A DNA stretch of 64,000 nt from Spartobacteria bacterium (GCA_003134785.1 PLCN01000018.1:1-64000); one strand, 5' to 3'; shown: positions 1 through 64,000, numbered from the stretch's first letter. Notes: generated by a model from the letters alone, not told the origin. Made by a program: numbers and translations.

Positions 1-2
1 CG

Positions 3-230
3 AGTGAGAACACCTCGAGCGACAAGCGGCGCCAGGGAGCGATCACCAAATGCGGCAATGCGCACGCGCGCTGGCTGCTGGTGGAATGTGCCCAGCATTA
101 CGCTCCGCCACCGAAGGTCTCCAAAGAGTTAAGCCGGCGCCAGGAAGGCCAGTCGCGCGAGGTGCGGGCGATCAGCTGGCCATGCTCCCGCTTACTGTTA
201 TGCCGCGAAGGTCCCTCTTTTCGCCGGTGA
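3..230 (+). pseudogene. IS110-family transposase, C-terminal fragment
   Basis: The frame open from base 3 encodes the C-terminal part of an IS110/IS116/IS902 transposase (Transposase_20 region). The stretch GAITKCGNAHARWLL followed by KVSKELSRRQEG and REVRAISW is the usual family signature. The last 16 or so codons before the TGA at 228-230 drift from the family pattern, so the 3' end looks decayed. The 5' part lies outside the window, so whether the whole element is intact cannot be judged. No terminal repeats were recognised, which is normal for IS110. Confidence 0.75.
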
Positions 231-606
231 ACAGTTAGAGCGCTTGCGAGGAAATACTCCACCTAGTCGCAGGACTGAATCACCCCAACCGAGTCTGACC
301 GATTCGGGAGTGGGATTGTTGATATTTGGCCAGCACGTGGCTCTCTGCGGCGCCGCTTTTTATTTTATCGTAGCGGCTAGCGGATTTTTTTGGATCCGCC
401 TCATGCTAGCCCTGACCTAGGCTAGCAACGCACTTTTTTGCACGTTTGCGCACTGTGTCGGCTCTGAGACTCTCGGCCTGATTCTTGTCGTTTTGCTCGC
501 GAGTGAAGGATTGCGTCTGGTTCGGTGCCGTCGCGAACCACAGTGGATCGATTAGTATGTCTTCGCTCTCATTCTGTGTCTTTGCCTTCTCTCGAGGCAT
601 CTCAAT
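231..606. other. Gene-free stretch
   Basis: No convincing gene is seen between the transposase remnant and the membrane protein. There is a short hairpin-capable run at 380-399 (GCGGAT and ATCCGC arms around a T-rich loop) and several TAGC-containing palindromic scraps, but nothing that can be assigned. Confidence 0.4.
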
Positions 607-1635
607 TTGGGACTTATCTCGCTGCTTCCAGCCGCGTTTCTGTTTTCCTCGGCACAGAACCGCATGTCGCGCCTCTTTGCCTCCGGTAACAAGCAAAGGC
701 TCTGGCTGCGACGACTAGGAGGGAGAGACCTTCGGCACGCCGTGATCGCGATAGCTGTCGGGATCGCCTGTGTCGTGGTCGCAAATCTTGCGGTCCAAGG
801 CTTGGCCCGAAAAACCAAATTTCATCCCCACTCCAGGATCGGATTCGCTTTTCTCTGGCGGCTTCATTTTCTGAAGGACATGGCGCCCGAATCGCGCGGC
901 GCTCTGTTGCAGAAGGTGGCCGCCCGAACTCATTCGACGGACGTTCGCAAGCTCATCGCGTTGCTGGACCAAATGCACACCGAAGGAGTGGACCTGTGGA
1001 ATTGGGAGTCCTTCACGCAGAGGGCGATCCAAATATTTGGTGGCTCTCTCCATTGGGAAGAACTCGACCGCGCGCTCAATCAAATGGCCTTCACGTTCCT
1101 TCTGCCGCCGACGCCGGAACATTTGCACGCGGCCAGGACAGACTTTGTCGCCGCCTTGAAGATGCCTCCGACCGTGATTTCATCCTACCTCTTTGCCACC
1201 ACGGCCTATTACTTCGAGCACAAAGACCAGATGCCTGAGTGCGCGGAGCTGGCGACATTCCGAAACACTACGGCCGATCAGATACGACAGCTTCCCTCCC
1301 AGCACCTTTATTTTCAACTGTGGCGAAGCCTGAGCTACGACCAGGACTTGCTGATCTGGCTCATCATCCTGCTGACTTTCGTCGTCCTGGCGCACCGCAA
1401 AAAAGCGAGAATCAGCGGAATCTCCGCGTTCGGGGTCTCACTAACAGCCGTTGGGCTACTGATATTCGCAGCTACCTCCCTGCTCCATGACTACGAGCCG
1501 CGGTTTGCCTTAACGATGTGGCAGCTGCTTCTGCTTTCCTTCTTCATCTTCCTTGGAGGAACAGCCAACCTTCTCGCTAGGGTCGATCTAAAGCGGCGGC
1601 CTGGGTGGAGCCGGCCTGTCCTCAGGCCGCTGTAG
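607..1635 (+). CDS. Hypothetical multi-pass membrane protein
   Basis: The family is not recognised. Hydrophobic segments suggest one membrane helix near residues 45-65 and three near the C-terminus (about 250-268, 275-294 and 305-325). Between them is a roughly 180-residue soluble, probably extracytoplasmic, region. The frame opens at a TTG (607); an ATG at 664 gives a protein beginning MSRLFASGNK and is an equally plausible start, since neither has a clear ribosome binding site. The stop codon TAG sits in the first bases of a palindromic repeat (CTGTAGCC), so the natural C-terminus may have been altered by that repeat. Confidence 0.55.
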   Translation: MGLISLLPAAFLFSSAQNRMSRLFASGNKQRLWLRRLGGRDLRHAVIAIAVGIACVVVANLAVQGLARKTKFHPHSRIGFAFLWRLHFLKDMAPESRGALLQKVAARTHSTDVRKLIALLDQMHTEGVDLWNWESFTQRAIQIFGGSLHWEELDRALNQMAFTFLLPPTPEHLHAARTDFVAALKMPPTVISSYLFATTAYYFEHKDQMPECAELATFRNTTADQIRQLPSQHLYFQLWRSLSYDQDLLIWLIILLTFVVLAHRKKARISGISAFGVSLTAVGLLIFAATSLLHDYEPRFALTMWQLLLLSFFIFLGGTANLLARVDLKRRPGWSRPVLRPL

Positions 1636-1782
1636 CCGCCGCCCTGCCTGCCACGCCGAAGCAAAGCGAAGGAGGGTGGCTGGCGCGAGAGAAGATGTCA
1701 TCCCGCAGTAATTCCAGCGCTTCGCACGCGCCGCTGCCGAAGCGCTCCGACGCGCAGGAGGCAGCGAAGCGGCTATAGGGCA
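1629..1782. repeat. Palindromic intergenic repeat (GTAGCCGCCGCCCTGCC type)
   Basis: A composite element that begins CTGTAGCCGCCGCCCTGCC and ends GCGAAGCGGCTATAGGG. The same two ends occur at 23303-23411, and related pieces at 31596-31679 and 36116-36238. It overlaps the end of the upstream reading frame. Confidence 0.7.
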
Positions 1783-1811
1783 GCCTTTGTTGCGCAACTC
1801 TTGTTGAGTTC

Positions 1812-1893
1812 GAAACAGTCCGCCGGGCAGCGTTACTACCCCGGAAACGTTCGAGGCTGCCGAAAGCTGGGTTAAGCCCCGGCGGACTGTTTC
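1812..1893. repeat. Long perfect inverted repeat after the serine hydrolase
   Basis: Arms GAAACAGTCCGCCGGG (1812-1827) and its exact complement (1878-1893) enclose about 50 nt that holds a second, smaller stem (GGCAGC and GCTGCC). It begins 9 nt beyond the stop codon of the minus-strand hydrolase. No T-run follows on either strand, so it is not a standard terminator. It could be a structured 3' end or another mobile palindrome. Confidence 0.6.
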
Positions 1894-1901
1894 TCGGAGA
1901 G

Positions 1902-3020
1902 TTATTCCACCGGAATCCGCTGCCGGATTCCCATGATCACCGGCATCATCGCGGGCGGATCGGCATTCATGAGCATGACGCTGGTATAACCCAGCTCGGG
2001 ATACATCTCGAAGTTCGCCGCGATGCCGCCCGATCCACCGTTATGTCCTACGATATGTTTCGCCCCGAAGGTCTTGTCGCCAAAGCCGTAGCCATAGCGG
2101 CCGATCGGTCCACCTGCGTCTACTTTGCCCGTGGTAACAAGCTTGGTGTATTCCTCATTGAGTAGCTTGTAGCTCCGCAGCGCCATGTGGAACTTGACCA
2201 GATCCTCCACGGTCGAATAACCGCCACCGGCTGGCCCGCCCCTCACCTCGCGCATGCTCGTGTTATCCCGAGCTTCTTCCAACGGCTTGCCGTCAGGTCC
2301 CATCCTCGTATAACCGATGGCCAGATTCGGGATTTCTTTTCCCGGCTCGTAGAAACCGGTATCGGTCATGCCGGCCGGCTTGTAGACGTGCTCCACGACG
2401 TAGCTGTAATAATCCTGGCCCGAGACCTTCTCGATAATAGCGCCCAGGACCACGTAGCCTGAGTTGCTATATTGGAATTTCTCACCCGGCGTAAAGGAGA
2501 GAGGATCGTTGACAAAAAGCGGAAGATGCGCGGCCACCGTCAGCAGCTTCTCGCGCTGCGCCAGGAATTTCTCGTTCCAGTATAAGCCCATGCCGGAAGT
2601 GTGCGTGAGCAACTGATGAATCGTTACCTTGCCGGCTACCTCCTTGTTCGGATAATCAGGCAGATGCTTGCTGATGGTATCGGTAAAGGATAGGCGGCCT
2701 GCCTGCGCTAACTGCGCAATAGCCACGGCGGTAAACATCTTGTTCATCGATCCAAGGTTGAACTTCGTGCTTAGCATGATCGGAGCGCCGGTAGCTTTGT
2801 TGGCGATGCCAGCTGCTTTACTTGCGACAGTGACTCCGTCTTTGGCTACAAGGACCGCGCCAGAGAGCTTGTTTTCGGCCACGAGAGAGCTGAGATAGGT
2901 ATCCAGCTCCCTGGCCACGCTCGACTCAGGCTTGGCTGCGCTCTCAGCCAGAGCGCCCTGAGAGGTCACGAATAGAGTGGCGAGCATACTCACGACCGCT
3001 CCCGCTAAGGCGCCCTTCAT
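1902..3020 (-). CDS. Secreted serine hydrolase, beta-lactamase/class C-like
   Basis: A penicillin-binding-protein-like serine hydrolase (Pfam Beta-lactamase, PF00144) of 372 residues. Residues 1-26 form a signal peptide. The three active-site elements are in order: SMNK at 91-94 (SxxK nucleophile), YSN at 184-186 (YxN), and HNG at 326-328 in place of KTG. The usual LLTHTSG block is at 137-143. HxG is typical of esterase and peptidase members rather than true beta-lactamases, so the substrate is probably a peptide, ester or cell-wall compound rather than an antibiotic. It acts in the periplasm. It is probably monocistronic, because the next minus-strand gene upstream is the PDZ protein with its own sigma/anti-sigma operon. 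Confidence 0.88.
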   Translation of the reverse strand: MKGALAGAVVSMLATLFVTSQGALAESAAKPESSVARELDTYLSSLVAENKLSGAVLVAKDGVTVASKAAGIANKATGAPIMLSTKFNLGSMNKMFTAVAIAQLAQAGRLSFTDTISKHLPDYPNKEVAGKVTIHQLLTHTSGMGLYWNEKFLAQREKLLTVAAHLPLFVNDPLSFTPGEKFQYSNSGYVVLGAIIEKVSGQDYYSYVVEHVYKPAGMTDTGFYEPGKEIPNLAIGYTRMGPDGKPLEEARDNTSMREVRGGPAGGGYSTVEDLVKFHMALRSYKLLNEEYTKLVTTGKVDAGGPIGRYGYGFGDKTFGAKHIVGHNGGSGGIAANFEMYPELGYTSVMLMNADPPAMMPVIMGIRQRIPVE

Positions 3021-3051
3021 GAGTCGTGCTTTCTGCTAATCCCAGACGGCG

Positions 3052-4257
3052 TTAGATCGAGACCACGTTCAGCATGCGGAAGGACCGCGGGAATGCTTGC
3101 AGCGATATCTGCTGCATCGTCGCTTCCGCGGGTTCGCTGCTATCCTCGTCGTCTGCATCGTTGTCCGCATCCTCGTCGTTGCCGTTATCGTTGTCATTCG
3201 TGGCTACGTCTTCATCATCATCGGACGCGGTGGAAATAACTCCCGGAAGATCTTTTTGCTCTACCTTTTCGTAACGCTGGCGCACATCCGCCGGCACCTT
3301 GTCCAAGTCCTCCTTCGAGTCGACCGGGCCACTGAAGAGCAGACGGCCCTGCGGATCTTTTGCCGTCAACATTTTCTTGCCGTTCATCTTCTCGATTTTC
3401 ATCTCACCGTGCGGGTCAGTCATCGTGATTACCGCTTTCCCGAGGTCAATCGTGGTCGACTTCACCGCGCCGTTATCCGTGGTAAAGACATGGAACTGCC
3501 GGGCGGCGCGCCGCGCTTCTTCGGCCGCGCGCAACGCTTCCCGCCGCGCCTCTCCGCTCTCCCGTAACGCCTCGCGCCGCGCTTCCGTGCTCGCACGCAT
3601 GGCTTCACGGCGAGCGTCCCGCACCGCATCACGCACCGCCGGCCCAATATCCTTCAGGTCCTTCAAGTCTTTCAGATCGCTTAAGCTGCTCAAGCTACTC
3701 ATGTCTCCAAAGTCGAAATTGAAGCCAAAATCCTTGTCATGATGGTGCCGATCCCTTTCCGAATCTGGGCCAAAGAAGTTGTTGCGCGATGGCACTTCTT
3801 TCTTGCCCAGCTTCACCGTGATCTTCGACTCCGCGCCTTTGCGCAGAACCGTGAGAGTGACACTGGTTCCTTCAGGGTAACTGCGCACGAGTTTCGCTAG
3901 TTGGTCCGGCTGCATCAGGATCTGGTCGTTAAACATCTTCAGGATGTCGCTCTGTTGGACGCCAGCCGCGGCGGCCGGACCGTCTGGCACCACGTAATCG
4001 ACCACCAGGCCGAAGCCTTTCGCGAGTCCGAGTTGCTCGCTCACTACGCGCGGCACTTCCGATGTTTCCACACCCAGGAAGGTCACCGGAATTTTCGGAC
4101 CCTTGTCACGGTCGCGATCCCGGTCCTTTGGAGGAACGGGTGGAATCGGCGCATTCGGCGGATTGGGTGGAGTTGGCGGCGCCGGCGGAGGCTGCGCGAA
4201 GCTAATGGCGGGTAGCAGACCTAAAGCTGCAATTACTGCGATGGTTTTTGTTTTCAT
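3052..4257 (-). CDS. Secreted PDZ-domain protein with acidic tail
   Basis: A 401-residue exported protein. The start MKTKTIAVIAALGLL at 4257 is chosen over an upstream in-frame ATG at 4368, because it begins a good signal peptide (1-21, cut after SFAQ) and the upstream codons lie in a GTGCTC repeat. A proline-rich stretch (23-43) is followed by a DRDRDRDK run and one PDZ domain (about 60-152). Next come a long helical run rich in EARREALR-type heptads (about 210-260) and a very acidic D/E/N tail. The lone PDZ domain has no protease domain, so it may be an adaptor or sensor. It is the last gene of the sigma/anti-sigma/PDZ unit and may be a target or part of the signalling path. Confidence 0.75.
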   Translation of the reverse strand: MKTKTIAVIAALGLLPAISFAQPPPAPPTPPNPPNAPIPPVPPKDRDRDRDKGPKIPVTFLGVETSEVPRVVSEQLGLAKGFGLVVDYVVPDGPAAAAGVQQSDILKMFNDQILMQPDQLAKLVRSYPEGTSVTLTVLRKGAESKITVKLGKKEVPSRNNFFGPDSERDRHHHDKDFGFNFDFGDMSSLSSLSDLKDLKDLKDIGPAVRDAVRDARREAMRASTEARREALRESGEARREALRAAEEARRAARQFHVFTTDNGAVKSTTIDLGKAVITMTDPHGEMKIEKMNGKKMLTAKDPQGRLLFSGPVDSKEDLDKVPADVRQRYEKVEQKDLPGVISTASDDDEDVATNDNDNGNDEDADNDADDEDSSEPAEATMQQISLQAFPRSFRMLNVVSI

Positions 4258-4287
4258 GTTTAGTTTGGTTTGGAATTCTCTCTTATT

Positions 4288-4349
4288 CGTAATCGTGCTC
4301 GTGCTCGTGCTCGTGCTCGGATGTCTTCGATCACGAGCAGGAGCAGGAA
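4288..4349. repeat. GTGCTC tandem repeat with inverted copy
   Basis: Four copies of CGTGCT head to tail, then a short spacer and an inverted CACGAGCAGGAGCAGGA arm. A related element is at 48835-48900. It lies just upstream of the PDZ gene start and inside the spacer to the anti-sigma gene. Confidence 0.65.
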
Positions 4350-4374
4350 GAATGAAGAAAATGTTCATGTTTCA

Positions 4375-4890
4375 TTACTGACCAGGAGCGGGAATAAAGG
4401 TTACTTCTTCAGTCGGATAGGAGACCCGAAGGGAAGTGCCCGTCTGCGGATTGTTCCAAGCCAGGGTCTCGCGCTTGTGCGAGCGGACCCGGCGCACCGG
4501 CTCGTCCGCGCCCTCGGCAAACTGCAATCCTTCGTCGTGGGTATCATAGACCACCTCGGTCACGCCGGCCGGCACGAAGCTGTCCTTCCCATCGGTTGGT
4601 GCTGTGGTAGGCGACGGTGATATCGCACCGAGACCTCGTCCCTTATCCGGCAGCTGATCGACATTGACGCGCGCCAGCAATAGGACAGCGGCGACCGCAG
4701 CGAGACCAAGTCCGAACGCCGACCAGTTCAGGCGAAAATTGCGGCGACGTTTTGGTAACACTCCAGCCGTAGCTGTCCTTCCTGAAACCTCGACCGAAAG
4801 GGATTGCTCCACCCGCGCCGCTAGTTCCGGCGAAGCGCCGCGCGGACGCAGCTTCTTCAATTCCGCTTCGAGTTCGGAGAAATCATTCAT
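4375..4890 (-). CDS. Probable anti-sigma factor, single-pass membrane protein
   Basis: A 171-residue protein. It has a charged cytoplasmic N-terminus, an arginine-rich KRRRNFRLNW segment at about 47-56, one membrane helix at about 57-73, and a periplasmic C-terminal region of about 95 residues. Its ATG overlaps the stop of the ECF sigma gene by 8 nt, so the two are translationally coupled. The architecture and position indicate an anti-sigma factor that holds the sigma factor at the membrane, but the N-terminal domain does not match a named anti-sigma family by eye. The PDZ protein gene follows about 120 nt downstream. Confidence 0.65.
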   Translation of the reverse strand: MNDFSELEAELKKLRPRGASPELAARVEQSLSVEVSGRTATAGVLPKRRRNFRLNWSAFGLGLAAVAAVLLLARVNVDQLPDKGRGLGAISPSPTTAPTDGKDSFVPAGVTEVVYDTHDEGLQFAEGADEPVRRVRSHKRETLAWNNPQTGTSLRVSYPTEEVTFIPAPGQ

Positions 4891-5377
4891 GGGCCACGAA
4901 ATTCTTCTTCAAGGCCGCCAGCGCGTAGCGATAACGCGACGCCGCGGTGTTTTGTGAAATCTCCAGCGCGCCGGCGATTTCCGCGAAAGTCAGCTCGTTC
5001 CAGATCTTCATTACCAGCACCTCGCGTTGCTCGACCGGCAGAAGATCGATGGCAGCAGCCAGCTCTCGTTGCGATCCATCGTCGAAATCAAATTGCGGCA
5101 GAGTGGATTGCTCCACTTCGAGAGCTGCGTTCGCTTCACGGCGCGCGCGGCGCGCATCACGCCGGAGAAGATCGAGCGCGACCGAGCGAACAGTCGCGTA
5201 GAGCAGCCCGCGATTTTCGATCGAATGCTCCTTGCGCCAGAAGCGAACGAACGCGTCCTGCACGATGTCCTCGGCATCCGCGCTGGTGCGGACGAACTGG
5301 CGGGCGAAGAGCACAAGCCCAGGTGCCAGTTCCGAGAAACAAACTTTCCAATCTTCATGAGTGACGACATTCTCCAT
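4883..5377 (-). CDS. ECF RNA polymerase sigma factor
   Basis: A 164-residue sigma-70 family protein of the extracytoplasmic-function class. Region 2 is at about residues 20-50 (FVRTSADAEDIVQDAFVRFW). Region 4 is at about 110-160 (LPVEQREVLVMKIW, then a helix-turn-helix LTFAEIAGALEISQNTAASR). It directs RNA polymerase to its own regulon. It heads the cluster with the coupled anti-sigma gene and the PDZ protein, a layout that suggests control by an envelope signal. Confidence 0.92.
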   Translation of the reverse strand: MENVVTHEDWKVCFSELAPGLVLFARQFVRTSADAEDIVQDAFVRFWRKEHSIENRGLLYATVRSVALDLLRRDARRARREANAALEVEQSTLPQFDFDDGSQRELAAAIDLLPVEQREVLVMKIWNELTFAEIAGALEISQNTAASRYRYALAALKKNFVAHE

Positions 5378-5450
5378 GACCTCTTTACGGTCTTTTAATA
5401 ACGAGACGCCGCCAACTGCGTATTTTGTCTAAAGCCGGTGGAAGATTTTC

Positions 5451-5543
5451 CTGTAGCGGCGGTCTATGACCGCCGAACGCGCGGCCAAATGACGTCGCCC
5501 GCTCTCGCAGCGTTCCCTTCGGCGGTCATAGACCGCCGCTACA
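5451..5543. repeat. Paired palindromic repeat, family A
   Basis: Two inverted copies of a unit CTGTAGCGGCGGTCTATGAC...: CTGTAGCGGCGGTCTATGAC at the left and its complement ending CCGCCGCTACA at the right, with a variable 40-nt middle. Each half is itself a palindrome (CGGCGGTCTATGACCGCCG). Other family A copies are at 19128, 23417, 27348, 28351, 33704 and 38680. Confidence 0.85.
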
Positions 5544-5702
5544 AAAGATGGCGATCGCCCCCACACCCATGCCAGCAAGCTAATCCTGAACGGAGACCGG
5601 TTTCCTTGCCAGCTTTGACCCATTCGACCATCCTCCTCATCGAATGCGGTGCCGCCCCATCCTCGTTAGGCCCCTGAAACTAGAAACATTGGCGATCATC
5701 GC

Positions 5703-6209
5703 ATGACACCCATCGTTGCGATCCAACTCATCCTTCTCGCCTATCACCAGGTCACCACCTGGTTTGATTTTTATCCCTTTAACGGCGTCCGAAACTATTC
5801 GAGAAAAGAGAAGCTGGCGGAAGCGTGCAGCACCGCCGTCTTGATGAGCCTGGCGCCAATCGGTTTCGCCTTTCGCATTAGAACTCTGATGGGCTTTGGG
5901 GTTGTTTACTACTTTGTCCTTTTTGCCGCCGAGTTGATCATCTGGTGGATTCCTTATTTCACAGTTCCGTCGGGCCGGTGGCGGGCGGTTTACAACCGCT
6001 TGCTTTCGCTGGCGACATCGAATTTCGAGACGGGTGATACGCTCACGTCCTGGACCGCCATTTACCAACGCCTGCACCGCGGCACGATTACTATGCTTCC
6101 CGAGCGGAGCGACCGGCCTGTTCCGAACCTTGAGCATACGATTTTGCATGCTTGGACGCTGGTGACCGCAATAGTCACGGTCGTAGCCTACCGCGGCATG
6201 TTGCGATAA
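5703..6209 (+). CDS. Hypothetical membrane protein
   Basis: A 168-residue protein of unknown family with about three to four hydrophobic helices (near residues 4-20, 45-60, 63-85 and 145-162). A conserved-looking WFDFYPFNGVRNYS block follows the first helix. It ends 9 nt before the DNA alkylation repair gene on the same strand, so the two are probably co-transcribed. No function can be assigned from sequence alone. Confidence 0.6.
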   Translation: MTPIVAIQLILLAYHQVTTWFDFYPFNGVRNYSRKEKLAEACSTAVLMSLAPIGFAFRIRTLMGFGVVYYFVLFAAELIIWWIPYFTVPSGRWRAVYNRLLSLATSNFETGDTLTSWTAIYQRLHRGTITMLPERSDRPVPNLEHTILHAWTLVTAIVTVVAYRGMLR

Positions 6210-6218
6210 AAGAATCTT

Positions 6219-6926
6219 ATGACCGCAAAAGAAATTCTGGCAGAGCTGAAGCCGCTCGGCAGCGACAGCTACAAGAAGGTGATGTCCAGTCATGGCGTGA
6301 AGGAGCCATTCTTCGGCGTCAAAGTCAGCGAGCTGCAAAAGATCCAGAAGCGCATCAAGAAAGATTACCAGCTTGCGCTCGACCTTTACGACACCGGTAA
6401 CTACGACGCGATGTATCTGGCAGGATTGATCGCCGACGATGCGCAGATGACGAAAAAGGATCTGCAACGCTGGATTGCGAATGCGACCCATGAGCCGCTC
6501 GCCAGTTCTACCGTCCCGTGGGTCGCAGCGGGCAGCCCGTATGGGTGGGAGTTGGCGCTGGAATGGATCGATTCGAAGAAGGCTCTCACCGCCGAAGCCG
6601 GCTGGGCGACGTTGCGGAGTCTCGTCTCCATCAAGGGCGACTCCGAACTCGATCTTGCGGAATTGAAACGGCTCCTGGAGCGGGTGCGGAAGAGCATTCA
6701 TCAAGCGCCGAACGACGTGCGCTCCTCAATGAACGGGTTTGTCATAGCGGTCGGTTCCTACGTGAAATCGCTGACGGACACTGCCATCCAGCTCGGCGAA
6801 AAGATCGGCCCAGTCACTGTGGACATGGGTAACACCGCGTGCCAGGTGCCCTTTGCGCCAGACTCCATCCGAAAGGTGCAGAAACGCGGCACCATCGGGA
6901 AGAAGCGCAAGACGGCGAAATGCTGA
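6219..6926 (+). CDS. DNA alkylation repair protein, AlkD-like
   Basis: A 235-residue HEAT-like alpha-helical protein of the DNA alkylation repair family (PF08713), related to AlkC/AlkD glycosylases that excise N3- and N7-alkylated bases. The N-terminus (LGSDSYKKVMSSHGVKEPFFGVKVSELQ) carries the family signature, and repeats such as YDAMYLAGLIADD and WVAAGSPYGWELALEWI follow. The lysine-rich C-terminus (KKRKTAKC) could contact DNA. A catalytic residue cannot be fixed by eye, so a non-enzymatic role is possible. It lies 9 nt behind a membrane protein gene on the same strand. Confidence 0.8.
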   Translation: MTAKEILAELKPLGSDSYKKVMSSHGVKEPFFGVKVSELQKIQKRIKKDYQLALDLYDTGNYDAMYLAGLIADDAQMTKKDLQRWIANATHEPLASSTVPWVAAGSPYGWELALEWIDSKKALTAEAGWATLRSLVSIKGDSELDLAELKRLLERVRKSIHQAPNDVRSSMNGFVIAVGSYVKSLTDTAIQLGEKIGPVTVDMGNTACQVPFAPDSIRKVQKRGTIGKKRKTAKC

Positions 6927-6960
6927 ACGCGGAAACCGGTTTCGGCCCGCTGATCTTTCG

Positions 6961-7098
6961 CTACCGGGGTGGGTCGAACTCGGAATGCTGTGCCCTTACC
7001 TGACCCGGGCTGTAGCCGTTGGAATCAGTTTGCTGTGCACAGCCAGACAGAAATGTGAGAAATGCGGCGGCAAACAGGCAGGTCGACAATAACTTCAT
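6961..7098 (-). CDS. Small lipoprotein, 45 residues
   Basis: A short reading frame with a strong ribosome binding site (CGAGGAG, 8 nt before ATG at 7096-7098). The product begins MKLLSTCLFAAAFLTFLSGC, an ideal lipoprotein signal with cleavage before Cys20. Only about 25 mature residues follow (AQQTDSNGYSPGQVRAQ then an acidic, proline-containing end). It is probably anchored in the outer or inner membrane. No family is recognised; tiny lipoproteins of this build are common in Verrucomicrobiota. It converges on the alkylation repair gene. Confidence 0.7.
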   Translation of the reverse strand: MKLLSTCLFAAAFLTFLSGCAQQTDSNGYSPGQVRAQHSEFDPPR

Positions 7099-7273
7099 AA
7101 GAATTCTCCTCGTTTAATTTCCTTCATTCTAAGCCCGGTCCGAAAGATTGCGACTGGTTTGGTCTCGAACGCTGGACGGTCTTTCCGGTTTCTCTTCCTG
7201 ATACGCCTGCGTCATCACTTCCGTAAGCGCTGGGTGCATCCTCCCGCGCGAGGCGATGTCCACCGTGTCCATC

Positions 7274-7390
7274 GAGTGCTGAAAAAATACCTTTCGGAAG
7301 CCCCCAGCCCATAACGCGCGGCGACCGTCAACTCATCGTCTCCAAGGCGTCGGCAACTGATTTCCGTTGAGAAGCCGGAAATCATTCACC
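7274..7390. repeat. Degenerate duplication, copy 1
   Basis: About 117 nt, starting AAAAAATACCTTTCGGAAGC and running to GAAATCATTCACC, recurs with many substitutions at 8414-8538 in the same orientation. The two copies bracket the toxin-antitoxin-like pair at 7427-7942. The content is non-coding by eye. Confidence 0.6.
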
Positions 7391-7426
7391 TCACTCTCCG
7401 GCGCGTCTGACCGACTCACGCGCTGC

Positions 7427-7684
7427 TCAGACGCTCGCGATGGCGAGCAGCGTGACCGTCGAATCGTCGAATGTGTAATAAAGCGCAACCTGCGCTGTGC
7501 CGACCGGAGCCATCGGCAGAAACCAAATGTCGTCGTCCACCGGCGAGCCTATTTTCGGGTCACGCGCCAGGATGAACTCAGCGCTTTCGACAAAAACGTC
7601 GGCCTCCCGCGCGTCTTCAATCAGCGCACACAATTGACGCTCAAATGAGCGCTCGCGGATGACTTGGCGCGGCAGTTCTGGCAC
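7427..7684 (-). CDS. Putative RelE/ParE-superfamily toxin
   Basis: An 85-residue basic-acidic protein with the length and pattern of RelE/ParE-fold toxins. It has an N-terminal helix pair (SFERQLCALIEDAREADVFVESAEFILARDP) and a C-terminal strand set (APVGTAQVALYYTFDDSTVTLLAIA) that would form the central sheet. It lies 42 nt downstream of a 71-residue gene on the same strand, an antitoxin-toxin order. The likely action is mRNA cleavage or gyrase poisoning, but no catalytic residue can be assigned. A stand-alone hypothetical protein is the alternative. Confidence 0.5.
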   Translation of the reverse strand: MPELPRQVIRERSFERQLCALIEDAREADVFVESAEFILARDPKIGSPVDDDIWFLPMAPVGTAQVALYYTFDDSTVTLLAIASV

Positions 7685-7726
7685 GACGCGTCCTTTCGAA
7701 GCAGGGGGAACCGGTCCTTGCGGATT

Positions 7727-7942
7727 TTAGACGGCAGCCTTAGAGCGCTTGCGCGTGAGCGGGACAAGCGTCTTGGCGAAGTGGCGTTCCGCGACAGTTG
7801 GTTCGCGGAAACCGATGAGCTTTACCCCGTGCGGGATTTTTTTGCCCTCCGCCTTCGCGTTCACGATTACTGCAGCAACACGCGCCTTTCGCTCTGCGGG
7901 CGTTCCAGAGTTTGTTTGAGGAGAATGTTTCACGTGATCCAT
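7727..7942 (-). CDS. Small hypothetical protein, possible antitoxin partner
   Basis: A 71-residue, lysine-rich protein (RKARVAAVIVNAKAEGKKIPHG, then VKLIGFREPTVAERHFAKTLVPL). No antitoxin DNA-binding fold is recognisable. It is proposed as the partner of the RelE/ParE-like gene only because of size, order and spacing (42 nt). Its start is supported by an ATG but not by a strong ribosome binding site. Confidence 0.4.
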   Translation of the reverse strand: MDHVKHSPQTNSGTPAERKARVAAVIVNAKAEGKKIPHGVKLIGFREPTVAERHFAKTLVPLTRKRSKAAV

Positions 7943-8154
7943 CGTAGCATCCGTTGAGCCCCGGGGTCAAACCTCTGCAGCACGCGTTCCGACGCTACCC
8001 AGCGTGGCAACACAGACTGCCCTACTCCTTTTTCCATTCCGCATTCCGCATTCCCCAATCCGCAATTACTTTCCGTTCCAGATTCCTGGGCAAAGAGCGT
8101 CGCGATGCCGATGGCGACCGTAGCCGCCAGCAGACTTATGAAATTCTTAGTCAT
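7930..8154 (-). pseudogene. Remnant of a secreted protein
   Basis: The frame opens MTKNFISLLAATVAIGIATL, a plausible signal peptide, with cleavage near LFAQ. It then runs into low-complexity intergenic sequence (a GCATTCCGCATTCC-type repeat) and ends inside the neighbouring gene. The signal peptide part may be all that remains of an exported protein gene. Confidence 0.25.
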
Positions 8155-8226
8155 CGAATTGCTTTTATACGGAGGTGGTTTCCCCGTGCCAAGCACGCAG
8201 TCGAGAATGCCGAAACGCCGAGAATT

Positions 8227-8363
8227 GTAGGGCGTCTGTGTCAGACGCCGCGAGGCGGAGGGATAGACAGGATTTACGGGATGAACAGGATTTGGGTGAG
8301 AACACCAGAAGCCTCTGCTCCGGTTCCTGAATCCAATTCAATCCCCGTTAATCCTGTCAAATC
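8227..8363. repeat. Two further palindromic repeat types
   Basis: First, a hairpin GGCGTCTG-TG-TCAGACGCC at 8231-8249. Second, an imperfect inverted pair: GACAGGATTTACGGGATGAA at 8266 onward and AATCCCCGTTAATCCTGTC at 8340-8358. Both types are intergenic and unrelated to family A. Confidence 0.6.
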
Positions 8364-8413
8364 GCATCTGATTTCGCAAACGCCCAAACGAAGTTGATCA
8401 ATCAAAGAACTGA

Positions 8414-8538
8414 AGTGCGGAAAAAATACCTTTCGGAAGCCGCTAGCCCATAACGCGCGGCGCCAGTCACTTCATCGTCTTCAACGCCGTGCGCAACTGG
8501 CTCTCCTTGCGAACGCAGCCCCCCTGAAATCATTCACC
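8414..8538. repeat. Degenerate duplication, copy 2
   Basis: Second copy of the roughly 120-nt segment at 7274-7390, beginning AAAAAATACCTTTCGGAAGC. It sits just downstream of the methyltransferase gene that ends the four-gene operon. Confidence 0.6.
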
Positions 8539-8614
8539 GCAATGCAGATGGAGATAGTTGCACCTGTTTCAGAAGGCCAAAGGCGGATGTCGGCCCGAAT
8601 GCTGTCCCGGGCCG

Positions 8615-9511
8615 TCACGGTCGGAGACATCCTACTTTGACGACAGGCGCGTCGAACACGGACCGAGCGCGCGTCGGCAGCCGGCTAAAGAGAACGATCT
8701 CAGAAATATTGCGGCGTCCATCAGGAGTGCGACTGACAAGTGACTTGCGGACGATCTTCAACGCCCACCAGTTGGGATACAACCCGAGGATTTGAGCATC
8801 GAGCAAGCCGCTGACCGCGACAAACGCACCGCGTTTCGCTATCTCGCGACACGTTCGCGCAAGTCTTTCTTGATCGGTCCATTTGAAAAGCTTCTCGTTG
8901 TAACGGAGGAAGCCGTTTCCCTGGCCGAGAGTTGTGTACGGGGGGTCGGCGTATACGACATCCCCTCTCCGTGCCTCGACTAGAGCAGTTTCGAAGTCGG
9001 CTGTTCGTAGACGCGCAAACTTAAGAGCTTCCGCCGTTCGGAGCAGAAGGTCCGCTCTACAAATAACGCGCCCGGAGTCCCCGAACGGCACGTTGAAGAC
9101 TCCGCGCTGGTTCAAGCGAAAGACGCCACCCCAGCACGTTCGATTAAGATACAGAAAGCGCGCCGCTTCCCCGACGGCTGTTCTCGGAACCATCGCACGC
9201 ACCCGATAGTAGCACTCCGTACTATTCGAATATCGGCGTAGCGATCGGAGGACTTCATCCGGGTGCGCGCGAAGAGTTCTGAAGAACCTCATCAACGCGG
9301 GGTTCACATCGGAGAGGAACGCGTCACGCGGCCGCAAAGCGAAGTAAAGGGCCCCGCCACCTACAAACGGCTCGAAGTAGGAGCGGTTGGAACCGAGTTC
9401 GGCAGCGCAAACTCTCGCGAGCCTGCTCGCGATCCAAGCCTTACCGCCGGGCCACTTGACCAGTGGGCGTACGCTGTCACACGTCCTTTCATCTCGATTT
9501 GCCCTATTCAC
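8615..9511 (-). CDS. D12-class DNA adenine methyltransferase (Dam-like)
   Basis: A 298-residue N6-adenine methyltransferase of the MethyltransfD12 family (PF02086). It has KWPGGK at 19-24, the S-adenosylmethionine motif FEPFVGGGALYF at 46-57, and catalytic DPPY at 189-192. The GTG at 9511 is preferred to an upstream ATG at 9634: it overlaps the upstream stop by 8 nt (GTGAATAG), matches the family length, and removes a 41-residue extension lying inside the neighbouring gene. It is the last gene of an overlapped four-gene operon, where it could protect host DNA or mark the target state. Target site unknown. Confidence 0.88.
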   Translation of the reverse strand: MNRANRDERTCDSVRPLVKWPGGKAWIASRLARVCAAELGSNRSYFEPFVGGGALYFALRPRDAFLSDVNPALMRFFRTLRAHPDEVLRSLRRYSNSTECYYRVRAMVPRTAVGEAARFLYLNRTCWGGVFRLNQRGVFNVPFGDSGRVICRADLLLRTAEALKFARLRTADFETALVEARRGDVVYADPPYTTLGQGNGFLRYNEKLFKWTDQERLARTCREIAKRGAFVAVSGLLDAQILGLYPNWWALKIVRKSLVSRTPDGRRNISEIVLFSRLPTRARSVFDAPVVKVGCLRP

Positions 9512-10514
9512 TGGGAAACGCCGTGACGTCTTCGATGACGTACCTCCAGAACTTCCCGTTCGGTTCAGTAAGAACCACCTTATGTTCGTCTGGCACGTTG
9601 TAAAGAACCGTTGGAAAGCCGAGTGACAGGGCACGCAGGGCGAATGCCAGTGAGTGTGGCTTGGTTCCGCAGCAGAGGAAATATGAATTCTCGTCCTGTC
9701 GCTCTAATGCTGCAGCCGAAAGCGCTTTCCATACACCGATTGCATCTGCCGCATGCGCTCGTACGATTTGGTCTTCGGGAATTTTGTAACTATCGAATAG
9801 CTCCGAATTGTGGTTGTATGCCTTCTCGGCGTATTCGGGTATCACGCCCGGATCTGGAATAAGCACCGACACGCGATCCGGGTCTGCTCGCGCGACGACG
9901 CGGAGTGTCTTCCATCCTTCAAATCCCACTGAAACGAAGTAAAACCTTTTACTCTCCGGTTGATATCTTCCTAGCAAACCTGGGATCGGAACGGTTTGCC
10001 AGCGGCCTCCCGTGAAGGCTATTTCCGTAGCCGCCCCTTCGGGGTACGTAGCCTCGGCATAAAACACCGTGATCTTGTCCATCAAACCCGATACGAGTCC
10101 GACGGCACATACAGCTGAAGCGTAGTATCGTGGGCACGTAGAAATATCTAAGAGCAGGTGCAAAGGCCGCTTTCGCTCCTCAGCAATCTTTATCAGTCCA
10201 GTGTGAATTTTGGACCACAGCAGTTGAACATCGCGCGAAGAGCCATGTATCGACGTTGTTCGCTCGGAGACTTGCTTGCAATAGTCTGAGAGTATTTTGT
10301 CGTGTTTGTCCCGTAAGCCAAGAGTATCGCGGACGTCGAAATACATCGGCATCGCCTCGCCGAGTTTCACGTCCTGTGCTTTGGTGATACTAATGCATCT
10401 GCTATCCCAACTCGATGCGGTAAGAAACACGTCGAAGTAACCTTTCAGCTCCCCAGCCGAATTGAAGCAGTCGGATGTACCAGCTAAGTACGAGTCTCTA
10501 AAGCGAGTGATCAT
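9504..10514 (-). CDS. Unknown 336-residue protein of the candidate defence operon
   Basis: No family is named with confidence. Two blocks stand out: FDVFLTASSWDSRCISI at 27-43, and LHLLLDISTCPRYYASAVCA at 117-136, a hydrophobic strand ending in Asp-Ile-Ser-Thr followed by Arg. A third block (YFVSVGFEGWKTL) is near residue 190. This alternating strand/helix pattern suggests a Rossmann-like fold and recalls ligand-sensing domains found next to conflict-system ATPases, but that is inference. Its ATG overlaps the ATPase stop by 4 nt, and its own stop overlaps the methyltransferase start, so it is an obligate member of the unit. Confidence 0.7.
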   Translation of the reverse strand: MITRFRDSYLAGTSDCFNSAGELKGYFDVFLTASSWDSRCISITKAQDVKLGEAMPMYFDVRDTLGLRDKHDKILSDYCKQVSERTTSIHGSSRDVQLLWSKIHTGLIKIAEERKRPLHLLLDISTCPRYYASAVCAVGLVSGLMDKITVFYAEATYPEGAATEIAFTGGRWQTVPIPGLLGRYQPESKRFYFVSVGFEGWKTLRVVARADPDRVSVLIPDPGVIPEYAEKAYNHNSELFDSYKIPEDQIVRAHAADAIGVWKALSAAALERQDENSYFLCCGTKPHSLAFALRALSLGFPTVLYNVPDEHKVVLTEPNGKFWRYVIEDVTAFPSE

Positions 10515-12472
10515 TCCCCTTCCGTCACGAAAAGACTTCCTGTCTCTGGTTTCCCACCGGCGAGACGTTCACCTATTCGCTTTACTGTGTGAGCAAACCG
10601 TTTCGGATCGGCAATGTGCCGAATCTCGTCGATCTCTCGCAGTGAAATCAAAGTGTTGTAGTAGGCTCCTCGATAAGAGAAGCCGTATGCTGCCGAAAGC
10701 GACGTATGAACACGGAACTTCTTCGAACTACTTCCCTCTTGAATCACTACGAGAAAGCCTGCCTCGGCCGCGTCACGAATTAGCGCAAGCAGCTCCGCGT
10801 ATGTTTTCCGCTCGCCTTCGCTGAAATCGACAGTAAACAATCCGCGTTCGGTGGCTTCGAGAGGAGCCTTCCCTGGTCCCGTCGTTTGAACGATGCGGGT
10901 TATCTCGGCCAATGCATCGATAATTCGGCCTGCCTCAGTGGGCGAGAGAACCCCGGACTCTCGAAGTGAATTGCGCTTGTTCAGGCTTGCTCGCTTGATC
11001 GCTGCGTCCTGAACTTTGAGGCTTGGGGTTTGTTCAATGAAGCCCCGGACCGGCAGTTTACTCTCGACGAAAATCTCATGCAGGAAGTTCAGGTAGTCTC
11101 GAATGCAGAGGTCGCTCATTTGGAGCACCATTTTCGCGGACGCGTAGCGCACATCTGCTCCTAGCTCGGCGCACAAGGATAAATACGCCGCAACCATTTT
11201 CTTCCGCAGGTTTGCGCTTTGCTGTGCGCGCCGCATCCACTTTGGGTCGCTTGGCTCTGGTAGTCCAACCCTAAGTTTATCCAAAAGATACGCTTGGTAA
11301 ATTAGAGGCGTACCAGCGGTATCCTGTTCATCATCACCGGAGGGCGGCTGGTTCTCGAGCAAGTTCGCGAAAAATGGTTCCTTCGCGATCTCGCGCGCCG
11401 ACTTTAAGAGCTTCTTAGCGTATGCTTTCTCAGACGTCGAAAGAATCGATAGCAGTAGCTGGTTAATGCTCAAACGACCCAAGCATGCGATCGCATCGAA
11501 CTTAACCGTGAAATCCTTTAATCGTTCTTGTATGCGGACCGTCGAGACGCCTTCCGCAAGAGAACGGAACTCTTTGTCATTCATCTGGTCGAGTAATACC
11601 AATCGACGGTCGGCGTCCGACAAACTTAGATTTGGCACATAGGTTGTTGAAGGATCTTCCGGCCTGCGAACGAATGACACTAGGTGAAATAATGGCCACT
11701 TTGATAATCGGACGAGCGTGTTGAGGACCCTTTGATGTGCGACGCTGAGACACTCTCCCTCGTCCATGCAGACCTTAAAATGCCAGCTAGCAGTTCCGTC
11801 CTCTGTACTGCGGTTACATAAATCTCCCAGCTTGCCCCCAACGTCTCTCCCGAGTTGTCCGCATTGCGCGGTCAGAAATTGCTCGACCGATGCGTCGATC
11901 GCTCGTCCGTGTACCGCGTAATCAGCGAGTGCAGTCTGGATCCGTCGCATCTCTTGGCTGAGACCCTTCAGTGTCGTCGACGGACGCGACGCATGACGGC
12001 CGTATGGATTTGTCGCCCTCCACAAATGCGCGAAGACTTCGGCAACGCACGCTTGCTCGTCGTCTGCCGAGATGCGCAGGACGTTGTTGCTAATTAGCTC
12101 CGCGATTGCATCGCTCAGCAGTTGTAGAGCGATCGCATCTAGGTAAATGCCCGGAACGAGCGCCCGAGAAAGATCACTTTCGCTAGCGAGTCGCGCATCG
12201 AATGCGTTTAGAACGTACTCCGGTAGCTTAAGGTAAACGCCTATGTATTCCTTACTAAAAGCATCATGGCCTAGCTGCCTTTTAAGCGATTCGTTACTCA
12301 GGCGTTCGTTCCAAGCGAGGGCTTTGAGGAGAGTCGTCTTCCCGGTGCCACGCGACCCGACTAAATACGCGGGACTGGGTGGTTCGAGAAGTTCGGAAAA
12401 GTTGCTCGGTAAGAAGTATAGATGTTGCCCTTCATATTCAAACCGCTTCGGTTCAAACGGGGAGCTGTTCAC
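10511..12472 (-). CDS. P-loop ATPase, ORC/AAA-like, of the candidate defence operon
   Basis: A 653-residue protein. Walker A is GSRGTGKTT at 39-47, and a Walker B with acidic pair is FKVCMDEGE at 232-240 (Asp237, Glu238). The insert between them and the long helical C-terminal half resemble ORC/CDC6-like and STAND-type ATPases of biological conflict systems. A later segment around 490-600 has a winged-helix feel (LRESGVLSPTEAGRIIDALAEI), which would allow DNA binding. It overlaps the phosphoesterase gene by 4 nt upstream and the 336-residue gene by 4 nt downstream. Likely role: the NTP-driven sensor or motor of the system. Confidence 0.78.
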   Translation of the reverse strand: MNSSPFEPKRFEYEGQHLYFLPSNFSELLEPPSPAYLVGSRGTGKTTLLKALAWNERLSNESLKRQLGHDAFSKEYIGVYLKLPEYVLNAFDARLASESDLSRALVPGIYLDAIALQLLSDAIAELISNNVLRISADDEQACVAEVFAHLWRATNPYGRHASRPSTTLKGLSQEMRRIQTALADYAVHGRAIDASVEQFLTAQCGQLGRDVGGKLGDLCNRSTEDGTASWHFKVCMDEGECLSVAHQRVLNTLVRLSKWPLFHLVSFVRRPEDPSTTYVPNLSLSDADRRLVLLDQMNDKEFRSLAEGVSTVRIQERLKDFTVKFDAIACLGRLSINQLLLSILSTSEKAYAKKLLKSAREIAKEPFFANLLENQPPSGDDEQDTAGTPLIYQAYLLDKLRVGLPEPSDPKWMRRAQQSANLRKKMVAAYLSLCAELGADVRYASAKMVLQMSDLCIRDYLNFLHEIFVESKLPVRGFIEQTPSLKVQDAAIKRASLNKRNSLRESGVLSPTEAGRIIDALAEITRIVQTTGPGKAPLEATERGLFTVDFSEGERKTYAELLALIRDAAEAGFLVVIQEGSSSKKFRVHTSLSAAYGFSYRGAYYNTLISLREIDEIRHIADPKRFAHTVKRIGERLAGGKPETGSLFVTEGE

Positions 12473-13740
12473 GGATCAGTCCTCCTTACCTGCCAGTGCC
12501 GAGCCTCTTCGCTTCTGTTATCTATGTCTACGAATCCCAGCCACTCAAGGTCCACCAACACCTGCGCTACGGTGCGCGCTTGTGGCGTCGGCTTTGGAAG
12601 CGTTGCTCGCACATCTTCAAGCCTCATAAGCGACTTTCCTATACGTTGTAAGACTGACTTCGCCAAATCATCCGTAACGCGGGCGGCGTCTCTAATTGTA
12701 CGGAGTGGAATACGGATGGGCGCCTCAGCGCGGACTTCGCCATCATTCTGAAAGCGAAATGGTACGACCCTGCAGCCCATTGGAACATCTGAACGAGAGT
12801 AGTCGAGTTCCAGCACGTTAAACCCCTGATCAAACTTCGGCACTGAAATTGAAATAAGCCTGCCGCGATGAGACTTAGCATTCGTGACTATCTCCACTGG
12901 ATCATCATGGATGTGACCGTGACAGTAGATTATTGGGTGGGCGCACTGTGATAACCGCGATCGGACGAGGCCACCATTGACCACATCGCTGTACATTTCG
13001 AACCGCGGAAGCGCCTGCGGTAACAGGTTATGATGCGCTACGACTACGCCTAATGAGATGTCGGACTGTTGCTCGAGGGTGGTCGTTACGACATTTACGT
13101 CCGCCTCGATGAAAGCGGGTGTGTCGAGTTGCTCCCATATTAGATCGAGATGTGCCGAAGACGACTTGATTAGAGCGTCAAGCTTATCTTTTACGTCAGC
13201 CGGCAGATACCGGCGCTCGCCGCATCCAATGCAGGAGTTCAAGGAAAACAGATCGAGCTTGTGCCCGTTCGCGGAGACACGTGTATGCCGGCATTGCTTT
13301 GCGGCAAGCACATCTAGTCCAACGTTCACCCACGCGTCGATAAGGGGTTCGAATTTCAAATGGACGTCCGTTCCCTTCGGATCACACTTAGTCCGATTGA
13401 CGTCGTGATTTCCTGGAACGGCGTGAATCTGCTCGGTCGGCCATATACCTTCGTTCATCCGAAGATTCTTCACGAGGTACTCTAGGCAGATTCGGTACCC
13501 ATCTAAGTTCCCTTTATCCGTCAGATCGCCGCATATAAGCAGGCCCGCTAAAGATGTTCGATGCTGATTGCAAATCCGCACAAGCGAGCGCATAACGCTC
13601 CTCACCGGACTAATGGACAGCTTGTCGCCTACACCGGAGGGGAATGCTTTGTCTTTCCAATCGACGAATAGCTTCGCGTCGAGATCGACAAGATGGAAAT
13701 CGCCGACTTGGATCAACCGGATTGTGTGGGTTTGCGACAT
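12469..13740 (-). CDS. Calcineurin-like metallophosphoesterase of the candidate defence operon
   Basis: A 423-residue protein whose first 290 residues hold all metallophosphoesterase motifs: GDFH at 13-16, GDLTDKG at 71-77, GNHD at 110-113, AHHN at 235-238 and HGHIH at 274-278. All the metal-binding Asp/His/Asn residues are present, so it should be an active two-metal phosphodiesterase or nuclease. A C-terminal extension of about 110 residues (from EAPIRIPLRTI) could be a winged-helix or partner-binding domain. First gene of the four-gene operon; its stop overlaps the ATPase start (ATGA). The pairing with an ATPase recalls SbcCD or MPE-STAND conflict modules, but the ATPase is not SbcC. Confidence 0.85.
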   Translation of the reverse strand: MSQTHTIRLIQVGDFHLVDLDAKLFVDWKDKAFPSGVGDKLSISPVRSVMRSLVRICNQHRTSLAGLLICGDLTDKGNLDGYRICLEYLVKNLRMNEGIWPTEQIHAVPGNHDVNRTKCDPKGTDVHLKFEPLIDAWVNVGLDVLAAKQCRHTRVSANGHKLDLFSLNSCIGCGERRYLPADVKDKLDALIKSSSAHLDLIWEQLDTPAFIEADVNVVTTTLEQQSDISLGVVVAHHNLLPQALPRFEMYSDVVNGGLVRSRLSQCAHPIIYCHGHIHDDPVEIVTNAKSHRGRLISISVPKFDQGFNVLELDYSRSDVPMGCRVVPFRFQNDGEVRAEAPIRIPLRTIRDAARVTDDLAKSVLQRIGKSLMRLEDVRATLPKPTPQARTVAQVLVDLEWLGFVDIDNRSEEARHWQVRRTDP

Positions 13741-13859
13741 CAGTGCTGCTTTCGGTCGCGCTTAAGTCACGGTGCCCGGAGTTCCCATGCATGTAGGCAC
13801 GTTAGGACACGAAGATTTGTGCGTATGGCGCCAGCGCATGGTTGATAATCTGCACACCG

Positions 13860-13970
13860 TAGCGAGAAATGGCGAGATCGCTGGAAAAGCTTTTCGTGCC
13901 ATGCCGCCACCTTCAGATCCCTCACCGCGATGCTGGCCAGAACGCTATCGATTGTCATCGACCTGATCAT
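13860..13970 (-). pseudogene. Glyoxalase/VOC-family fragment, N-terminal
   Basis: The frame starting MTIDSVLASIAVRDLKVAAW and continuing HEKLFQR matches the first strand-helix of VOC-superfamily proteins. It then loses similarity. No complete domain follows, so this is a remnant. Confidence 0.4.
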
Positions 13971-14280
13971 CTTCCCGGAAAGCCCGGCAAGCAAGGCACC
14001 GCTTCGCGGTTCACGCGAGATCGACGAGTGCCGTCTTTCCTAGGTCCTTGCGATCTGGACCGGCGAAGGGCTCCGGTCGCGCTTTTGCCGGGTTCGAGTG
14101 AGCCGACCTGATCACGAGGCCGAGGAGGTTGAAGGCGTTTACGTTTCTCCCGTTTCCGTTTCTCTGTTCTTCAAGTTCGGCGGGCTGGCGACCCTCCTTC
14201 GCAAAGCCTGCGGCGGGCAGGCGTCAGAAAGCGAATCTTGTGTGGATATAGGCGTGCACCCACATGGCGGCCATCTCGAA

Positions 14281-14380
14281 TCAGGAATCGCGGACCGGGT
14301 TTCCGTCCGGATCGATCAGCATCAGACTGGCCGGGCCGGTGCTGGATTCATCCGCCTCCCATTCGACTACGCTCCCGCCA
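14281..14380 (-). pseudogene. VOC-like fragment, C-terminal
   Basis: The frame reads VVEWEADESSTGP then ASLMLIDPDGNPV and stops. The DPDGNP turn is the usual closing motif of glyoxalase-like domains. It may be the tail of the gene whose start lies at 13860-13970, since both are on the minus strand, but the order is wrong for a single gene, so these are either two genes or rearranged pieces. Confidence 0.3.
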
Positions 14381-14497
14381 CGGCGGGCAGGCAGGGGCAG
14401 GCTGCTCAACATCCAACATCCAACGAGAAGAGAGCTCCGCAGTCCGTGGACGGAAACGATTGTTGCCTCCGCTGATCGGATGTCGTAATCTCAATCT

Positions 14498-14716
14498 ATG
14501 AGTGTAAGGGAAATCCTCGAGGAATTGCCCAGACTTGACGCGCGCGAACGGCAGACCGTGCTCCGCCGCCTGATCGAAATCGATCCTGCATTGGAAGTAG
14601 AAGAAACCCCTGAGATGCTCGCGGCGATTGATGAAGCGGTCAGCTCCTTCGACGCGGATAAGGGTGTTGGCATTGAAGAGGCGCGACGCCGCCTCGCTCA
14701 ATGGACTTCAAAGTAA
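14498..14716 (+). CDS. Antitoxin of a ParE-type module
   Basis: A 72-residue acidic helical protein (MSVREILEELPRLDARERQ, then an acidic middle and ARRRLAQWTSK). It resembles small addiction-module antitoxins encoded before ParE/RelE toxins. It overlaps the toxin start by 16 nt, the usual coupled arrangement. The toxin is frameshifted, so the antitoxin may be an orphan. Confidence 0.6.
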   Translation: MSVREILEELPRLDARERQTVLRRLIEIDPALEVEETPEMLAAIDEAVSSFDADKGVGIEEARRRLAQWTSK

Positions 14717-14999
14717 TTTACCAGCCCCTGGCGCTGGACGATCTCGAAGCCATTGTTCGGCACGTTGCCAAAGAAGACTTACAGGCCGCGGCTCGCCTTG
14801 GAATGTCGCTGCTCGACCGGGCGGAAAGTCTTGCGGAATTTCCGGAACGCGGCGGCAACGTCCGGCGTCGTCCCGACTGAAGAAGCTCGTTCGCACCCCG
14901 TATCTGATCTTCTACCGGGTCGACAATGCTCGCCGTTGTGTCGATGTGCTGCGGTTCTGGCATGGCACGCAGAATCCGCGCAGGTTGCAGCTTGAGTGA
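14701..14999 (+). pseudogene. Frameshifted ParE/RelE-family toxin
   Basis: From ATG 14701 the frame encodes MDFKVIYQPLALDDLEAIV through FPERGGNVRRRPD and stops at TGA 14878-14880. The remaining C-terminal half (KKLVRTPYLIFYRVDNARRC, then VLRFWHGTQNPRRL) continues in another frame to 14999. Joined, the halves make a normal ParE-type toxin of about 98 residues with the HGTQNPRR end. A single missing base near 14877 explains the split. It is either an inactivated toxin or an assembly error. Confidence 0.75.
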
Positions 15000-15176
15000 C
15001 TGTCGCGAGGTCAGAAACAAAATCTGCGTAAATCTGCCCAATCTCCGGACCAAATCGCGATCACGCTTCGCACAGCTCCGAAAGCTTTCGCGAGTCAATG
15101 ACGAAGCGGCTACAGGGAACAGCGAATCGCGAAAAGGCTTTGATCAATCGGGACCTGTGCGAAAACATCCGGCGTA

Positions 15177-15737
15177 ATGTCTCTCTCGCTCCAGCTCGGG
15201 CTGGTTTACCTGATCTCGGAAGTGCTGCTGACAATAACGCGCCGATCGCGCAGTCGCACCGGGACGAAGCAGGACCGGAGCACGCTCCGCGTCTTGTGGC
15301 TGGTGATCATGGTGAGCGTGGCAGCGGGAATTTACGTAGCGAAGCGTTGGCCGGAGGCGGCGTTGCCGCATCGGCAAATGTTTGCGTTCGCGGGCGTGTT
15401 CCTGTTTGTCGCGGGGCTCTTCCTGCGCTGGTGGGCCATCATCACGCTCGGCCGCTTTTTTACCGTGGATGTAACAATCGAAAAAGACCATGAGCTGGTC
15501 GAGCGCGGCCCCTTTCGCGTGGTGCGTCATCCTTCCTACACCGGCGTGCTGCTGGCTTTCGTGGGTTTTGCTTTGACGCTCCGCAACTGGGCGGCGCTGC
15601 TCATTATACTCGTGCCGATCTTCGCAGCCTTTATTCGCCGAATGAACGTGGAGGAGGATGCGCTCTCGCGTGCGCTCGGCTCGCGCTACGCCGATTACAT
15701 GAGGCGCACCAAACGGCTCGTGCCGTTTGTCTATTGA
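15177..15737 (+). CDS. Isoprenylcysteine carboxyl methyltransferase-family membrane protein
   Basis: A 186-residue integral membrane methyltransferase (ICMT/PEMT family, PF04140). It has four to five hydrophobic segments and the S-adenosylmethionine-binding RHPSYTG motif at 117-123. The acidic ERGPF lead-in precedes it and the C-terminal EEDAL...YADYMRRTKRLVP signature follows. Bacterial members methylate unknown lipids or small substrates. It appears to stand alone, with repeats on both sides. Confidence 0.85.
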   Translation: MSLSLQLGLVYLISEVLLTITRRSRSRTGTKQDRSTLRVLWLVIMVSVAAGIYVAKRWPEAALPHRQMFAFAGVFLFVAGLFLRWWAIITLGRFFTVDVTIEKDHELVERGPFRVVRHPSYTGVLLAFVGFALTLRNWAALLIILVPIFAAFIRRMNVEEDALSRALGSRYADYMRRTKRLVPFVY

Positions 15738-15766
15738 AGTGGCACGAAGTGGCGGCCTACGGCCGA

Positions 15767-15858
15767 ACTCCCAACGCTCAACGTCCAACGCCTAACGCCT
15801 AACGCAGAAGAGAATCTGACTAATCGTGGGCGCTTCGCGCAGCGAAGCGGCTACAGGG
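15767..15858. repeat. CCAACGCCTAACG tandem scraps plus family B repeat
   Basis: Short direct repeats (CCAACGCTCAACG, CCTAACGCCTAACG) followed by the palindrome CGCTTCGCGCAGCGAAGCGG and CTACAGG at 15831-15858. The AGCGAAGCGGCTACAGG core also ends the elements at 23303-23411 and 36116-36238, and occurs inverted at 31596. Confidence 0.6.
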
Positions 15859-15939
15859 AGACTGCGAAGCGAGCCGGCTAGGTGGTTGAGATTTGAATCC
15901 GATGTTTACCGAACTGCAAAGTATCGGCTATAATCCGGC

Positions 15940-16152
15940 ATGACTGCGCAGTCGTTGATCATGAGCGACCCCGAGGTGCTCGGTGGAACTCCCGTCTTCA
16001 ACGGCACACGCGTACCGGTCGCAACGCTCTTCGATTATCTGGAAGATGACTATTCTCTCGAAGAATTTCTCGAATGCTTCCCGACGGTCAGTCGCGAGGT
16101 TGCGACGCGGGTCCTGGAGCAATCGAAAGAGGCGCTGCTCGAGCCGTCGTGA
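15940..16152 (+). CDS. DUF433-family antitoxin
   Basis: A 70-residue DUF433 protein (PF04255). The family signature DPEVLGGTPVFNGTRVPV is at 10-27, followed by the short winged-helix-like region LFDYLEDDYSLEEFLECFP. These proteins are antitoxins of PIN-like DUF5615 toxins. The downstream toxin gene begins on its stop codon (GTGA overlap), which supports the pairing. Autoregulation of its own promoter is expected for the family. Confidence 0.85.
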   Translation: MTAQSLIMSDPEVLGGTPVFNGTRVPVATLFDYLEDDYSLEEFLECFPTVSREVATRVLEQSKEALLEPS

Positions 16153-16475
16153 AGATTCTTCTCGACGAATGCGTGCCGTTGCCGCTCCGCGATATTCTTG
16201 ATCGATATACTTGCCGGACGGCGCCGCAAATGGGCTGGAAGAATATCCGGAATGGAGAGCTTCTCGATCTTGCCGAAGGTGAGTTCGACCTGTTCATCAC
16301 GGCGGACCAAGGGGTTCGTTATCAGCAGAATCTATCCGGCCGGCAAATCGCAATCCTCAAACTCTCGACGAACAAATTGGGTCTAATCAAAGCTGCTGCT
16401 GGTCAGATCCAAGAAGCTGTCGACTCAACCGGGCCAACAGAATTTCGCCGGCTTGAGATTCCGAAACGCGGTTAG
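16149..16475 (+). CDS. DUF5615 PIN-like toxin
   Basis: A 108-residue DUF5615 PIN-like protein. MKILLDECVP at 1-10 supplies the first acidic residues (Asp6, Glu7), MGWKNIRNGELLDLA the helix, and FDLFITADQGVRYQQNL the second acidic site (Asp53). It starts at GTG 16149, overlapping the DUF433 stop by 4 nt. The likely activity is Mg-dependent RNA cleavage, restrained by the DUF433 partner. It appears intact. Confidence 0.82.
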   Translation: MKILLDECVPLPLRDILDRYTCRTAPQMGWKNIRNGELLDLAEGEFDLFITADQGVRYQQNLSGRQIAILKLSTNKLGLIKAAAGQIQEAVDSTGPTEFRRLEIPKRG

Positions 16476-16833
16476 GTCTTTAAGATTGGAATGGGCAGGG
16501 ATTCGATCGGCGAACCGGACCGACGGCCTTCGCTCGAACCCGTTTGATTGCGCTCAACGCGGGCTCAAACAACATCCAACTCCGAAAGCTTTGATTCGAT
16601 CGCTTCCCGCTCTCTCACCCTCGCCCCTCGGGTTTTGTAATCTATGTCGCTCGCATCCCTGCGGCTCCATTCGCGAGCAGGCGTCCAACTAAAAAAGAAT
16701 CTGAGTAATCCCGGGCGATCCAAGCAATGAGGCTTGCGGCGAATCCAACCGCCACTCAACCGTGCTGGCAAACCATCACTTGCAACGCGCACATTGGGGG
16801 GAATGTCCCGGCATACCCGAGACTCCTCCCAGC
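16476..16833. other. Gene-free stretch
   Basis: No supported gene. It contains a GAATCTGAGTAATC string near 16697 resembling one at 15810, which suggests shared repeat scraps. Confidence 0.4.
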
Positions 16834-18084
16834 TCACTCCACGGTCAACGGTTTGCGCGTCGGCGATTTTTGCAGATTCGCGCGAGGCTTTACCGCGCGG
16901 TTCAGAATGGGATTGGTCATGCGGAAAACGGCGGCCATCATGGCTTGCGCTTTCCGATTCCAGATGTCGCCGTGATCCTTGATGATGCTCGGATCGACTT
17001 TCACGTCCCAATAAGGGACATCGACGTTTCCGGTGCGCTTGAAATGCCATAGCTCCAAGGTTCCGTTCGGGCCGTCGGTGGTGAAGACTTCGCCGGACAG
17101 ATTGTGGGAAAGGTTGGTTTGGAGCGCGTTCAAACCGCCGGGCGCCTGGATCGTTTTCGACAGCTTCTCGGTTTCGTGGTTGATCAGAAATTCGTTGTGG
17201 CCCGGCGTCTCGGTGTAAAAACGGCGTTCGCTCTCGCGATCGGCGGAGCCGGGCACGCCGACTTCGTTAAAGACTTTAGTGGTGGCGGCGAGTGAAGTGC
17301 TTACCGGGAATGCCAGGCCGGTGGCTGCGTCCGAAGTCGAGGTGAGAGACACGAGGAAGGGACGTGAGTTCTCGGTGTGGCGGGAGTAAAGAGCGGCAAT
17401 CATCTGCCGGGTCAGGATGGAATCGGAGGCGGGGTTCACCATGAGAATGAGATCCGCGGGCAGGCTGCGGTCCGCGGCGGCGTGTCCATGCATTTCGGCG
17501 TTGATGGCGTGAGCGACTGCACGCTCGACCACGAGGCCGCCGAAAGAGTGGCCAATCAAAACGGTGTATTGTCCATCGGCCCGGTGCGATTCGCGCGCGG
17601 CCTGGGAAACGGCGGCGATGGCGTCGTAACAATCGAAGTTACTGGCCAGGCGTTCTGCTGCGGCTTTGCGGCTGTAGAAGGTAAATTGCCGAACGACGGG
17701 CACCGTGGTGATCTCGCCGCGCCAGCCGAGAAAGACGCCGATGAGGTGAAGGCCGCTGGTACGGATGAGTTGGGTCTGGCTGATCTCCGCCAACCAATCG
17801 GAGAATCGGGTGACGTCAGCCGAGCCGGCGTTGTTATGCCAGCCGTGAACGTAGGTGATGACGAGAGGCCGCGGCGTGCGCTTGATCAGGTCGACGGCGT
17901 TCTGCAACTGGCTGGGATCCTGATAGGACCCCTGTTCTCCAAACTCGATGAAGGCCAGCTCGTGACCGGTCTTCGGCACAATTGAGTTAGTCGGATTCGC
18001 GCTGGTGTTTTGATGCAGCGGAGTGAGGCCTCCGCAACTGCACAGCAGCGCCGCGGCTAGGAGCGAACAAAGGGGGAACTTCAT
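16834..18084 (-). CDS. Alpha/beta-hydrolase lipoprotein
   Basis: A 416-residue exported protein starting MKFPLCSLLAAALLCSCGG at 18084. Longer in-frame starts lack a signal and were rejected. The Cys-containing LLCSC box suggests lipid anchoring. YVHGWHNN at 78-85 provides the oxyanion-hole region and GHSFGG at 178-183 the nucleophile elbow (Ser180). This is the pattern of DUF900-like and lipase-like alpha/beta hydrolases. The Asp and His of the triad cannot be fixed with certainty. Likely an esterase or lipase at the cell envelope, substrate unknown. Confidence 0.75.
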   Translation of the reverse strand: MKFPLCSLLAAALLCSCGGLTPLHQNTSANPTNSIVPKTGHELAFIEFGEQGSYQDPSQLQNAVDLIKRTPRPLVITYVHGWHNNAGSADVTRFSDWLAEISQTQLIRTSGLHLIGVFLGWRGEITTVPVVRQFTFYSRKAAAERLASNFDCYDAIAAVSQAARESHRADGQYTVLIGHSFGGLVVERAVAHAINAEMHGHAAADRSLPADLILMVNPASDSILTRQMIAALYSRHTENSRPFLVSLTSTSDAATGLAFPVSTSLAATTKVFNEVGVPGSADRESERRFYTETPGHNEFLINHETEKLSKTIQAPGGLNALQTNLSHNLSGEVFTTDGPNGTLELWHFKRTGNVDVPYWDVKVDPSIIKDHGDIWNRKAQAMMAAVFRMTNPILNRAVKPRANLQKSPTRKPLTVE

Positions 18085-18329
18085 GAGGCCGATGATTACC
18101 GATTTCCGCCGGAGAAGTCGAGTTCTATTCGATGTCTTCCCTGGAAAGATCGTTGTCATTCCAGCGGCGATTGATCGGTCGGATTTATCCATCGTAAGCG
18201 GCTTACGATGGGTAACCACCCGGTTCAATAACAAGGACGGGCGCTTTCCAAACCGCCCGCCGCCACAGAAGAACTATGCGCAGGCGTTGAGAGCTAAGTC
18301 CGCGCGGCAGGGCCAAAGGCCTTTTCTGC

Positions 18330-19058
18330 TTAGGCGGGGGAAATGCCGTGGCTGGTATTCAGGCCGAAGCGGCGGTGGAGATACTCCTCGAAGGAAAGCC
18401 ATTCGCCCTCATACTGGACCGTGCGCGACCAGGCACAAATCGTGACTAGGTTCTGCAGCCGCGCGAGCCGGCGGACCAGGATCAGGATCGCCACCGCGAA
18501 AAAAAGATTGAGAGCAACTAAGGCGGAGGCCAGGCCTGTGCCGAAGCGGCTGCGCGACGCGACAAGGTCCTGGCGAATAGCGAGAAGACGCGTCTCTTCC
18601 TGTTCCATCAAGTCGATGCGGGCACGGATGGCGTCCATCGACTGCTTGCCGCGATCGGTGCCGAAGAGCTTGAGGGCCGCGTCGCGGTCGCCTCGCTGCT
18701 GGAGGGCGATGGTCTCGGCCATGAGGCTGAGCTTGCCGGCCAACAGAGGCTCGAGCTGGCGCAGGTGATCTTGCTGGACGGGATTGTCCGCGGTGAGAAC
18801 GCGAAGCAGCGCGGTCTGCCGTGGGAGCTGAGCGATCGCCGTTTGATAGGGCTCAAGATAGTTGTCCTGGGAGCTAAGTATGAATCCGCGCATGCCGGTC
18901 TCCGCATCGACGAGTAACGAAAGGAGACGCTGAAGCTGGTGCTGCACTTCAAGCGTGTGAGAAACCCAACGAAAGGAATCGAAAAGCTGTTGCTGCGCTC
19001 GATAAGCGAGGATCGCCGGAATGCTGACGAGCAAGCATGGGACAAGCAAGCCGACCAA
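18330..19058 (-). CDS. CHASE3-domain membrane protein
   Basis: A 242-residue protein with an N-terminal membrane helix (LVGLLVPCLLVSIPAILAY), a CHASE3 sensory domain (PF05227; about 25-170, with LVDAETGMRGFILSSQDNYL), a second helix at about 183-202, and a cytoplasmic tail ending EEYLHRRFGLNTSHGISPA. The tail is that of CHASE3 proteins lacking a kinase, so it is a sensor without an output domain in this chain. The start is uncertain: TTG at 19058 is used because no ATG lies in frame before the family A repeat at 19128-19152, which may have replaced the original 5' end. Confidence 0.7.
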   Translation of the reverse strand: MVGLLVPCLLVSIPAILAYRAQQQLFDSFRWVSHTLEVQHQLQRLLSLLVDAETGMRGFILSSQDNYLEPYQTAIAQLPRQTALLRVLTADNPVQQDHLRQLEPLLAGKLSLMAETIALQQRGDRDAALKLFGTDRGKQSMDAIRARIDLMEQEETRLLAIRQDLVASRSRFGTGLASALVALNLFFAVAILILVRRLARLQNLVTICAWSRTVQYEGEWLSFEEYLHRRFGLNTSHGISPA

Positions 19059-19127
19059 AATCAGGCGGCGCGTGCTGCGATGAGATGCACGGTGTTGCCT
19101 AACGAGAGAAGGGCCGAGCGTTATCGT

Positions 19128-19152
19128 CGGCGGTCATAGACCGCCGCTACAG
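19128..19152. repeat. Family A repeat, single unit
   Basis: CGGCGGTCATAGACCGCCGC followed by TACAG: one half of the paired family A element, between the CHASE3 gene and the CADD-family gene. Confidence 0.8.
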
Positions 19153-19157
19153 AAGAA

Positions 19158-19832
19158 CTACGCGCAGGCGATGGCATGACGGCGGCAGACGCCGGAGAGC
19201 ATTTCCCAGAGAGCATCGAGAATACGGTCGACGGCAGTCGCGGTCGTCGCGGCGTTATCGTCGTTGATGTACTGACCGAGCATGGAGCGTTCGGCGGCGG
19301 CGTGCTCGCGATCGGCTTCGACGTGGACCGTGAAGTATTGATAGTCACGTGGCTCAGTCATCTGGTAGTTCTCGACCAGGCCTTTGATCTTCGATTCGGA
19401 GACGGCGGGAATCTGGCTTTCGTAGGCGTAGAGGGCGGCGAGGCCTTCGACGGTGGTGCCTTCCGAGCAAACGGAGCGGAAGGTTCCGATGAGATTCGAA
19501 GTCTCATTCCATTTTCCCGACGACCGGACATCTTCCTTTGCAACACCGAGGCCTTCGGCGAATTGGAGCCACAACTCAGGATGGTTCGGCGAGCCCGATT
19601 CCTCGTCGATGAGGTTATCGAGCAGTTCACGGCGCGTCGGTTGATCGTCGCAGCGCGCGTGCACGGCGGAGAGGTAGGTCGGGAAGGCGGCGACGTGGTG
19701 ATAATATTGACGCGCGTAATCGGCGAGCGCGGCCATGCTCAGATCGCCGCGGGTCCAGGCCAGGTAGAATGGATGAGTGAGAAGATGTTTCGTGGCGATT
19801 TGGCGATCGATGGAGTCGAGGTGTGCATTCAT
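19158..19832 (-). CDS. CADD-family iron-containing protein (TenA/PqqC-like fold)
   Basis: A 224-residue all-helical protein of the CADD family (TIGR04305), related to TenA and PqqC. LTHPFYLAWTRGDLSMAALADYARQ, NLIDEESGSPNHPELWLQF, ALYAYESQIPAVSESKIKGL and the HVEADREH motif match the family. The Glu/His set is that of a di-metal site. The chlamydial relative takes part in para-aminobenzoate synthesis for folate, using its own tyrosine as substrate. A similar role here is inferred from family membership only. No folate genes are adjacent. Confidence 0.8.
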   Translation of the reverse strand: MNAHLDSIDRQIATKHLLTHPFYLAWTRGDLSMAALADYARQYYHHVAAFPTYLSAVHARCDDQPTRRELLDNLIDEESGSPNHPELWLQFAEGLGVAKEDVRSSGKWNETSNLIGTFRSVCSEGTTVEGLAALYAYESQIPAVSESKIKGLVENYQMTEPRDYQYFTVHVEADREHAAAERSMLGQYINDDNAATTATAVDRILDALWEMLSGVCRRHAIACA

Positions 19833-19896
19833 ATGGAGTGTCGGAAGAATTGGTTGGTTCTAGCTGCGAGGTGAAGGGAGTGCGAACTTTTTCTGA

Positions 19897-19960
19897 TGTA
19901 GAGGTGCTTGTGCCAAGCACCTAACCGACAAGACAGGCGCTTGGCACAAACGCCTCTACA
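19897..19960. repeat. Inverted repeat, GTGCCAAGC type
   Basis: TGTAGAGGTGCTTGTGCCAAGC at the left, in full from 19897, and its imperfect complement ending CGCCTCTACA at 19960. It fills the gap before the trehalose synthase stop. A half copy (GACAAGCACCTCTACA) is near 32005. Confidence 0.7.
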
Positions 19961-19964
19961 GTTA

Positions 19965-22900
19965 TTACATCGAGGTGAGGATGTGTTTGATGCCGCGAAT
20001 GGGAATGACGACCCAGGTCGGACGATTGTTCAGCTCGTAGCCGACTTCGTAGACGGCTTTGTCGAGGAGATAGGCCTGGAGCAAAACCTCGAGATCGCTT
20101 TCGCGGGGCGGGATGAAGGACGCGCCCCGGGTCGTCTTGAGATAGCTCTGCAAAAAGACGCTGGCCATTTGCCGATACCAAAGATCGGCCCAGCGTTCGA
20201 GGAACGGGATGTCTTCGGGTCGCATCGCGGGCTGCCAAAGCGCGCTGTAAGCGGCGTATTGAAATGAACGCATCATGCCGGCCACATCGCGCAAGGCGGA
20301 GCGCTTCAACTTCCGCTCACTGAGCGGACGCGCGGGCTCTCCTTCGAAGTCGAGGATGATGAAATCTTTTCCGGTGTAGAGAGCCTGGCCCAGGTGGTAA
20401 TCGCCGTGAATGCGGATCTTCGACGCGGCGGAACGTTGATCGAGAATGCGCTGTTCCTGCGCGAGAATTTTTTGCTCGGCGGCTAGCACTTCCTTCGCTT
20501 CAACTTGGAACGTCTCAGACAAGTCGGGCAGTTTTTTTTGCAGCAGCGCAAAAGCCTTCCGCAACGACGCGCGCATGTTTTGATAAACGGAACGTTGCGA
20601 GAGCGCGTTGAACGGTTCCGGCGCAAACGCGCGATCGTCCGGATCGGAAGCGAGCGCGAGATGCAGCTCGCCGGTGCGCTGACCGAGCAGCCTCGCCTTC
20701 TGCGGATAGATGCCGCCGATCAATTCCTCCATCACCGGACCGGGCGGCGCGTTTTCGATCTGCAAGTCAGCCTTGCGTCCCAGGACCCGCTCATAATAGC
20801 GGCCGACGGAATCGAGCGTGAGCGCCCACGCATCGCCTTCATTCGCGATGGCGGATTGCAGGAGGCAGACGACAGTCGGCGCCGATTTTCCCCGGCGATA
20901 TTCGATCGCGCCGGCGAATGCGGGCACAGAAGCGAAGCCACGCTTTTCCGTCAGGAACCGCGTGATCTCGACATCGGAATTTACGCCGTCCTCGAGCTTG
21001 CGATAAAGCTTCAGGAAAAATTTATTCTCGAACAGCATCGACGAATTGCTTTGTTCGGCGGCGACGACGTGGGAAGGCGGAATCTTATCGTCGAGCGGCA
21101 GCGAACTGCCGGGCACTCCGAGCAGGTCACCGGATTTTCCTTTCAAGCTTTCGCGTTGCGTGATGGCGCGGAAAAGTTGCTCGCGGAAAGCTGCGTCCCA
21201 GATCGCATCGTAGAGGATGGTTTCTTCCGCCCCGGCGAAGCGCGCAATGACAGCCTGAGGCGCCGCCTGCGCGAGCGCGTGGGCAGGTTCGCCGATCGCG
21301 ATCTGCACCGGCAGCGCGTAGGTCTCCGGCGCACCCTCGGTGTAAGTGACTTCGAGGAACCAAAACTGCGCGCCACCTTCGCCGGCAATCGGCACCTCCT
21401 CGGCGATGCGCAGATCGCGAATGGTGCGCGCCTTTGCGCCGAACCAGCGGCAGTGACGAATGAATTCCGGCAAAACCTCCCGTTCGAAGCGCGACCGCTG
21501 GCCATCGGCCAGAAGCGTCGGCAAATTCGGCGCGGCCTCGAGCGTCGGCACGACGCGTTCCAGCGAAGCGCGCGCGGCTGCGGGCTGCGCGCGCAGGACG
21601 AACCAGTAGTGCGCATGCGGTCCGAGCGTAATCGGATAAAGCGATTCTTTGATCGCCGGGAAATAGTTTTGGCTGAAAACCTCCATCAGGCTGCAACCCG
21701 AGAAGCGCGAGAGATCGATCTCCGCCGCCTGGGAAAAACGAGAGAGGTTTACGACGACGAGAACGGTCTCGTCTTCGTGCCGGCGCAGAAACGCCAGGAC
21801 TTTCGGGTTTTCCGGATACAAGAATTCGAGCGAGCCGCGCGAGAACGCCTTGAAATTCTTCCGCATCCCGATGACGCGGCGCATCCACCAAAGCAGCGAG
21901 GATAAATTCTTCTGCTGATTTTCGACGTTGATTGCCTCGTAGTGATATTCCGGGTCGATCGTGATCGGCAGGTAGAGCTGCTGCGGATTCGATTTGGAAA
22001 ATCCGGCATTGCGGTCGGGGCTCCATTGCATCGGGGTGCGCACGCCGTTGCGATCGCCGAGATAGAAATTATCGCCCATGCCGATTTCGTCGCCGTAATA
22101 GAGGACGGGCGTGCCGGGCATGGAGAAGAGAAGGATGTTGAGCAGCTCGATCTTGCGGCGGCTGTTCGCGAGCAAGGGCGCGAGGCGGCGCCGGATGCCA
22201 AGATTGATGCGCGCGCGCGGATCGTTCGCGTAAACGCGATACATGTAATCGCGTTCCTCGTCGGTGACCATTTCTAGAGTCAGCTCGTCGTGATTGCGGA
22301 GGAACATGGCCCATTGACAGTTCTCGGGAATCGCGGGCGTCTGATCGAGAATGTCGATGATCGGAAAGCGATCCTCCATCTGCAACGACATGAACATCCG
22401 CGGCATGAGCGGGAAGTGGAAATTCATGTGCGACGCATCGCCTTTGCCGTAATAGGCCACCGCGTCTTCCGGCCATTGATTCGCCTCGGCAAGAAGCATG
22501 CGGCCCTGGAAATTCGCATCGACGTGCGCGCGTAATTTCACGAGGTAGGCGAGCGTCTCGGGGAGATTCTCGCAGCTCGTGCCGTCGCGCTCATATAAGT
22601 ATGGAACGGCGTCGAGCCGCAACCCGTCGACGCCCATCGCGAGCCAGTAATCGAGCACCTTTTCGACGAGGGCGTGGACTTCCGGGTTGTCGAAATTCAG
22701 GTCAGGCTGGTGGGAATAAAAGCGGTGCCAGTAGTAAGCTTTTGCCACCGGATCCCAAGACCAGTTCGAGGTCTCGAAATCTTTGAAGATGATCCGCGCT
22801 TCCTTGTATTTCTCCGGCGAGTCGCTCCAGACATACAGGTCGCGCTCCGGCGATCCTGGCGCGGCCCGGCGCGATTTCTGGAACCACGGATTTTGATCGG

Positions 22901-23240
22901 AGGTGTGATTGATCACGAGTTCCGTGATCACCTTGAGCCCGCGATCGTGGGCGGCGGCGAGGAAGGCTTGGAAATCGGCGAGCGTGCCGTAGTTCGGATT
23001 GACGTCGTAGTAATCGGCGATGTCGTAGCCGTCATCGCGCAGGGGCGAAGGATAGAAAGGCAGAATCCAAATGGCGGTGACGCCGAGTTCCTGGAGATAA
23101 TCGAGCTTTTCGATCAGGCCGCGGAAGTCGCCGATCCCGTCGCTGTTGCTGTCGTGGAATGTCTTGACGTGCAGTTCGTAGATGATCGCGTCTTTGTACC
23201 AAAGGGGATCGACGGCGGGATCACTCGACGGCTGTGCCAT
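19965..23240 (-). CDS. treS: Trehalose synthase fused to maltokinase
   Basis: A 1091-residue bifunctional enzyme. Residues 1-550 are a GH13 trehalose synthase (maltose alpha-D-glucosyltransferase), with nucleophile Asp210 in GLRLDAVPYLYE, acid/base Glu252 in LAEANQWPED and Asp318 in RNHDEL. After a linker, residues 600-1091 resemble a Pep2-type maltokinase: FIRHCRWFGAKARTI, then HGDYHLGQ and FIILDFEGEPARPLSERKLK of an aminoglycoside-kinase-like fold. Together they interconvert trehalose and maltose and phosphorylate maltose to maltose-1-phosphate, which feeds glucan synthesis. The ATG at 23240 is chosen since upstream codons fall in repeat DNA. No glgE or glgB neighbours lie in the window. 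Confidence 0.93.
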   Translation of the reverse strand: MAQPSSDPAVDPLWYKDAIIYELHVKTFHDSNSDGIGDFRGLIEKLDYLQELGVTAIWILPFYPSPLRDDGYDIADYYDVNPNYGTLADFQAFLAAAHDRGLKVITELVINHTSDQNPWFQKSRRAAPGSPERDLYVWSDSPEKYKEARIIFKDFETSNWSWDPVAKAYYWHRFYSHQPDLNFDNPEVHALVEKVLDYWLAMGVDGLRLDAVPYLYERDGTSCENLPETLAYLVKLRAHVDANFQGRMLLAEANQWPEDAVAYYGKGDASHMNFHFPLMPRMFMSLQMEDRFPIIDILDQTPAIPENCQWAMFLRNHDELTLEMVTDEERDYMYRVYANDPRARINLGIRRRLAPLLANSRRKIELLNILLFSMPGTPVLYYGDEIGMGDNFYLGDRNGVRTPMQWSPDRNAGFSKSNPQQLYLPITIDPEYHYEAINVENQQKNLSSLLWWMRRVIGMRKNFKAFSRGSLEFLYPENPKVLAFLRRHEDETVLVVVNLSRFSQAAEIDLSRFSGCSLMEVFSQNYFPAIKESLYPITLGPHAHYWFVLRAQPAAARASLERVVPTLEAAPNLPTLLADGQRSRFEREVLPEFIRHCRWFGAKARTIRDLRIAEEVPIAGEGGAQFWFLEVTYTEGAPETYALPVQIAIGEPAHALAQAAPQAVIARFAGAEETILYDAIWDAAFREQLFRAITQRESLKGKSGDLLGVPGSSLPLDDKIPPSHVVAAEQSNSSMLFENKFFLKLYRKLEDGVNSDVEITRFLTEKRGFASVPAFAGAIEYRRGKSAPTVVCLLQSAIANEGDAWALTLDSVGRYYERVLGRKADLQIENAPPGPVMEELIGGIYPQKARLLGQRTGELHLALASDPDDRAFAPEPFNALSQRSVYQNMRASLRKAFALLQKKLPDLSETFQVEAKEVLAAEQKILAQEQRILDQRSAASKIRIHGDYHLGQALYTGKDFIILDFEGEPARPLSERKLKRSALRDVAGMMRSFQYAAYSALWQPAMRPEDIPFLERWADLWYRQMASVFLQSYLKTTRGASFIPPRESDLEVLLQAYLLDKAVYEVGYELNNRPTWVVIPIRGIKHILTSM

Positions 23241-23302
23241 GCGGCTAACAGTTGGCGCAACAATCGCCGCCGCGCAATCGTTTCGATTGCTGTAGCTCAG
23301 TG

Positions 23303-23411
23303 CTGTAGCCGCCGCCCTGCCTGCCCGCCGAAGCGAGGCGAAGGCGGGTGGGCGGCGTGAGAGATAGCGTGACACTCGGTTCACGCTTCGCACAGCGAAG
23401 CGGCTACAGGG
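23303..23411. repeat. Composite palindromic repeat (families B and GCCGCC)
   Basis: Begins CTGTAGCCGCCGCCCTGCC and ends CGCTTCGCACAGCGAAGCGG then CTACAGG. It closely parallels the element at 1629-1782. Confidence 0.75.
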
Positions 23412-23416
23412 ATCTT

Positions 23417-23488
23417 CTGTAGCGGCGGTCTATGACCGCCGTCCGGTGGGCAGTGAATTCGCTTCGGCGGTCATAGACCGCCGCTACA
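23417..23488. repeat. Paired palindromic repeat, family A
   Basis: Two inverted family A units with a short spacer, starting CTGTAGCGGCGGTCTATGAC. It lies directly beside the composite repeat and just beyond the stop of the NTF2-like protein gene. Confidence 0.85.
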
Positions 23489-23503
23489 AGAAAAGATTCG
23501 CCG

Positions 23504-24406
23504 CTATTTTTTCGGCATCGCCATCGCGCTAGCCGCGACGCATTGCCACTCGCCGTTTCGCTCCACCCAGGTATCGGTAAAGCGGTAGGCGTGCGAAAAT
23601 TCCTTGCCGGCCTTGCTCTTTCCGGTTTCCCGGGCAATTCCAGTCACGACGGCCACATCTGGGGCGAACGAATGCACGACCATCTCGCTCGAGACAGCGG
23701 TTTTGTAGACATTGGTATCTTTCTTAGCCTCGGCGAGCAGAGTCGTTTTGTTCCCGGTCTTGCCGCTCGATGAAGTGCCGACGAAATCGTCCGCCACCAA
23801 TTTTTCGATGATGGTGGTGTCGTGGTTGAGGTAGGAACCTTCCCAACTCTGCTCGAGCGTCTTCAATTTCGAAGCCGCGTCGACCGCGCCTTGATCAGTA
23901 GCGGGTGACGTCTCCGGAGTGGGTCTCGGCGGCGTTGGAATCGCGGTGGGGTTGGGCGTCGGGATTGCAGTAGATCGCGGCGTCGGTGTTGCGGTTGGTT
24001 TCGGTTTCGGCGTGGCGGTAGGTTTGGGTCTTGGTGTCGCAGTAGGTCGCGGCGTCGGTTTTGGAGTGGGTTTTGGCGTTGGGGTTGCGGTTGGCTTGGG
24101 CACCGGCGTGGCTGTTGGCTTAGGCGTTGGTCGTGGCGTTGGCGACGCAGTCGGTTTTGGCACCGGCGTTGCTGTAGGCCGCGGAGTGGAAATAGCCGGC
24201 AGCTCGAGTGTTTCAGTCTCCGTCGCGCTCGGCATCGGTTTGGGCGTCGAAATTATCACGGGCCTGGGCGTCGGTGTGGCGGTAGGCGCGGGTGTTTCGT
24301 CCTCCGCCGCCGGCGACCGCTGTTTGAAAGGCGTGGACGCCGCATCTTGCGCGCGCACAAAGGAAGAGGCGGCGAGGAACAGGATCGCGAGAGCGAGTAA
24401 GCGCAT
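23504..24406 (-). CDS. Secreted NTF2-like protein with Thr/Pro-rich linker
   Basis: A 300-residue exported protein starting MRLLALAILFLAASSFVRAQ at 24406 (signal peptide 1-20). Residues 35-175 are a low-complexity linker of TPTPKP and TATP repeats. The C-terminal 120 residues form a DUF4440/SnoaL-like (NTF2 fold) domain: LEQSWEGSYLNHDTTIIEKL, DDFVGTSSSGKTGNK and RFTDTWVERNGEWQCVAA. The fold often binds small ligands without catalysis. The long linker suggests display away from the membrane or wall. Longer upstream starts were rejected because they lack the signal peptide. Confidence 0.72.
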   Translation of the reverse strand: MRLLALAILFLAASSFVRAQDAASTPFKQRSPAAEDETPAPTATPTPRPVIISTPKPMPSATETETLELPAISTPRPTATPVPKPTASPTPRPTPKPTATPVPKPTATPTPKPTPKPTPRPTATPRPKPTATPKPKPTATPTPRSTAIPTPNPTAIPTPPRPTPETSPATDQGAVDAASKLKTLEQSWEGSYLNHDTTIIEKLVADDFVGTSSSGKTGNKTTLLAEAKKDTNVYKTAVSSEMVVHSFAPDVAVVTGIARETGKSKAGKEFSHAYRFTDTWVERNGEWQCVAASAMAMPKK

Positions 24407-24556
24407 GGTGTTTTTCAGGTTGGGTCGGTGAGCGGAATGGATTTGCGAGGCTAGACCGCGCCCGTCGGGACGGTCAAGAGCCGAATAGAACCCCGGACAG
24501 CCCGAGATGAATTGAAGCCAGAGGGGACATTCGCTGGCGCGCTCATGGAGCACGCG

Positions 24557-24584
24557 ACGGCGGTTTGGAAACCGCCGCTCCTTG
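24557..24584. repeat. Family C palindrome
   Basis: ACGGCGGTTTGGAAACCGCC followed by GCTCCTTG. Related copies occur at 53572 (inside a gene), 57242 and 58171. Confidence 0.7.
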
Positions 24585-24634
24585 GGCAAATCAGTTGGAC
24601 TAACTTCGCGCTTGCTACTAAATCTCCCTTCTTC

Positions 24635-26446
24635 ATGCGACCGCTTCTTGTTTTGTTTTGCGTTCTGGCACTGCTTCGCGTGGCGTCGGGCGCGACCCCG
24701 GCCGAGGAATTCACCGCGCGCGGCAAGGCGCTGCTCGCGAACAACGAGAAGCTAAGCGATCCGGACCGGCTCCATCGCCTCTTCGATTTTTCGTGGGAAT
24801 ATACCATGGAAGAAGCGCCAGAATTTGCCACAGCCGTTGGTTATCCGGGACAGAACGATCACTGGACTGATATCTCTTTCGAAGAGATCGCTCGCCGCAA
24901 AGAGACGGACAAACTCGATCTCGAATTGATCAAGTCGATCAAGCGCGACAAGCTTTCCGAAGCGGACGTAATCAGTTACGACCTTTACCGACGCAACGCT
25001 GAGTTCTCGGTCGAAGGCGATCAGTTTCCATTCGAGCTTCTACAAGTCACGCAAATGGGGGGCGTGCAGCAAAGCGTCGCGCAGGTCATTTCGTCGACGA
25101 CCTTCAAGAGCACGAAAGATTACGAGGATCTCGTCGCGCGATTGAATAGCGTGCCGGCGCTGATCGATCAGACGATCGCGCTTTTGCAAAAGGGTCTCGA
25201 GCAAAAGATCACGCCCCCGCAAATCACGCTCCGCGATGTTCCCGAGCAGGTGGGAAACTTGATCGTGAAAGACGCGGCGGAGAGCACGATGCTCCAGCCG
25301 TTCAAAGAAATGTCGTCACTCGTGTCGGCGGGCGATCAAACGCGATTGCGTCAGGCGGCGATGGAAGTGTTCACGAAAAAAGTCGAGCCCGCGTATCAAA
25401 AGCTCCACGATTTCCTGACGGCGACATACATCCCGGGCTGCCGCACGACGATCGGAGTGAACAAGCTGCCGAACGGCGACAAGATTTACGCCTACACGAC
25501 GCGGCAACAAACGACGACGGAGCTGACGCCGGCGCAGATTCATCAGATCGGGCTCGACGAAGTGAAACGGATTCACGGCGAGATGGACAAAGTCATCGCG
25601 ACCACGGGATTCAAAGGCGACTTCCACGCCTTCATCAAATATCTACTGACCGATCCGAAATTCTATTACACCGACGCGGAGAGTTTGCTTTCCGGCTACC
25701 GCGATATCGCGAAACAGATCGACCCGAAGCTGGTGGAATTCTTCGGCTTCCTCCCGCGCCTGCCTTACGGCGTTCGCCCAGTGCCAGCCTACGCGGAGAA
25801 ATCGCAAGCGGGCGCTTATTACGAGCCCGGTTCGCTCAAGGCTGGACGGCCGGGTTACTTCTTCGCCAACACTTACGATCTGCCGGGCCGGCCGAAATGG
25901 GGAATGGAAACGCTCACTCTGCATGAGGCGGTTCCCGGCCATCATTTCCAAATCGCGATCGCGCAGGAGATGGAGGACCTGCCGGAGTTCCGAAAGAACG
26001 GCGGCTACAATGCCTTCGCCGAAGGCTGGGCTCTTTATGCGGAAAGCCTTGGCTACGAGATGGGATTTTTTAAGGATCCGTATCAGAACTTCGGCCACCT
26101 CGGTGACGAAATGCTGCGCGCCGTGCGCCTGGTGGTGGACACCGGTCTGCATTCGATGGATTGGACGCGCGAACAGGCGATCAAATATTTCGAAGAGAAC
26201 ACCGGTAATCCGCCGCATGATATCGAAGTCGAGGTCGATCGTTACATCGTCTGGCCTTCGCAGGCGCTCGGCTACAAAATCGGCCAACTAAAAATCCGTG
26301 AGTTGCGCACCTCTGCTGAAAAAGAGCTGGGCTCGAAATTCGACCTGCGCGCTTTTCACGATGAGGTCCTCAAAAACGGCGCGTTGCCGATGAATGTTCT
26401 CGAGACCCATATCAAGGAATGGGTCGCGAAAAAGAAGAGCGCCTAA
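24635..26446 (+). CDS. Secreted DUF885-family metallopeptidase-like protein
   Basis: A 603-residue protein of the DUF885 family (PF05960), with a signal peptide (MRPLLVLFCVLALLRVASG). The metal-binding motif is TLHEAVPGHHFQ near residue 430, and a downstream Glu in AFAEGWALYAESLGYEMG follows. This is the HExxxGHH-type arrangement expected in the family. Members are thought to be zinc-dependent peptidases, but this is not firmly established. ATG 24635 is preferred over in-frame codons from 24512, because it begins the signal peptide. It is followed 9 nt later by the sigma factor gene. Confidence 0.85.
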   Translation: MRPLLVLFCVLALLRVASGATPAEEFTARGKALLANNEKLSDPDRLHRLFDFSWEYTMEEAPEFATAVGYPGQNDHWTDISFEEIARRKETDKLDLELIKSIKRDKLSEADVISYDLYRRNAEFSVEGDQFPFELLQVTQMGGVQQSVAQVISSTTFKSTKDYEDLVARLNSVPALIDQTIALLQKGLEQKITPPQITLRDVPEQVGNLIVKDAAESTMLQPFKEMSSLVSAGDQTRLRQAAMEVFTKKVEPAYQKLHDFLTATYIPGCRTTIGVNKLPNGDKIYAYTTRQQTTTELTPAQIHQIGLDEVKRIHGEMDKVIATTGFKGDFHAFIKYLLTDPKFYYTDAESLLSGYRDIAKQIDPKLVEFFGFLPRLPYGVRPVPAYAEKSQAGAYYEPGSLKAGRPGYFFANTYDLPGRPKWGMETLTLHEAVPGHHFQIAIAQEMEDLPEFRKNGGYNAFAEGWALYAESLGYEMGFFKDPYQNFGHLGDEMLRAVRLVVDTGLHSMDWTREQAIKYFEENTGNPPHDIEVEVDRYIVWPSQALGYKIGQLKIRELRTSAEKELGSKFDLRAFHDEVLKNGALPMNVLETHIKEWVAKKKSA

Positions 26447-26455
26447 GGAGCGATC

Positions 26456-27121
26456 ATGGCCATCGATTTCACGCCGGCAAGCGGACTCCAAGACGAGACG
26501 AGCGAAGCGCGCCCGCCGCGGATGCCCGCCGCGGCGCCGGAACTCGAGCCGGGCGCGCCGACCGATCTGGATCTCATGCACGCGATCCAACGCGAAGAAC
26601 CCGAAGCACTCTCGCTTTTATACGATCGATACAACGGGATCCTGAAAGCGCTGATCCTGCGCGTGATCCACAACGAAGCGGAAGCCGACGATCTCCTGCA
26701 GGAAATTTTCATGGAGATCTGGAATCAGGCCAAGAATTTCTCGGCCCAAAAAGGGAAACCGCTCGGCTGGATGGTGACGCTGGCGCGTCGGCGGGCGATC
26801 GATGGATTGCGGAAAAAGCAGGCCTACGCTCGTGCCGGAGAGCGGCTTCAGACAGAGACGGAACAACAACCCGATGCGTGGGTGCATAACGCGACCGAGG
26901 AGGAAATCACCTTCAGCGACACGCGTGTTCTCGTCCGCCGCGTCATTGACACCCTGCCGGTGGCGCAGCAGGAGGCCATAAATCTTGCATTTTTTCGCGG
27001 GATGAGTCAGCGCGAAATCGCCGCAAAAACGAATACACCGTTAGGAACGGTCAAGACGCGGCTCGAATTAGGGCTGAAGAAGATCTACGACGGCCTGAAA
27101 GAATTGCGCGATGAGCTTTGA
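26456..27121 (+). CDS. ECF RNA polymerase sigma factor
   Basis: A 221-residue sigma-70 family protein. Its N-terminal 35 residues are low-complexity. Region 2 is LMHAIQREEPEALSLLYDRY through ADDLLQEIFMEIW, with the KPLGWMVTLARRRAIDGLRK block. Region 4 is LPVAQQEAINLAFFRGMSQR and EIAAKTNTPLGTVKTR. It resembles the SigK/RpoE group. The adjacent 78-residue gene overlaps by 11 nt and matches an anti-sigma N-terminal domain. Confidence 0.92.
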   Translation: MAIDFTPASGLQDETSEARPPRMPAAAPELEPGAPTDLDLMHAIQREEPEALSLLYDRYNGILKALILRVIHNEAEADDLLQEIFMEIWNQAKNFSAQKGKPLGWMVTLARRRAIDGLRKKQAYARAGERLQTETEQQPDAWVHNATEEEITFSDTRVLVRRVIDTLPVAQQEAINLAFFRGMSQREIAAKTNTPLGTVKTRLELGLKKIYDGLKELRDEL

Positions 27122-27347
27122 AGAATTCCAGAACCAGGCGCGACTTTACGTGATCGGCGCGCTGGAAGCGGAGGAGACCGAAGCCTTTGAGCTGGCCCGA
27201 AAACAATTCGGCCAACAGGCGGAAGATTTCATCGGCAAGTGCTACAGCATGCACGAAGCGTTCGCCCTGAGTTTGCGTCCTGCAAAATCTTCCGACGCGC
27301 TGAAAGACCGCCTGATGGCGATGGTGCGGAAGCGGCATACGGGCTGA
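27111..27347 (+). CDS. Short anti-sigma factor domain protein
   Basis: A 78-residue protein resembling the cytoplasmic sigma-binding domain of RskA-type anti-sigma factors (RLYVIGALEAEETEAFELAR, then MHEAFALSLRPAKSSDALKD). It starts 11 nt inside the sigma gene. In typical RskA proteins a membrane helix follows the LKDRLM region, but here the chain ends MVRKRHTG. The next base after the stop begins a family A repeat, so the membrane and periplasmic parts may have been removed by repeat insertion. It may alternatively be a natural soluble anti-sigma. Confidence 0.7.
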   Translation: MSFEEFQNQARLYVIGALEAEETEAFELARKQFGQQAEDFIGKCYSMHEAFALSLRPAKSSDALKDRLMAMVRKRHTG

Positions 27348-27442
27348 TTGTAGCGGCGGTCTATGGCCGCCGAAGGCGGTCGCTCAACTTTGTGCGCCAT
27401 CTCTGACATCGACTTTTCGGCGGTCATAGATCGCCGCTACAG
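27348..27442. repeat. Paired palindromic repeat, family A, filling a convergent gap
   Basis: Starts TTGTAGCGGCGGTCTATGGC and ends with the complement GCCGCTACAG. It occupies every base between two convergent genes, the short anti-sigma and the DUF2017 gene. Such a hairpin could end transcription from both sides. Confidence 0.85.
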
Positions 27443-27937
27443 CTATTCCTTCTCCAGCTCGTGCAAAATAAATTCCTGGAGGAATCCGTAGAAATTCACC
27501 TGAAACAAACCGAGATCACGGCGTGAACCGATCGGCGAGCGGTAGTGATCACAGAGATCCGCCTCGCTGAAATTATATTTCGCGGCAATGACGAGACGCG
27601 CTTGGTTCAGCGCGTTCAGCCATGCGTCGGAGTTTTGCGCCGGAATCCGCAGCGTGCAATTGGCGAACGGTTTGGTGCTGCCATTGAGTTGCTGCAGATC
27701 AGCGGTCACGGTTTCCGTGGCGGTCTGGAAAACACGCCGCAGTTCTGGTTCGACATAGAGTTTCCATTCCGCGCAGATTTCCTTCTGCGAAGCCGCTGCG
27801 GGCGAACTGAACAATCGTTGCTGCGCGGTTTCGGCGCCGTCGGTATTCGTGCTCTCCGGAATTTGCCGGAGCAGCTCCGCCAGAAAGGGATCAAGCTCGG
27901 AAATCTCGAGGCAATCACCCTGGCGGCGAATTTCCAT
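27443..27937 (-). CDS. DUF2017-family protein next to ClpS
   Basis: A 164-residue protein matching DUF2017 (PF09438) by the C-terminal LNQARLVIAAKYNFSEAD...DLGLFQVNFYGFLQEFILHEL and by location. It begins 1 nt after the clpS stop, so the two are one operon. The clpS-DUF2017 pair is well known in Actinobacteria. An accessory role in ClpAP or ClpCP proteolysis is inferred from that linkage. No catalytic motif is seen. Confidence 0.75.
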   Translation of the reverse strand: MEIRRQGDCLEISELDPFLAELLRQIPESTNTDGAETAQQRLFSSPAAASQKEICAEWKLYVEPELRRVFQTATETVTADLQQLNGSTKPFANCTLRIPAQNSDAWLNALNQARLVIAAKYNFSEADLCDHYRSPIGSRRDLGLFQVNFYGFLQEFILHELEKE

Positions 27938-27938
27938 A

Positions 27939-28268
27939 TCAATTCATTCGTTCGAGCGTGGCCAGGAGGAGGTAACCGTGAAGCTGTTGGACGTAGAGTT
28001 CGGCGCGCTCGCGCATCCCGCTCCACAAAATCGAGCGTCCCTGCTGGTGCACTTCGAGCATGTGTTTTTCCGCCTTCTCGCGCGGGAGACCGAAAACGCG
28101 CTGGAACACCATCGTGACGTACGACATCAAATTGACGGGGTCGTTATGCACGACAACCTGCCATGGGAGATCGAGTTCTTCGGCGGCGCGAGTCTCTTGC
28201 TCGATCACCGGATTTTCGACGGCTGACTCGAAGTAACTGTGCATCGCGGCTGACCCGAGTTGTCTCAC
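27939..28268 (-). CDS. clpS: ClpS protease adaptor
   Basis: A 109-residue ClpS adaptor, which delivers N-degron substrates to the ClpA/ClpC ATPase. LPWQVVVHNDPVNLMSYVTM is the conserved core, with the Asn-Asp pair of the substrate pocket, and GLPREKAEKHMLEVHQQGRS the second helix. The start at 28268 or the Met at 28244 (MHSYFESAV) are both possible. The DUF2017 gene is directly downstream. Confidence 0.9.
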   Translation of the reverse strand: MRQLGSAAMHSYFESAVENPVIEQETRAAEELDLPWQVVVHNDPVNLMSYVTMVFQRVFGLPREKAEKHMLEVHQQGRSILWSGMRERAELYVQQLHGYLLLATLERMN

Positions 28269-28350
28269 TCAGTTACCAGGCGCCACCGCCCTCCTCCGCG
28301 TGGCTGCCTACTCATGGAAAGATGCTACCACAGGCTGCCCTTCGTTCAAC

Positions 28351-28423
28351 CTGTAGCGGCGGTCTATGACCGCCGTCGGCGCTGGAAGGACACGCGTTCG
28401 GCGGTCATAGACCGCCGCTACAG
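28351..28423. repeat. Paired palindromic repeat, family A, overlapping the ybeY stop
   Basis: CTGTAGCGGCGGTCTATGAC ... CCGCCGCTACAG. Its right end supplies the TAG stop codon of the minus-strand ybeY gene (bases 28418-28420). Confidence 0.85.
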
Positions 28424-28849
28424 AAGAGCAGAGGCCACGAGCTTTTCTTGCGCGCGTTTCATTTGGGCAGCGCCGCGGAGATCTCTGTCGTCAAAGCCAT
28501 GAAGGTGAAGCAGACCATGCGCGATGTAGAGACGCAGCTCATGCTCGAGCGAAGTCCCGAAGCGCCGGGCCTGCCTGCGCGCGGTCTCGGTGCTGACAAA
28601 AATCTCACCGTGCTGAAAGGTGATGACATCGGTCGGCCCGGAGACATCGAGGAAGCGCCGATGCAAAGCGGCCATACGCCGATCGGAAACCAGGATGACA
28701 CTGATAGCTTCCAGCTCCACCAACGCACTGGCTTTTCTCCTGGGAATTTTCAGAACTCCGCGCAACGCACTCTGCGCAAAATCTCGCAACGCGGTGAGCG
28801 GAGTCTTCACAGTCCGTTGCCGATTGTGCACCGTGATCGTGGGCGTCAT
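28418..28849 (-). CDS. ybeY: Endoribonuclease YbeY
   Basis: A 143-residue YbeY (UPF0054) metal-dependent RNase for 16S rRNA 3'-end processing and quality control. The zinc motif reads HGLLHLHGFDD where HGxLHLxGxDH is usual, so the third His position is Asp. ISVILVSDRRMAALHRRFLD and PTDVITFQ match the family. ATG 28849 (MTPTITVHNR) is preferred to an upstream one that lies inside panE. It lies 1 nt after the panE stop, so the two are probably co-transcribed. The final stop codon lies inside a family A repeat. Confidence 0.88.
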   Translation of the reverse strand: MTPTITVHNRQRTVKTPLTALRDFAQSALRGVLKIPRRKASALVELEAISVILVSDRRMAALHRRFLDVSGPTDVITFQHGEIFVSTETARRQARRFGTSLEHELRLYIAHGLLHLHGFDDRDLRGAAQMKRAQEKLVASALL

Positions 28850-28850
28850 C

Positions 28851-29819
28851 TCACAAATTCGCCGTAACCGCCGCCAACTCATTGCGCTGAGCGAGATCGA
28901 GCGCTTTCAATTCCGCATAGAGCTTCTCCAATCGCGGCGTCGAAGCTCCCGCTGCCTTCGCCCTTCGTAATGGCTCGCCCCAAATTGCTTCGATCTCGAG
29001 CGGCCGGCCTGCTTGAAAATCAATCAGGGTCGAAGGCTTGTAAGCGCCCAGCGATTTCGTTCGCCCGATCTGTTCCAGCGCCGTGTGGCTCGCAAGTGGA
29101 AATCCACATTTGTTCGCGGCGCCGATGACTTCTTCCATCAAGGCGAGCGTAAGCGCGCGCAGGTCTTCGTCCGCGAGAATGGCAGCGGTATCGACTCCGC
29201 CGGCGGTGATAGAGAGCCCGTTGAAGGGAATATTCCAGACCAGTTTTCGCCACCGTTCGAGCGTCAGATTCTCCACGGCACTGCAGACCACCCCGCAACG
29301 CTTGAATTCCCAAATGACGTCATGCGTCCGCGGCTGAGGGCCCTCGCTGTATTCGCCAATCGCGAGGCGTCCATGCCCATAACTCTCGATCACTCCGCGC
29401 GAGATACGATTGAGGCAAACGAAACAAAGCCCGCCAAGCACGCGTTCCGCTCCGAAATGCTCTGCGAGAAACTCTTCGTTGCCGAATCCGTTTTGCAACG
29501 TGAGCAACATCGTTTTCTCGTGCAGAAGCGGCGGAATTAGTTTCGTCAGATCGCTGTTCGATGTGGCTTTCAGCGCGACGATAACGAGGTCGCACGGCCC
29601 GATCTGCTCGGTAGATGCCTGATGATTGACCTGCGCCACCCGCAAGTTCTCGCCTTTGCTGCGGACGCGAATTCCAAAACGGCGAATTTCCGTTACGTCG
29701 CCGCGCATTAAGAAATGCACATCGCGTCCGTAATACGCGAGCTTCGCCCCGTAATAACAACCGATCGCGCCCGACCCGACGACGGCGATGCGGAAGTTTG
29801 GAAGGACGTGCTTGGCCAT
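28851..29819 (-). CDS. panE: 2-dehydropantoate 2-reductase
   Basis: A 322-residue ketopantoate reductase-family enzyme, which makes pantoate for coenzyme A using NADPH. The nucleotide motif GSGAIG is at 15-20, and QNGFGNEE is at 109-116. The catalytic Lys192 lies in RWRKLVWNIPFN, with Asn196 and Asn200 following. Family members also include paralogues with other 2-keto-acid substrates, so pantothenate synthesis is likely but not certain. coaE, also in coenzyme A synthesis, lies 9 kb away. Confidence 0.85.
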   Translation of the reverse strand: MAKHVLPNFRIAVVGSGAIGCYYGAKLAYYGRDVHFLMRGDVTEIRRFGIRVRSKGENLRVAQVNHQASTEQIGPCDLVIVALKATSNSDLTKLIPPLLHEKTMLLTLQNGFGNEEFLAEHFGAERVLGGLCFVCLNRISRGVIESYGHGRLAIGEYSEGPQPRTHDVIWEFKRCGVVCSAVENLTLERWRKLVWNIPFNGLSITAGGVDTAAILADEDLRALTLALMEEVIGAANKCGFPLASHTALEQIGRTKSLGAYKPSTLIDFQAGRPLEIEAIWGEPLRRAKAAGASTPRLEKLYAELKALDLAQRNELAAVTANL

Positions 29820-29821
29820 TT

Positions 29822-30245
29822 AGCGAATTAACGACTGAGTGAATTAACGATTGGCTTTTCCGGTCGCGACTGAAGCTGAGCATATTTTTAAGAGCTCTTC
29901 GCCCTCGGCTGTTAGGTGCTCCAGCTTATTTTGCGGCACCAATTTCGCCTCTACCACGAGCTCGAGCCAGAAAAGTGTATGGTGAGCCTCCTCAACCACG
30001 ACACTTATTTTCGAAATGAAGTCGGCGGCCGATCGAGCGCGGCACGCCGCCAGGTAATTAGCAGCCACTGACATTTCCAGATCTCAGAAATTGTCGTCCA
30101 AGGACGCGTGCTTCCTCAGTCTTGGGCAGCCCGGAGAACGCTCGAATTATCCGAAGGGCAAATTTCTTTGTCCGATCCTGCAACTCTCTTTCGCGTTCGA
30201 CTCTGCTGTTCCCCATTCGTTAATTCACTGACTCGTTAATTCGCT
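29822..30245. mobile_element. Possible cassette: four-helix-bundle gene between inverted repeats
   Basis: 29-nt ends AGCGAATTAACGA..AGTGAATTAACGA occur at 29822-29850 on the plus strand and at 30245-30217 on the minus strand. Only 2 mismatches separate them, in the central triplet CTG versus GTC. They bracket exactly one gene, with its stop codon inside the left end and its ATG 1 nt inside the right end. This suggests a non-autonomous mobile cassette. No transposase is present and no target duplication was established. Confidence 0.5.
29844..30216 (-). pseudogene. Frameshifted four-helix-bundle (S23/Avd-like) protein
   Basis: From ATG 30216 the frame encodes MGNSRVERERELQDRTKKFA to FLRSGNVSGC and stops. 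One base fewer in the AAA near 30073 would continue as FLRSGMSVAANYLAACRARS, then IVVEEAHHTLFWLELVVEAK-type sequence to the TAA at 29844. The joined product of about 123 residues is the four-helix-bundle protein family (TIGR02436) found as intervening sequences in 23S rRNA genes and in diversity-generating elements. Either the gene is dead or the homopolymer was misread. Confidence 0.75.
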
Positions 30246-30254
30246 AAGTCTTCT

Positions 30255-31535
30255 TCACGTCAGCGGCCGGGTTTCCGCCTGAAAGTTCCGCGTGATAAGC
30301 CGCGCACCCTTGTTGAAGGTGAAGTACGCCCACGCCCATTGCATCAAGACAGCAACGCGGTTCCGGAAACCGACGAGAAAAATAACGTGGATGAAAAGCC
30401 ACACGATCCACGCCGGCAGTCCACTGAGGTGAAGAAAATTCAGGTCCGCGACGGCTTTGTTCCGGCCGATCGTGGCCATGCTGCCTTTGTCCCAATAGCG
30501 AAAACGCTGCGGCTTCCGGCCATCGATCATCGCCAGAATGTTATGCGCGGCATGACGGCCTTGCTGCATCGCAACCGGCGAGACTCCCGGCAGCGGCTTG
30601 CCCGTCTGATGGGTGAAATTCGCGAGATCGCCGATGACCTGAACTTCGGGATGGCCGGGAATGGTCAGGTCCTCATTCACGATGACGCGGCCCACTTTAT
30701 CGACGGGGACGCCCATGGTTTTCCCCACAAACGATGCGGCATTGCCCGCCGCCCAAATTTTTACCCGACATGGAATGAACTCGTCGCCCACGTCGAGCCC
30801 AGCTTCGGTGAGATTCTTGGCGTGAATGCCGGTGCGCACTTCGACGCCCAAATCCTTCAACTGCTTCATCGCGCTCGCCGACAAGTCCTCGGGGAAACCG
30901 GACAGCACGCGTTGATCGCCTTCGACCAGCACAACTCTCGCGTTCGACGGATCGATATGCCGAAAATCTTTCGCGAGCGTGTAGCGCGCGATCTCCGCGA
31001 TCGCTCCCGCCATTTCCACTCCGGTTGGGCCGCCACCGATAATGACGAAAGTCATTGCCGCGGCCTTCGCCGCTGGGTCGGTCACCTTCTCCGCGTATTC
31101 AAACGCGAGAAGCAAGCGCCGCCGGATTTCCACCGCGTCCTCGAGACTCTTCAATCCCGGCGCGAGTTTTTCCCATTCGTCGTGCCCGAAATAAGAATGC
31201 CGCGAACCGGTGGCGAGGATGAGATAATCGTAGGCGATTTCCTGGTCGCCGATGCTCAGCGTTTTCGCGGCAACGTTGATCGACTTCACCTCCGCGAGAA
31301 GCACTTCGATGTTGGAAAATTTGCTCAGAATGCCACGAACAGGGGCGGCGATATCGGCGGGGGACAGAGCGGCCGTCGCGATTTGGTAAAGGAGCGGCTG
31401 GAAGAGGTGATGATTGGTCCGGTCGAGGACCGTCACGCGCACCGGCTCGTTGCCGAGTTTCTTCGCCGCTTCGAGCCCGCCGAAGCCGGCGCCCACAATG
31501 ATGACTTGCGGTTTTCGGACCGGCGTGTTTTCCAT
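30255..31535 (-). CDS. ndh: Type II NADH dehydrogenase-like FAD oxidoreductase
   Basis: A 426-residue NAD(P)/FAD oxidoreductase of the Ndh/Ndi1 group. The FAD motif GAGFGG is at 15-20, and LDRTNHHLFQPLLYQIATA is the typical signature. A second dinucleotide motif, VIIGGGPTGVEMAG, lies near 165, and GDLAN at about 307 begins the FAD-closing region. The C-terminal LPAWIVWLFIHVIFLVGFRN is a hydrophobic membrane-binding region. It should pass electrons from NADH to quinone without pumping protons. Upstream of it is a family B repeat. Confidence 0.9.
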   Translation of the reverse strand: MENTPVRKPQVIIVGAGFGGLEAAKKLGNEPVRVTVLDRTNHHLFQPLLYQIATAALSPADIAAPVRGILSKFSNIEVLLAEVKSINVAAKTLSIGDQEIAYDYLILATGSRHSYFGHDEWEKLAPGLKSLEDAVEIRRRLLLAFEYAEKVTDPAAKAAAMTFVIIGGGPTGVEMAGAIAEIARYTLAKDFRHIDPSNARVVLVEGDQRVLSGFPEDLSASAMKQLKDLGVEVRTGIHAKNLTEAGLDVGDEFIPCRVKIWAAGNAASFVGKTMGVPVDKVGRVIVNEDLTIPGHPEVQVIGDLANFTHQTGKPLPGVSPVAMQQGRHAAHNILAMIDGRKPQRFRYWDKGSMATIGRNKAVADLNFLHLSGLPAWIVWLFIHVIFLVGFRNRVAVLMQWAWAYFTFNKGARLITRNFQAETRPLT

Positions 31536-31595
31536 GCGCGCAATTTCCTGTGTTGAGAATGGGAAGCGAGAACTTTGTTCTGTTGCCGCTTTCTT

Positions 31596-31679
31596 CTGTA
31601 GCCGCTTCGCTATGCGAAGCGCGGGTCAAAATCTTTCTGTCCCGCGCACCTCTACGCCGCCCCAGGGCGGCGGCTACAG
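31596..31679. repeat. Family B/GCCGCC palindrome upstream of rpmI
   Basis: CTGTAGCCGCTTCGCTATGC, then after a spacer GCCGCCCCAGGGCGGCGGCT and ACAG. It lies between divergent ndh and rpmI genes. Confidence 0.7.
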
Positions 31680-31728
31680 CGCAAAAGCGTTTGTCACAAA
31701 AGGAAAGCGCCACTATCTTCCGCGCCTT

Positions 31729-31938
31729 ATGCCAAAAGCGATCGCCCGTAGCAAAACCCGGAAGTCAGTCTCGAAGCGGTTCAAAATTACCGGGACCGGC
31801 AAAGTGATGCGTCAGCACGCTTCACGCAGGCATCTGCTTTCGTCGAAGAGTGCGAAGCGCAAACGCCACATGGCCAAGTCGGCCGAAGTCGATAAGACCG
31901 ACACGTATCGGATCAAGTCGAACATGCCGTTCGGGTAG
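31729..31938 (+). CDS. rpmI: 50S ribosomal protein L35
   Basis: A 69-residue basic protein: MPKAIARSKTRKSVSKRFKI, then GTGKVMRQHASRRHLLSSKS, the L35 signature. ATG 31729 is the family-consistent start. In most bacteria rplT (L20) follows directly and infC precedes. Here neither is adjacent; an SRP RNA lies 130 nt downstream. The gene therefore appears to have left the usual infC-rpmI-rplT operon. Confidence 0.95.
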   Translation: MPKAIARSKTRKSVSKRFKITGTGKVMRQHASRRHLLSSKSAKRKRHMAKSAEVDKTDTYRIKSNMPFG

Positions 31939-32067
31939 GGCGCCGGCCGTGCCACGAGAAGCCGTCCCCCGATCTAGCCCCGCGGCTCGACAGCGTCTCG
32001 CCCGACAAGCACCTCTACATTTCCGAAAAGGCCGTTGCGCGACGACGATCTTTCGCGAACAGTTTGT

Positions 32068-32163
32068 TTCCGTCAGGGACTATGGACTGAGGGCTTACGA
32101 ACCCCGCCAGAGCAGGAATGCAGCAACGGTAGTCTGATCCTCTTTGCCGTAGTTCTCTGGCGG
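32068..32163 (+). ncRNA. ffs: Signal recognition particle RNA (4.5S type)
   Basis: Not protein coding. The apex reads CAGA-GCA-GGAA-TGC-AGCA at 32107-32124. This is the SRP helix 8 pattern: a symmetric loop CAGx/AGCA around a three-pair stem with a GGAA tetraloop, the stem changed compensatorily from the usual TCC/GGA. The outer arms TCCGTCAGGGACTATGG (32068-32084) and CCGTAGTTCTCTGGCGGA pair over 17 positions with one bulge and G-U pairs. A run of nine T follows. It binds Ffh for co-translational membrane targeting. Confidence 0.87.
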
Positions 32164-32173
32164 ACTTTTTTTT
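32146..32173 (+). terminator. Intrinsic terminator of the SRP RNA
   Basis: The 3' arm of the SRP RNA terminal stem is followed, after one C, by nine T residues (32165-32173). Confidence 0.7.
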
Positions 32174-32208
32174 CTCCCCTCACCCAGCGCCGGGCGCACA
32201 TTGTTTTA

Positions 32209-32496
32209 ATGAAATTGCTGACAGTGAAAACGGCGCGATTCCGCGTGGTGGCCGAGAAATGCGGCCAGCCGGAAGTTTATACGCTGTGGCAAAAGCCAAA
32301 AACGGACCGGCATTTTCAGTCGCTGCTCAAGAACAATCGAGTGATGACCATCAGACCGAGCGAAACGGGCACGGATTTCGGCGTCATCGGTTTCTGCGAA
32401 GAAAAGGCGGCCAGATACCTGGCCTTTCCGAAATCGTTAAAACGTTTCGAGGGCCAGCGCATCGTGGGCATCGATTGGAGTTTGGTGCGATCATGA
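32209..32496 (+). CDS. Hypothetical protein coupled to MoeB
   Basis: A 95-residue basic protein starting MKLLTVKTARFRVVAEKCGQ. It has no recognised domain, signal or membrane segment. Its stop codon overlaps the MoeB start (ATGA), so the two are translationally coupled. A role related to sulfur transfer or the MoeB substrate is possible from context only. Confidence 0.65.
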   Translation: MKLLTVKTARFRVVAEKCGQPEVYTLWQKPKTDRHFQSLLKNNRVMTIRPSETGTDFGVIGFCEEKAARYLAFPKSLKRFEGQRIVGIDWSLVRS

Positions 32497-33692
32497 TGGG
32501 CATGAACGAGAGCATTATCGGCGACGACCGGCTGTCCCAGATCGCGCTCGGCGCTGATGAGTTTGCTCGCTACTCGCGCCATCTCCTTCTGCCGGAGGTA
32601 AGCGCGGCAGGTCAACGCCGCATCAAGGGCGCGCGAGTTTTGTGCCTCGGCGCAGGCGGGCTCGGATCGCCGGCCGCGCTTTATCTGGCGGCCGCGGGCA
32701 TCGGCACGATCGGGCTGGTCGATTTCGATAGAGTCGATTTGTCGAATTTGCAGCGCCAGGTTCTTTACGGCACCGACGACGTCGGAACAAAAAAATCGGA
32801 GGCCGCCCGGGCGCGAATTCGCGACGCCAATCCGAACGTCGAAGTCGTTTTGCACGACTGCCAGTTCACGAGTGAAAATGCGCAGGAGATCGTGGCGCCG
32901 TACGATCTGATCATTGACGGGTCGGATAATTTTCCCACGCGCTATTTGTCGAACGACGTTTGCGTTTTCGCGCGCAAACCAAACATCTACGGTTCGGTTT
33001 TTCGCTTCGAGGGACAGGCCAGTATTTTCGCGCCGCATCTCGGCGGCCCATGTTACCGCTGCCTGTTTCCCGAACCACCGCCGCCCGGGGCCGCGCCCAG
33101 TTGCGCGGAGGCAGGCGTGCTCGGCGTGTTGCCGGGTATCATCGGATTGATGCAAACGACTGAGGCGCTCAAACTCATCATCGGCGCCGGCGAAACACTC
33201 GTCGGAAGGCTAGTTCATTTCGACGCGCTCAAAATGAAGTTCCGCGAATTCAAATTGCGCCGCGATCCGGAGTGTCCCGTCTGCGGGGAAAATCCCACGA
33301 TTTTTGCCCCGATTGATTACGAGCAGTTTTGCGGCGGGCAAATTGCCGGCGACGCCTTCGAGACAGATGGCGCCGTTCCATCCGTTTCCGTGCGCGAGCT
33401 GAAACGAAAAATGGATGCGCGCGAGCCGCTCACGCTCATCGATGTGCGCGAGCCGTGGGAGTACGAGATCGCAAAAATCGCGAGCGCGAGATTAATCCCC
33501 CTGGGTGAATTGGAACAGCGTCTGACGGAGATTCCCAGCGAAGGGATCGTTATAGTTCAATGTCACAGCGGGATGCGCAGTGAGCATGGCGCTTGGTTAC
33601 TGAAGCAGGCGGGCTTCGAGAATGTTTATAATCTCGAGGGCGGGATCGAGGCCTGGTCGAACGAAGTCGATCCCGCGGTGCCGAAATATTAG
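32493..33692 (+). CDS. moeB: MoeB/ThiF-type adenylyltransferase with rhodanese domain
   Basis: A 399-residue E1-like enzyme. The ATP site GAGGLGSPAALYLAAAGIG is near residue 50 and IDGSDNFPTRYLSND the adenylation loop. Zinc cysteines are CYRC and CPVC. A C-terminal rhodanese domain (about 295-395) has an active Cys in CHSGMRS. The fusion is typical of MoeBR/MOCS3-like proteins that activate MoaD- or ThiS-type C-termini and load sulfur on them, for molybdopterin, thiamine or cysteine synthesis. No sulfur-carrier gene lies beside it, so the exact partner is unknown. Confidence 0.9.
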   Translation: MMGMNESIIGDDRLSQIALGADEFARYSRHLLLPEVSAAGQRRIKGARVLCLGAGGLGSPAALYLAAAGIGTIGLVDFDRVDLSNLQRQVLYGTDDVGTKKSEAARARIRDANPNVEVVLHDCQFTSENAQEIVAPYDLIIDGSDNFPTRYLSNDVCVFARKPNIYGSVFRFEGQASIFAPHLGGPCYRCLFPEPPPPGAAPSCAEAGVLGVLPGIIGLMQTTEALKLIIGAGETLVGRLVHFDALKMKFREFKLRRDPECPVCGENPTIFAPIDYEQFCGGQIAGDAFETDGAVPSVSVRELKRKMDAREPLTLIDVREPWEYEIAKIASARLIPLGELEQRLTEIPSEGIVIVQCHSGMRSEHGAWLLKQAGFENVYNLEGGIEAWSNEVDPAVPKY

Positions 33693-33703
33693 AAGCTGTC
33701 TTC

Positions 33704-33771
33704 CTGTAGCGGCGGTCTATGACCGCCGAAGCGCAATCAGCCAAGACGGCGGTCATTGACCGCCGCTACAG
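33704..33771. repeat. Paired palindromic repeat, family A
   Basis: CTGTAGCGGCGGTCTATGAC and the inverse GACCGCCGCTACAG, filling the gap between the convergent moeB-like gene and the secreted protein gene. Confidence 0.85.
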
Positions 33772-33776
33772 CTCCG

Positions 33777-34394
33777 TTAGTGCGCTTCCGCTAATCCGGC
33801 AGCCAGCGCCTCCGCGCTGGGCACGTCGTTCCACCTCCGCACCAACCGGCCCCGGCCATCGAAAACAAAAACCGCGAACTCCGATGAAGTCGGGGTGATG
33901 CCCAGTTGCGAAACCGCTTTCCCGTCGAAATCCGCCACCACCCAAATATCTGAGCGCGGATTGCGCGTGAGATGTTTCGCTGTGTAAATTTTCTGAAGCT
34001 CTTTCGCTTCCGCGTCGAGCCGATTTCGGATGATCGCCATGATCATCCCCTGAAGCGGCGGGAAGATACCCTTTTGAAAATTCACAACCATAATGAGCCG
34101 GAACTTCGGATCGCCGAGATAAACGCGGGGCACGCGATCGCCGACCTGTTGCGCTTTTTGCTCGTCCTTCCGCGTCACCACTGTGATGATGGTGACGTGA
34201 CCATCGGACGTGGAAAATTGCTGCCGATCCACGTCGTTGAAAGAGAGCGAGTAGGTGTTCCCCGGATGCAACTCATTCGCCTGCGCCGGCGCGACGCCGA
34301 GAATCGCGATGCAGAAAAAATATTGAAGCGAACGGGCGAACACACGCAAACGCGTTGAACAACGAAAAGGCGTTGTGATCCGGTCGACGTTCAT
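33777..34394 (-). CDS. Secreted hypothetical protein, possible thioredoxin-like fold
   Basis: A 205-residue exported protein with a hydrophobic signal (LQYFFCIAILGVAPAQA). The mature chain has alternating strands (VTIITVVTRKDEQKAQQVGD, IWVVADFDGKAVSQLGITPT, FAVFVFDGRGRLVRRWNDVP) as in YtfJ/TlpA-like thioredoxin-fold proteins, but no CxxC is present. It is divergent from the LysM protein gene, 18 nt apart. Confidence 0.55.
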   Translation of the reverse strand: MNVDRITTPFRCSTRLRVFARSLQYFFCIAILGVAPAQANELHPGNTYSLSFNDVDRQQFSTSDGHVTIITVVTRKDEQKAQQVGDRVPRVYLGDPKFRLIMVVNFQKGIFPPLQGMIMAIIRNRLDAEAKELQKIYTAKHLTRNPRSDIWVVADFDGKAVSQLGITPTSSEFAVFVFDGRGRLVRRWNDVPSAEALAAGLAEAH

Positions 34395-34412
34395 AAAACT
34401 GTTAGGAGTTCC

Positions 34413-35114
34413 ATGTTCTTGAAAGTCTGTCTTCGGAAAAGTTTCGTTCCTGCTCTCGGCCTTGGCCTTGTCCTTTGCGTGGGAGGCTGCGACCGGATGA
34501 TCACCCCGCGCAGCGCGCAGGTCATCAAAGACGCCGAATCAAAAACCGCCGACGGCAATTACCTGCGCGCGGTCACCCTCTACGAAAGCGCGCTCGATGG
34601 TTCCGAGAAATCGGCCGAGATCCATTACCGCCTCGCGCTTCTTTACGACGACAAGATGCACGATCCGCTCCACGCGCTCCATCATTTCAAACGCTATCTC
34701 ACGCTCGCCCCCACCGGCCCGCATGCGAATGAAGTGAAGAATTTTATGAAGAAAGACGAGCTTGATCTCGGCACCAGCTTGTCCGGCGATTCAGTGGTGA
34801 GCCGCGCGGAAGCGACCCGGCTCAGGAACGAGAACCAGACTTTGCGAAAGGAAGTGGAAGACCAGCGCTCGCGTCTTCATGCTACCACGGAGAAAGCTCC
34901 GTCGAACAATGCCGATGGAAAAACAGAAAGCGCCAGCAAGAAATCCCCCGACAAATCGCGAACCTACGTGGTGCGTGATGGCGACACGCTCGCTTCGATC
35001 TCACGAAAATTTTACAAGACGTCGGGCCGTTGGAAAAAGATTCGCGACGCCAACCGGAGCGTCGTGGACGATCCGGGAAAACTGCGAGCGGGACAAACGC
35101 TGACGATACCGTGA
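34413..35114 (+). CDS. Lipoprotein with TPR-like and LysM domains
   Basis: A 233-residue envelope lipoprotein. The signal ends VLCVGGCD (Cys26 lipidated). Residues 35-110 hold TPR-like helices (NYLRAVTLYESALDGSEKSA, IHYRLALLYDDKMHDPLHAL). A coiled-coil stretch (about 130-155) and a Ser/Lys linker follow, then one C-terminal LysM domain at about 185-232 (TYVVRDGDTLASISRKFYKT). The LysM domain should bind peptidoglycan, tethering the lipoprotein to the wall. It is followed by an MBL-fold gene 90 nt downstream on the same strand. Confidence 0.82.
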   Translation: MFLKVCLRKSFVPALGLGLVLCVGGCDRMITPRSAQVIKDAESKTADGNYLRAVTLYESALDGSEKSAEIHYRLALLYDDKMHDPLHALHHFKRYLTLAPTGPHANEVKNFMKKDELDLGTSLSGDSVVSRAEATRLRNENQTLRKEVEDQRSRLHATTEKAPSNNADGKTESASKKSPDKSRTYVVRDGDTLASISRKFYKTSGRWKKIRDANRSVVDDPGKLRAGQTLTIP

Positions 35115-35203
35115 GGAAGCGTTGCATCGTTAAAGAGTAAAAACGTGAAACAAACAAGACCCCGGCTAAAGTCTCTTCCCGCTTCAACGCTTCAACACAA
35201 CCC

Positions 35204-36112
35204 ATGAAACCCATCACCCGCATCGCGCCGGACGTCGGCTGGCTTCCGATCAGTTTTGTGAACGTGTACTTCATCGGCCGGCCCGGCGGCGCGTGGGCTA
35301 TGGTCGATGCCGGATTGCCCGGCCGGGCGCATCAAATTCTCGAAGCGGCCGAAGCGCGGTTTGGATCGGGTTCGCGCCCGCAGGCAATTTTGCTCACGCA
35401 CGGGCATTGGGACCACGCAGGTTCCGCCCTGGCGTTGGCCGAGATCTGGGACGTGCCGATCCTGGCTCATCGCATGGAGAAACCTTATCTCACGGCAATG
35501 TCGGATTACCCGCCGCCCGATCCGACGGTCGGTGGCGCGATGGCCTTTCTCTCGCGGTTCATGCCGTCGGGCTCGCGAAATTTCGGAGATCGCCTCCGGG
35601 AATTGCAACCAAACGAAGTGCCTGCGGTGGCGGGTTGGGAGTGGCTCGCGACTCCGGGGCATTCGCCCGGTCACGTCTCGTTCTTTCGTCCTTCGGATCG
35701 CGTGCTGCTCGCCGGGGACGCGTTTGCCACGATGAACATGGATTCGTGGGCGGGTTTGATCAGCGGCAAGCGAACGCTCGCCCGCGCCGGTGCGCCCTTC
35801 AATACGGACTGGGACGCGACGCGATCGTCCGTCAAGGAACTCGCGAAGCTTCGGCCAAATGTCGTCGGATGCGGGCACGGAATTCCGAGGTGCGATGCGG
35901 AATTGCCCGCGCGTCTGGAACAATTCGCGGAAAGATTTCGCGCACCGAGGACGGGCCGTTATGTGCGACGGCCGGCGCGCACGGACGAGCGCGGAATTAT
36001 TTCACTTCCTCCGGCGCCATTCGATCCGGTTCCCTTTGCGACGGCAGGCGCGCTCATCCTCGCCGGCATCGCACTCGGCGCCGGATATCTCGACGACCAG
36101 CGGCGGAGGTAA
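35204..36112 (+). CDS. MBL-fold metallo-hydrolase
   Basis: A 302-residue metallo-beta-lactamase-fold hydrolase. THGHWDHAG places His66, His68, Asp70 and His71; further metal ligands lie in ATPGHSPGHVSFF and LAGDAF, with a late His in VVGCGHG. The C-terminus carries a small hydrophobic region (TAGALILAGIALGAGYL), so it may be membrane-anchored at its end. Substrate unknown; glyoxalase II-like thioester or phosphodiester hydrolysis are family options. Confidence 0.8.
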   Translation: MKPITRIAPDVGWLPISFVNVYFIGRPGGAWAMVDAGLPGRAHQILEAAEARFGSGSRPQAILLTHGHWDHAGSALALAEIWDVPILAHRMEKPYLTAMSDYPPPDPTVGGAMAFLSRFMPSGSRNFGDRLRELQPNEVPAVAGWEWLATPGHSPGHVSFFRPSDRVLLAGDAFATMNMDSWAGLISGKRTLARAGAPFNTDWDATRSSVKELAKLRPNVVGCGHGIPRCDAELPARLEQFAERFRAPRTGRYVRRPARTDERGIISLPPAPFDPVPFATAGALILAGIALGAGYLDDQRRR

Positions 36113-36115
36113 CCG

Positions 36116-36238
36116 CTGTAGCCGCCGCCCTGCGGGCGGCGAATCGTTGTAGCTCAGTGCAAATCGCAATCCAGAGCGTCGCCATTGTGTTCGCAAAATT
36201 GCTGTCGCTCACGCTTCGCATAGCGAAGCGGCTACAGG
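36116..36238. repeat. Composite repeat between the MBL-fold gene and rnd
   Basis: CTGTAGCCGCCGCCCTGCGG at the left and CGCTTCGCATAGCGAAGCGG followed by CTACAGG at the right. It contains the string TTGTAGCTCAGTGC, also seen at 23291. Confidence 0.7.
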
Positions 36239-36259
36239 AAACCGAGGCAGCGCCCGCGT

Positions 36260-37309
36260 TTACAATTGCAACAAACTTCGTTGCCACGGAGCAAGCAGCG
36301 TCCTGCTCCGGCTCTCATCGGCGGCGACGGCGTCCAGCGCGCCGCGCGGCGCGATGAATGAAGGCTCGAGGCCATGCTCGTTCGCGACCGCATCACGACG
36401 CCGGCGCAATGCTTCCGCCGCCCGCTCCATCTGCAAGGTCGGACGCACACCCCCACGGCGACGGCGCACGGGCCATTGCGATTCCGGCAAATTCAAACCC
36501 TTCTCCGCCGCGGCGCGAAAAGCCTGGCGCCGGCGCGCTGAAAAATGGCGGAAGTCCGGCACTTCTCCGGCGACGAAAGACTCCGCGGCGCGTAACAAGA
36601 ACTGATTCTGCAAAATATGAAAGGCGGGACGGTCCGCGGTTTGCGCCTCTTTATCCCGCCATTGCCACAGCTCCCGCAGAACCGCCGAGGTCCGCCCATC
36701 CAGCGTGCCCGAACCGGAAATCCGCCACGCCTCGTCTTCATCGCGCACGCGCTGCACCGAAGTCTGCTCGAGCTGGCGCTGACACGACTGCTGGAACCAT
36801 TCATACCGGCCGCGCTCTCGTAAATCTGCTTCGAGCTTTTCCGCGAGCGGCAGCAAGTAGCGGGTGTCGTTCATCGCGTACTCAGCCATGTGTTTCGGCA
36901 AAGGACGCTGCGCCCAGTTCGCTTTTTGCGAACCTTTCGTCAGCGTGATCCCGAAAAATTTCTCGACCAGCGCGGCGAGGCTGAATTCGCGAATGCCGAG
37001 AAGCCGCGCCGCAATCACCGTGTCGAAAATCCTGGTCGCGACAAAATTCATGCTCCGGCGCAAAAGGCGCAGATCGAAATCGGCGCCTTGCAGAACGACT
37101 TCTTTCCCGGTCAGCACATCCGCGAGCGGCGCCAGATTGATCGCCGCGAGCGGATCGATCAAATAATCCTGGCCACCGAAACTGAGCTGCACAAGACAGA
37201 GCTTCTCGTAATAGCAATGCAAACTGTCGGCTTCGGTATCGACCGCGATGCGATCGATCCGCTCCAGTTGCGGAAGAATCTCCGCGAGTTGGGAATCACT
37301 GGCGATCAT
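36260..37309 (-). CDS. rnd: Ribonuclease D
   Basis: A 349-residue 3'-5' exoribonuclease of the DEDD family. Asp24 and Glu26 lie in AVDTEADSL; further acidic residues are in LQGADFDLRLL and EYAMNDTRYLLPL. An HRDC-like region (LWQWRDKEAQTADRPAFHIL) sits in the C-terminal half. It trims tRNA and other stable RNA 3' ends. Its ATG overlaps the rho stop (ATGA), so it is co-expressed with rho. Confidence 0.9.
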   Translation of the reverse strand: MIASDSQLAEILPQLERIDRIAVDTEADSLHCYYEKLCLVQLSFGGQDYLIDPLAAINLAPLADVLTGKEVVLQGADFDLRLLRRSMNFVATRIFDTVIAARLLGIREFSLAALVEKFFGITLTKGSQKANWAQRPLPKHMAEYAMNDTRYLLPLAEKLEADLRERGRYEWFQQSCQRQLEQTSVQRVRDEDEAWRISGSGTLDGRTSAVLRELWQWRDKEAQTADRPAFHILQNQFLLRAAESFVAGEVPDFRHFSARRRQAFRAAAEKGLNLPESQWPVRRRRGGVRPTLQMERAAEALRRRRDAVANEHGLEPSFIAPRGALDAVAADESRSRTLLAPWQRSLLQL

Positions 37310-38667
37310 TTCAATCCGCTCAAGAGCAGCTCCGCATTTGTTTTCGTGTGCTGCAAATTTTCAATCAGCTTTTCCATCGCCTCGATCGGCGGCAGCGCGG
37401 CCATGGCTTTGCGCAACATCTGCACGCGCGTCCATTCCTCCGGGTGATACAGCAATTCCTCTTTGCGCGTGCCGGATTGCATACAGTGGATCGCGGGGTA
37501 AAGCCGCTTCTCCACCAGCGAGCGATCGAGATGCAGCTCCATGTTTCCCGTTCCCTTGAACTCCTCGAAAATCACCTGGTCCATCTTGCTGCCGGTATCG
37601 ACCAGCGCGGTGGCCAGGATCGTGAGGCTCCCGCCTTCCTCGCAATTGCGGGCCGCGCCAAAAAATCTCTTCGGCTTCAGGAGCGCCTTCGAATCCACGC
37701 CGCCCGACATGGTGCGGCCTTTGCCGGGCTGGAGTGAATTATAGCCGCGCGCGAGCCGCGTGATGCTGTCGAGCAGCACCACCACGTCCTTCTTCATTTC
37801 GACCAGGCGCTTCGCGCGCTCCAGGACCAGCTCCGCAACCTCGACGTGCCGGCGCGAATTTTCATCGAAGGTCGAATTGTAAACGTCGCAATCCACTTCC
37901 CGCTGCAGATCGGTTACCTCCTCCGGTCGCTCGTCCACGAGTAGAATGATCAGGACAATCTCCGGATGATTCACCCGGATCGCCTTGGCGATCTCTTTCA
38001 ACAAAATCGTCTTGCCGACGCGGGGCGCGGCCACGATCAAACCCCGTTGTCCGCGCCCGAGCGGAGTAAGCAGGTCGACCGCTCGCGCACTGATCGAATT
38101 CGTTTTCGAATTCTCCAGCATGATCCGGCCGTCCGGGAAGAGCGGCGTCAGATTGTCGAACGCCGTCGGCTCCGTCCATTCCGCAGGGGGAATATCTTCG
38201 ATCGCCGTCACCTCATCGAGCATGAGCAGTTTCTCGCGGTCGCGCGGAAGCCGCAACGTGCCGCTGATTTTTTGCCCCGGACGGAAATGAAATTTTTGGA
38301 TGAGCGCGCGCGACACACCCACGTCTTCGGGAACGGGGAGAAAATTAAGACGCGGAAAACGCAACGCGCCGAAAGAATCGGCGACCTGGTCGAAAAACCC
38401 CGCAGCCGCGACTGGGATTCCAAGGCCGAGAGCGCACCGAATCAGATCCAGAATCTGATGATGCCGCGTCCGCCCAGGGTGCACGCGCAGCTCGAGATCG
38501 CGGCAGAGTTTTTCAATCTCCGCCGGCTCGAACGCCTGAAGCTCATTCAAATCGAGCGCCGCTGGAAGCTCTATGGTCTCCGTGGCCAGACCGGCATCGT
38601 TCGATGCTGACCCGGCCGCAGGCTGCGCTTCCTCCGGTTCGACGTGCGTTGAATTGGTTTCGTCCAT
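37306..38667 (-). CDS. rho: Transcription termination factor Rho
   Basis: A 453-residue Rho helicase. Residues 1-45 are a variable acidic tail. The N-terminal RNA-binding part runs about 45-190, with [20 protein letters not shown] in place of the more usual GFLR..NYLPGPDD box. The ATPase has Walker A APRVGKT at 214-220 and LLVDERPEE at 242-250. [13 protein letters not shown] and the [20 protein letters not shown] block are conserved. Rnd follows with a 4-nt overlap. A family A repeat lies 13 nt upstream of its start. Confidence 0.95.
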
Positions 38668-38679
38668 TTAAGAAATGCT

Positions 38680-38741
38680 TTTGTAGCCGCGTTCTATGAC
38701 CGCCGAAGCCAACCAACGGCGATCATAGACCGCCGCTACAG
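38680..38741. repeat. Paired palindromic repeat, family A, degenerate
   Basis: TTTGTAGCCGCGTTCTATGA and GATCATAGACCGCCGCTACA: both halves carry substitutions relative to the consensus. It lies between rho and coaE. Confidence 0.75.
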
Positions 38742-38766
38742 CTCGAGGGTTCGTCAGCCTCATTTG

Positions 38767-39363
38767 TTATCCTTGCCAATACTTCGCCAGCAAGCCGGCC
38801 TGCGCCACGAGCACATCATGCCCGCCGTTATTCCAAACCACGTGATCGGCCCGGCGAATTTTTGCCGAGAGCGGCATTTGAGAGGAAATCATTTGTTGGG
38901 CGGCTGCGCGATCGAGCCGGGTGCGAGCAACCAGCCGTGCGAGCTGCACGCTGGGCGAGCAAGCCACGACCACGACCGAATCGCACAGGGTTTCGCCACC
39001 GGTTTCATAGAGAAGAGGAATGTCAGCAAAAAAAAGATCGGTGGAGTTGCGCCGGCTTTCGGCTTCGAGGCTCCACTGACGGCGGATGCGCGGATGCAGG
39101 ATTTGCTCCAGCGCGCGTTTCTTGTCCGCGTCGGCAAACACTATCGAGCGCATCTGCCCCCGGTTCAAGTCCCCGCTCGCAGAAAAAATTGCAGACCCAA
39201 ATTCGCGCGCAATCAATTCCCTCACTTCCGGGTCGCGCTCCGCCAAATCGCGCGCCGCCTGGTCAGCGTTAAAAAAAGTCGCGCTTGGAATAATTTCGCG
39301 CAGACACTCACAGAAAGTTGTCTTGCCCGTAGAAATCCCACCTGTGATCCCAATAACCGGCAT
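38767..39363 (-). CDS. coaE: Dephospho-CoA kinase
   Basis: A 198-residue kinase that performs the last step of coenzyme A synthesis. Walker A is GGISTGKT at 8-15. ADQAARDLAERD (about 33-44) and HPRIRRQW are family marks, and DIPLLYETG forms the lid-side motif. It stands between the rho operon and a gene-poor stretch on the upstream side. Confidence 0.93.
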   Translation of the reverse strand: MPVIGITGGISTGKTTFCECLREIIPSATFFNADQAARDLAERDPEVRELIAREFGSAIFSASGDLNRGQMRSIVFADADKKRALEQILHPRIRRQWSLEAESRRNSTDLFFADIPLLYETGGETLCDSVVVVACSPSVQLARLVARTRLDRAAAQQMISSQMPLSAKIRRADHVVWNNGGHDVLVAQAGLLAKYWQG

Positions 39364-39987
39364 GGTATTCTTTTTGATAGGGCGCCCTTCGCTCCGCCGT
39401 CGGCAGAGGCTTTGGCGCGCAGGAGGCCGAGGCGTCCGACTTATTTAGGGCGAACTGAGCAACCGCCCCATCAGTGTTTACCGCTCATTTTATCTGGCGC
39501 AACCACAAGCATAAACCTAGCACCCGTGCGGTAGACGAGCACCTTGACGGCTGCCTAGACACTTTCGCCGTGGGTAACCTTTGAAATACCTCTGGTCCAC
39601 GCCGAAACAGGTTGAAACCCGACAATTCCCAATTCCATCCGGTTCGAAGCCACGTGATGCGGAGGGCTGAATGGTAGAATCATTTGCGCGCCAGTCACCC
39701 ACCAAGCATTGAGCTAGAATCGCAGACTGACCTTCCGCCTCCAGCATTGGGGTGAGGTTATGGAGCGGTGGTTTTGTCATCACCATCACAGGAAGGGTGA
39801 AAGCGAGAAAAATGCATCTGCGAGAAAACTCGCAAAATCCGCGACGCCGTCAGTCTAACAGGGACGAAAATAAATCGCGGGGCGCAGGCAAAACTTGTGG
39901 CGCCGCGAAACATCGCTAACGGTGTCTTCCGCCACCTCCAACGAGGTGGCGGTAAAACCAAAACAGAAAACACGAAAGGGTACTATT
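39364..39987. other. Gene-poor stretch with decayed sequence
   Basis: About 620 nt without an intact gene. On the minus strand a fragment near 39480-39560 reads VKVLVYRTGARFMLVVAPDK and stops, and could be a decayed gene end, but no family is recognised. The right part contains the hairpin at 39929-39952 that precedes a small gene. Confidence 0.4.
39929..39952 (+). promoter_or_regulatory. Perfect hairpin upstream of the small CxxC protein
   Basis: CCGCCACCTC-CAAC-GAGGTGGCGG, a 10-bp stem with a 4-nt loop, 36 nt before the ATG at 39988. No T-run follows, so it may be a leader structure or stabilising 5' hairpin rather than a terminator. Confidence 0.5.
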
Positions 39988-40188
39988 ATGGCGGACGAAA
40001 AAATTGGCAAAAAGCCGGACGATAAACAAGGCGGAAAAGGCGGCGATAAGGGCGGCGATTCCGGTGAAGTCGGCGGCCGTGGGAGTCAACTTCTCTACAC
40101 CTGCTTCAACGACGGCGCGGGCAACTACGTCTCGGCGAACTGGACTTATTTCACGTGCTGGAAGTGCGGCGCGTTGAATTACATGTAA
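39988..40188 (+). CDS. Small Gly/Lys/Asp-rich protein with CxxC end
   Basis: A 66-residue protein of unknown family. The first half is a hydrophilic run (MADEKIGKKPDDKQGGKGGD). The second half is ordered and aromatic (LLYTCFNDGAGNYVSANWTY, then FTCWKCGALNYM). Three cysteines include a CWKC pair that could bind zinc or form a disulfide. AAGGG about 8 nt before the ATG supports translation. It is a stand-alone gene with its own upstream hairpin and downstream terminator, so it is probably strongly expressed. Confidence 0.7.
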   Translation: MADEKIGKKPDDKQGGKGGDKGGDSGEVGGRGSQLLYTCFNDGAGNYVSANWTYFTCWKCGALNYM

Positions 40189-40210
40189 GCACCCAAACGG
40201 GCTTTAAAGG

Positions 40211-40250
40211 AAGCGCCGGATTTTTCAGATCCGGCGCTTCTCTTTCTCTC
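40211..40250 (+). terminator. Rho-independent terminator after the small CxxC gene
   Basis: AAGCGCCGGAT (40211-40221) pairs with ATCCGGCGCTT (40229-40239) around a short loop and is followed by TCTCTTTCTCTC. Confidence 0.75.
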
Positions 40251-40351
40251 GAAGGTTGCATCGCAAGATGCAGCCTTTGTTCTTTGGGCACGAGCGCGAC
40301 GCTGAAACGGCGCCGCCCACAGGGCTGCGGCCACAGTGAGGCAGCTCATGC

Positions 40352-41086
40352 CTAGGGCAGGTTGTAAGCTTCCACTACGGCGATACCGACGTTGTCCCCC
40401 ACCCCGCGCACGATCGCCGTGTAATTTCCGCCCGGAATAACCCGGACGATCGCCGATTCCCGGTCGTCGCTCGGAGCGATACCCGTCGCTTGGATTTCTG
40501 CCGGTTGGTCGTCTTTCCAGTTATCGTTTACGCCAATGGTAGCGCCGTTGCCGTCATGCAGCTCCAGGGTTGCTGCGCGCGACGTGATTCGGGACGAGAT
40601 CGATGATTGCCTTGAGGCCGTGAGCATGGAGTCGCCCGATAAGTTCGCGGAATTTGGGTCCGGGTCGTTCGCGTAAACGACAAAGTCGATGCTTGCAGCA
40701 TCACCGAAGAGCGCGCGGGGAATGCGAAAGATAAATTGGCCATTCAGCTCGCTTGCCTCGAGAGCATCAGTCCGCTCGCGCTCACTCCAGCGCCACCGTT
40801 CCCATCTGCGGATGAATGAAACAATCTGACCGCCCCTTATTTCCGCCGAGAGAAGCAGGTCCGCCTTGAAGGGCAGGAACACGGTTGAGCCTTCCGCATG
40901 TTGAAGGAACGGCAGCACCGCCGCGCCGATTTCCCGATGCGTGTTCAGCGCGATGAAAAGATGAATCGCGTTGTTACTAGGTCCGCACTTGTAGCGGATG
41001 AACAACTCTTCCTGCGAAGTGGCGAATGCGATCGAGACGTCGTCGGAGCCGGCAATCGCTTGCTCACCTGAACTCGTTTTCGGCAT
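40352..41086 (-). CDS. Protein with C-terminal NISTR-type module (partial)
   Basis: A 244-residue protein. The N-terminal 150 residues form strands resembling a DOMON or amylase-associated sugar-binding domain (LFIRYKCGPSNNAIHLFIAL and GQFIFRIPRALFGDAASIDF), an uncertain match. From about residue 170 it carries the second half of the C-terminal module shared with the delta-60 proteins (ATLELHDGNGATIGVNDNWK, ending TAIVRGVGDNVGIAVVEAYN). No signal peptide is seen at the chosen ATG, so the true start may be missing or the gene truncated. It lies downstream of the 1093-residue protein gene on the same strand. Confidence 0.6.
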   Translation of the reverse strand: MPKTSSGEQAIAGSDDVSIAFATSQEELFIRYKCGPSNNAIHLFIALNTHREIGAAVLPFLQHAEGSTVFLPFKADLLLSAEIRGGQIVSFIRRWERWRWSERERTDALEASELNGQFIFRIPRALFGDAASIDFVVYANDPDPNSANLSGDSMLTASRQSSISSRITSRAATLELHDGNGATIGVNDNWKDDQPAEIQATGIAPSDDRESAIVRVIPGGNYTAIVRGVGDNVGIAVVEAYNLP

Positions 41087-41191
41087 CGCTTCATCATGCC
41101 GGATGCAAGGCCGAGGCGAAAGCAGAAGGTTGCTTTCCGCAACGGCAAGTCAAGGCAGTGATTGAATCGATCTTTTGCCCCGGGTTATGCT

Positions 41192-44100
41192 CTACTGGAG
41201 CGCGTAAACTTCCACGACCGCGATGCCGGTGGTGTTATTCGCGCTGCGGACGATCGCGGTGTAGCTGGCGGGAGTTAATGTCCGCACGATTGCAGATTCC
41301 AGATCGTTCGTCGGCGGGATCGTGCTATCGATGATGGCTTGCTTGTTCGGGCTATCCACCCAGTTATCGTTTGCTTCCAGCAGCGCGCCGTTCCCATCGT
41401 GCAATTCCAGAGTCGGATCGGCCAACTTTCCCGGCACGGATAAGGAAGGGCCAAGCGCACGGATGATGACCTTCTGTGATGTTTGACCCACCACAATAGT
41501 GCCGGCGATCAAAACATTGTCTCCGCCTTGGACCAGCCCGCGCGTAGAAATGTTAGCCAGCTTCGAGTTAGCTGCGGTATCCAGATCGTACGCTTCTACT
41601 ACTCCTATCCCAGTCCCATCGTTCACCCCGCGCACAACCGCGGTGTAAGCTCCTGGCGCAAGACTTCTCACGATGGCTGACTCCAGCGGGTTGCTCGGCG
41701 GAATCGTACTATCGATGATGGCTTGCTTGTTCGGGCTATCCATCCAGTTGTCGTTCGTTTCCAGCAACGCGCCGGTCGAATCATGCAGATCCAGGATTGG
41801 ATCGGCCAGTTGATCGGTAAATGGCAAAGAAGGCCCTATGGCTCGGATGATGATCTTCTTCGGCTGACTGCCCGTGATAATAATGCCGCCGATCAAGACA
41901 TTGTCGCCGGTCTCCACCTGCAATCGAGTTGAAATGTTGGCGAGCACGGTGGCAGGAGTCGGGATCAAGACATTCCACACTGATTCCGTGATGCTCTCCG
42001 AGGCGTTTCCCTGGCCGCTGGGATAATAACCGCGTGTGCGAATGTAGAGGTTCTTTCCGGTTGAGAGCTTCAAACTGGTGCGTATCCAGTTGCTGCCAAC
42101 CGCCGTGGGTTTGCCCAGGAGAGCGTAGTGCACCGTGTCGGTTGAAAACTCAAAGGTAACGCGCGCGAATTGCGGGCTTGAGCCGTCGCGTGTCCAGGTA
42201 ATCGTGCTTTGGGTCACGGCCAGGCTTTGCAGCGCGGCGGTGTCGTTACTCAAACGAGCGAACAGGCTGCGCATTTGTCCGCCGATGCTGGTGAAACCGC
42301 CGCCCGCTAGAATCTTGCCGTCCGTCTGCACCGCGATTGACTCGACAAAATTGTTCGCGTTCGGGTTGAACGAATCAGCGACTCCGGTGGTGGGATCGAG
42401 CCGGGCGATCTTATTGCGCGTCGCTCCGCCGATGCTGGTGAACTGGCCGCCCGCTAAAATCTTGCCATCCGCCTGCACCGCGATTGACAGGACAGAATTG
42501 TTCGCGTTCGGGTTGAACGAATCAGCGACTCCTGTGGTAGGATCGAGCCGGGCGATGCTATTGCGCGTCGCTCCGCCGATGTTGGTAAACTCGCCGCCCG
42601 CTAAAATCTTGCCGTCCGCCTGCACCACGATTGACAGGACATTATGGTTCGCGTTCGGGTTGAACGAATCGGCGACTCCGGTGGTGGGATCGAGCCGGGC
42701 GATGCTATTGCGCGTCGCTCCGCCGATGCTGGTGAAACCGCCGCCCGCTAAAATCTTGCCGTCCGCCTGCACCGCGATTGACGTGACAGCACTGTTCGCG
42801 TTCGGGTTGAACGAATCAGCGACTCCGGTGGTGGGATCGAGCCGGGCGATGCTATTGCGCGTCGCTCCGCCGATGCTGGTGAAACCGCCGCCCGCTAGAA
42901 TCTTGCCGTCCGCCTGGACCGCGATTGCGAAGACAAAATTGTTCGCGTTCGGGTTGAACGAATCAGCGACTCCGGTGGTGGGATCGAGCCGGGCGATGAA
43001 ATTGCGCGTCGCTCCGCCGATGCTGGTGAACTCGCCGACCGCTAAAATCTCGCCGTCCGCCTGCACCGCGATTGACAGGACAAGATTGTTCGCGTTCGGG
43101 TTGAAAGCAGTGTCCAGCGTGCCATCGGAGTTCAAGCGCGCGATGTTGTTGCGCGCCACGCCCAAGACACTGGTAAAGCCCCCGCCGATGAGAATCTTGC
43201 CGTCCGCCTGAACGGCGGTGGCGACAACATCGGTACCGAGGGTGTTCAGATCGAGGGTCTGGTCGAGCCCGCCGTCGGTTTCCAGACGGGCGATGTTATT
43301 GCGCGTCGATCCGCCGATGTTGGTGAACTGGCCGCCCGCTAGAATCTTGCCGTCCGCCTGCACCGCGATTGACTTGACACCCGAAGGATTGCTTGGGTTC
43401 GGGTTGAACGAATCAGCCGCTCCGGTGGTGGGATCGAGCCGGGCGATGCGATTGCGTGTCGCTCCGCCGATGCTGGTGAAAACGCCGCCCGCTAAAATCT
43501 TGCCGTCCGCCTGCAGCGCGATTGCGTAGACAAGACCGCTCGCATTCGGGTCGAACGAATCAGCGAGTCCGGTGGTGGGATCGAGCCGGGCGATGCGATT
43601 GCGCGTCGCTCCGCCGATGCTGATAAAAGAGCCGCCCGCTAAAATCTTGCCGTCCGCCTGCAGCGCGATTGAGGCGACAAAACTGTCTGCGTTCGGGTCG
43701 AATGAATCCGCGAGTCCGGTGGTGGGATCGAGCCGGGCGATGCGATTGCGCGTCGCTCCGCCGATGCTGGTAAAAACGCCGCCCGTTAAAATCTTGCCGT
43801 CCGCTTGCAGCGCGATTGCGTAGACAACACCGTCCGCATTCGGGTCGAACGAATCAGCGACTCCGGTGGTGGGATTGAGCCGGGCGATCAAATTGCGCGT
43901 CGCTCCGCCGATGCTGTTGAACTGGCCGCCCGCTAAAATCTTGCCGTCCGCCTGTACCGCGATTGAGGCGACAAAACTGTTCGCATTCGGGTCGAACGAA
44001 TCAACCGCTCCGGTCGCGGCATCGAGCCGGGCGATGAAATTGCGCGCCGCTCCGCCGATGTTGGTGAAAAGGCCGCCCGCTAAAATCTTGCCGTCCGCCT

Positions 44101-44473
44101 GCACCGCGATTGACAGGACAGTATTGTTCGCGTTCGGGTCGAAAGCGGTGTCGAGCGTGCCGTCCGGGTTCAGCCGGGCAATATGGTTGCGCATGACAGC
44201 CGCTCCGCCGTTGGGCGAGAGCATTGTAAAGTCGCCGCCGATGAGAATCTTGCCGTCCGGTTGGATGACGGCGACCTGAACCGCGCCGTTCGCGTTCGGG
44301 TCGAAACCGTCTAGCGCGGATTGCCCGCGCACCGCCGCCGCGCCGCCCGCCAGGAGCACGGCAACGGAAAACAATAAGAGCGTATCTTTCTTTGTCGCTT
44401 TAGATATTAGGGTGGTGAGCAGAGAGGCGACCCCAGTCAGTGCCGCCGTCCAAGTTGAGCGTGGAGTGATCAT
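41192..44473 (-). CDS. Giant secreted delta-60 repeat protein
   Basis: A 1093-residue exported protein. A hydrophobic signal lies at about 30-50 (LLLFSVAVLLAGGAAAVRGQ). Residues 55-740 contain 14 delta-60 repeats (TIGR02608) of about 49 residues, each with [11 protein letters not shown] and IARLDPTTG, a propeller-like array. A fibronectin-like connector follows (about 740-840). Two C-terminal modules of about 120 residues ([20 protein letters not shown] and its second copy) end the chain at VVEVYALQ. Likely a surface or adhesion protein; ligand unknown. It follows the ECF sigma/WD40 kinase pair on the same strand, 147 nt downstream. Confidence 0.85.
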   Translation of the reverse strand: MITPRSTWTAALTGVASLLTTLISKATKKDTLLLFSVAVLLAGGAAAVRGQSALDGFDPNANGAVQVAVIQPDGKILIGGDFTMLSPNGGAAVMRNHIARLNPDGTLDTAFDPNANNTVLSIAVQADGKILAGGLFTNIGGAARNFIARLDAATGAVDSFDPNANSFVASIAVQADGKILAGGQFNSIGGATRNLIARLNPTTGVADSFDPNADGVVYAIALQADGKILTGGVFTSIGGATRNRIARLDPTTGLADSFDPNADSFVASIALQADGKILAGGSFISIGGATRNRIARLDPTTGLADSFDPNASGLVYAIALQADGKILAGGVFTSIGGATRNRIARLDPTTGAADSFNPNPSNPSGVKSIAVQADGKILAGGQFTNIGGSTRNNIARLETDGGLDQTLDLNTLGTDVVATAVQADGKILIGGGFTSVLGVARNNIARLNSDGTLDTAFNPNANNLVLSIAVQADGEILAVGEFTSIGGATRNFIARLDPTTGVADSFNPNANNFVFAIAVQADGKILAGGGFTSIGGATRNSIARLDPTTGVADSFNPNANSAVTSIAVQADGKILAGGGFTSIGGATRNSIARLDPTTGVADSFNPNANHNVLSIVVQADGKILAGGEFTNIGGATRNSIARLDPTTGVADSFNPNANNSVLSIAVQADGKILAGGQFTSIGGATRNKIARLDPTTGVADSFNPNANNFVESIAVQTDGKILAGGGFTSIGGQMRSLFARLSNDTAALQSLAVTQSTITWTRDGSSPQFARVTFEFSTDTVHYALLGKPTAVGSNWIRTSLKLSTGKNLYIRTRGYYPSGQGNASESITESVWNVLIPTPATVLANISTRLQVETGDNVLIGGIIITGSQPKKIIIRAIGPSLPFTDQLADPILDLHDSTGALLETNDNWMDSPNKQAIIDSTIPPSNPLESAIVRSLAPGAYTAVVRGVNDGTGIGVVEAYDLDTAANSKLANISTRGLVQGGDNVLIAGTIVVGQTSQKVIIRALGPSLSVPGKLADPTLELHDGNGALLEANDNWVDSPNKQAIIDSTIPPTNDLESAIVRTLTPASYTAIVRSANNTTGIAVVEVYALQ
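42290..44110. repeat. 147-bp coding tandem repeats
   Basis: Inside the delta-60 gene the units are 147 bp (49 codons), and several successive copies are almost identical at the DNA level, differing at only a few bases around the NNFV, NSAV and NNSV positions. This points to recent unit expansion or gene conversion. Confidence 0.8.
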
Positions 44474-44620
44474 AGGCAGTAAGAGCTGTCTTGTTTATGG
44501 GAGAATCTCTCCCACCTCCTGCTAACGACTTTTTCCGGAAAGGTTTCAAACAATCTGCGGAATCGCGCGGTACACACCGCTGACGCCTCGTTCAGCCGCA
44601 CGATTTGCGCGCCTTGGATT

Positions 44621-47600
44621 TCAGCGCGTTGACCAATCCAGGCCGCGGGCCCGCAGTTCGCGGCGCAGCGCTGTGATGTCCCAGAGTTGGATCACCTGGT
44701 CAGCGCCGAGAGCAGCTAACTGTTCGCCGTCGCCGGTGAAGCGCAGGTGATCAAGACGCAGCGGCCGCGGTGTTTCCAGCGTGACAAGCGGCGTCGCGTC
44801 ACGAGCGTCGAACAGTGCGACGCGGTCATCCGTTTGCTGGACGGCAAGCATGTTGCCAACTGGGCTAAATGCGGCGGTGTAGCTGGCCAGGCGCCCTTCG
44901 CCTTCCGGCCCGATGCGAGGCCCTTTTTCCCAAGAACCGACGCGCCAGAGTTGATAACCGCCTCCCGTGGCGGTGAGAAGCCAGTGATTATCGCGGCTAA
45001 AGGCAACTAGCGCTGCCTCACCCTGCTCGAGATCGGCCACCGGCTGCCCCGTTTTCATATCCCAGACGCGCGCGCCGTTCTTCAGGTGCGCGCCGGCCGC
45101 CACCCACTTGCCGTCCGGCGAAAGCGCGACATCGAACGCATTCGGAAAATCGTGCAGATCCACCCGGCGTGATTCGGTGGGGCCAATCGAGATCACGGAA
45201 ACGTAATCGCGGCCGAGATATGAAATGGCAAGACGCTCGCCGTCTGCGCTCACATCGGTGAGGAAACACTGTGGATCCACCGGCAACGCCAGCGATTCCT
45301 TTCGCCCGACCATCAACGAACCGTCATTTCCGCGCTGCAACGTCCATCGGTGCAACCCACTCGTCCACGAAGAGGAATAGAGAGCGGTGTTGTCTGGCGC
45401 GAAACCCACGCCCACGTGCGCGGGCGGTCCAGGCAGGTTGTCTGGCAAGTCGAGCGGGCGTCCCGACTTCGCATCCCATAGTTGAATGCCTCCGTCCCCG
45501 GCCGATGCGAGTAACCGGCCGTCGTTACTCGTCGTGAGCGACCACGGGCGGTCGAGATCACGCGGTGGTTGCAGGACGCGAAGGATGTCGGTGGGCGTAA
45601 TCTCCAGCCAGCCCATTGTGTCATCGGCGAACTCGACGCCAAGCCGCCGATTGTCTGCGGAGAATTGCAGCGCGAGATCCGATCCCGGCGCGCTTCCCAA
45701 CAGCGCACCGCTGGAGACCTCCCAAAGCCGGAGCGCGTTGTCGAAACCGGTCGTAGCGAGCCAGGCGCCGTCGTGGCTGAAACAGACGCTTAGGATCGCA
45801 CCGAGATGGCCGCGCAACACATGCCGCAGTTCGCCCGTCAGCCCATCGTGAAGGTAAACCTGGTGATCCCACGAGCCGACCGCAACGAGCTTTCCGTCGG
45901 GACTCCAATCGACCGCGCTGTAGCCAGTGGATTGCCGGAACTCAAAGATCGGTTGTGCGCCATCCAGCGCTCGCACTTGGAAAATACCGTCGCGCGCGCC
46001 GGCCTTCGGCCCTTGTGACACATCGACCATGGCCAGCTTTTCACCGGTGGGACTAAAGGCGAGGCGATGGCACAACGGCGCGTCATCCCAGACTCGCCAG
46101 GGCCGCGCCGCGTCGATTTCGCCCTCTGCCGGAATATCATCGAGCCGGTAAAACGCAATGCCACCTTCCCGTCGCGCGAAGGCAAGAATGCGCCCGTCGG
46201 GCGTAAAAGCAGCATCGCCATTCGTCCAGAGGTCCAATCCGCGGAGACGCAGCAGCAACCGCCCGCTTGCCAGTTCCCAAACGAAGGACATTCCATCCAG
46301 TGATTTTGCGGCAAGAAAATGGCCGTCGCGGCTGAAGCCGTGGATCATTCCGATCGGGCCCGAGGGCGTTCGCAACCGGACGATCTCTGCGCGATCGCCG
46401 ATCCGCCGCACACTTAGCTCTCCCGGTTTGTCCTGGATGACATAATGCTCCAGCGTCGCGTCAAAGGAGGAAACGATATCGTTCGACGGTGGCCGCGCCC
46501 ATTTTGTGCCGGGACCGATGCCAACGAGCGCAAGCGCGGCGATGGTTTCATCGCGAACGGCGGCCGACCTGTGAATCTGCGCGGCCTTGTCCAGCGCGGC
46601 GAGACTCTCGAAGCGCTTCCCGGCTAGCCGCGACGCCCGCGCCTGGTCGAGATAAGAGCCATATAGTTTTTCGATCGCATCTTTCTCCGCGCTCAAGGCG
46701 CGATCGCGCGATCTGGCGATGCGGACAGCTCCGATGGTCGATCCAATGCCAGCCCCGAGCAACAAAAGGACGCACAACGCTACAAGCGACGCCGTGATTG
46801 GATTGCGCCGCGTCCAACTCCAAGCTCTCTCGACCGGAGTTGACGGGCGCGCGCGGATGGTCCGTCCTTCAAGCCAGCGTTCGAGATCGTCGGCCAACGC
46901 TGCGGCCGAACCGAAACGCGCGGCTGGCTCTTTGGCCAGACATTTCAAACAAATTACTTCCAGATCGCGGGGAACGCTGGGCTCGAGGATGCGCGGTGGT
47001 TCTGGCCTCGTCTCCGTGACGAGACGCAGAGTTTCCAGCGCCGTGTCCGCGACAAATGGCGGACGACCGGTCAGCAGTTCGTATAGAATCGCGCCTAGAC
47101 TGTAGGTGTCCGCCGCAGTCGTCAGTTCTGTGGAAGCGCCGGCGGCTTGTTCAGGCGCGATGTAATGCGGCGTGCCCAAAGCAGCGGGCGCGAGGGTGAG
47201 GCGGTTCTCGCGGCCGATCCATTTCGCCAGACCGAAGTCGGAAACGAACGGTGTGTGCTGCGACCCATCCAGTAAAATATTTCCTGGCTTGAGATCGCGA
47301 TGCAGGATCCCCCGCTGATGGGCGTGGTGAACCGCGCGCGCAATCGTTGCGACTAACGCCGCTGCGTCGCGCGGCTGGCCGCGAAACTTCTCTGCAGCTT
47401 CACGCAGGGTCCGGCCACTGACGAATCGCATGCTGTAAAAAGGAGTGCCTTCGACCTCTCCGGCTTCGTAGATCGGAAGAATGTGCGGATGATCGAGAGC
47501 GGCGATCGCCTCCGCTTCCGCGCGGAACCGCTCGAGCATGCCGGGCGTAGCCGCCTGCTCGGCGAGAATCATTTTCACCGCGACCTGACGATGAGACCCG

Positions 47601-47782
47601 TGCTGGATGGCACGAAAAACAACACCCATCCCGCCGCGACCAATCTCCTCGATCAGATCGTAATGAAATTCTGCGGCCGCTTCGGCCGATCCCTCCAGCA
47701 GGGCCGCATCCAATAAACAGACCGGACAGAGATCGCCGAGCGTTGTCGTCTCAATCTTTGCGGCGCATTTGGCACAGCGCAT
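44621..47782 (-). CDS. Serine/threonine protein kinase with WD40 repeats
   Basis: A 1053-residue membrane kinase. An N-terminal zinc-ribbon-like CAKC...CPVC (4-22) precedes a Hanks-type kinase: GRGGMG at 48-53, Lys70, HRDLKPGN at 161-168 and DFG at 182-184. All catalytic residues are present. A transmembrane helix lies at about 329-353. The remaining 650 residues contain WD40-type propeller repeats (YSAVDWSPDGKLVAVGSWDH, ILSVCFSHDGAWLATTGFDN). The upstream ECF sigma gene is 6 nt away. In Planctomycetes and Verrucomicrobiota such pairs are common, and the kinase probably controls the sigma factor or its target. Confidence 0.93.
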   Translation of the reverse strand: MRCAKCAAKIETTTLGDLCPVCLLDAALLEGSAEAAAEFHYDLIEEIGRGGMGVVFRAIQHGSHRQVAVKMILAEQAATPGMLERFRAEAEAIAALDHPHILPIYEAGEVEGTPFYSMRFVSGRTLREAAEKFRGQPRDAAALVATIARAVHHAHQRGILHRDLKPGNILLDGSQHTPFVSDFGLAKWIGRENRLTLAPAALGTPHYIAPEQAAGASTELTTAADTYSLGAILYELLTGRPPFVADTALETLRLVTETRPEPPRILEPSVPRDLEVICLKCLAKEPAARFGSAAALADDLERWLEGRTIRARPSTPVERAWSWTRRNPITASLVALCVLLLLGAGIGSTIGAVRIARSRDRALSAEKDAIEKLYGSYLDQARASRLAGKRFESLAALDKAAQIHRSAAVRDETIAALALVGIGPGTKWARPPSNDIVSSFDATLEHYVIQDKPGELSVRRIGDRAEIVRLRTPSGPIGMIHGFSRDGHFLAAKSLDGMSFVWELASGRLLLRLRGLDLWTNGDAAFTPDGRILAFARREGGIAFYRLDDIPAEGEIDAARPWRVWDDAPLCHRLAFSPTGEKLAMVDVSQGPKAGARDGIFQVRALDGAQPIFEFRQSTGYSAVDWSPDGKLVAVGSWDHQVYLHDGLTGELRHVLRGHLGAILSVCFSHDGAWLATTGFDNALRLWEVSSGALLGSAPGSDLALQFSADNRRLGVEFADDTMGWLEITPTDILRVLQPPRDLDRPWSLTTSNDGRLLASAGDGGIQLWDAKSGRPLDLPDNLPGPPAHVGVGFAPDNTALYSSSWTSGLHRWTLQRGNDGSLMVGRKESLALPVDPQCFLTDVSADGERLAISYLGRDYVSVISIGPTESRRVDLHDFPNAFDVALSPDGKWVAAGAHLKNGARVWDMKTGQPVADLEQGEAALVAFSRDNHWLLTATGGGYQLWRVGSWEKGPRIGPEGEGRLASYTAAFSPVGNMLAVQQTDDRVALFDARDATPLVTLETPRPLRLDHLRFTGDGEQLAALGADQVIQLWDITALRRELRARGLDWSTR

Positions 47783-47788
47783 TCGTCG

Positions 47789-48538
47789 TTAGGCCGCGGA
47801 GGCCAGAACCTTGCGCAGGTAAAGAATCTCATCGTCGATCTCGTCTGAACTGGAAACGGTGCGGCTGATTTCCTCACGAAGTTTCGAGCGGTAATCCCGT
47901 CGCAACCGATGAACCGTGGTCTTGACCGCACTCAGCGGGAGACCCAGCTGGTCGGCTGCGGTCTGGTAAGAAATCTCATCCAAATCGGAGGTAAGAAACG
48001 ACGAGAGTCCATCGAACAGCCGCTCTTTTCCGCGCGTGATGAAATCGGCGCGCAAGCCGGAGACAGTTTGTTCGAGAAGAGCGTTCGCCCAGCGCCTTTC
48101 GAAGATGGTTTCCGGCGTAACAGAATGGCCCGGTTCGAGCTCGTAACGCGCATTGGCCTCATCCGCATCGAGGCGAATCAGCTCGCGTCCCCCGCCCCTT
48201 TTCTGCGCGCAGGCGCGTTCGTTTTCATTCGCGAGAAAATTCTGGAGAGAAGAGAGAAGGAACGTGCGGAACTTTCCGCGGTGAGGATCCGCCTTGGCGA
48301 CGGCACCCTTTTCCTGCAAATGCAGACAGAACGCCTGCACGATATCCTCCGCGTCTGGTTCGCTGTAACCACGCCGGCGAACATAACCGTAAAGCGGATA
48401 CCAGTAAGTTTGGAAAAAACTCGCCAACGCTTCCTGCGCGCGAGGCGAATCGCTCTCACCCTCGCACGCCAGAACCATCGTCCAATGGGTCGTGTTAAAA
48501 TTGGCGGCGCCGGCGCCGTGGCGATGGACAGCTTCCAC
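47789..48538 (-). CDS. ECF sigma factor paired with a kinase
   Basis: A 249-residue sigma-70-like protein of the type seen beside Ser/Thr kinases. FNTTHWTMVLACEGESDSPR and FFQTYWYPLYGYVRRRGYSE are the family N-terminus, DAEDIVQAFCLHL is region 2, and YQTAADQLGLPLSAVKTTVH is region 4. It starts at GTG 48538. Together with the kinase 6 nt downstream it forms a signalling unit. Confidence 0.9.
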   Translation of the reverse strand: MEAVHRHGAGAANFNTTHWTMVLACEGESDSPRAQEALASFFQTYWYPLYGYVRRRGYSEPDAEDIVQAFCLHLQEKGAVAKADPHRGKFRTFLLSSLQNFLANENERACAQKRGGGRELIRLDADEANARYELEPGHSVTPETIFERRWANALLEQTVSGLRADFITRGKERLFDGLSSFLTSDLDEISYQTAADQLGLPLSAVKTTVHRLRRDYRSKLREEISRTVSSSDEIDDEILYLRKVLASAA

Positions 48539-48614
48539 CCGGTAAACCTATCGGGTCCGCAATTTGATGACAATGCTGGAGAAGGCCGCCCGGGCTGGGC
48601 TGTTCCCCCAAGGT

Positions 48615-48655
48615 CCCTCGTTCCCAAGTTAAACTTGGGAACGTGGGAACGAGGG
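48615..48655. repeat. Inverted repeat GTTCCCAAGTT type
   Basis: CCCTCGTTCCCAAGTT and CTTGGGAACG...GAACGAGGG form a long imperfect palindrome between the tRNA and the sigma gene. Confidence 0.6.
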
Positions 48656-48690
48656 CGAGGAAAAGAGCAGAGGAAAAGGAAGAAGAAGAG

Positions 48691-48771
48691 TGCTCGGGGG
48701 GGGACTTGAACCCCCATGCCTTGCGGCATACGCCCCTCAAACGTACGTGTCTGCCATTTCACCACCCGAGC
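48691..48771 (-). tRNA. tRNA-Leu (anticodon GAG)
   Basis: On the minus strand the acceptor arms GCTCGGG (48771-48765) and CCCGAGC pair. TGGTGAAATGGCAGAC is the D arm. The anticodon stem TACGT/GCGTA encloses the loop TTGAGGG with anticodon GAG. A long variable arm (TGCCGCAAGGCA) is typical of leucine tRNA, and GGGGGTTCAAGTCCCCC is the T arm. CCA is not encoded; A is the discriminator base. Confidence 0.93.
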
Positions 48772-48834
48772 GCGTGGAGAGTGAATGGTAAATCGTTGAT
48801 GGTGCCTCGCAAGTCCTGTTTGCCCCTCTCCAGT

Positions 48835-48900
48835 TCCTGCTCGTGCTCGAAGGGGAAACCAGATCGATCACGAGCAGGAGCACGAGCACGATTACGAGGA
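48835..48900. repeat. GTGCTC-type repeat, second copy
   Basis: TCCTGCTCGTGCTCG and the inverted GATCACGAGCAGGAGCACGA. It is related to the element at 4288-4349 and lies between the tRNA and the PHP gene. Confidence 0.6.
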
Positions 48901-48949
48901 GGACTGAAAACCGCGTTGCTTCCCGCGTTGCCAACCACAGATTGAATAA

Positions 48950-49753
48950 ATGCAGCCTGAGGCATCCGAGCGAGAGACCGATTGGATCAAGGTCGATCTC
49001 CATATCCACACGCTCGACGATCCGAAAGACGCGCTCGATTACTCGGCGCACGAACTCCTCGAACGCGCTCGTTCGCTCGGCTTTCGCGTGCTTGCCATCA
49101 CGCTGCACGATGCGGTCTTTGATCGCGCGGAGGTTTTCGCGGACGCGGCCCGGATGGGCATTCTTTTGATTCCCGCCGCCGAAGTCCGGCTCGAGGGGGC
49201 GGATGTGATCCTGCTCAACGTCAGCGCGAGCGAGATCGAGCCGCTGCGAAGCCTGAACGATCTGGAAAAGCTGCGCGCGAAGCGCGGCCCTTCTCTTTTC
49301 ACCATCGCGCCGCATCCGTTTTATGTGCTCGGTGGCTCGATGGGTGAAAAGCTAATCAAGAAAATCGATTGCTTCGATGCGATCGAGCTTTGTCATTTCT
49401 GGAGCCGCTTTTTCAATCCGAATCGCCGTGCGGTGGAAGTCGCTGCGCGGTTCCAGAAACCCTTGATCGCGACCTCGGACGCGCATCGCCTCCACGCCTT
49501 TGGATCCCACTACACGAGCATCCCGCGGCCGGCGGAGCTGACGGTGGAAAATGTCTTTGCGGCGCTGCGCCACGGGTCGTTGCGCCTAACGAGTCCGCCT
49601 TGCAATTTCGCCGATTTGATCAGCACGATCTATTGGGTCTTCGTCGCCCACCCCCGGCGGAGACGCGCCCGGCAGCAGGATCGGGAAGGTGTTCGAGCGG
49701 AAAATTGCTCGCCGCAGGAAGGAGATCACGTCACTCTTGAGTCCGATCGATAA
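48950..49753 (+). CDS. PHP-domain phosphoesterase
   Basis: A 267-residue PHP-family protein. DLHIHT at 16-21 gives the first metal ligands (Asp16, His18, His20), TIAPHPF the middle His, and ATSDAHRLHAF the late Asp-His pair. Relatives act on nucleotides, amino-acid precursors or DNA; the substrate here cannot be told. The last 40 residues (RRRRARQQDREGVR...) look unrelated to the domain and may be a read-through extension. The lipoprotein gene follows 22 nt later. Confidence 0.8.
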   Translation: MQPEASERETDWIKVDLHIHTLDDPKDALDYSAHELLERARSLGFRVLAITLHDAVFDRAEVFADAARMGILLIPAAEVRLEGADVILLNVSASEIEPLRSLNDLEKLRAKRGPSLFTIAPHPFYVLGGSMGEKLIKKIDCFDAIELCHFWSRFFNPNRRAVEVAARFQKPLIATSDAHRLHAFGSHYTSIPRPAELTVENVFAALRHGSLRLTSPPCNFADLISTIYWVFVAHPRRRRARQQDREGVRAENCSPQEGDHVTLESDR

Positions 49754-49775
49754 ACCTGAGAGAAAATGGGCTGAC

Positions 49776-50231
49776 ATGAAAAAATTCGTCTTTCTCTTTC
49801 TTGTGGCCGCGCTTGCCCTGAGCGGATGCGGATTGTTCAACTCCAAGAAAGACAAGAAGGAGCCGGTCAAGAAGCGGGCGAAGGCGGAGCTGCGAGAAGA
49901 CAACGCGGACGTTGATTTTCAAGCATTCGTCGGGCGGCTGAAAAAGGCCGTGGCCGCCCACGATGCGACCACGCTGGCTTCGATGATGACGGAAAATTTC
50001 GGCTACAGCCTCAACCCGGAAAAGTCCGGCGACGGGGTCTTCAAGTATTGGGATGAGAATGGTCTCTGGACGGAACTTGACGCGATCCTGACCGAGAAAT
50101 TCGCCAAGAAGGACGACTTCTGGGTCGCCCCACCACAGTTTGCGGACGACTCGCTGCACTATGACGGCTACCGGGTGGGCATTCGCCGGGTCAACGGGAG
50201 CTGGAAGTTCGTCTACTTCGTCAACGGCTAG
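49776..50231 (+). CDS. Lipoprotein with NTF2-like C-terminal region
   Basis: A 151-residue lipoprotein: MKKFVFLFLVAALALSGCGL has an LSGC lipobox (Cys18). A lysine-rich linker is followed by a roughly 110-residue domain (VDFQAFVGRLKKAVAAHDAT to VNGSWKFVYFVNG) with the shape of NTF2-like or DUF4440 proteins, a tentative match. ATG 49776 is chosen because it begins the signal peptide. Confidence 0.7.
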   Translation: MKKFVFLFLVAALALSGCGLFNSKKDKKEPVKKRAKAELREDNADVDFQAFVGRLKKAVAAHDATTLASMMTENFGYSLNPEKSGDGVFKYWDENGLWTELDAILTEKFAKKDDFWVAPPQFADDSLHYDGYRVGIRRVNGSWKFVYFVNG

Positions 50232-50256
50232 CAACCGGATGCGCAGCAGTTTTCAG

Positions 50257-50345
50257 CCACGGATAAACACGGATGAAAACAGGGATTGACCTGGTCCGCG
50301 CCGTCCATTCGCTCCTATCCGTGTTTCATCCGTGTTAATCCGTGG
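50257..50345. repeat. CACGGAT-type inverted repeat
   Basis: 22-nt arms starting CCACGGATAAACACGGATGA at 50257 and ending with its complement at 50345, one mismatch between arms. The FabZ-like gene start codon (GTG 50342) lies inside the right arm. Confidence 0.75.
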
Positions 50346-50782
50346 CCAACTCCTCTCCTTTCCTTGGCTTGCCGCATCGGCCGCCGTTCGTTTTCGTGCG
50401 CGAAATTCTTAGGTGCGATCCGGGTCTTTCCGTTGAAGCTGCGACGTCATTTGCCAGCGACGATCCGATGTTTGCCGGACATTTTCCCGGCAATCCGCTC
50501 GTACCGGGAGTCATCCTGACGGAAGCGCTCGCGCAAACGGCCGGCATCGCCGCCGCTTCCGGTTATCCCGACGAGACGAAGCCGCTCTTTCTGCTTTCCG
50601 CCATCCGCGGCATGAAGTTTTTTCGCGCGGTTCGCCCCGAGGAACGGATCGATCTTCGCGCGGAGAAATTGGCGCAGGTGGACGACTTGGTGCAATTTAA
50701 GGTCGAGGCCAGCGTGAAAGGCGTGCGGGTTGCGGAAGGGCAACTCGTCTTAAGCATGGCGGCGGATTCAAAAGGAAATTAG
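50342..50782 (+). CDS. FabZ/FabA-like 3-hydroxyacyl-ACP dehydratase
   Basis: A 146-residue hot-dog-fold protein. PHRPPFVFVREI at 11-22, then FAGHFPGNPLVPG at 44-56 with His47, and the TEALAQTAG helix with Glu61, match the FabZ catalytic pair. It could dehydrate 3-hydroxyacyl-ACP in fatty acid or lipid synthesis, although the main FabZ of the organism may lie elsewhere. GTG start at 50342 inside a repeat arm; the next in-frame Met (DDPMFAG) is too late for the domain. Confidence 0.82.
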   Translation: MANSSPFLGLPHRPPFVFVREILRCDPGLSVEAATSFASDDPMFAGHFPGNPLVPGVILTEALAQTAGIAAASGYPDETKPLFLLSAIRGMKFFRAVRPEERIDLRAEKLAQVDDLVQFKVEASVKGVRVAEGQLVLSMAADSKGN

Positions 50783-50839
50783 GGACATGCGGAAGCTCGT
50801 CCCTCCGATTTAGGTTAGCATTTCAAACTTCTGAAAACT

Positions 50840-51640
50840 GTGGATACCCTGTCTCCGACTTCGCGGCCGCGATTTGCCGTCATCATTCCTGCTTGTGATG
50901 AAGAGGAATGCATCGGTCGCGTGCTCGATGAATTATCCGCGACGCTCGATCCCGAGAAATTCGCCCTCGTGGTGGGAGTGAACGGTTCGGTGGATCGAAC
51001 CGCCGCGATCGCACGCGCGCACGGAGCGCTCGTCGCGGAGACGGCAGAGCGCGGATATGGCTACGGTTGTCAAAGCGCCATCGATCTGGTCAGCGCGATG
51101 CTTCCGCAAGTGCGCGCTTATATTTTTGTGGCGGGCGACGGCGCCAGTGATCCGCAGGATGTGCGCAAGCTCGTCGATGCCTACGAGCAGGGTTATGCCT
51201 TTGTTCTCGGGGCGCGGACCGGCCAGTTGGGCAACTGGCAGGTGATGAAGCTCTCGCACGTCATCGCAAATTTTGCGCTGGCTCTCTGGTGCGGGCTTTT
51301 GGCGCGCCGCTGGTTTAAGGATCTCGCGCCGCTGCGTCTGATCGACCGGCAATTATTCGAAGCCATCGCGCCGGCTGAGAAAAAATTTGGATGGACGATC
51401 GAGCCGCAAATTGCCGCGGCCCGTTTGGGTGCGGCGATCTGCGAGGTGCCGGCGCGAGAACGGCCGCGCCTGGCCGGAACGCAAAAAGTATCCGGCGTAA
51501 CCTGGCGGCGCACGTTTGTCATTGGCTGCCGCATTCTGGCGGCCGGGTGGCGCGCGCGTTTGCGTTTTAATCGGAAAGCGGCCGTGGAATTTCGGCGGCG
51601 GGAAAAAGAATTCGTCGCGCAACCGCAGCGTGGATTGTAA
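50840..51640 (+). CDS. Glycosyltransferase family 2
   Basis: A 266-residue GT-A fold transferase. AVIIPACDEEECIGRVLDEL is the nucleotide-sugar binding start, GVNGSVDRTAAIARAHGA the second part, and AGDGASDP the acidic metal site. Near the C-terminus there are two hydrophobic stretches but no firm membrane helix. It may add a sugar to a lipid carrier, as dolichol-phosphate-mannose synthase-like enzymes do. It starts at GTG 50840 and overlaps the ChaN-like gene by 11 nt. Confidence 0.82.
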   Translation: MDTLSPTSRPRFAVIIPACDEEECIGRVLDELSATLDPEKFALVVGVNGSVDRTAAIARAHGALVAETAERGYGYGCQSAIDLVSAMLPQVRAYIFVAGDGASDPQDVRKLVDAYEQGYAFVLGARTGQLGNWQVMKLSHVIANFALALWCGLLARRWFKDLAPLRLIDRQLFEAIAPAEKKFGWTIEPQIAAARLGAAICEVPARERPRLAGTQKVSGVTWRRTFVIGCRILAAGWRARLRFNRKAAVEFRRREKEFVAQPQRGL

Positions 51641-52559
51641 CAGCCTGCTCTGGTCGCGCGAGCATCCGCGCCGGTTGCTCTTCTCTTTTTCGCTCGCGTG
51701 CTTCGTCGCGATTCTCGCGCTTTGCTCGAGCTGCGCGTTTTTTCGCAGTCAGCCGCCATTGCCAAAACACGCGGCGATCGAATCAAAGGTCGCACCGGAA
51801 GCGGACGAAAAATTCGACGCACTCGTTCAGAACGCGGACATCATATATTTTCCCACCGAACTGCTCGAACTCGCGTCGCGCTCCGAGCCGGCGTGGAAAT
51901 TGGTCGAGGCCGTGCACCGGCATGGAGGTTCCTTCGCGATCGGTACCGATCTCATCGGCGGCGAAGCCCAAGCGTTACTGGACCAGTGGCAGAAGCAGCC
52001 AAGCCCGACCGCTAACCTGATTCCTCAACTGCGCCTCACCGGAACCGCGCGCGAACGCGAAAGCTGTCGCGCCTTGCTGAGCGAAACAACCAAGCGGGCG
52101 GCAGGCCTTTTGGCGCTGGGTTGTTCGCCGGACGTTCTCGCCGCGCCGCCCAGTTCGCCCGGACGCGAAGAGATCGCGCGAAAGTTTCAGCCTCCCACCG
52201 ACGATTTTCAATTATTCGCCGAACGCCTGGCCGCCGCCCGCGGAATGAACGAACAGAAGTTGCGCGAGGTTTATGAGACCGCCGTGCTCGAAGAACAATT
52301 CGCGGCCGATCGGATCGCGGGACATTTTCGCGCTCATGGCGAGGAGAAGCTGCTCGTCTTCGTTCGTCGCCTGCATCTCGGGAGCGTTCGAGGCGTGCCC
52401 TATTTCGTGGCGCAAAAAATAAAAACGCGGCAACTGGTGCTCGATTCGAGACCGCACGCGCCTTCGCGTTCTCAGCTAATGGCGTTGACTGGCCGGGCCG
52501 CTCTGGGGCTGGCCGGGCTCGAGGTCGTAGATGGCCCCCCACTCGCCGGTCGCAACTAG
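51630..52559 (+). CDS. ChaN/DUF399-like lipoprotein
   Basis: A 309-residue lipoprotein. GTG 51630 overlaps the glycosyltransferase stop, and the signal LLFSFSLACFVAILALCSSC gives a lipobox Cys. The mature part (ADIIYFPTELLELA, LVEAVHRHGGSFAIGTD, then a C-terminal LLVFVRRLHLGSVRGVPYFV) follows the outline of ChaN/TIKI-like haem-binding or peptidase-like proteins. The family's usual GEHH-type residues are not clear, so the activity is in doubt. Its last 84 nt overlap the convergent membrane protein gene. Confidence 0.6.
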   Translation: MDCNSLLWSREHPRRLLFSFSLACFVAILALCSSCAFFRSQPPLPKHAAIESKVAPEADEKFDALVQNADIIYFPTELLELASRSEPAWKLVEAVHRHGGSFAIGTDLIGGEAQALLDQWQKQPSPTANLIPQLRLTGTARERESCRALLSETTKRAAGLLALGCSPDVLAAPPSSPGREEIARKFQPPTDDFQLFAERLAAARGMNEQKLREVYETAVLEEQFAADRIAGHFRAHGEEKLLVFVRRLHLGSVRGVPYFVAQKIKTRQLVLDSRPHAPSRSQLMALTGRAALGLAGLEVVDGPPLAGRN

Positions 52560-54392
52560 CTTTGCTTCCCGTTCCCAGGGCCGCTTGCTGGTGGCGTAGT
52601 TGGTTTTCTCCCGGCTGCCCCAAAATAAATAACGTGCTTGAAAGAAACGCGCGGTTTCTTTCCAGCTCGCGGCCCCTTGCATGAGCGTGGTGAGTTTGTC
52701 GTTGTAAGGAGAGAAATCGAAGCCCTGGGTCCAAAGGTGGCCGGGATAACCCAGGACTACTTTTCGGCCTTGGAGAAGCAAAGGATGATTGTAGGTGGGG
52801 TAAGCGGCGTAACGTGCCTCGGCCGGTAACTTCTTCACGGCCATACCGATCGCGTCTAACTCAGCGCGGTCTGCTATGCCGAAACCGGGACGGCCTACGG
52901 TCAATCCGCCAAAGAGCGTAACGAAGCCCGAACCAAAGAGCAGGACGTAGATAACGGCGCGGAGCGCAAGCGGCCAGCGCCAGAGCAATTCGCTCCAAAG
53001 AAATGGCAGAATGATAAAGTAAGCCCAGACAAGGATCTTAATGTTGTCCCAACCCCAGGGCGCCATTTTAACGAAGACTGACAAAAGGAAGAGGAGGACT
53101 GCGGCTAAAACGAAAACCATGCTATCCGACAGCTTAATGCGTTGCTGGACACCTTTGCCAAATGCGCGCCAAAGCAGCCAGCCGATCAAGGCGAGCACGA
53201 TCGGAATCCAGAACCCGAAGTTCACAATCCAGAATTCGAGGAAATGAACGAAAGAATTGTTAGCGAGCGAATGCGCGAGCGGGTGCGCGAACTCGCCGTC
53301 GGTCTGCACCCAGCCGGGGTGAAACTCGAGGACCGATCCAGCGTGGAAGTGATCGGTGATCAACCACGCGATGAAAGCCGCCGGAACGAAAGCGAGCGCG
53401 AGCAGCCGCGCGATGTCGAGGCGTCTCCGTCCGTCGCCGAAAAGAAACAGGACCGCTAGAACGATGCTCAACGCCAGAAAAGTGTGAGCGTGAAAGAGCG
53501 GAAGAGTCGCGTAGAGCGACAGCTCCAACCAAAATGGCAGCGGAGGTTTCGTCGTCGAAGGAGAAGACGAGGGCGGCTTGGAATCCGCCGCTCCTTGGTT
53601 CTGCAGGGAATATTTGACCCGCCAATGGTAAAGCAAAAGTAACCCGACCGGCAGGGCGTAGAGCAGACCGCGTTGGGTCACCAGCATGGTCAAAGGTATG
53701 CTCTTCCAGGCGACGTTTGGAACGCCCTGGTAATCCAGCCATTGGTGCGTGCGAAGGAACTGAAAGCCCACCAGCCCGCCATTGAAAAGGAAGCCGGCGA
53801 CGCCGAAGCAACCAGACCACCGATAGAAGGCAAAACAGGTAGCCGCGCACGACAACAAGCCAGCCCAGGCCAGCCCGCGGATAAGGTCGAGGCCCATGAC
53901 ACTGAGCAGGCCGTTGAACAGGTCGGTTCCGGCCGGGTATCGAAGCTTGCTGAAGACATAGATGGGATTGTCCGGCCAAAGGGGAACATGGCTGGCAAAG
54001 TTGTTTATGTAAGTAAGATGGAGCGAAAGATCGCCCAGGTTGTTAGGTGATTGGATCCTTAACTCGGCGCCGTCAACGTAAAGGAGCCAGCAGAAGGAGC
54101 GGACGGCGAACATAGTGAAGATGGCGACCAGAAGCCAGAGACACACGCGGTATCGCGCAAAGGCCGCGGTGAAGGGGGACCCCGACGCGGCGGAAACACT
54201 TGTCGCCTCTCGTGGTTCCTCCGGGATCGGCGAATCGTAGGTCTGCCGGTAGGCGAAGATAGCCGCAACCAGACCTACGACCATGGAACAAACCGCGATC
54301 GATTTGTTCAAGCCGTGACCGATCATTCCGGCCAAAAGAGCGGAAACAGTCCAGGCGTTGACGAAAGCCAGACCGGCGGCGAGCCACTTCAT
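52476..54392 (-). CDS. Large polytopic membrane protein, GT-C-like
   Basis: A 638-residue protein with about twelve hydrophobic segments and a C-terminal soluble tail of roughly 110 residues. The first large loop holds VDGAELRIQSPNNLGDLSLH and PLWPDNPIYVFSKLRYPAGT, a build seen in GT-C glycosyltransferases and related flippase-linked proteins. Its ATG overlaps the stop of the upstream gene by 4 nt, so the two membrane proteins form an operon. A family C palindrome lies inside the coding sequence and contributes the residues NQGAADSKPPSSS in a loop. The function is not established. Confidence 0.75.
   Translation of the reverse strand: MKWLAAGLAFVNAWTVSALLAGMIGHGLNKSIAVCSMVVGLVAAIFAYRQTYDSPIPEEPREATSVSAASGSPFTAAFARYRVCLWLLVAIFTMFAVRSFCWLLYVDGAELRIQSPNNLGDLSLHLTYINNFASHVPLWPDNPIYVFSKLRYPAGTDLFNGLLSVMGLDLIRGLAWAGLLSCAATCFAFYRWSGCFGVAGFLFNGGLVGFQFLRTHQWLDYQGVPNVAWKSIPLTMLVTQRGLLYALPVGLLLLYHWRVKYSLQNQGAADSKPPSSSPSTTKPPLPFWLELSLYATLPLFHAHTFLALSIVLAVLFLFGDGRRRLDIARLLALAFVPAAFIAWLITDHFHAGSVLEFHPGWVQTDGEFAHPLAHSLANNSFVHFLEFWIVNFGFWIPIVLALIGWLLWRAFGKGVQQRIKLSDSMVFVLAAVLLFLLSVFVKMAPWGWDNIKILVWAYFIILPFLWSELLWRWPLALRAVIYVLLFGSGFVTLFGGLTVGRPGFGIADRAELDAIGMAVKKLPAEARYAAYPTYNHPLLLQGRKVVLGYPGHLWTQGFDFSPYNDKLTTLMQGAASWKETARFFQARYLFWGSREKTNYATSKRPWEREAKLVATGEWGAIYDLEPGQPQSGPASQRH
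53572..53597. repeat. Family C palindrome inside a coding sequence
   Basis: GGCGGCTTGGAATCCGCCGC followed by TCCTTGG. It is in frame and encodes part of a variable Pro/Ser-rich loop of the membrane protein. Confidence 0.6.
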
Positions 54393-56257
54393 GGCCTGGC
54401 CGTCTTCCCAGCGAATTGCGGGACCTGCCCTTTGTAAAACCGCTCGAACACCTTCGCATTCAAATAAAGCTTTGAAGGGTCCTGGTAAGGACGGATGGTC
54501 AGCGGCTCGGTATAGTAAGCATCGCGCAGCTTGCTCTCTACCTCTGCGATCTTGTCCTGCTGCACCAGGAGAAAAGCAGCATCCAGTTTATCAGGCAGGT
54601 TGTCGTGCTCGTAGTAGCCTACCTTGGGGAAATCCCCGAGGACCCACGGGAAAGGGTAGGTGCTGCCGCGAATCAGGTGACCTACCAACTGGTAGTTAGT
54701 AGGGTCCTGTTTGGCCAGAGCCAGCAACGGACGCGTCAGCTTGAAAATGTCGTTGTAGGTCTGGACGTAGACGTAAGTCTCGGTCTCAGTGCTGCAATGG
54801 AAATAATTCAATGAGATGGCCATCGCTAGCGACACGGCCAAAGCAAGACCGGTCACGCCACGTTGAACTAATCTCATCATGTTGTCGCTGACCTCGAAGA
54901 CAAACGTTCCTCCGGCCAATAAACCCAACCCACCGGCGACCAGCGCGCCGGCAATCGCCGATATGAACAGCGTGCCGCCTATGTCACCGCAGACCGGGCT
55001 AATGCTCGAAGCGGCCAGCGTTACCTTGGTGGCTTCGCGCAGGTAAGCTGGAAAGTCGCAGGCCGCGTGCACGGATGCGGGCTGAAAAAGATAACTGGCC
55101 AGCGCGCCCAACCCAAATCCGACCGGGGCAAAAGTAACCAAATAAAAAGCCTTGCGCGGAATGTTGCTACTGGCTGCTGCGGCCGCGAACACGAAAAGCA
55201 AAGGCCAGACCATGCTGATGATGCACCACGGTGTTTTGTAATGCACGATGCTGTAGGCCGCGAACACCCCCACTCCATAGATGGCCAGATACCGGATCAC
55301 GACGTTCTTGAAAAACTGGCACGCCAAACAAAGGAACAGCCCAATCAGAACAGGGAGCTCATAGCGCAGGACAAGCTCCAGCCAGTAGGGCCAGGGCTTT
55401 TCGTGTCCGTTGCCATTCTTACCGGTCTTGAACCAGGTATCGAAGGTCTCGTATAGGCCCTTAACTCCGCCCCAGTTAAAGAACGTGCCCGAGTAAAAGA
55501 AGACGATGACCGCCGCGGCGGCGAGCACGACCACGGTGAGATCGAGAGCCGTCCAGCTCCGCCGTGCGGGTTTAACGTCAGCCGCGGGAGTTATCAGGTG
55601 AGAAACTCCCGTGACGAAGACCGCCATCATCGCGCACCCAAGATGGATGATGTACGTCTCCTTGGTCAGGATCATGCCGGCCAGGCCCATGCCGGTGCAC
55701 CAAAGATATTTCGCCGTGCCCAGTCGCCATAGGCCCAGAAGGCCCAGGATGAACAGCAGGGAGAAGAGCTGAAGCCAGACCTCGTGGATCGAATAGCGGC
55801 CGTAAAAAATAAACCCGGGTGAGATAGCCATGGCAAGCGCCGCCACCCGACTAACGTTGCGGCCGACGAACGGCTCGAATCTCAACGCGAGATGAACGCA
55901 AACTATGCTGACGAAAACGACCGGGAGGCGCAGCGCCCAGAGGTTTCGACCGAGCAACGTCTGGGAAAGAAAGAGAATGTAGAAATGGAGCGGGCCGTGA
56001 TAATTCGTCGGGTCGTATCGGTAAAAGCCGGTCTTGACCATCTGATCGACGAACCAGCCGTTGATGCCCTCATCGAAATGCGGCGGTTTCATACCGAGCA
56101 GGAGCAGCCGGATAACGGCGCCGAGCAGGATGATCGCCCAGGGCACCCAATTTGCGCCCGCGTTGGCCTCGAGGAACTGATCCAGCCGATTCCCCCACGT
56201 GGGAGAAACTGCTAGCGCGGGGTTCGCTCCGCTGCTAGTACGCGCTGCTATGCGCAT
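54389..56257 (-). CDS. TIGR03663/Agl23-like GT-C membrane protein
   Basis: About 622 residues with eleven or so membrane helices. The first external loop contains MKPPHFDEGINGWFVDQMVK, with the acidic pair of the GT-C family, followed by YRYDPTNYHGPLHFYILFLS as in TIGR03663 proteins (flippase-activity-associated, ArnT/PMT-like). It probably transfers a sugar from a polyprenyl-phosphate donor. ATG 56257 is used; an ATG at 56293 is also in frame but lies further into the divergent rfbB gene. The start shares the palindrome ATGCGCAT with the rfbB start. Confidence 0.8.
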   Translation of the reverse strand: MRIAARTSSGANPALAVSPTWGNRLDQFLEANAGANWVPWAIILLGAVIRLLLLGMKPPHFDEGINGWFVDQMVKTGFYRYDPTNYHGPLHFYILFLSQTLLGRNLWALRLPVVFVSIVCVHLALRFEPFVGRNVSRVAALAMAISPGFIFYGRYSIHEVWLQLFSLLFILGLLGLWRLGTAKYLWCTGMGLAGMILTKETYIIHLGCAMMAVFVTGVSHLITPAADVKPARRSWTALDLTVVVLAAAAVIVFFYSGTFFNWGGVKGLYETFDTWFKTGKNGNGHEKPWPYWLELVLRYELPVLIGLFLCLACQFFKNVVIRYLAIYGVGVFAAYSIVHYKTPWCIISMVWPLLFVFAAAAASSNIPRKAFYLVTFAPVGFGLGALASYLFQPASVHAACDFPAYLREATKVTLAASSISPVCGDIGGTLFISAIAGALVAGGLGLLAGGTFVFEVSDNMMRLVQRGVTGLALAVSLAMAISLNYFHCSTETETYVYVQTYNDIFKLTRPLLALAKQDPTNYQLVGHLIRGSTYPFPWVLGDFPKVGYYEHDNLPDKLDAAFLLVQQDKIAEVESKLRDAYYTEPLTIRPYQDPSKLYLNAKVFERFYKGQVPQFAGKTARP

Positions 56258-57239
56258 TCTCGTGACCGGTGGCTGTGGCTTCATCGGGAGCAACTTTATT
56301 CGGTATATTTTGCAACATTACAAGCCCGCCTCGATCAGCAATGTCGATGTGCTGACTTACGCCGGGAATCTCGCGAACCTGGACGGAGTCGCGGAGGAAC
56401 ATGGCGAGCGCTACGAATTTTTCAAAGCCGATATCGCAAATTCCGACCAGATGGACGCGCTCATGACCGAGCACTCCTTTTACGCGGTGATAAATTTCGC
56501 CGCCGAATCGCACGTCGACCGCAGCATCAATTCGCCCCAAAATTTCATTCACACCAATGTGGTCGGAACCAGCGTGCTGCTCGATTGCGCCCGGCGCCAC
56601 GGCGTCCAGCGCTTCATCCAGGTCTCGACCGATGAAGTCTATGGGTCGTTAGGCGCGACCGGGAAGTTCACCGAGCAATCGCCCATCGAGCCCAGCTCAC
56701 CGTATTCCGCAAGCAAAGCCGGCGCCGATCTGGTCGCGCTCGCCTGCCACAAAACCTTTGGCCAGGAAGTGATCGTGACCCGCTGCTCAAACAACTACGG
56801 CCCGTATCAATTCCCCGAAAAACTGATCCCGCTCATGATCATCAACGCCATGCGCGACGATCCCCTGCCCGTCTACGGCGATGGCATGAACGTGCGCGAT
56901 TGGATCCACGTGGAAGACCACTGCGCCGCCATCGTTGCTGCGCTCTTCGAAGGAAAACCCGGCGCCGTTTATAATTTCGGCGGCGACAGCGAGATGCCGA
57001 ACATCGAAACCGTCAAAGCGATTCTGCAAAAGCTCGGCAAACCCGAGACCTTGATTTCCTACGTCACCGACCGCCTCGGGCACGACCGCCGTTACGCGAT
57101 CGATTCCTCTTTCGCGCAGCAGGAACTCCAGTGGAAACCACTGCACAATTTCAAAGAAGGCCTCGAATCGACGATCGACTGGTATGTGAGCAATCGCGGA
57201 TGGTGGGAACCGTTATTGGAGCGGACAGGTCGTCACTAA
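56250..57239 (+). CDS. rfbB: dTDP-glucose 4,6-dehydratase
   Basis: A 329-residue extended short-chain dehydrogenase. The NAD motif GGCGFIG is at 7-13. The catalytic set Thr127-Asp128-Glu129 (STDEVYG) with Tyr152 and Lys156 (YSASK) identifies dTDP-glucose 4,6-dehydratase. The product dTDP-4-keto-6-deoxyglucose feeds rhamnose and other 6-deoxysugars. Other rml genes are not in the window. The neighbouring GT-C-like proteins suggest surface glycan synthesis. The last 144 nt are duplicated at 58020-58163. Confidence 0.93.
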   Translation: MRILVTGGCGFIGSNFIRYILQHYKPASISNVDVLTYAGNLANLDGVAEEHGERYEFFKADIANSDQMDALMTEHSFYAVINFAAESHVDRSINSPQNFIHTNVVGTSVLLDCARRHGVQRFIQVSTDEVYGSLGATGKFTEQSPIEPSSPYSASKAGADLVALACHKTFGQEVIVTRCSNNYGPYQFPEKLIPLMIINAMRDDPLPVYGDGMNVRDWIHVEDHCAAIVAALFEGKPGAVYNFGGDSEMPNIETVKAILQKLGKPETLISYVTDRLGHDRRYAIDSSFAQQELQWKPLHNFKEGLESTIDWYVSNRGWWEPLLERTGRH

Positions 57240-57241
57240 AA

Positions 57242-57296
57242 CAAGGAGCGGCGGTTTCCAAACCGCCGTGGGCGCTTTGAAAAGCGCCCTCTTGTC
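57242..57296. repeat. Family C palindrome after rfbB
   Basis: CAAGGAGCGGCGGTTTCCAA-type unit followed by a second hairpin GGGCGCTTTGAAAAGCGCCC. The first part recurs after the duplicated rfbB tail at 58171. Confidence 0.75.
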
Positions 57297-57337
57297 CCCC
57301 CGTTGACATCTGGTCTCATGATGACCATAATCTGGTC

Positions 57338-57589
57338 ATGAAATCAGTTAGTGTTGCGGAGTTGAAGAGCAAGCTCAGCCAGTACCTCGCCTCGGTGAGA
57401 AGCGGGAAAGAGATCATAGTTACTTCTCACCGGCACTCCATCGCCCGAATCGTCCCGGTGGAGGAAAGCGCGACTGACCTGGAGATCATCCCGGCGCGCA
57501 AACCGATTTCGAGCTTAAAGCAGATCAAGGGGGTGAAATTGAAAGTCGATCTGGTGGCTGATCTCCTGGCGGACAGGCACAAGCGGTGA
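57338..57589 (+). CDS. Phd/YefM-family antitoxin
   Basis: An 83-residue antitoxin. MKSVSVAELKSKLSQYLASV, then GKEIIVTSHRHSIARIVPV, is the Phd/YefM fold that dimerises on DNA. The C-terminal half (from ARKPISSLKQ) should cap the VapC toxin. The upstream spacer contains ATGATGACCATAATCTGGTC, a short palindromic area (GACCA..TGGTC) that could be the autoregulatory operator. The toxin start overlaps its stop by 4 nt. Confidence 0.88.
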   Translation: MKSVSVAELKSKLSQYLASVRSGKEIIVTSHRHSIARIVPVEESATDLEIIPARKPISSLKQIKGVKLKVDLVADLLADRHKR

Positions 57590-58002
57590 ATGTTTACCTG
57601 GATTCTTCTGTCGTGCTGCGAAGACTCCAGCGCGAACCTGCGCCGCTGGCGCGCTGGGGCCAGTGGGAACATGCTTATAGTAGTGTGTTGCTGCGCGTTG
57701 AGGTATTACGCACCATCGATCGCAACCGGCTACGCGGCGCGCTAAGCGATGGCGAAGCTTCCGAATTAATCAGCCAGGCGCACGCGTTTTTCGATGCGGT
57801 CGAGTTCGTCGCCCTCAGCGACGGCATCCTGAACCGAGCCTCACAATCATTTTTCACCGTTCTCGGCACGCTCGACGCGTTGCATTTGGCCACGGCCCTG
57901 CGACTCGTGGACGTGGGATCAATGTCGCTGACGTTCCTGACTCACGATGCGGAGCTGGCCCTCGCCGCGCGTAGCGTTAATTTCGAAGTCGAAGGCGCGT
58001 AA
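57586..58002 (+). CDS. VapC-type PIN-domain toxin
   Basis: A 138-residue PIN ribonuclease. The four acidic metal ligands are recognisable: Asp6 (YLDSS), Glu39 (RVEVLR), Asp97 (GTLDALHLA) and Asp121 (THDAEL). It begins at GTG 57586, overlapping the antitoxin stop. Intact by sequence. VapC proteins cut tRNA or rRNA at specific sites; the target here is unknown. The pair is flanked by copies of the rfbB tail, which suggests it arrived by recombination at that gene. Confidence 0.88.
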   Translation: MNVYLDSSVVLRRLQREPAPLARWGQWEHAYSSVLLRVEVLRTIDRNRLRGALSDGEASELISQAHAFFDAVEFVALSDGILNRASQSFFTVLGTLDALHLATALRLVDVGSMSLTFLTHDAELALAARSVNFEVEGA

Positions 58003-58019
58003 ATTGCCCGCTCTGGAAC

Positions 58020-58163
58020 GCGATCGATTCCTCCTTCGCACAGCGCGAGCTGAATTGGAAACCGCTTCACAATTTCAAGGAAGGCCTTGAATCAACGATC
58101 GATTGGTACGCCAACAATCGCAGCTGGTGGGAACCGCTCCTCGAGCGCACCGGCCGTCATTGA
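58020..58163 (+). pseudogene. Duplicated 3' end of rfbB
   Basis: The frame AIDSSFAQRELNWKPLHNFK through WWEPLLERTGRH and TGA matches the last 47 residues of rfbB at 42 of 47 positions. It has no start and only the tail is present. The family C repeat follows both copies at about the same distance. The copies are not identical, so this is either an old duplication or the tail of a different rfbB allele brought in with the toxin-antitoxin pair. Confidence 0.85.
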
Positions 58164-58170
58164 CTCCCTC

Positions 58171-58200
58171 CAAGGAGCGGCGGTTTACAAACCGCCGTCC
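58171..58200. repeat. Family C palindrome after the duplicated rfbB tail
   Basis: CAAGGAGCGGCGGTTTACAA then ACCGCCGTCC. It corresponds to the start of the element at 57242, 3' of intact rfbB. Confidence 0.75.
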
Positions 58201-58448
58201 AAGCCTCAGTCTAGTCGCCTTCTTCAAAACAACGCCTGGACTGACGCGTCACCGTAGCATCAAGAACCTCGCCGAGTTTTCGCTTGCGCTATCGACGCCC
58301 AAGGCGTAAGAAAGCGTCCCCCCATGCCCCAGTTCACCTCTTCACACTTGCCCCAGAAGCCATTCCTCCTGCGCCTCCGTACATCGACGCAATCACTTTA
58401 ACCAACATTTGTCTCAGCGATAGCCACGCCACTGACAGTCACACCACG

Positions 58449-61400
58449 ATGACGACGAAACAAATCAAACCGAGAGACATCACCAATTCGCTCCATTACC
58501 GAAGGAGCCTTTTCCGATTCAGGAAACTGGCTGCGATGGTGTTACTATTTTTCTTGGTGACCGTGGCAGTCCGCGGCCAATCCGCGCTCGACGGTTTCGA
58601 TCCTGGAGCAAATGGCACTGTCAGAGCTCTGGCCGTGCAAGGGGATGGCAAGGTTGTGGTCGGTAGAGATTTTACCACTCTCGGCGGGGGCGGCATCGGT
58701 ACGACGATCCGTAACTATATCGGGCGGCTGAACCCTGACGGGACGCTTGATGACAGCTTCAATCCTGGCGCGAATGCCAATGTCAATGTCCTGGCGCTGC
58801 AAGCGGATAGCAAAATTTTGGTGGGAGGAAATTTTAGTATGATTGGCGGCGGCGGCACCGGTACAACCAACCGCGGCGGTATCGCAAGGCTTAATGTCGA
58901 CGGAACGCTCGATACCAGTTTCGTCCCCGCAGTCGGTGGCTCTTTCCTTGCCATCGTCGTGCAGTCGGACGGTAAGATTCTTGTGGGGGGGTCTATAGGC
59001 ACAGGCAGCTTTTCACCCATCCGAGATAACATTGCTCGACTCAACGCGGACGGCTCGCTTGATATGAGCTTTGACCCTGGGGCCGACAATCCAGTTTTGG
59101 CTCTGGCTGTGCAAACGGATGGCAAGATCGTAGTAGGCGGACAGTTTACCACCCTCGGAGGCGGCCTCACCGGTCACACTACCCGCAAGCGCATCGGACG
59201 GCTAAACCCTGACGGCACAGTCGACACCAGCTTCGATCCCGGCGCCGACAACGAGGTCACAGCTGTCGTGGTCCAACCGGACGGGGAAATTCTAGTAGGC
59301 GGAGATTTTGGAAAACTAGGTGGTGACGCTACTATTGCACGCAGCAGATTGGACGACTTAATGTCGACGGAACGTTGGACACGAGTTTCGATCCCGGCGT
59401 AAACGGTATCGTCAAAGCGCTTGTGATCCAGGCGGACGGTAAGATCCTAGTCGGCGGAAGTTTTGGCGGCATGGGGGGCGGTACCGGTACGACGATGCGC
59501 TCTAACATCGGGCGACTCGATCCAGATGGTACGCTCGACGCAGGCTTCGACCCGGGTGCGAACTCGGGGGTCGAAGCTTTGGCCGTGCAGGCGGACGGTC
59601 ACATTTTGGTGGGTGGCGATTTCACCACGCTCGCGCCGAACGGGGGGTCGGCGGTGACACGCAACAATATCGCCCGTCTGGAAACCGATGGCAGGCTCGA
59701 TCAGACGCTGGATCTCGGCACCGCTGACAGCAATGTTATCGCTACCGCTCTACAGCCAGATGGGAAGATTATCATCGGCGGCAGCTTTACTAACGTCTTG
59801 GGCGTGACGCGCAATCATATCGCGCGCTTAAATACGGACGGGACGCTCGACCTGGCCTTCGACCCGAACGCGAATGGCAGTGTCGGTACAATCGCCGTCC
59901 AGGCGGACGGCACGATCCTGGTAGGCGGTGCCTTTAACGGAGCGAACAGCATCGGTGGACAGGCACGCAACCACATCGCCCGGCTCGATGGTGCGACCGG
60001 CCTGGCAGATTCGTTCGACCCGAGCGCAAACGGCGATGTCGATTCCATCGCGGTGCAGGCGGACGGAAAAATTGTAGTGGGAGGCAGGTTCAATGGAACG
60101 AATAGCATAGGCGGCCAGACACGTAACCGTCTCGCGCGGCTCGATGCAGCGACCGGCCTGGCCGATTCGTTCGACCCGAACGCAGACAATGATGTCCGTT
60201 CGATCGCGGTGCAGGCCGACGGCAACGTTCTAGCAAGCGGTTCTTTCACCCATATTGGCGGACAGGCGCGGACGGCCGTCGCTCGCCTCGACGCCGCGAC
60301 CGGTTTGGCTGATTCGTTCAATCCCAACCCGGACTGGGGTGTCGATGCTATCGGAGTGCAGCCGGACACGAAGATTTTGTTCGGCGGTATTTTTTATAAC
60401 ATCGGAGGGCAAGCGCGAACCTCCATGGCGCGCCTGGATGCCACAACCGGCTTGGCTGATTCGTTTGACCCGACAGTAGGCGGTGAAGTCTTTTCGATGG
60501 TGGTTCAGGCGGATGGCAAGGTCTTGGGAGGTGGCTTCTTCAACAACGTAGGGCAGGGCGACAACGCACAAACGCGCAACCGCATTTTTCGGGTCGATGG
60601 CACGACTGGATTGGTAGATTCGTTCGATCCGAACGCGAACAATAGCTTTCTTCTGTCAATCGCGGTGGCGGCCGATGGCAAGATTTTGGCAGGCGGAGAT
60701 TTCACAAATATCGGAGGACAGACACGCAACTTCTTTGCCCGCTTGTCGAACGACACCGCGTCGTTGCAACATCTGGGTGTCACCCAAACCACTGTCACCT
60801 GGACGCTCGGCGGCTCCAGCCCGCAGTTCACTCGCGTCACCTTTGAATCCTCAACCGACAATGTGAACTATGCTTACCTGGGAAACGGCACGCCAACCGG
60901 CAGCGATTGGATCCTGACGGGATTGAACCTCTCCCTTGGACAAAACATCTATATCCGCGCTCGCGGCTATTATCGCAGCGGCATCTACAGCGGTTCGGAG
61001 AGCATAATGGAATCACTGCGAAATGCCTTTCTAAATGAGCTTGCGCCAACTCCAACGCCGACGCCGACCCCATCACCCACCCCTACTCCGACGGCAACGC
61101 CAACAAGCACGCCCACACCCACACCCGCGCCTACTTCCACCCCCATAGCTACCGCGACACCTACACCTGTACCTACCGCGACCCCTACACCCACCGCGAC
61201 ACCTACACCTACCGCGACGGTTACTCCTACACCGTCGCCTACGCCCACTCCGACGTCTACAGTCGCTCCTAGTTCTCTAGGGAACATTTCGACGCGCCTT
61301 CGGGTCCAAGGCGGAGACAATGTCCTGATCGGTGGAATGATCGCGACGGGGACAGCTCCTAAGAAGGTGATTATCCGCGCGATTGGGCCGACGCTGAGTG

Positions 61401-62050
61401 ACTTTGGCGTTCCAGGCGCACTTACTGATCCGACGCTCGACCTTTATCAGGGCAATACTCTTCTCTTCAGTAATGACGACTGGCGTAACTCCACTCAGCA
61501 AGCTGAAATCGCGGCCAGCGGCTTCGCGCCGAACAAAGACGCGGAATCGGCGATCATCTGGACGCTGACGCCGAGCCAGAACTACACGGCGATCGTGCGC
61601 GGGAAAGACGGTCAAAGCGGAGTGGCGGTGGTGGAAGCATTCGATCTCGATGGAGCGGCTGCCTCCAAGCTCAGTAACATCAGCACACGGGGATTCGTGG
61701 ACCTGGACGACAATGCCATGATTGCCGGTTTGATCGTTAGCCCAAGCAACGGACCTAGTCTCAAAGTGCTGGTGCGCGCGCTGGGACCGACGCTCGGCGA
61801 TTTCGGCGTTCAAGGAGTCCTGGCAAATCCCACACTCGACTTGGTGAACGCGAGCGGCACGGTGATTCGCTCGAACGACAACTGGAAGGATTCGCAACGC
61901 ACCGAGATCGAGGCAGCTCAGCTAGCTCCGAATCACGACGAGGAATCGGCGCTAGTGGAAACGCTTCCGCCCGGCGCTTACACCGCAGTCGTGCGTGGCA
62001 CTGGCCGCACGACCGGCGTGGGATTAGTCGAAGTCTACAACATTCCGTAG
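58449..62050 (+). pseudogene. Delta-60 repeat surface protein, split by a frameshift
   Basis: The first frame starts MTTKQIKPRDITNSLHYRRS at 58449, with a hydrophobic signal ending TVAVRGQ and several delta-60 repeats, and stops at 59402. The second frame takes over from about 59350 ([20 protein letters not shown]) and runs to 62050. One base change between about 59330 and 59365 would join them into a protein of about 1200 residues. It has more delta-60 units, a fibronectin-like connector, a Thr/Pro-rich linker (about 61040-61260) and two C-terminal modules ending [20 protein letters not shown]. It is a paralogue of the protein at 41192-44473. It may be a true pseudogene, a phase-variable gene, or an assembly error. 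Confidence 0.8.
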
Positions 62051-62177
62051 CCGATTGTTGCTGCCGTCGAGGTTCGGACTTCCGCGTCTGTCCCTCCGGG
62101 CTAATTCAGTGTTCGCGCTTTGTTCTTGCGTATTCGGGTGAGCCTGATGAAATGCGGACTTGAAGGGAAACTCATCT

Positions 62178-63331
62178 ATGAAAGCGCGCGCTTTCTTGTG
62201 CACGTTTGCCGCGGCCGGCTTCTTATTACTGGCTGCGAATGCCCAGGCAGCCACCATCACCGTGACCGGCACGGGCGATACTATCGCCGTTGATGGCGTG
62301 GTGACACTGCGTGAGGCAATCACTTCAGCCAATACCAACGCCAGCGTCAACGCCGATGTGTCCGCGCAGTCGCCGGGCGCCTATGGCAACGACACGATCA
62401 ACTTCAACATTGCCGGCGCGGGCGTGCATACTATCTCGCTAACTGCCGCTCTGCCGTCGATCACCGGTCCGATAACTATTAATGGTTACTCGCCGCACCG
62501 CTCACCGACCAGCGTAATTATGTTCGCCCCGACCCGGCTGACATCGGCGCCTTTGAATACAATGCCACAATTCCTGTGACCCTGGCTAACATCTCGACCA
62601 GGACGTTGGCCGGCACTGGTGACAATGTCTTGATCGGTGGATTTATTATCACCGGCACCGACGCCAAGAAGATCCTCCTGCGCGCACTAGGCCCCTCGAC
62701 CGGCGTCCCGGGAGCGATGGCCAACCCGACCCTGGAGCTGCACGCGTCTGATGGACATATCATCACCTCGAATGACAACTGGCAGGACGCCCTCAACAAA
62801 CAGGAGATAATCGACAGCGGTATTGCGCCGACGAACGATCTCGAGTCCGCCATTTCGGTCATCCTCCAACCGGGCAACTACACTGCTATCATGCAGGGAG
62901 CGGATAATACGACCGGGATCGGCGTGGTGGAGGCCTACGATCTCGATCGCACCGGCAACTCCATCCTGGCGAACATCTCCACTCGCGCCCTTGTCCAGAC
63001 CGGCGACAACGTTCTCATCGGAGGGTTTATCGTGCTGGGAAGCGCCTCGCAACAGGTCATTGTGCGCGCGCTCGGTCCGTCCACTGGTGTGGCGGGAGCG
63101 ATGGCCGACCCCATGCTGGAGTTACACGATAGTAACGGAAGCGTGATCGGATCGAATGACAATTGGCGCACCGACCAGGAGGGAACCATCATCGGCATTG
63201 GTATTCCACCTTCCGACGACGCAGAGTCAGCCCTCGTGCAGGTGCTCGCCGCGGGTAACTACACGGCGATCGTGCGCGGCGTGAACGACACTACCGGAGT
63301 GGCCGTGGTGGAAGTGTATGCCCTTGATTAG
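62178..63331 (+). pseudogene. CSLREA-type secreted protein with internal deletion
   Basis: From ATG 62178 a signal peptide (MKARAFLCTFAAAGFLLLAA) leads into ATITVTGTGDTIAVDGVVTL and REAITSANTNASVNADVSAQ, the N-terminus of CSLREA-domain proteins. That frame breaks near 62510 and stops at 62579. In another frame VRPDPADIGAFEYNATIPV is the closing part of the same protein class. It is followed by two C-terminal modules (from [20 protein letters not shown]) to 63331. The large central beta-helix region is missing and the frame is shifted, so this is a collapsed gene or an assembly collapse of repeats. Confidence 0.75.
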
Positions 63332-63378
63332 TCAGCCACCGGGACTGAAAGCCATAACCTCGATATAACACATAACCT

Positions 63379-64000
63379 ATGACCTCACGCAGATCACTTA
63401 CCTTCCACTTCTCGGCAGCCGCCGTCATTTTGTTCGTTATTCTTGCAGCCGCTGTTCTGGTGCAGCCCTCAAGCGCCGCGGATCCGCTGGTTGTCACAGT
63501 GGATGTAACGCAGGAGCGGCAGCCGATCTCGCCGCTGATCTACGGTATTAACTATGAAGGCCAGGGTAGTTATGCCGAAGTCCTTGGCCAGCCGGCTGAA
63601 GTATCCAGCTCGGTGGTCAGTGATCTGAACGCTTCTCTCGTTCGCAACGGTGGCAATCTCGCCAGCCGTTATAACTGGCAGCTCAATTGCACTAATCATG
63701 ACCAGGACTTCTTTTACGAAAGCATCGGCGCCGACGGTCAGGCCGTGGACGATCAGCGCGATTCGGATGTATTTGTTCGGGTGGCGCGGGGTGGAGGTGC
63801 GGAGCCATCCGTAACGATTCCGATGATCGACTGGCTCTCAAAGCTTGGCCCCGACGAAGGCATCCTGCCTAGCTTCTCTATTGCCAAGTATGGACCGCAG
63901 GATGATTCCGATATGTTTTTACCCGATGCCGGCAACGGACTCCAGAATGGTATTCCGATTATAGTTAACGATAAGAACGATGCCAGCGTGCCTAACTCTA
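63379..64000 (+). CDS. GH44-family glycoside hydrolase, N-terminal part
   Basis: Open from ATG 63379 to the window edge (207 codons). A signal peptide (MTSRRSLTFHFSAAAVILFV, then ILAAAVLVQPSSAA) is followed by PISPLIYGINYEGQGSYAEV, LNASLVRNGGNLASRYNW and NHDQDFFYESIGADGQ, the start of glycoside hydrolase family 44 catalytic domains (endoglucanase/xyloglucanase). The catalytic Glu residues lie beyond the window. The protein should be exported and act on plant polysaccharides. It lies 47 nt after the collapsed CSLREA gene on the same strand. Confidence 0.8.
   Translation, partial: MTSRRSLTFHFSAAAVILFVILAAAVLVQPSSAADPLVVTVDVTQERQPISPLIYGINYEGQGSYAEVLGQPAEVSSSVVSDLNASLVRNGGNLASRYNWQLNCTNHDQDFFYESIGADGQAVDDQRDSDVFVRVARGGGAEPSVTIPMIDWLSKLGPDEGILPSFSIAKYGPQDDSDMFLPDAGNGLQNGIPIIVNDKNDASVPNS

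Follow-up and report, generated by a model that had tools for sequence, protein, structure and literature searches.

Results

The window analysed here, a 64,000-nucleotide stretch of DNA from a Spartobacteria bacterium, carries a set of four overlapping genes on its minus strand. Gene 1 (12469–13740; 423 aa) encodes a calcineurin-like metallophosphoesterase, predicted to act as a nucleotide-hydrolysing effector, and gene 2 (10511–12472; 653 aa) an ORC/CDC6-like AAA+ ATPase, predicted to be a DNA-associated motor or scaffold. Gene 3 (9504–10514; 336 aa) specifies a tandem-CARF (CARF6) protein, a putative nucleotide receptor without an attached effector domain, and gene 4 (8615–9511; 298 aa) a Dam-family D12 adenine-N6 DNA methyltransferase, the predicted self-marking enzyme. 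In accordance with the initial annotation, all four open reading frames are present at these coordinates, with overlaps of 4, 4 and 8 nt along genes 1–4; the 8 nt value holds if gene 4 starts at the GTG codon at 9509–9511, as assumed here, the frame itself staying open to 9634. Searches of the four proteins with PADLOC and NCBIfam profiles returned none that names the operon as a system, and in none of the four did Pfam, PADLOC or NCBIfam profiles detect a restriction endonuclease family or a cyclase (CD-NTase or Cas10). Identity with BREX was ruled out by the lack of PglZ, BrxX, BrxA and BrxB among the four genes.

A genome scan with an alignment of the phosphoesterase retrieved 67 loci, together with three loci on viral contigs. 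Counting scan loci, viral contigs, plasmid loci and the window, the phosphoesterase, ATPase and CARF genes occur in the same order and on the same strand at 69 loci, so the neighbourhood, whose search across genomes had been suggested initially, is conserved well beyond the source genome. The family spans at least 10 bacterial phyla and one Thorarchaeota MAG, the last being cut by a contig end. According to record titles, the hosts include Pseudomonadota, Bacteroidales, Desulfobacterales, Myxococcota, Planctomycetota, Acidobacteria, Actinomycetota, Bacillota, Dormibacterota, Verrucomicrobia and Chloroflexota, with a Nealsonbacteria bin and the Thorarchaeota MAG in addition. Scan loci without the full trio mostly lie at contig ends, and one (L020) resembles a decayed copy; two others (L075 and L076), which have a phosphoesterase of a different family and no partner genes, were set aside. 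The family is rare in the phylum of the window, where a clear relative of the phosphoesterase was present in 2 of 387 genomes, the source genome included, and the phage records searched contained no homologue. A chance origin of the gene set can be excluded: genes 1–3 keep one order and orientation at 69 loci, and a D12 gene lies near 15 of these, window included.

Gene 1 matches the Pfam Metallophos family above cut-off (E = 2.6e-6), and the residues D14/H16, D72, N111/H112/D113, H236/H237 and H274/H276/H278, which include its metal ligands, are invariant among 33 aligned homologues. The AF2 model (pLDDT 88.6) has a small C-terminal domain, at approximately residues 349–423, made up of helices and two strands; neither the whole protein nor this C-terminus gave a Pfam match to PF24408 (wHTH-Calcineurin_assc). 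In structure comparisons of the model the nearest fold was YydB (Z 24.4), and the Rv0805 cyclic-nucleotide phosphodiesterase aligned with Z 22.2 (2.6 Å, 223 aa). Purple acid phosphatases (Z 21), GpdQ, Lmo2642 and SMPDL3A were further close folds, and Mre11 (Z 17.4) and SbcD were likewise among the matches. We know of no substrate for YydB; the phosphodiesterases Rv0805, Lmo2642 and SMPDL3A act on cyclic nucleotides or nucleotides. The fold ranking of the model leans towards nucleotides or small phosphodiesters as the substrate, which the fold does not fix because Mre11 and purple acid phosphatases are matched too. The suggestion that the phosphoesterase is a nuclease effector is probably wrong, as its fold is nearer to YydB and the nucleotide or phosphodiester hydrolases than to Mre11, and HD or PRTase enzymes fill its slot in related operons. 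PADLOC profiles gave no strong system name for gene 1 or gene 2. The DS-9_1 profile matched gene 1 (E = 2.9e-7) across about 60 residues.

The product of gene 2 matches Pfam PF24389 (ORC-CDC6-like) with E = 2e-52 and 179.2 bits against a cut-off of 27. Its Walker A residues G39-G42-G44-K45-T46 and Walker B residue D237 are invariant in 32 homologues, which supports the earlier assignment as an ORC-like P-loop ATPase that may serve as motor or sensor. The operon does not belong with Mre11/Rad50 (SbcCD), gene 2 being ORC-CDC6-like and not of the SMC-like Rad50 type.

A sequence search of the PDB with genes 2 and 3 gave only matches with E > 0.01, and gene 3 was therefore submitted to a fold search. 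Pfam had returned no match for this protein, and several PADLOC CARF6 profiles matched it (best E = 9.7e-16). The AF2 model, built from an alignment of 38 homologues, has a pLDDT of 95.3 and a pTM of 0.94. Foldseek was ambiguous at the top, with universal stress proteins first and Can2, Csa3, Csm6 and Cap4 lower down. In a second comparison, with VIA-align, CARF/SAVED receptors lead: Can1 aligned with Z 12.0 over 228 residues, followed by Can2 (11.8), Cam1 (11.1), Csm6 (10.7), Csa3 (10.3) and the Cap5 SAVED domain (8.8). In a weak HMMER alignment (E = 0.56), the Csm6 motif DLTSGTK is matched within the N-terminal half of gene 3, with R129 on the residue that is mutated in the Csm6 K137A entry. 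This position is R or K in 36 of the 38 homologues, and K285, in a C-terminal G-x-K motif, is conserved in all 38. On the basis of the CARF6 match, the CARF/SAVED folds and the conserved basic pocket residues, we assign gene 3 as a stand-alone tandem-CARF receptor, whose pocket may bind a nucleotide ligand. Profile searches and structure prediction, both proposed in the initial annotation, have in this way turned a protein described there as unknown into a recognisable double-CARF, just as they placed the fold of gene 1 nearest to YydB.

Gene 4 matches PF02086 (MethyltransfD12; E = 2.5e-34) and TIGR00571 (Dam family; 173.6 bits against a cut-off of 114.85), and its sequence contains the FxGxG and DPPY motifs, so that the enzymatic motifs of the operon are intact as initially judged. 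D12 genes are found at 15 loci, window included, and overlap or adjoin the CARF gene in 13; the exceptions lie ahead of the phosphoesterase gene (L012) and about 2.5 kb downstream (L029). On the ATPase tree, a quick tree with several long branches, D12 genes are confined to one clade of 17 (15 with, 2 without), and their presence requires 3 changes compared with 13.3 when labels are shuffled. The remaining 36 rows, nearly all Alphaproteobacteria, have no D12 gene. Moreover, the distance matrix of the methyltransferase is correlated with that of each of the three core genes (rho 0.57–0.79, Mantel p ≤ 6e-4). The one-clade distribution and the correlated distances indicate that the methyltransferase is integral to its subtype and not to the core; the core does not depend on self-marking, as the enzyme is missing from a whole alphaproteobacterial clade. 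The family matches and the co-evolution with the core support the original proposal of a self-marking methyltransferase, with the marking itself predicted.

To place the operon within its own phylum, we considered PF24389 genes in the 387 genomes. Each well-scoring PF24389 gene examined is followed by a CARF6 gene except at L150, where the next gene encodes an unassigned protein bearing both CARF-like motifs; CARF6 directly follows the ATPase in the window and at 8 of the 9 other PF24389 loci. The enzyme beside this pair varies. It is a phosphoesterase in the window, L146 and L143, an HD-CE enzyme in L144, a PRTase-CE enzyme in L145, L147, L148 and L150, and an S/T kinase fused to the ATPase in L113 and L149 (the kinase domain being Pfam-checked in L113 and assigned from length and context in L149). 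The source genome itself holds a second copy of the kinase type (kinase–ATPase–CARF6), on contig 25. A DNA methyltransferase, of type D12, C5, N6 or N6/N4, accompanies 9 of the 10 phylum loci, all except L150. As HD- and PRTase-type enzymes take nucleotides as substrates instead of DNA, the simplest common substrate class would be nucleotides. The kinase variants do not fit nucleotide depletion.

The operon occupies a variable slot (8537–14074) whose flanks (8370–8536 and 14075–14374) align to a contig of a congener (G002:C85; L112). In that congener the syntenic slot contains Gabija between the flanks (GajA, E = 6.6e-219; GajB, E = 4.7e-222), and in a further congener (G003) the same slot has other content. 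The GC content of the operon in 1-kb bins is 0.52–0.56, compared with mostly 0.56–0.60 outside, and gene 3 is absent from the 57 related genomes searched, 7 of them congeneric. The accessory location initially ascribed to the operon is borne out by this lower GC content, its absence from 57 relatives and the Gabija system in the slot of a congener. Enrichment near known defence genes, a comparison also proposed at the outset, was apparent around methyltransferase-type loci: 116 neighbouring proteins matched 127 PADLOC families, and 97 control proteins matched 5. The comparison is coarse, because the control is small, is not matched by taxon and counts families rather than genes, of which one type I locus contributes a large number. 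The family is often found on plasmids, close to integrases or relaxases, and by annotation the plasmid copies adjoin toxin–antitoxin, dGTPase, restriction, JAB/ThiF and QueC-like genes.

The flavin-dependent thymidylate synthase ThyX, a dTMP-making enzyme, is encoded within 10 kb of 7 loci. It directly follows the CARF gene in L012 (with a 4-nt overlap), L016 and L033, comes after the methyltransferase in L011 and lies near it in L018; in L005 it is split by an IS66 element, and in L019 it is 5 kb away on the opposite strand. The association fits the nucleotide theme. ThyX is absent from both the window and the source genome and was ruled out as a member of the window operon.

A candidate signalling partner of the CBASS or type III kind was also sought. 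The source genome, which is 97% complete, gave no Cas10 match and a SMODS match only below cut-off, and thus no evident source of any CARF ligand.

Discussion

The operon had been put forward as undescribed. This is doubtful, because Pfam already holds ORC-CDC6-like, HD-CE, PRTase-CE and wHTH-Calcineurin_assc families, whose accessions are near-consecutive. We take the names ORC-CDC6-like, HD-CE and PRTase-CE (PF24389–PF24391), together with Calcineurin-CE, to be linked to the nucleotide-targeting conflict systems of Nicastro et al. 2023. Where PMC12839542 mentions phosphoesterases of nucleotide-targeting immune systems, that work is the reference given. The class was thus probably described earlier by computation. 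What stands of the novelty claim is that no PADLOC profile names the ATPase or the phosphoesterase and that our literature search, the reach of which ended short of Nicastro 2023 and Makarova 2020, found no paper on this operon and no experimental study. The window operon shares with these systems the ATPase family, an ATPase–CARF pair that carries HD-CE or PRTase-CE in sister operons, and a calcineurin-superfamily enzyme. It is nevertheless a divergent variant of the class: gene 1 lacks a PF24408 match, is not similar by BLAST to the L143 phosphoesterase that carries PF24408, and represents a divergent subfamily; the gene order also differs, with the methyltransferase last and not first.

Other known systems resemble the operon in part. 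Gene 3 matches the CARF6 proteins of PADLOC (CARF6--CARF_CARF_CARF and CARF_STK_AAA), in keeping with the kinase-type relative in the source genome, but no cyclase, CRISPR or fused effector adjoins it. It shares the CARF/SAVED receptor fold with ancillary effectors of type III CRISPR (Can1, Csm6) and with CBASS SAVED effectors, although in the window the receptor is separate from the effector and neither Cas10 nor a CD-NTase is present in the operon. DS-8 and DS-9, found with DefensePredictor, rely on a related metallophosphatase that is essential for defence (PMC13092281); it is of the same superfamily as gene 1 and has an SMPDL3A-like fold. However, DS-8 combines it with NACHT and DS-9 with a HAD phosphatase, and CARF, an ORC ATPase and a methyltransferase are not reported there (PMC13092281). 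In BREX and Ssp, a DNA-modifying enzyme is combined with an ORC/CDC6-clade ATPase (PMC12839542, PMC10853773). The window operon pairs a methyltransferase with an ATPase of this type as well, yet no PglZ, BrxX or SspB was seen, and it has a CARF receptor and a small phosphoesterase.

A defence or conflict function, as first proposed, is supported computationally by the Gabija slot, the defence-gene neighbourhoods and the combination of methyltransferase and CARF. On balance we favour the view that the operon is a horizontally mobile, restriction-like, nucleotide-targeting anti-phage system that meets foreign DNA with nucleotide degradation and not with DNA cleavage. The Dam-type methyltransferase would mark host DNA, and the ATPase would load onto or scan DNA. 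In the pocket formed by its two CARF domains, the CARF protein may hold a small nucleotide as ligand, and it may gate the complex. The trigger would be the coincidence of this ligand cue with DNA that is foreign or carries no mark. The phosphoesterase might then hydrolyse free nucleotides or a nucleotide signal, and phage replication would be stopped. It is possible, and we suggest it tentatively, that this amounts to a third kind of restriction, in which a check of the methyl mark is coupled through the ORC-like ATPase and CARF to destruction of the nucleotide pool. The CARF protein would sense a nucleotide from no known cyclase, and ThyX, in some copies, would help the host to rebuild dTMP or tune the signal.

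Restriction proper would have gene 1 as an Mre11/SbcD-like nuclease that is driven by the ATPase and cuts DNA without the methyl mark, CARF being an allosteric switch. The co-evolving methyltransferase, the Mre11 and SbcD fold matches and an ATPase–phosphoesterase pair that recalls Rad50–Mre11 agree with such a scheme, but we consider it unlikely in view of the closer YydB and hydrolase folds, the HD-CE and PRTase-CE enzymes that take the place of gene 1 in sister operons and the entire clade without a methyltransferase. It is more doubtful still that gene 1 is a phosphodiesterase controlling the signal, that is, destroying a CARF-sensed cyclic nucleotide as an off-switch or as a guard against other signalling defences, and not a killer. 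A ring-nuclease role would hardly apply to the HD, PRTase and kinase enzymes that replace gene 1, and the operon has no cyclase in a genome with no Cas10 match and sub-threshold SMODS, even though Rv0805, Lmo2642 and SMPDL3A are close folds, CARF domains bind cyclic oligonucleotides in known cases and ring-nuclease partners exist for them. A regulatory or maintenance module on mobile elements, serving plasmid addiction or nucleotide salvage, would suit the plasmid, integrase and relaxase associations and the metabolic ThyX partner, but is very improbable given the slot common to Gabija, the defence genes in the neighbourhoods, the methyltransferase and CARF composition and the absence from sampled relatives.

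If the nucleotide-targeting reading is true, the operon would be a restriction-like system with an effector that spares DNA and attacks nucleotides, and CARF receptors would act outside CRISPR and CBASS without an evident cyclase. The split between loci with and without a methyltransferase provides a natural comparison, and the exchangeable enzyme slot, which accepts a phosphoesterase, HD, PRTase or kinase, offers a direct route to the signal of the ATPase–CARF core and to the nucleotide that it would sense.

Genomic context and variants of the operon

In a congener, the slot syntenic with that of the window operon is filled by a Gabija pair, GajA and GajB (L112:3654-7224, on G002:C85), which looks complete. 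Several copies of a 29-nt repeat, found in the window at 8222-8250 and containing a palindrome (GGCGTCTG..CAGACGCC), are also present in this congener stretch, and the repeat looks like a REP-type element. Beside the slot in the window, a DUF433 gene is followed by an overlapping short ORF (15940-16475), a pair that is toxin-antitoxin-like.

Among the loci recovered with the phosphoesterase family, the gene for the flavin-dependent thymidylate synthase ThyX lies near the operon in L005, L011, L012, L016, L018, L019 and L033; these operons are of both types, with and without the methyltransferase, and in L005 ThyX is interrupted by an IS66 element. In a Verrucomicrobia relative (L029:8092-10428), a DndB/DpdB (ParB-like) protein is encoded between the CARF and methyltransferase genes. 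In one PRTase-CE variant (L150:9892-11769), the position held by the methyltransferase in the other loci is occupied by a protein of 626 aa that matches HAD phosphatases weakly. Rhizobium mongolense carries an apparently decayed copy of the operon (L020:9989-12451), in which the ATPase is shortened to 396 aa and a CARF gene was not found.

The genome to which the window belongs also encodes a second, related system on contig 25 (156304-160960, corresponding to L113:6305-10961). Within this interval lie genes for an N6/N4-type DNA methyltransferase, a single fused protein of 831 aa that combines a protein kinase with an ORC-CDC6-like ATPase, and a CARF6 protein of 346 aa.
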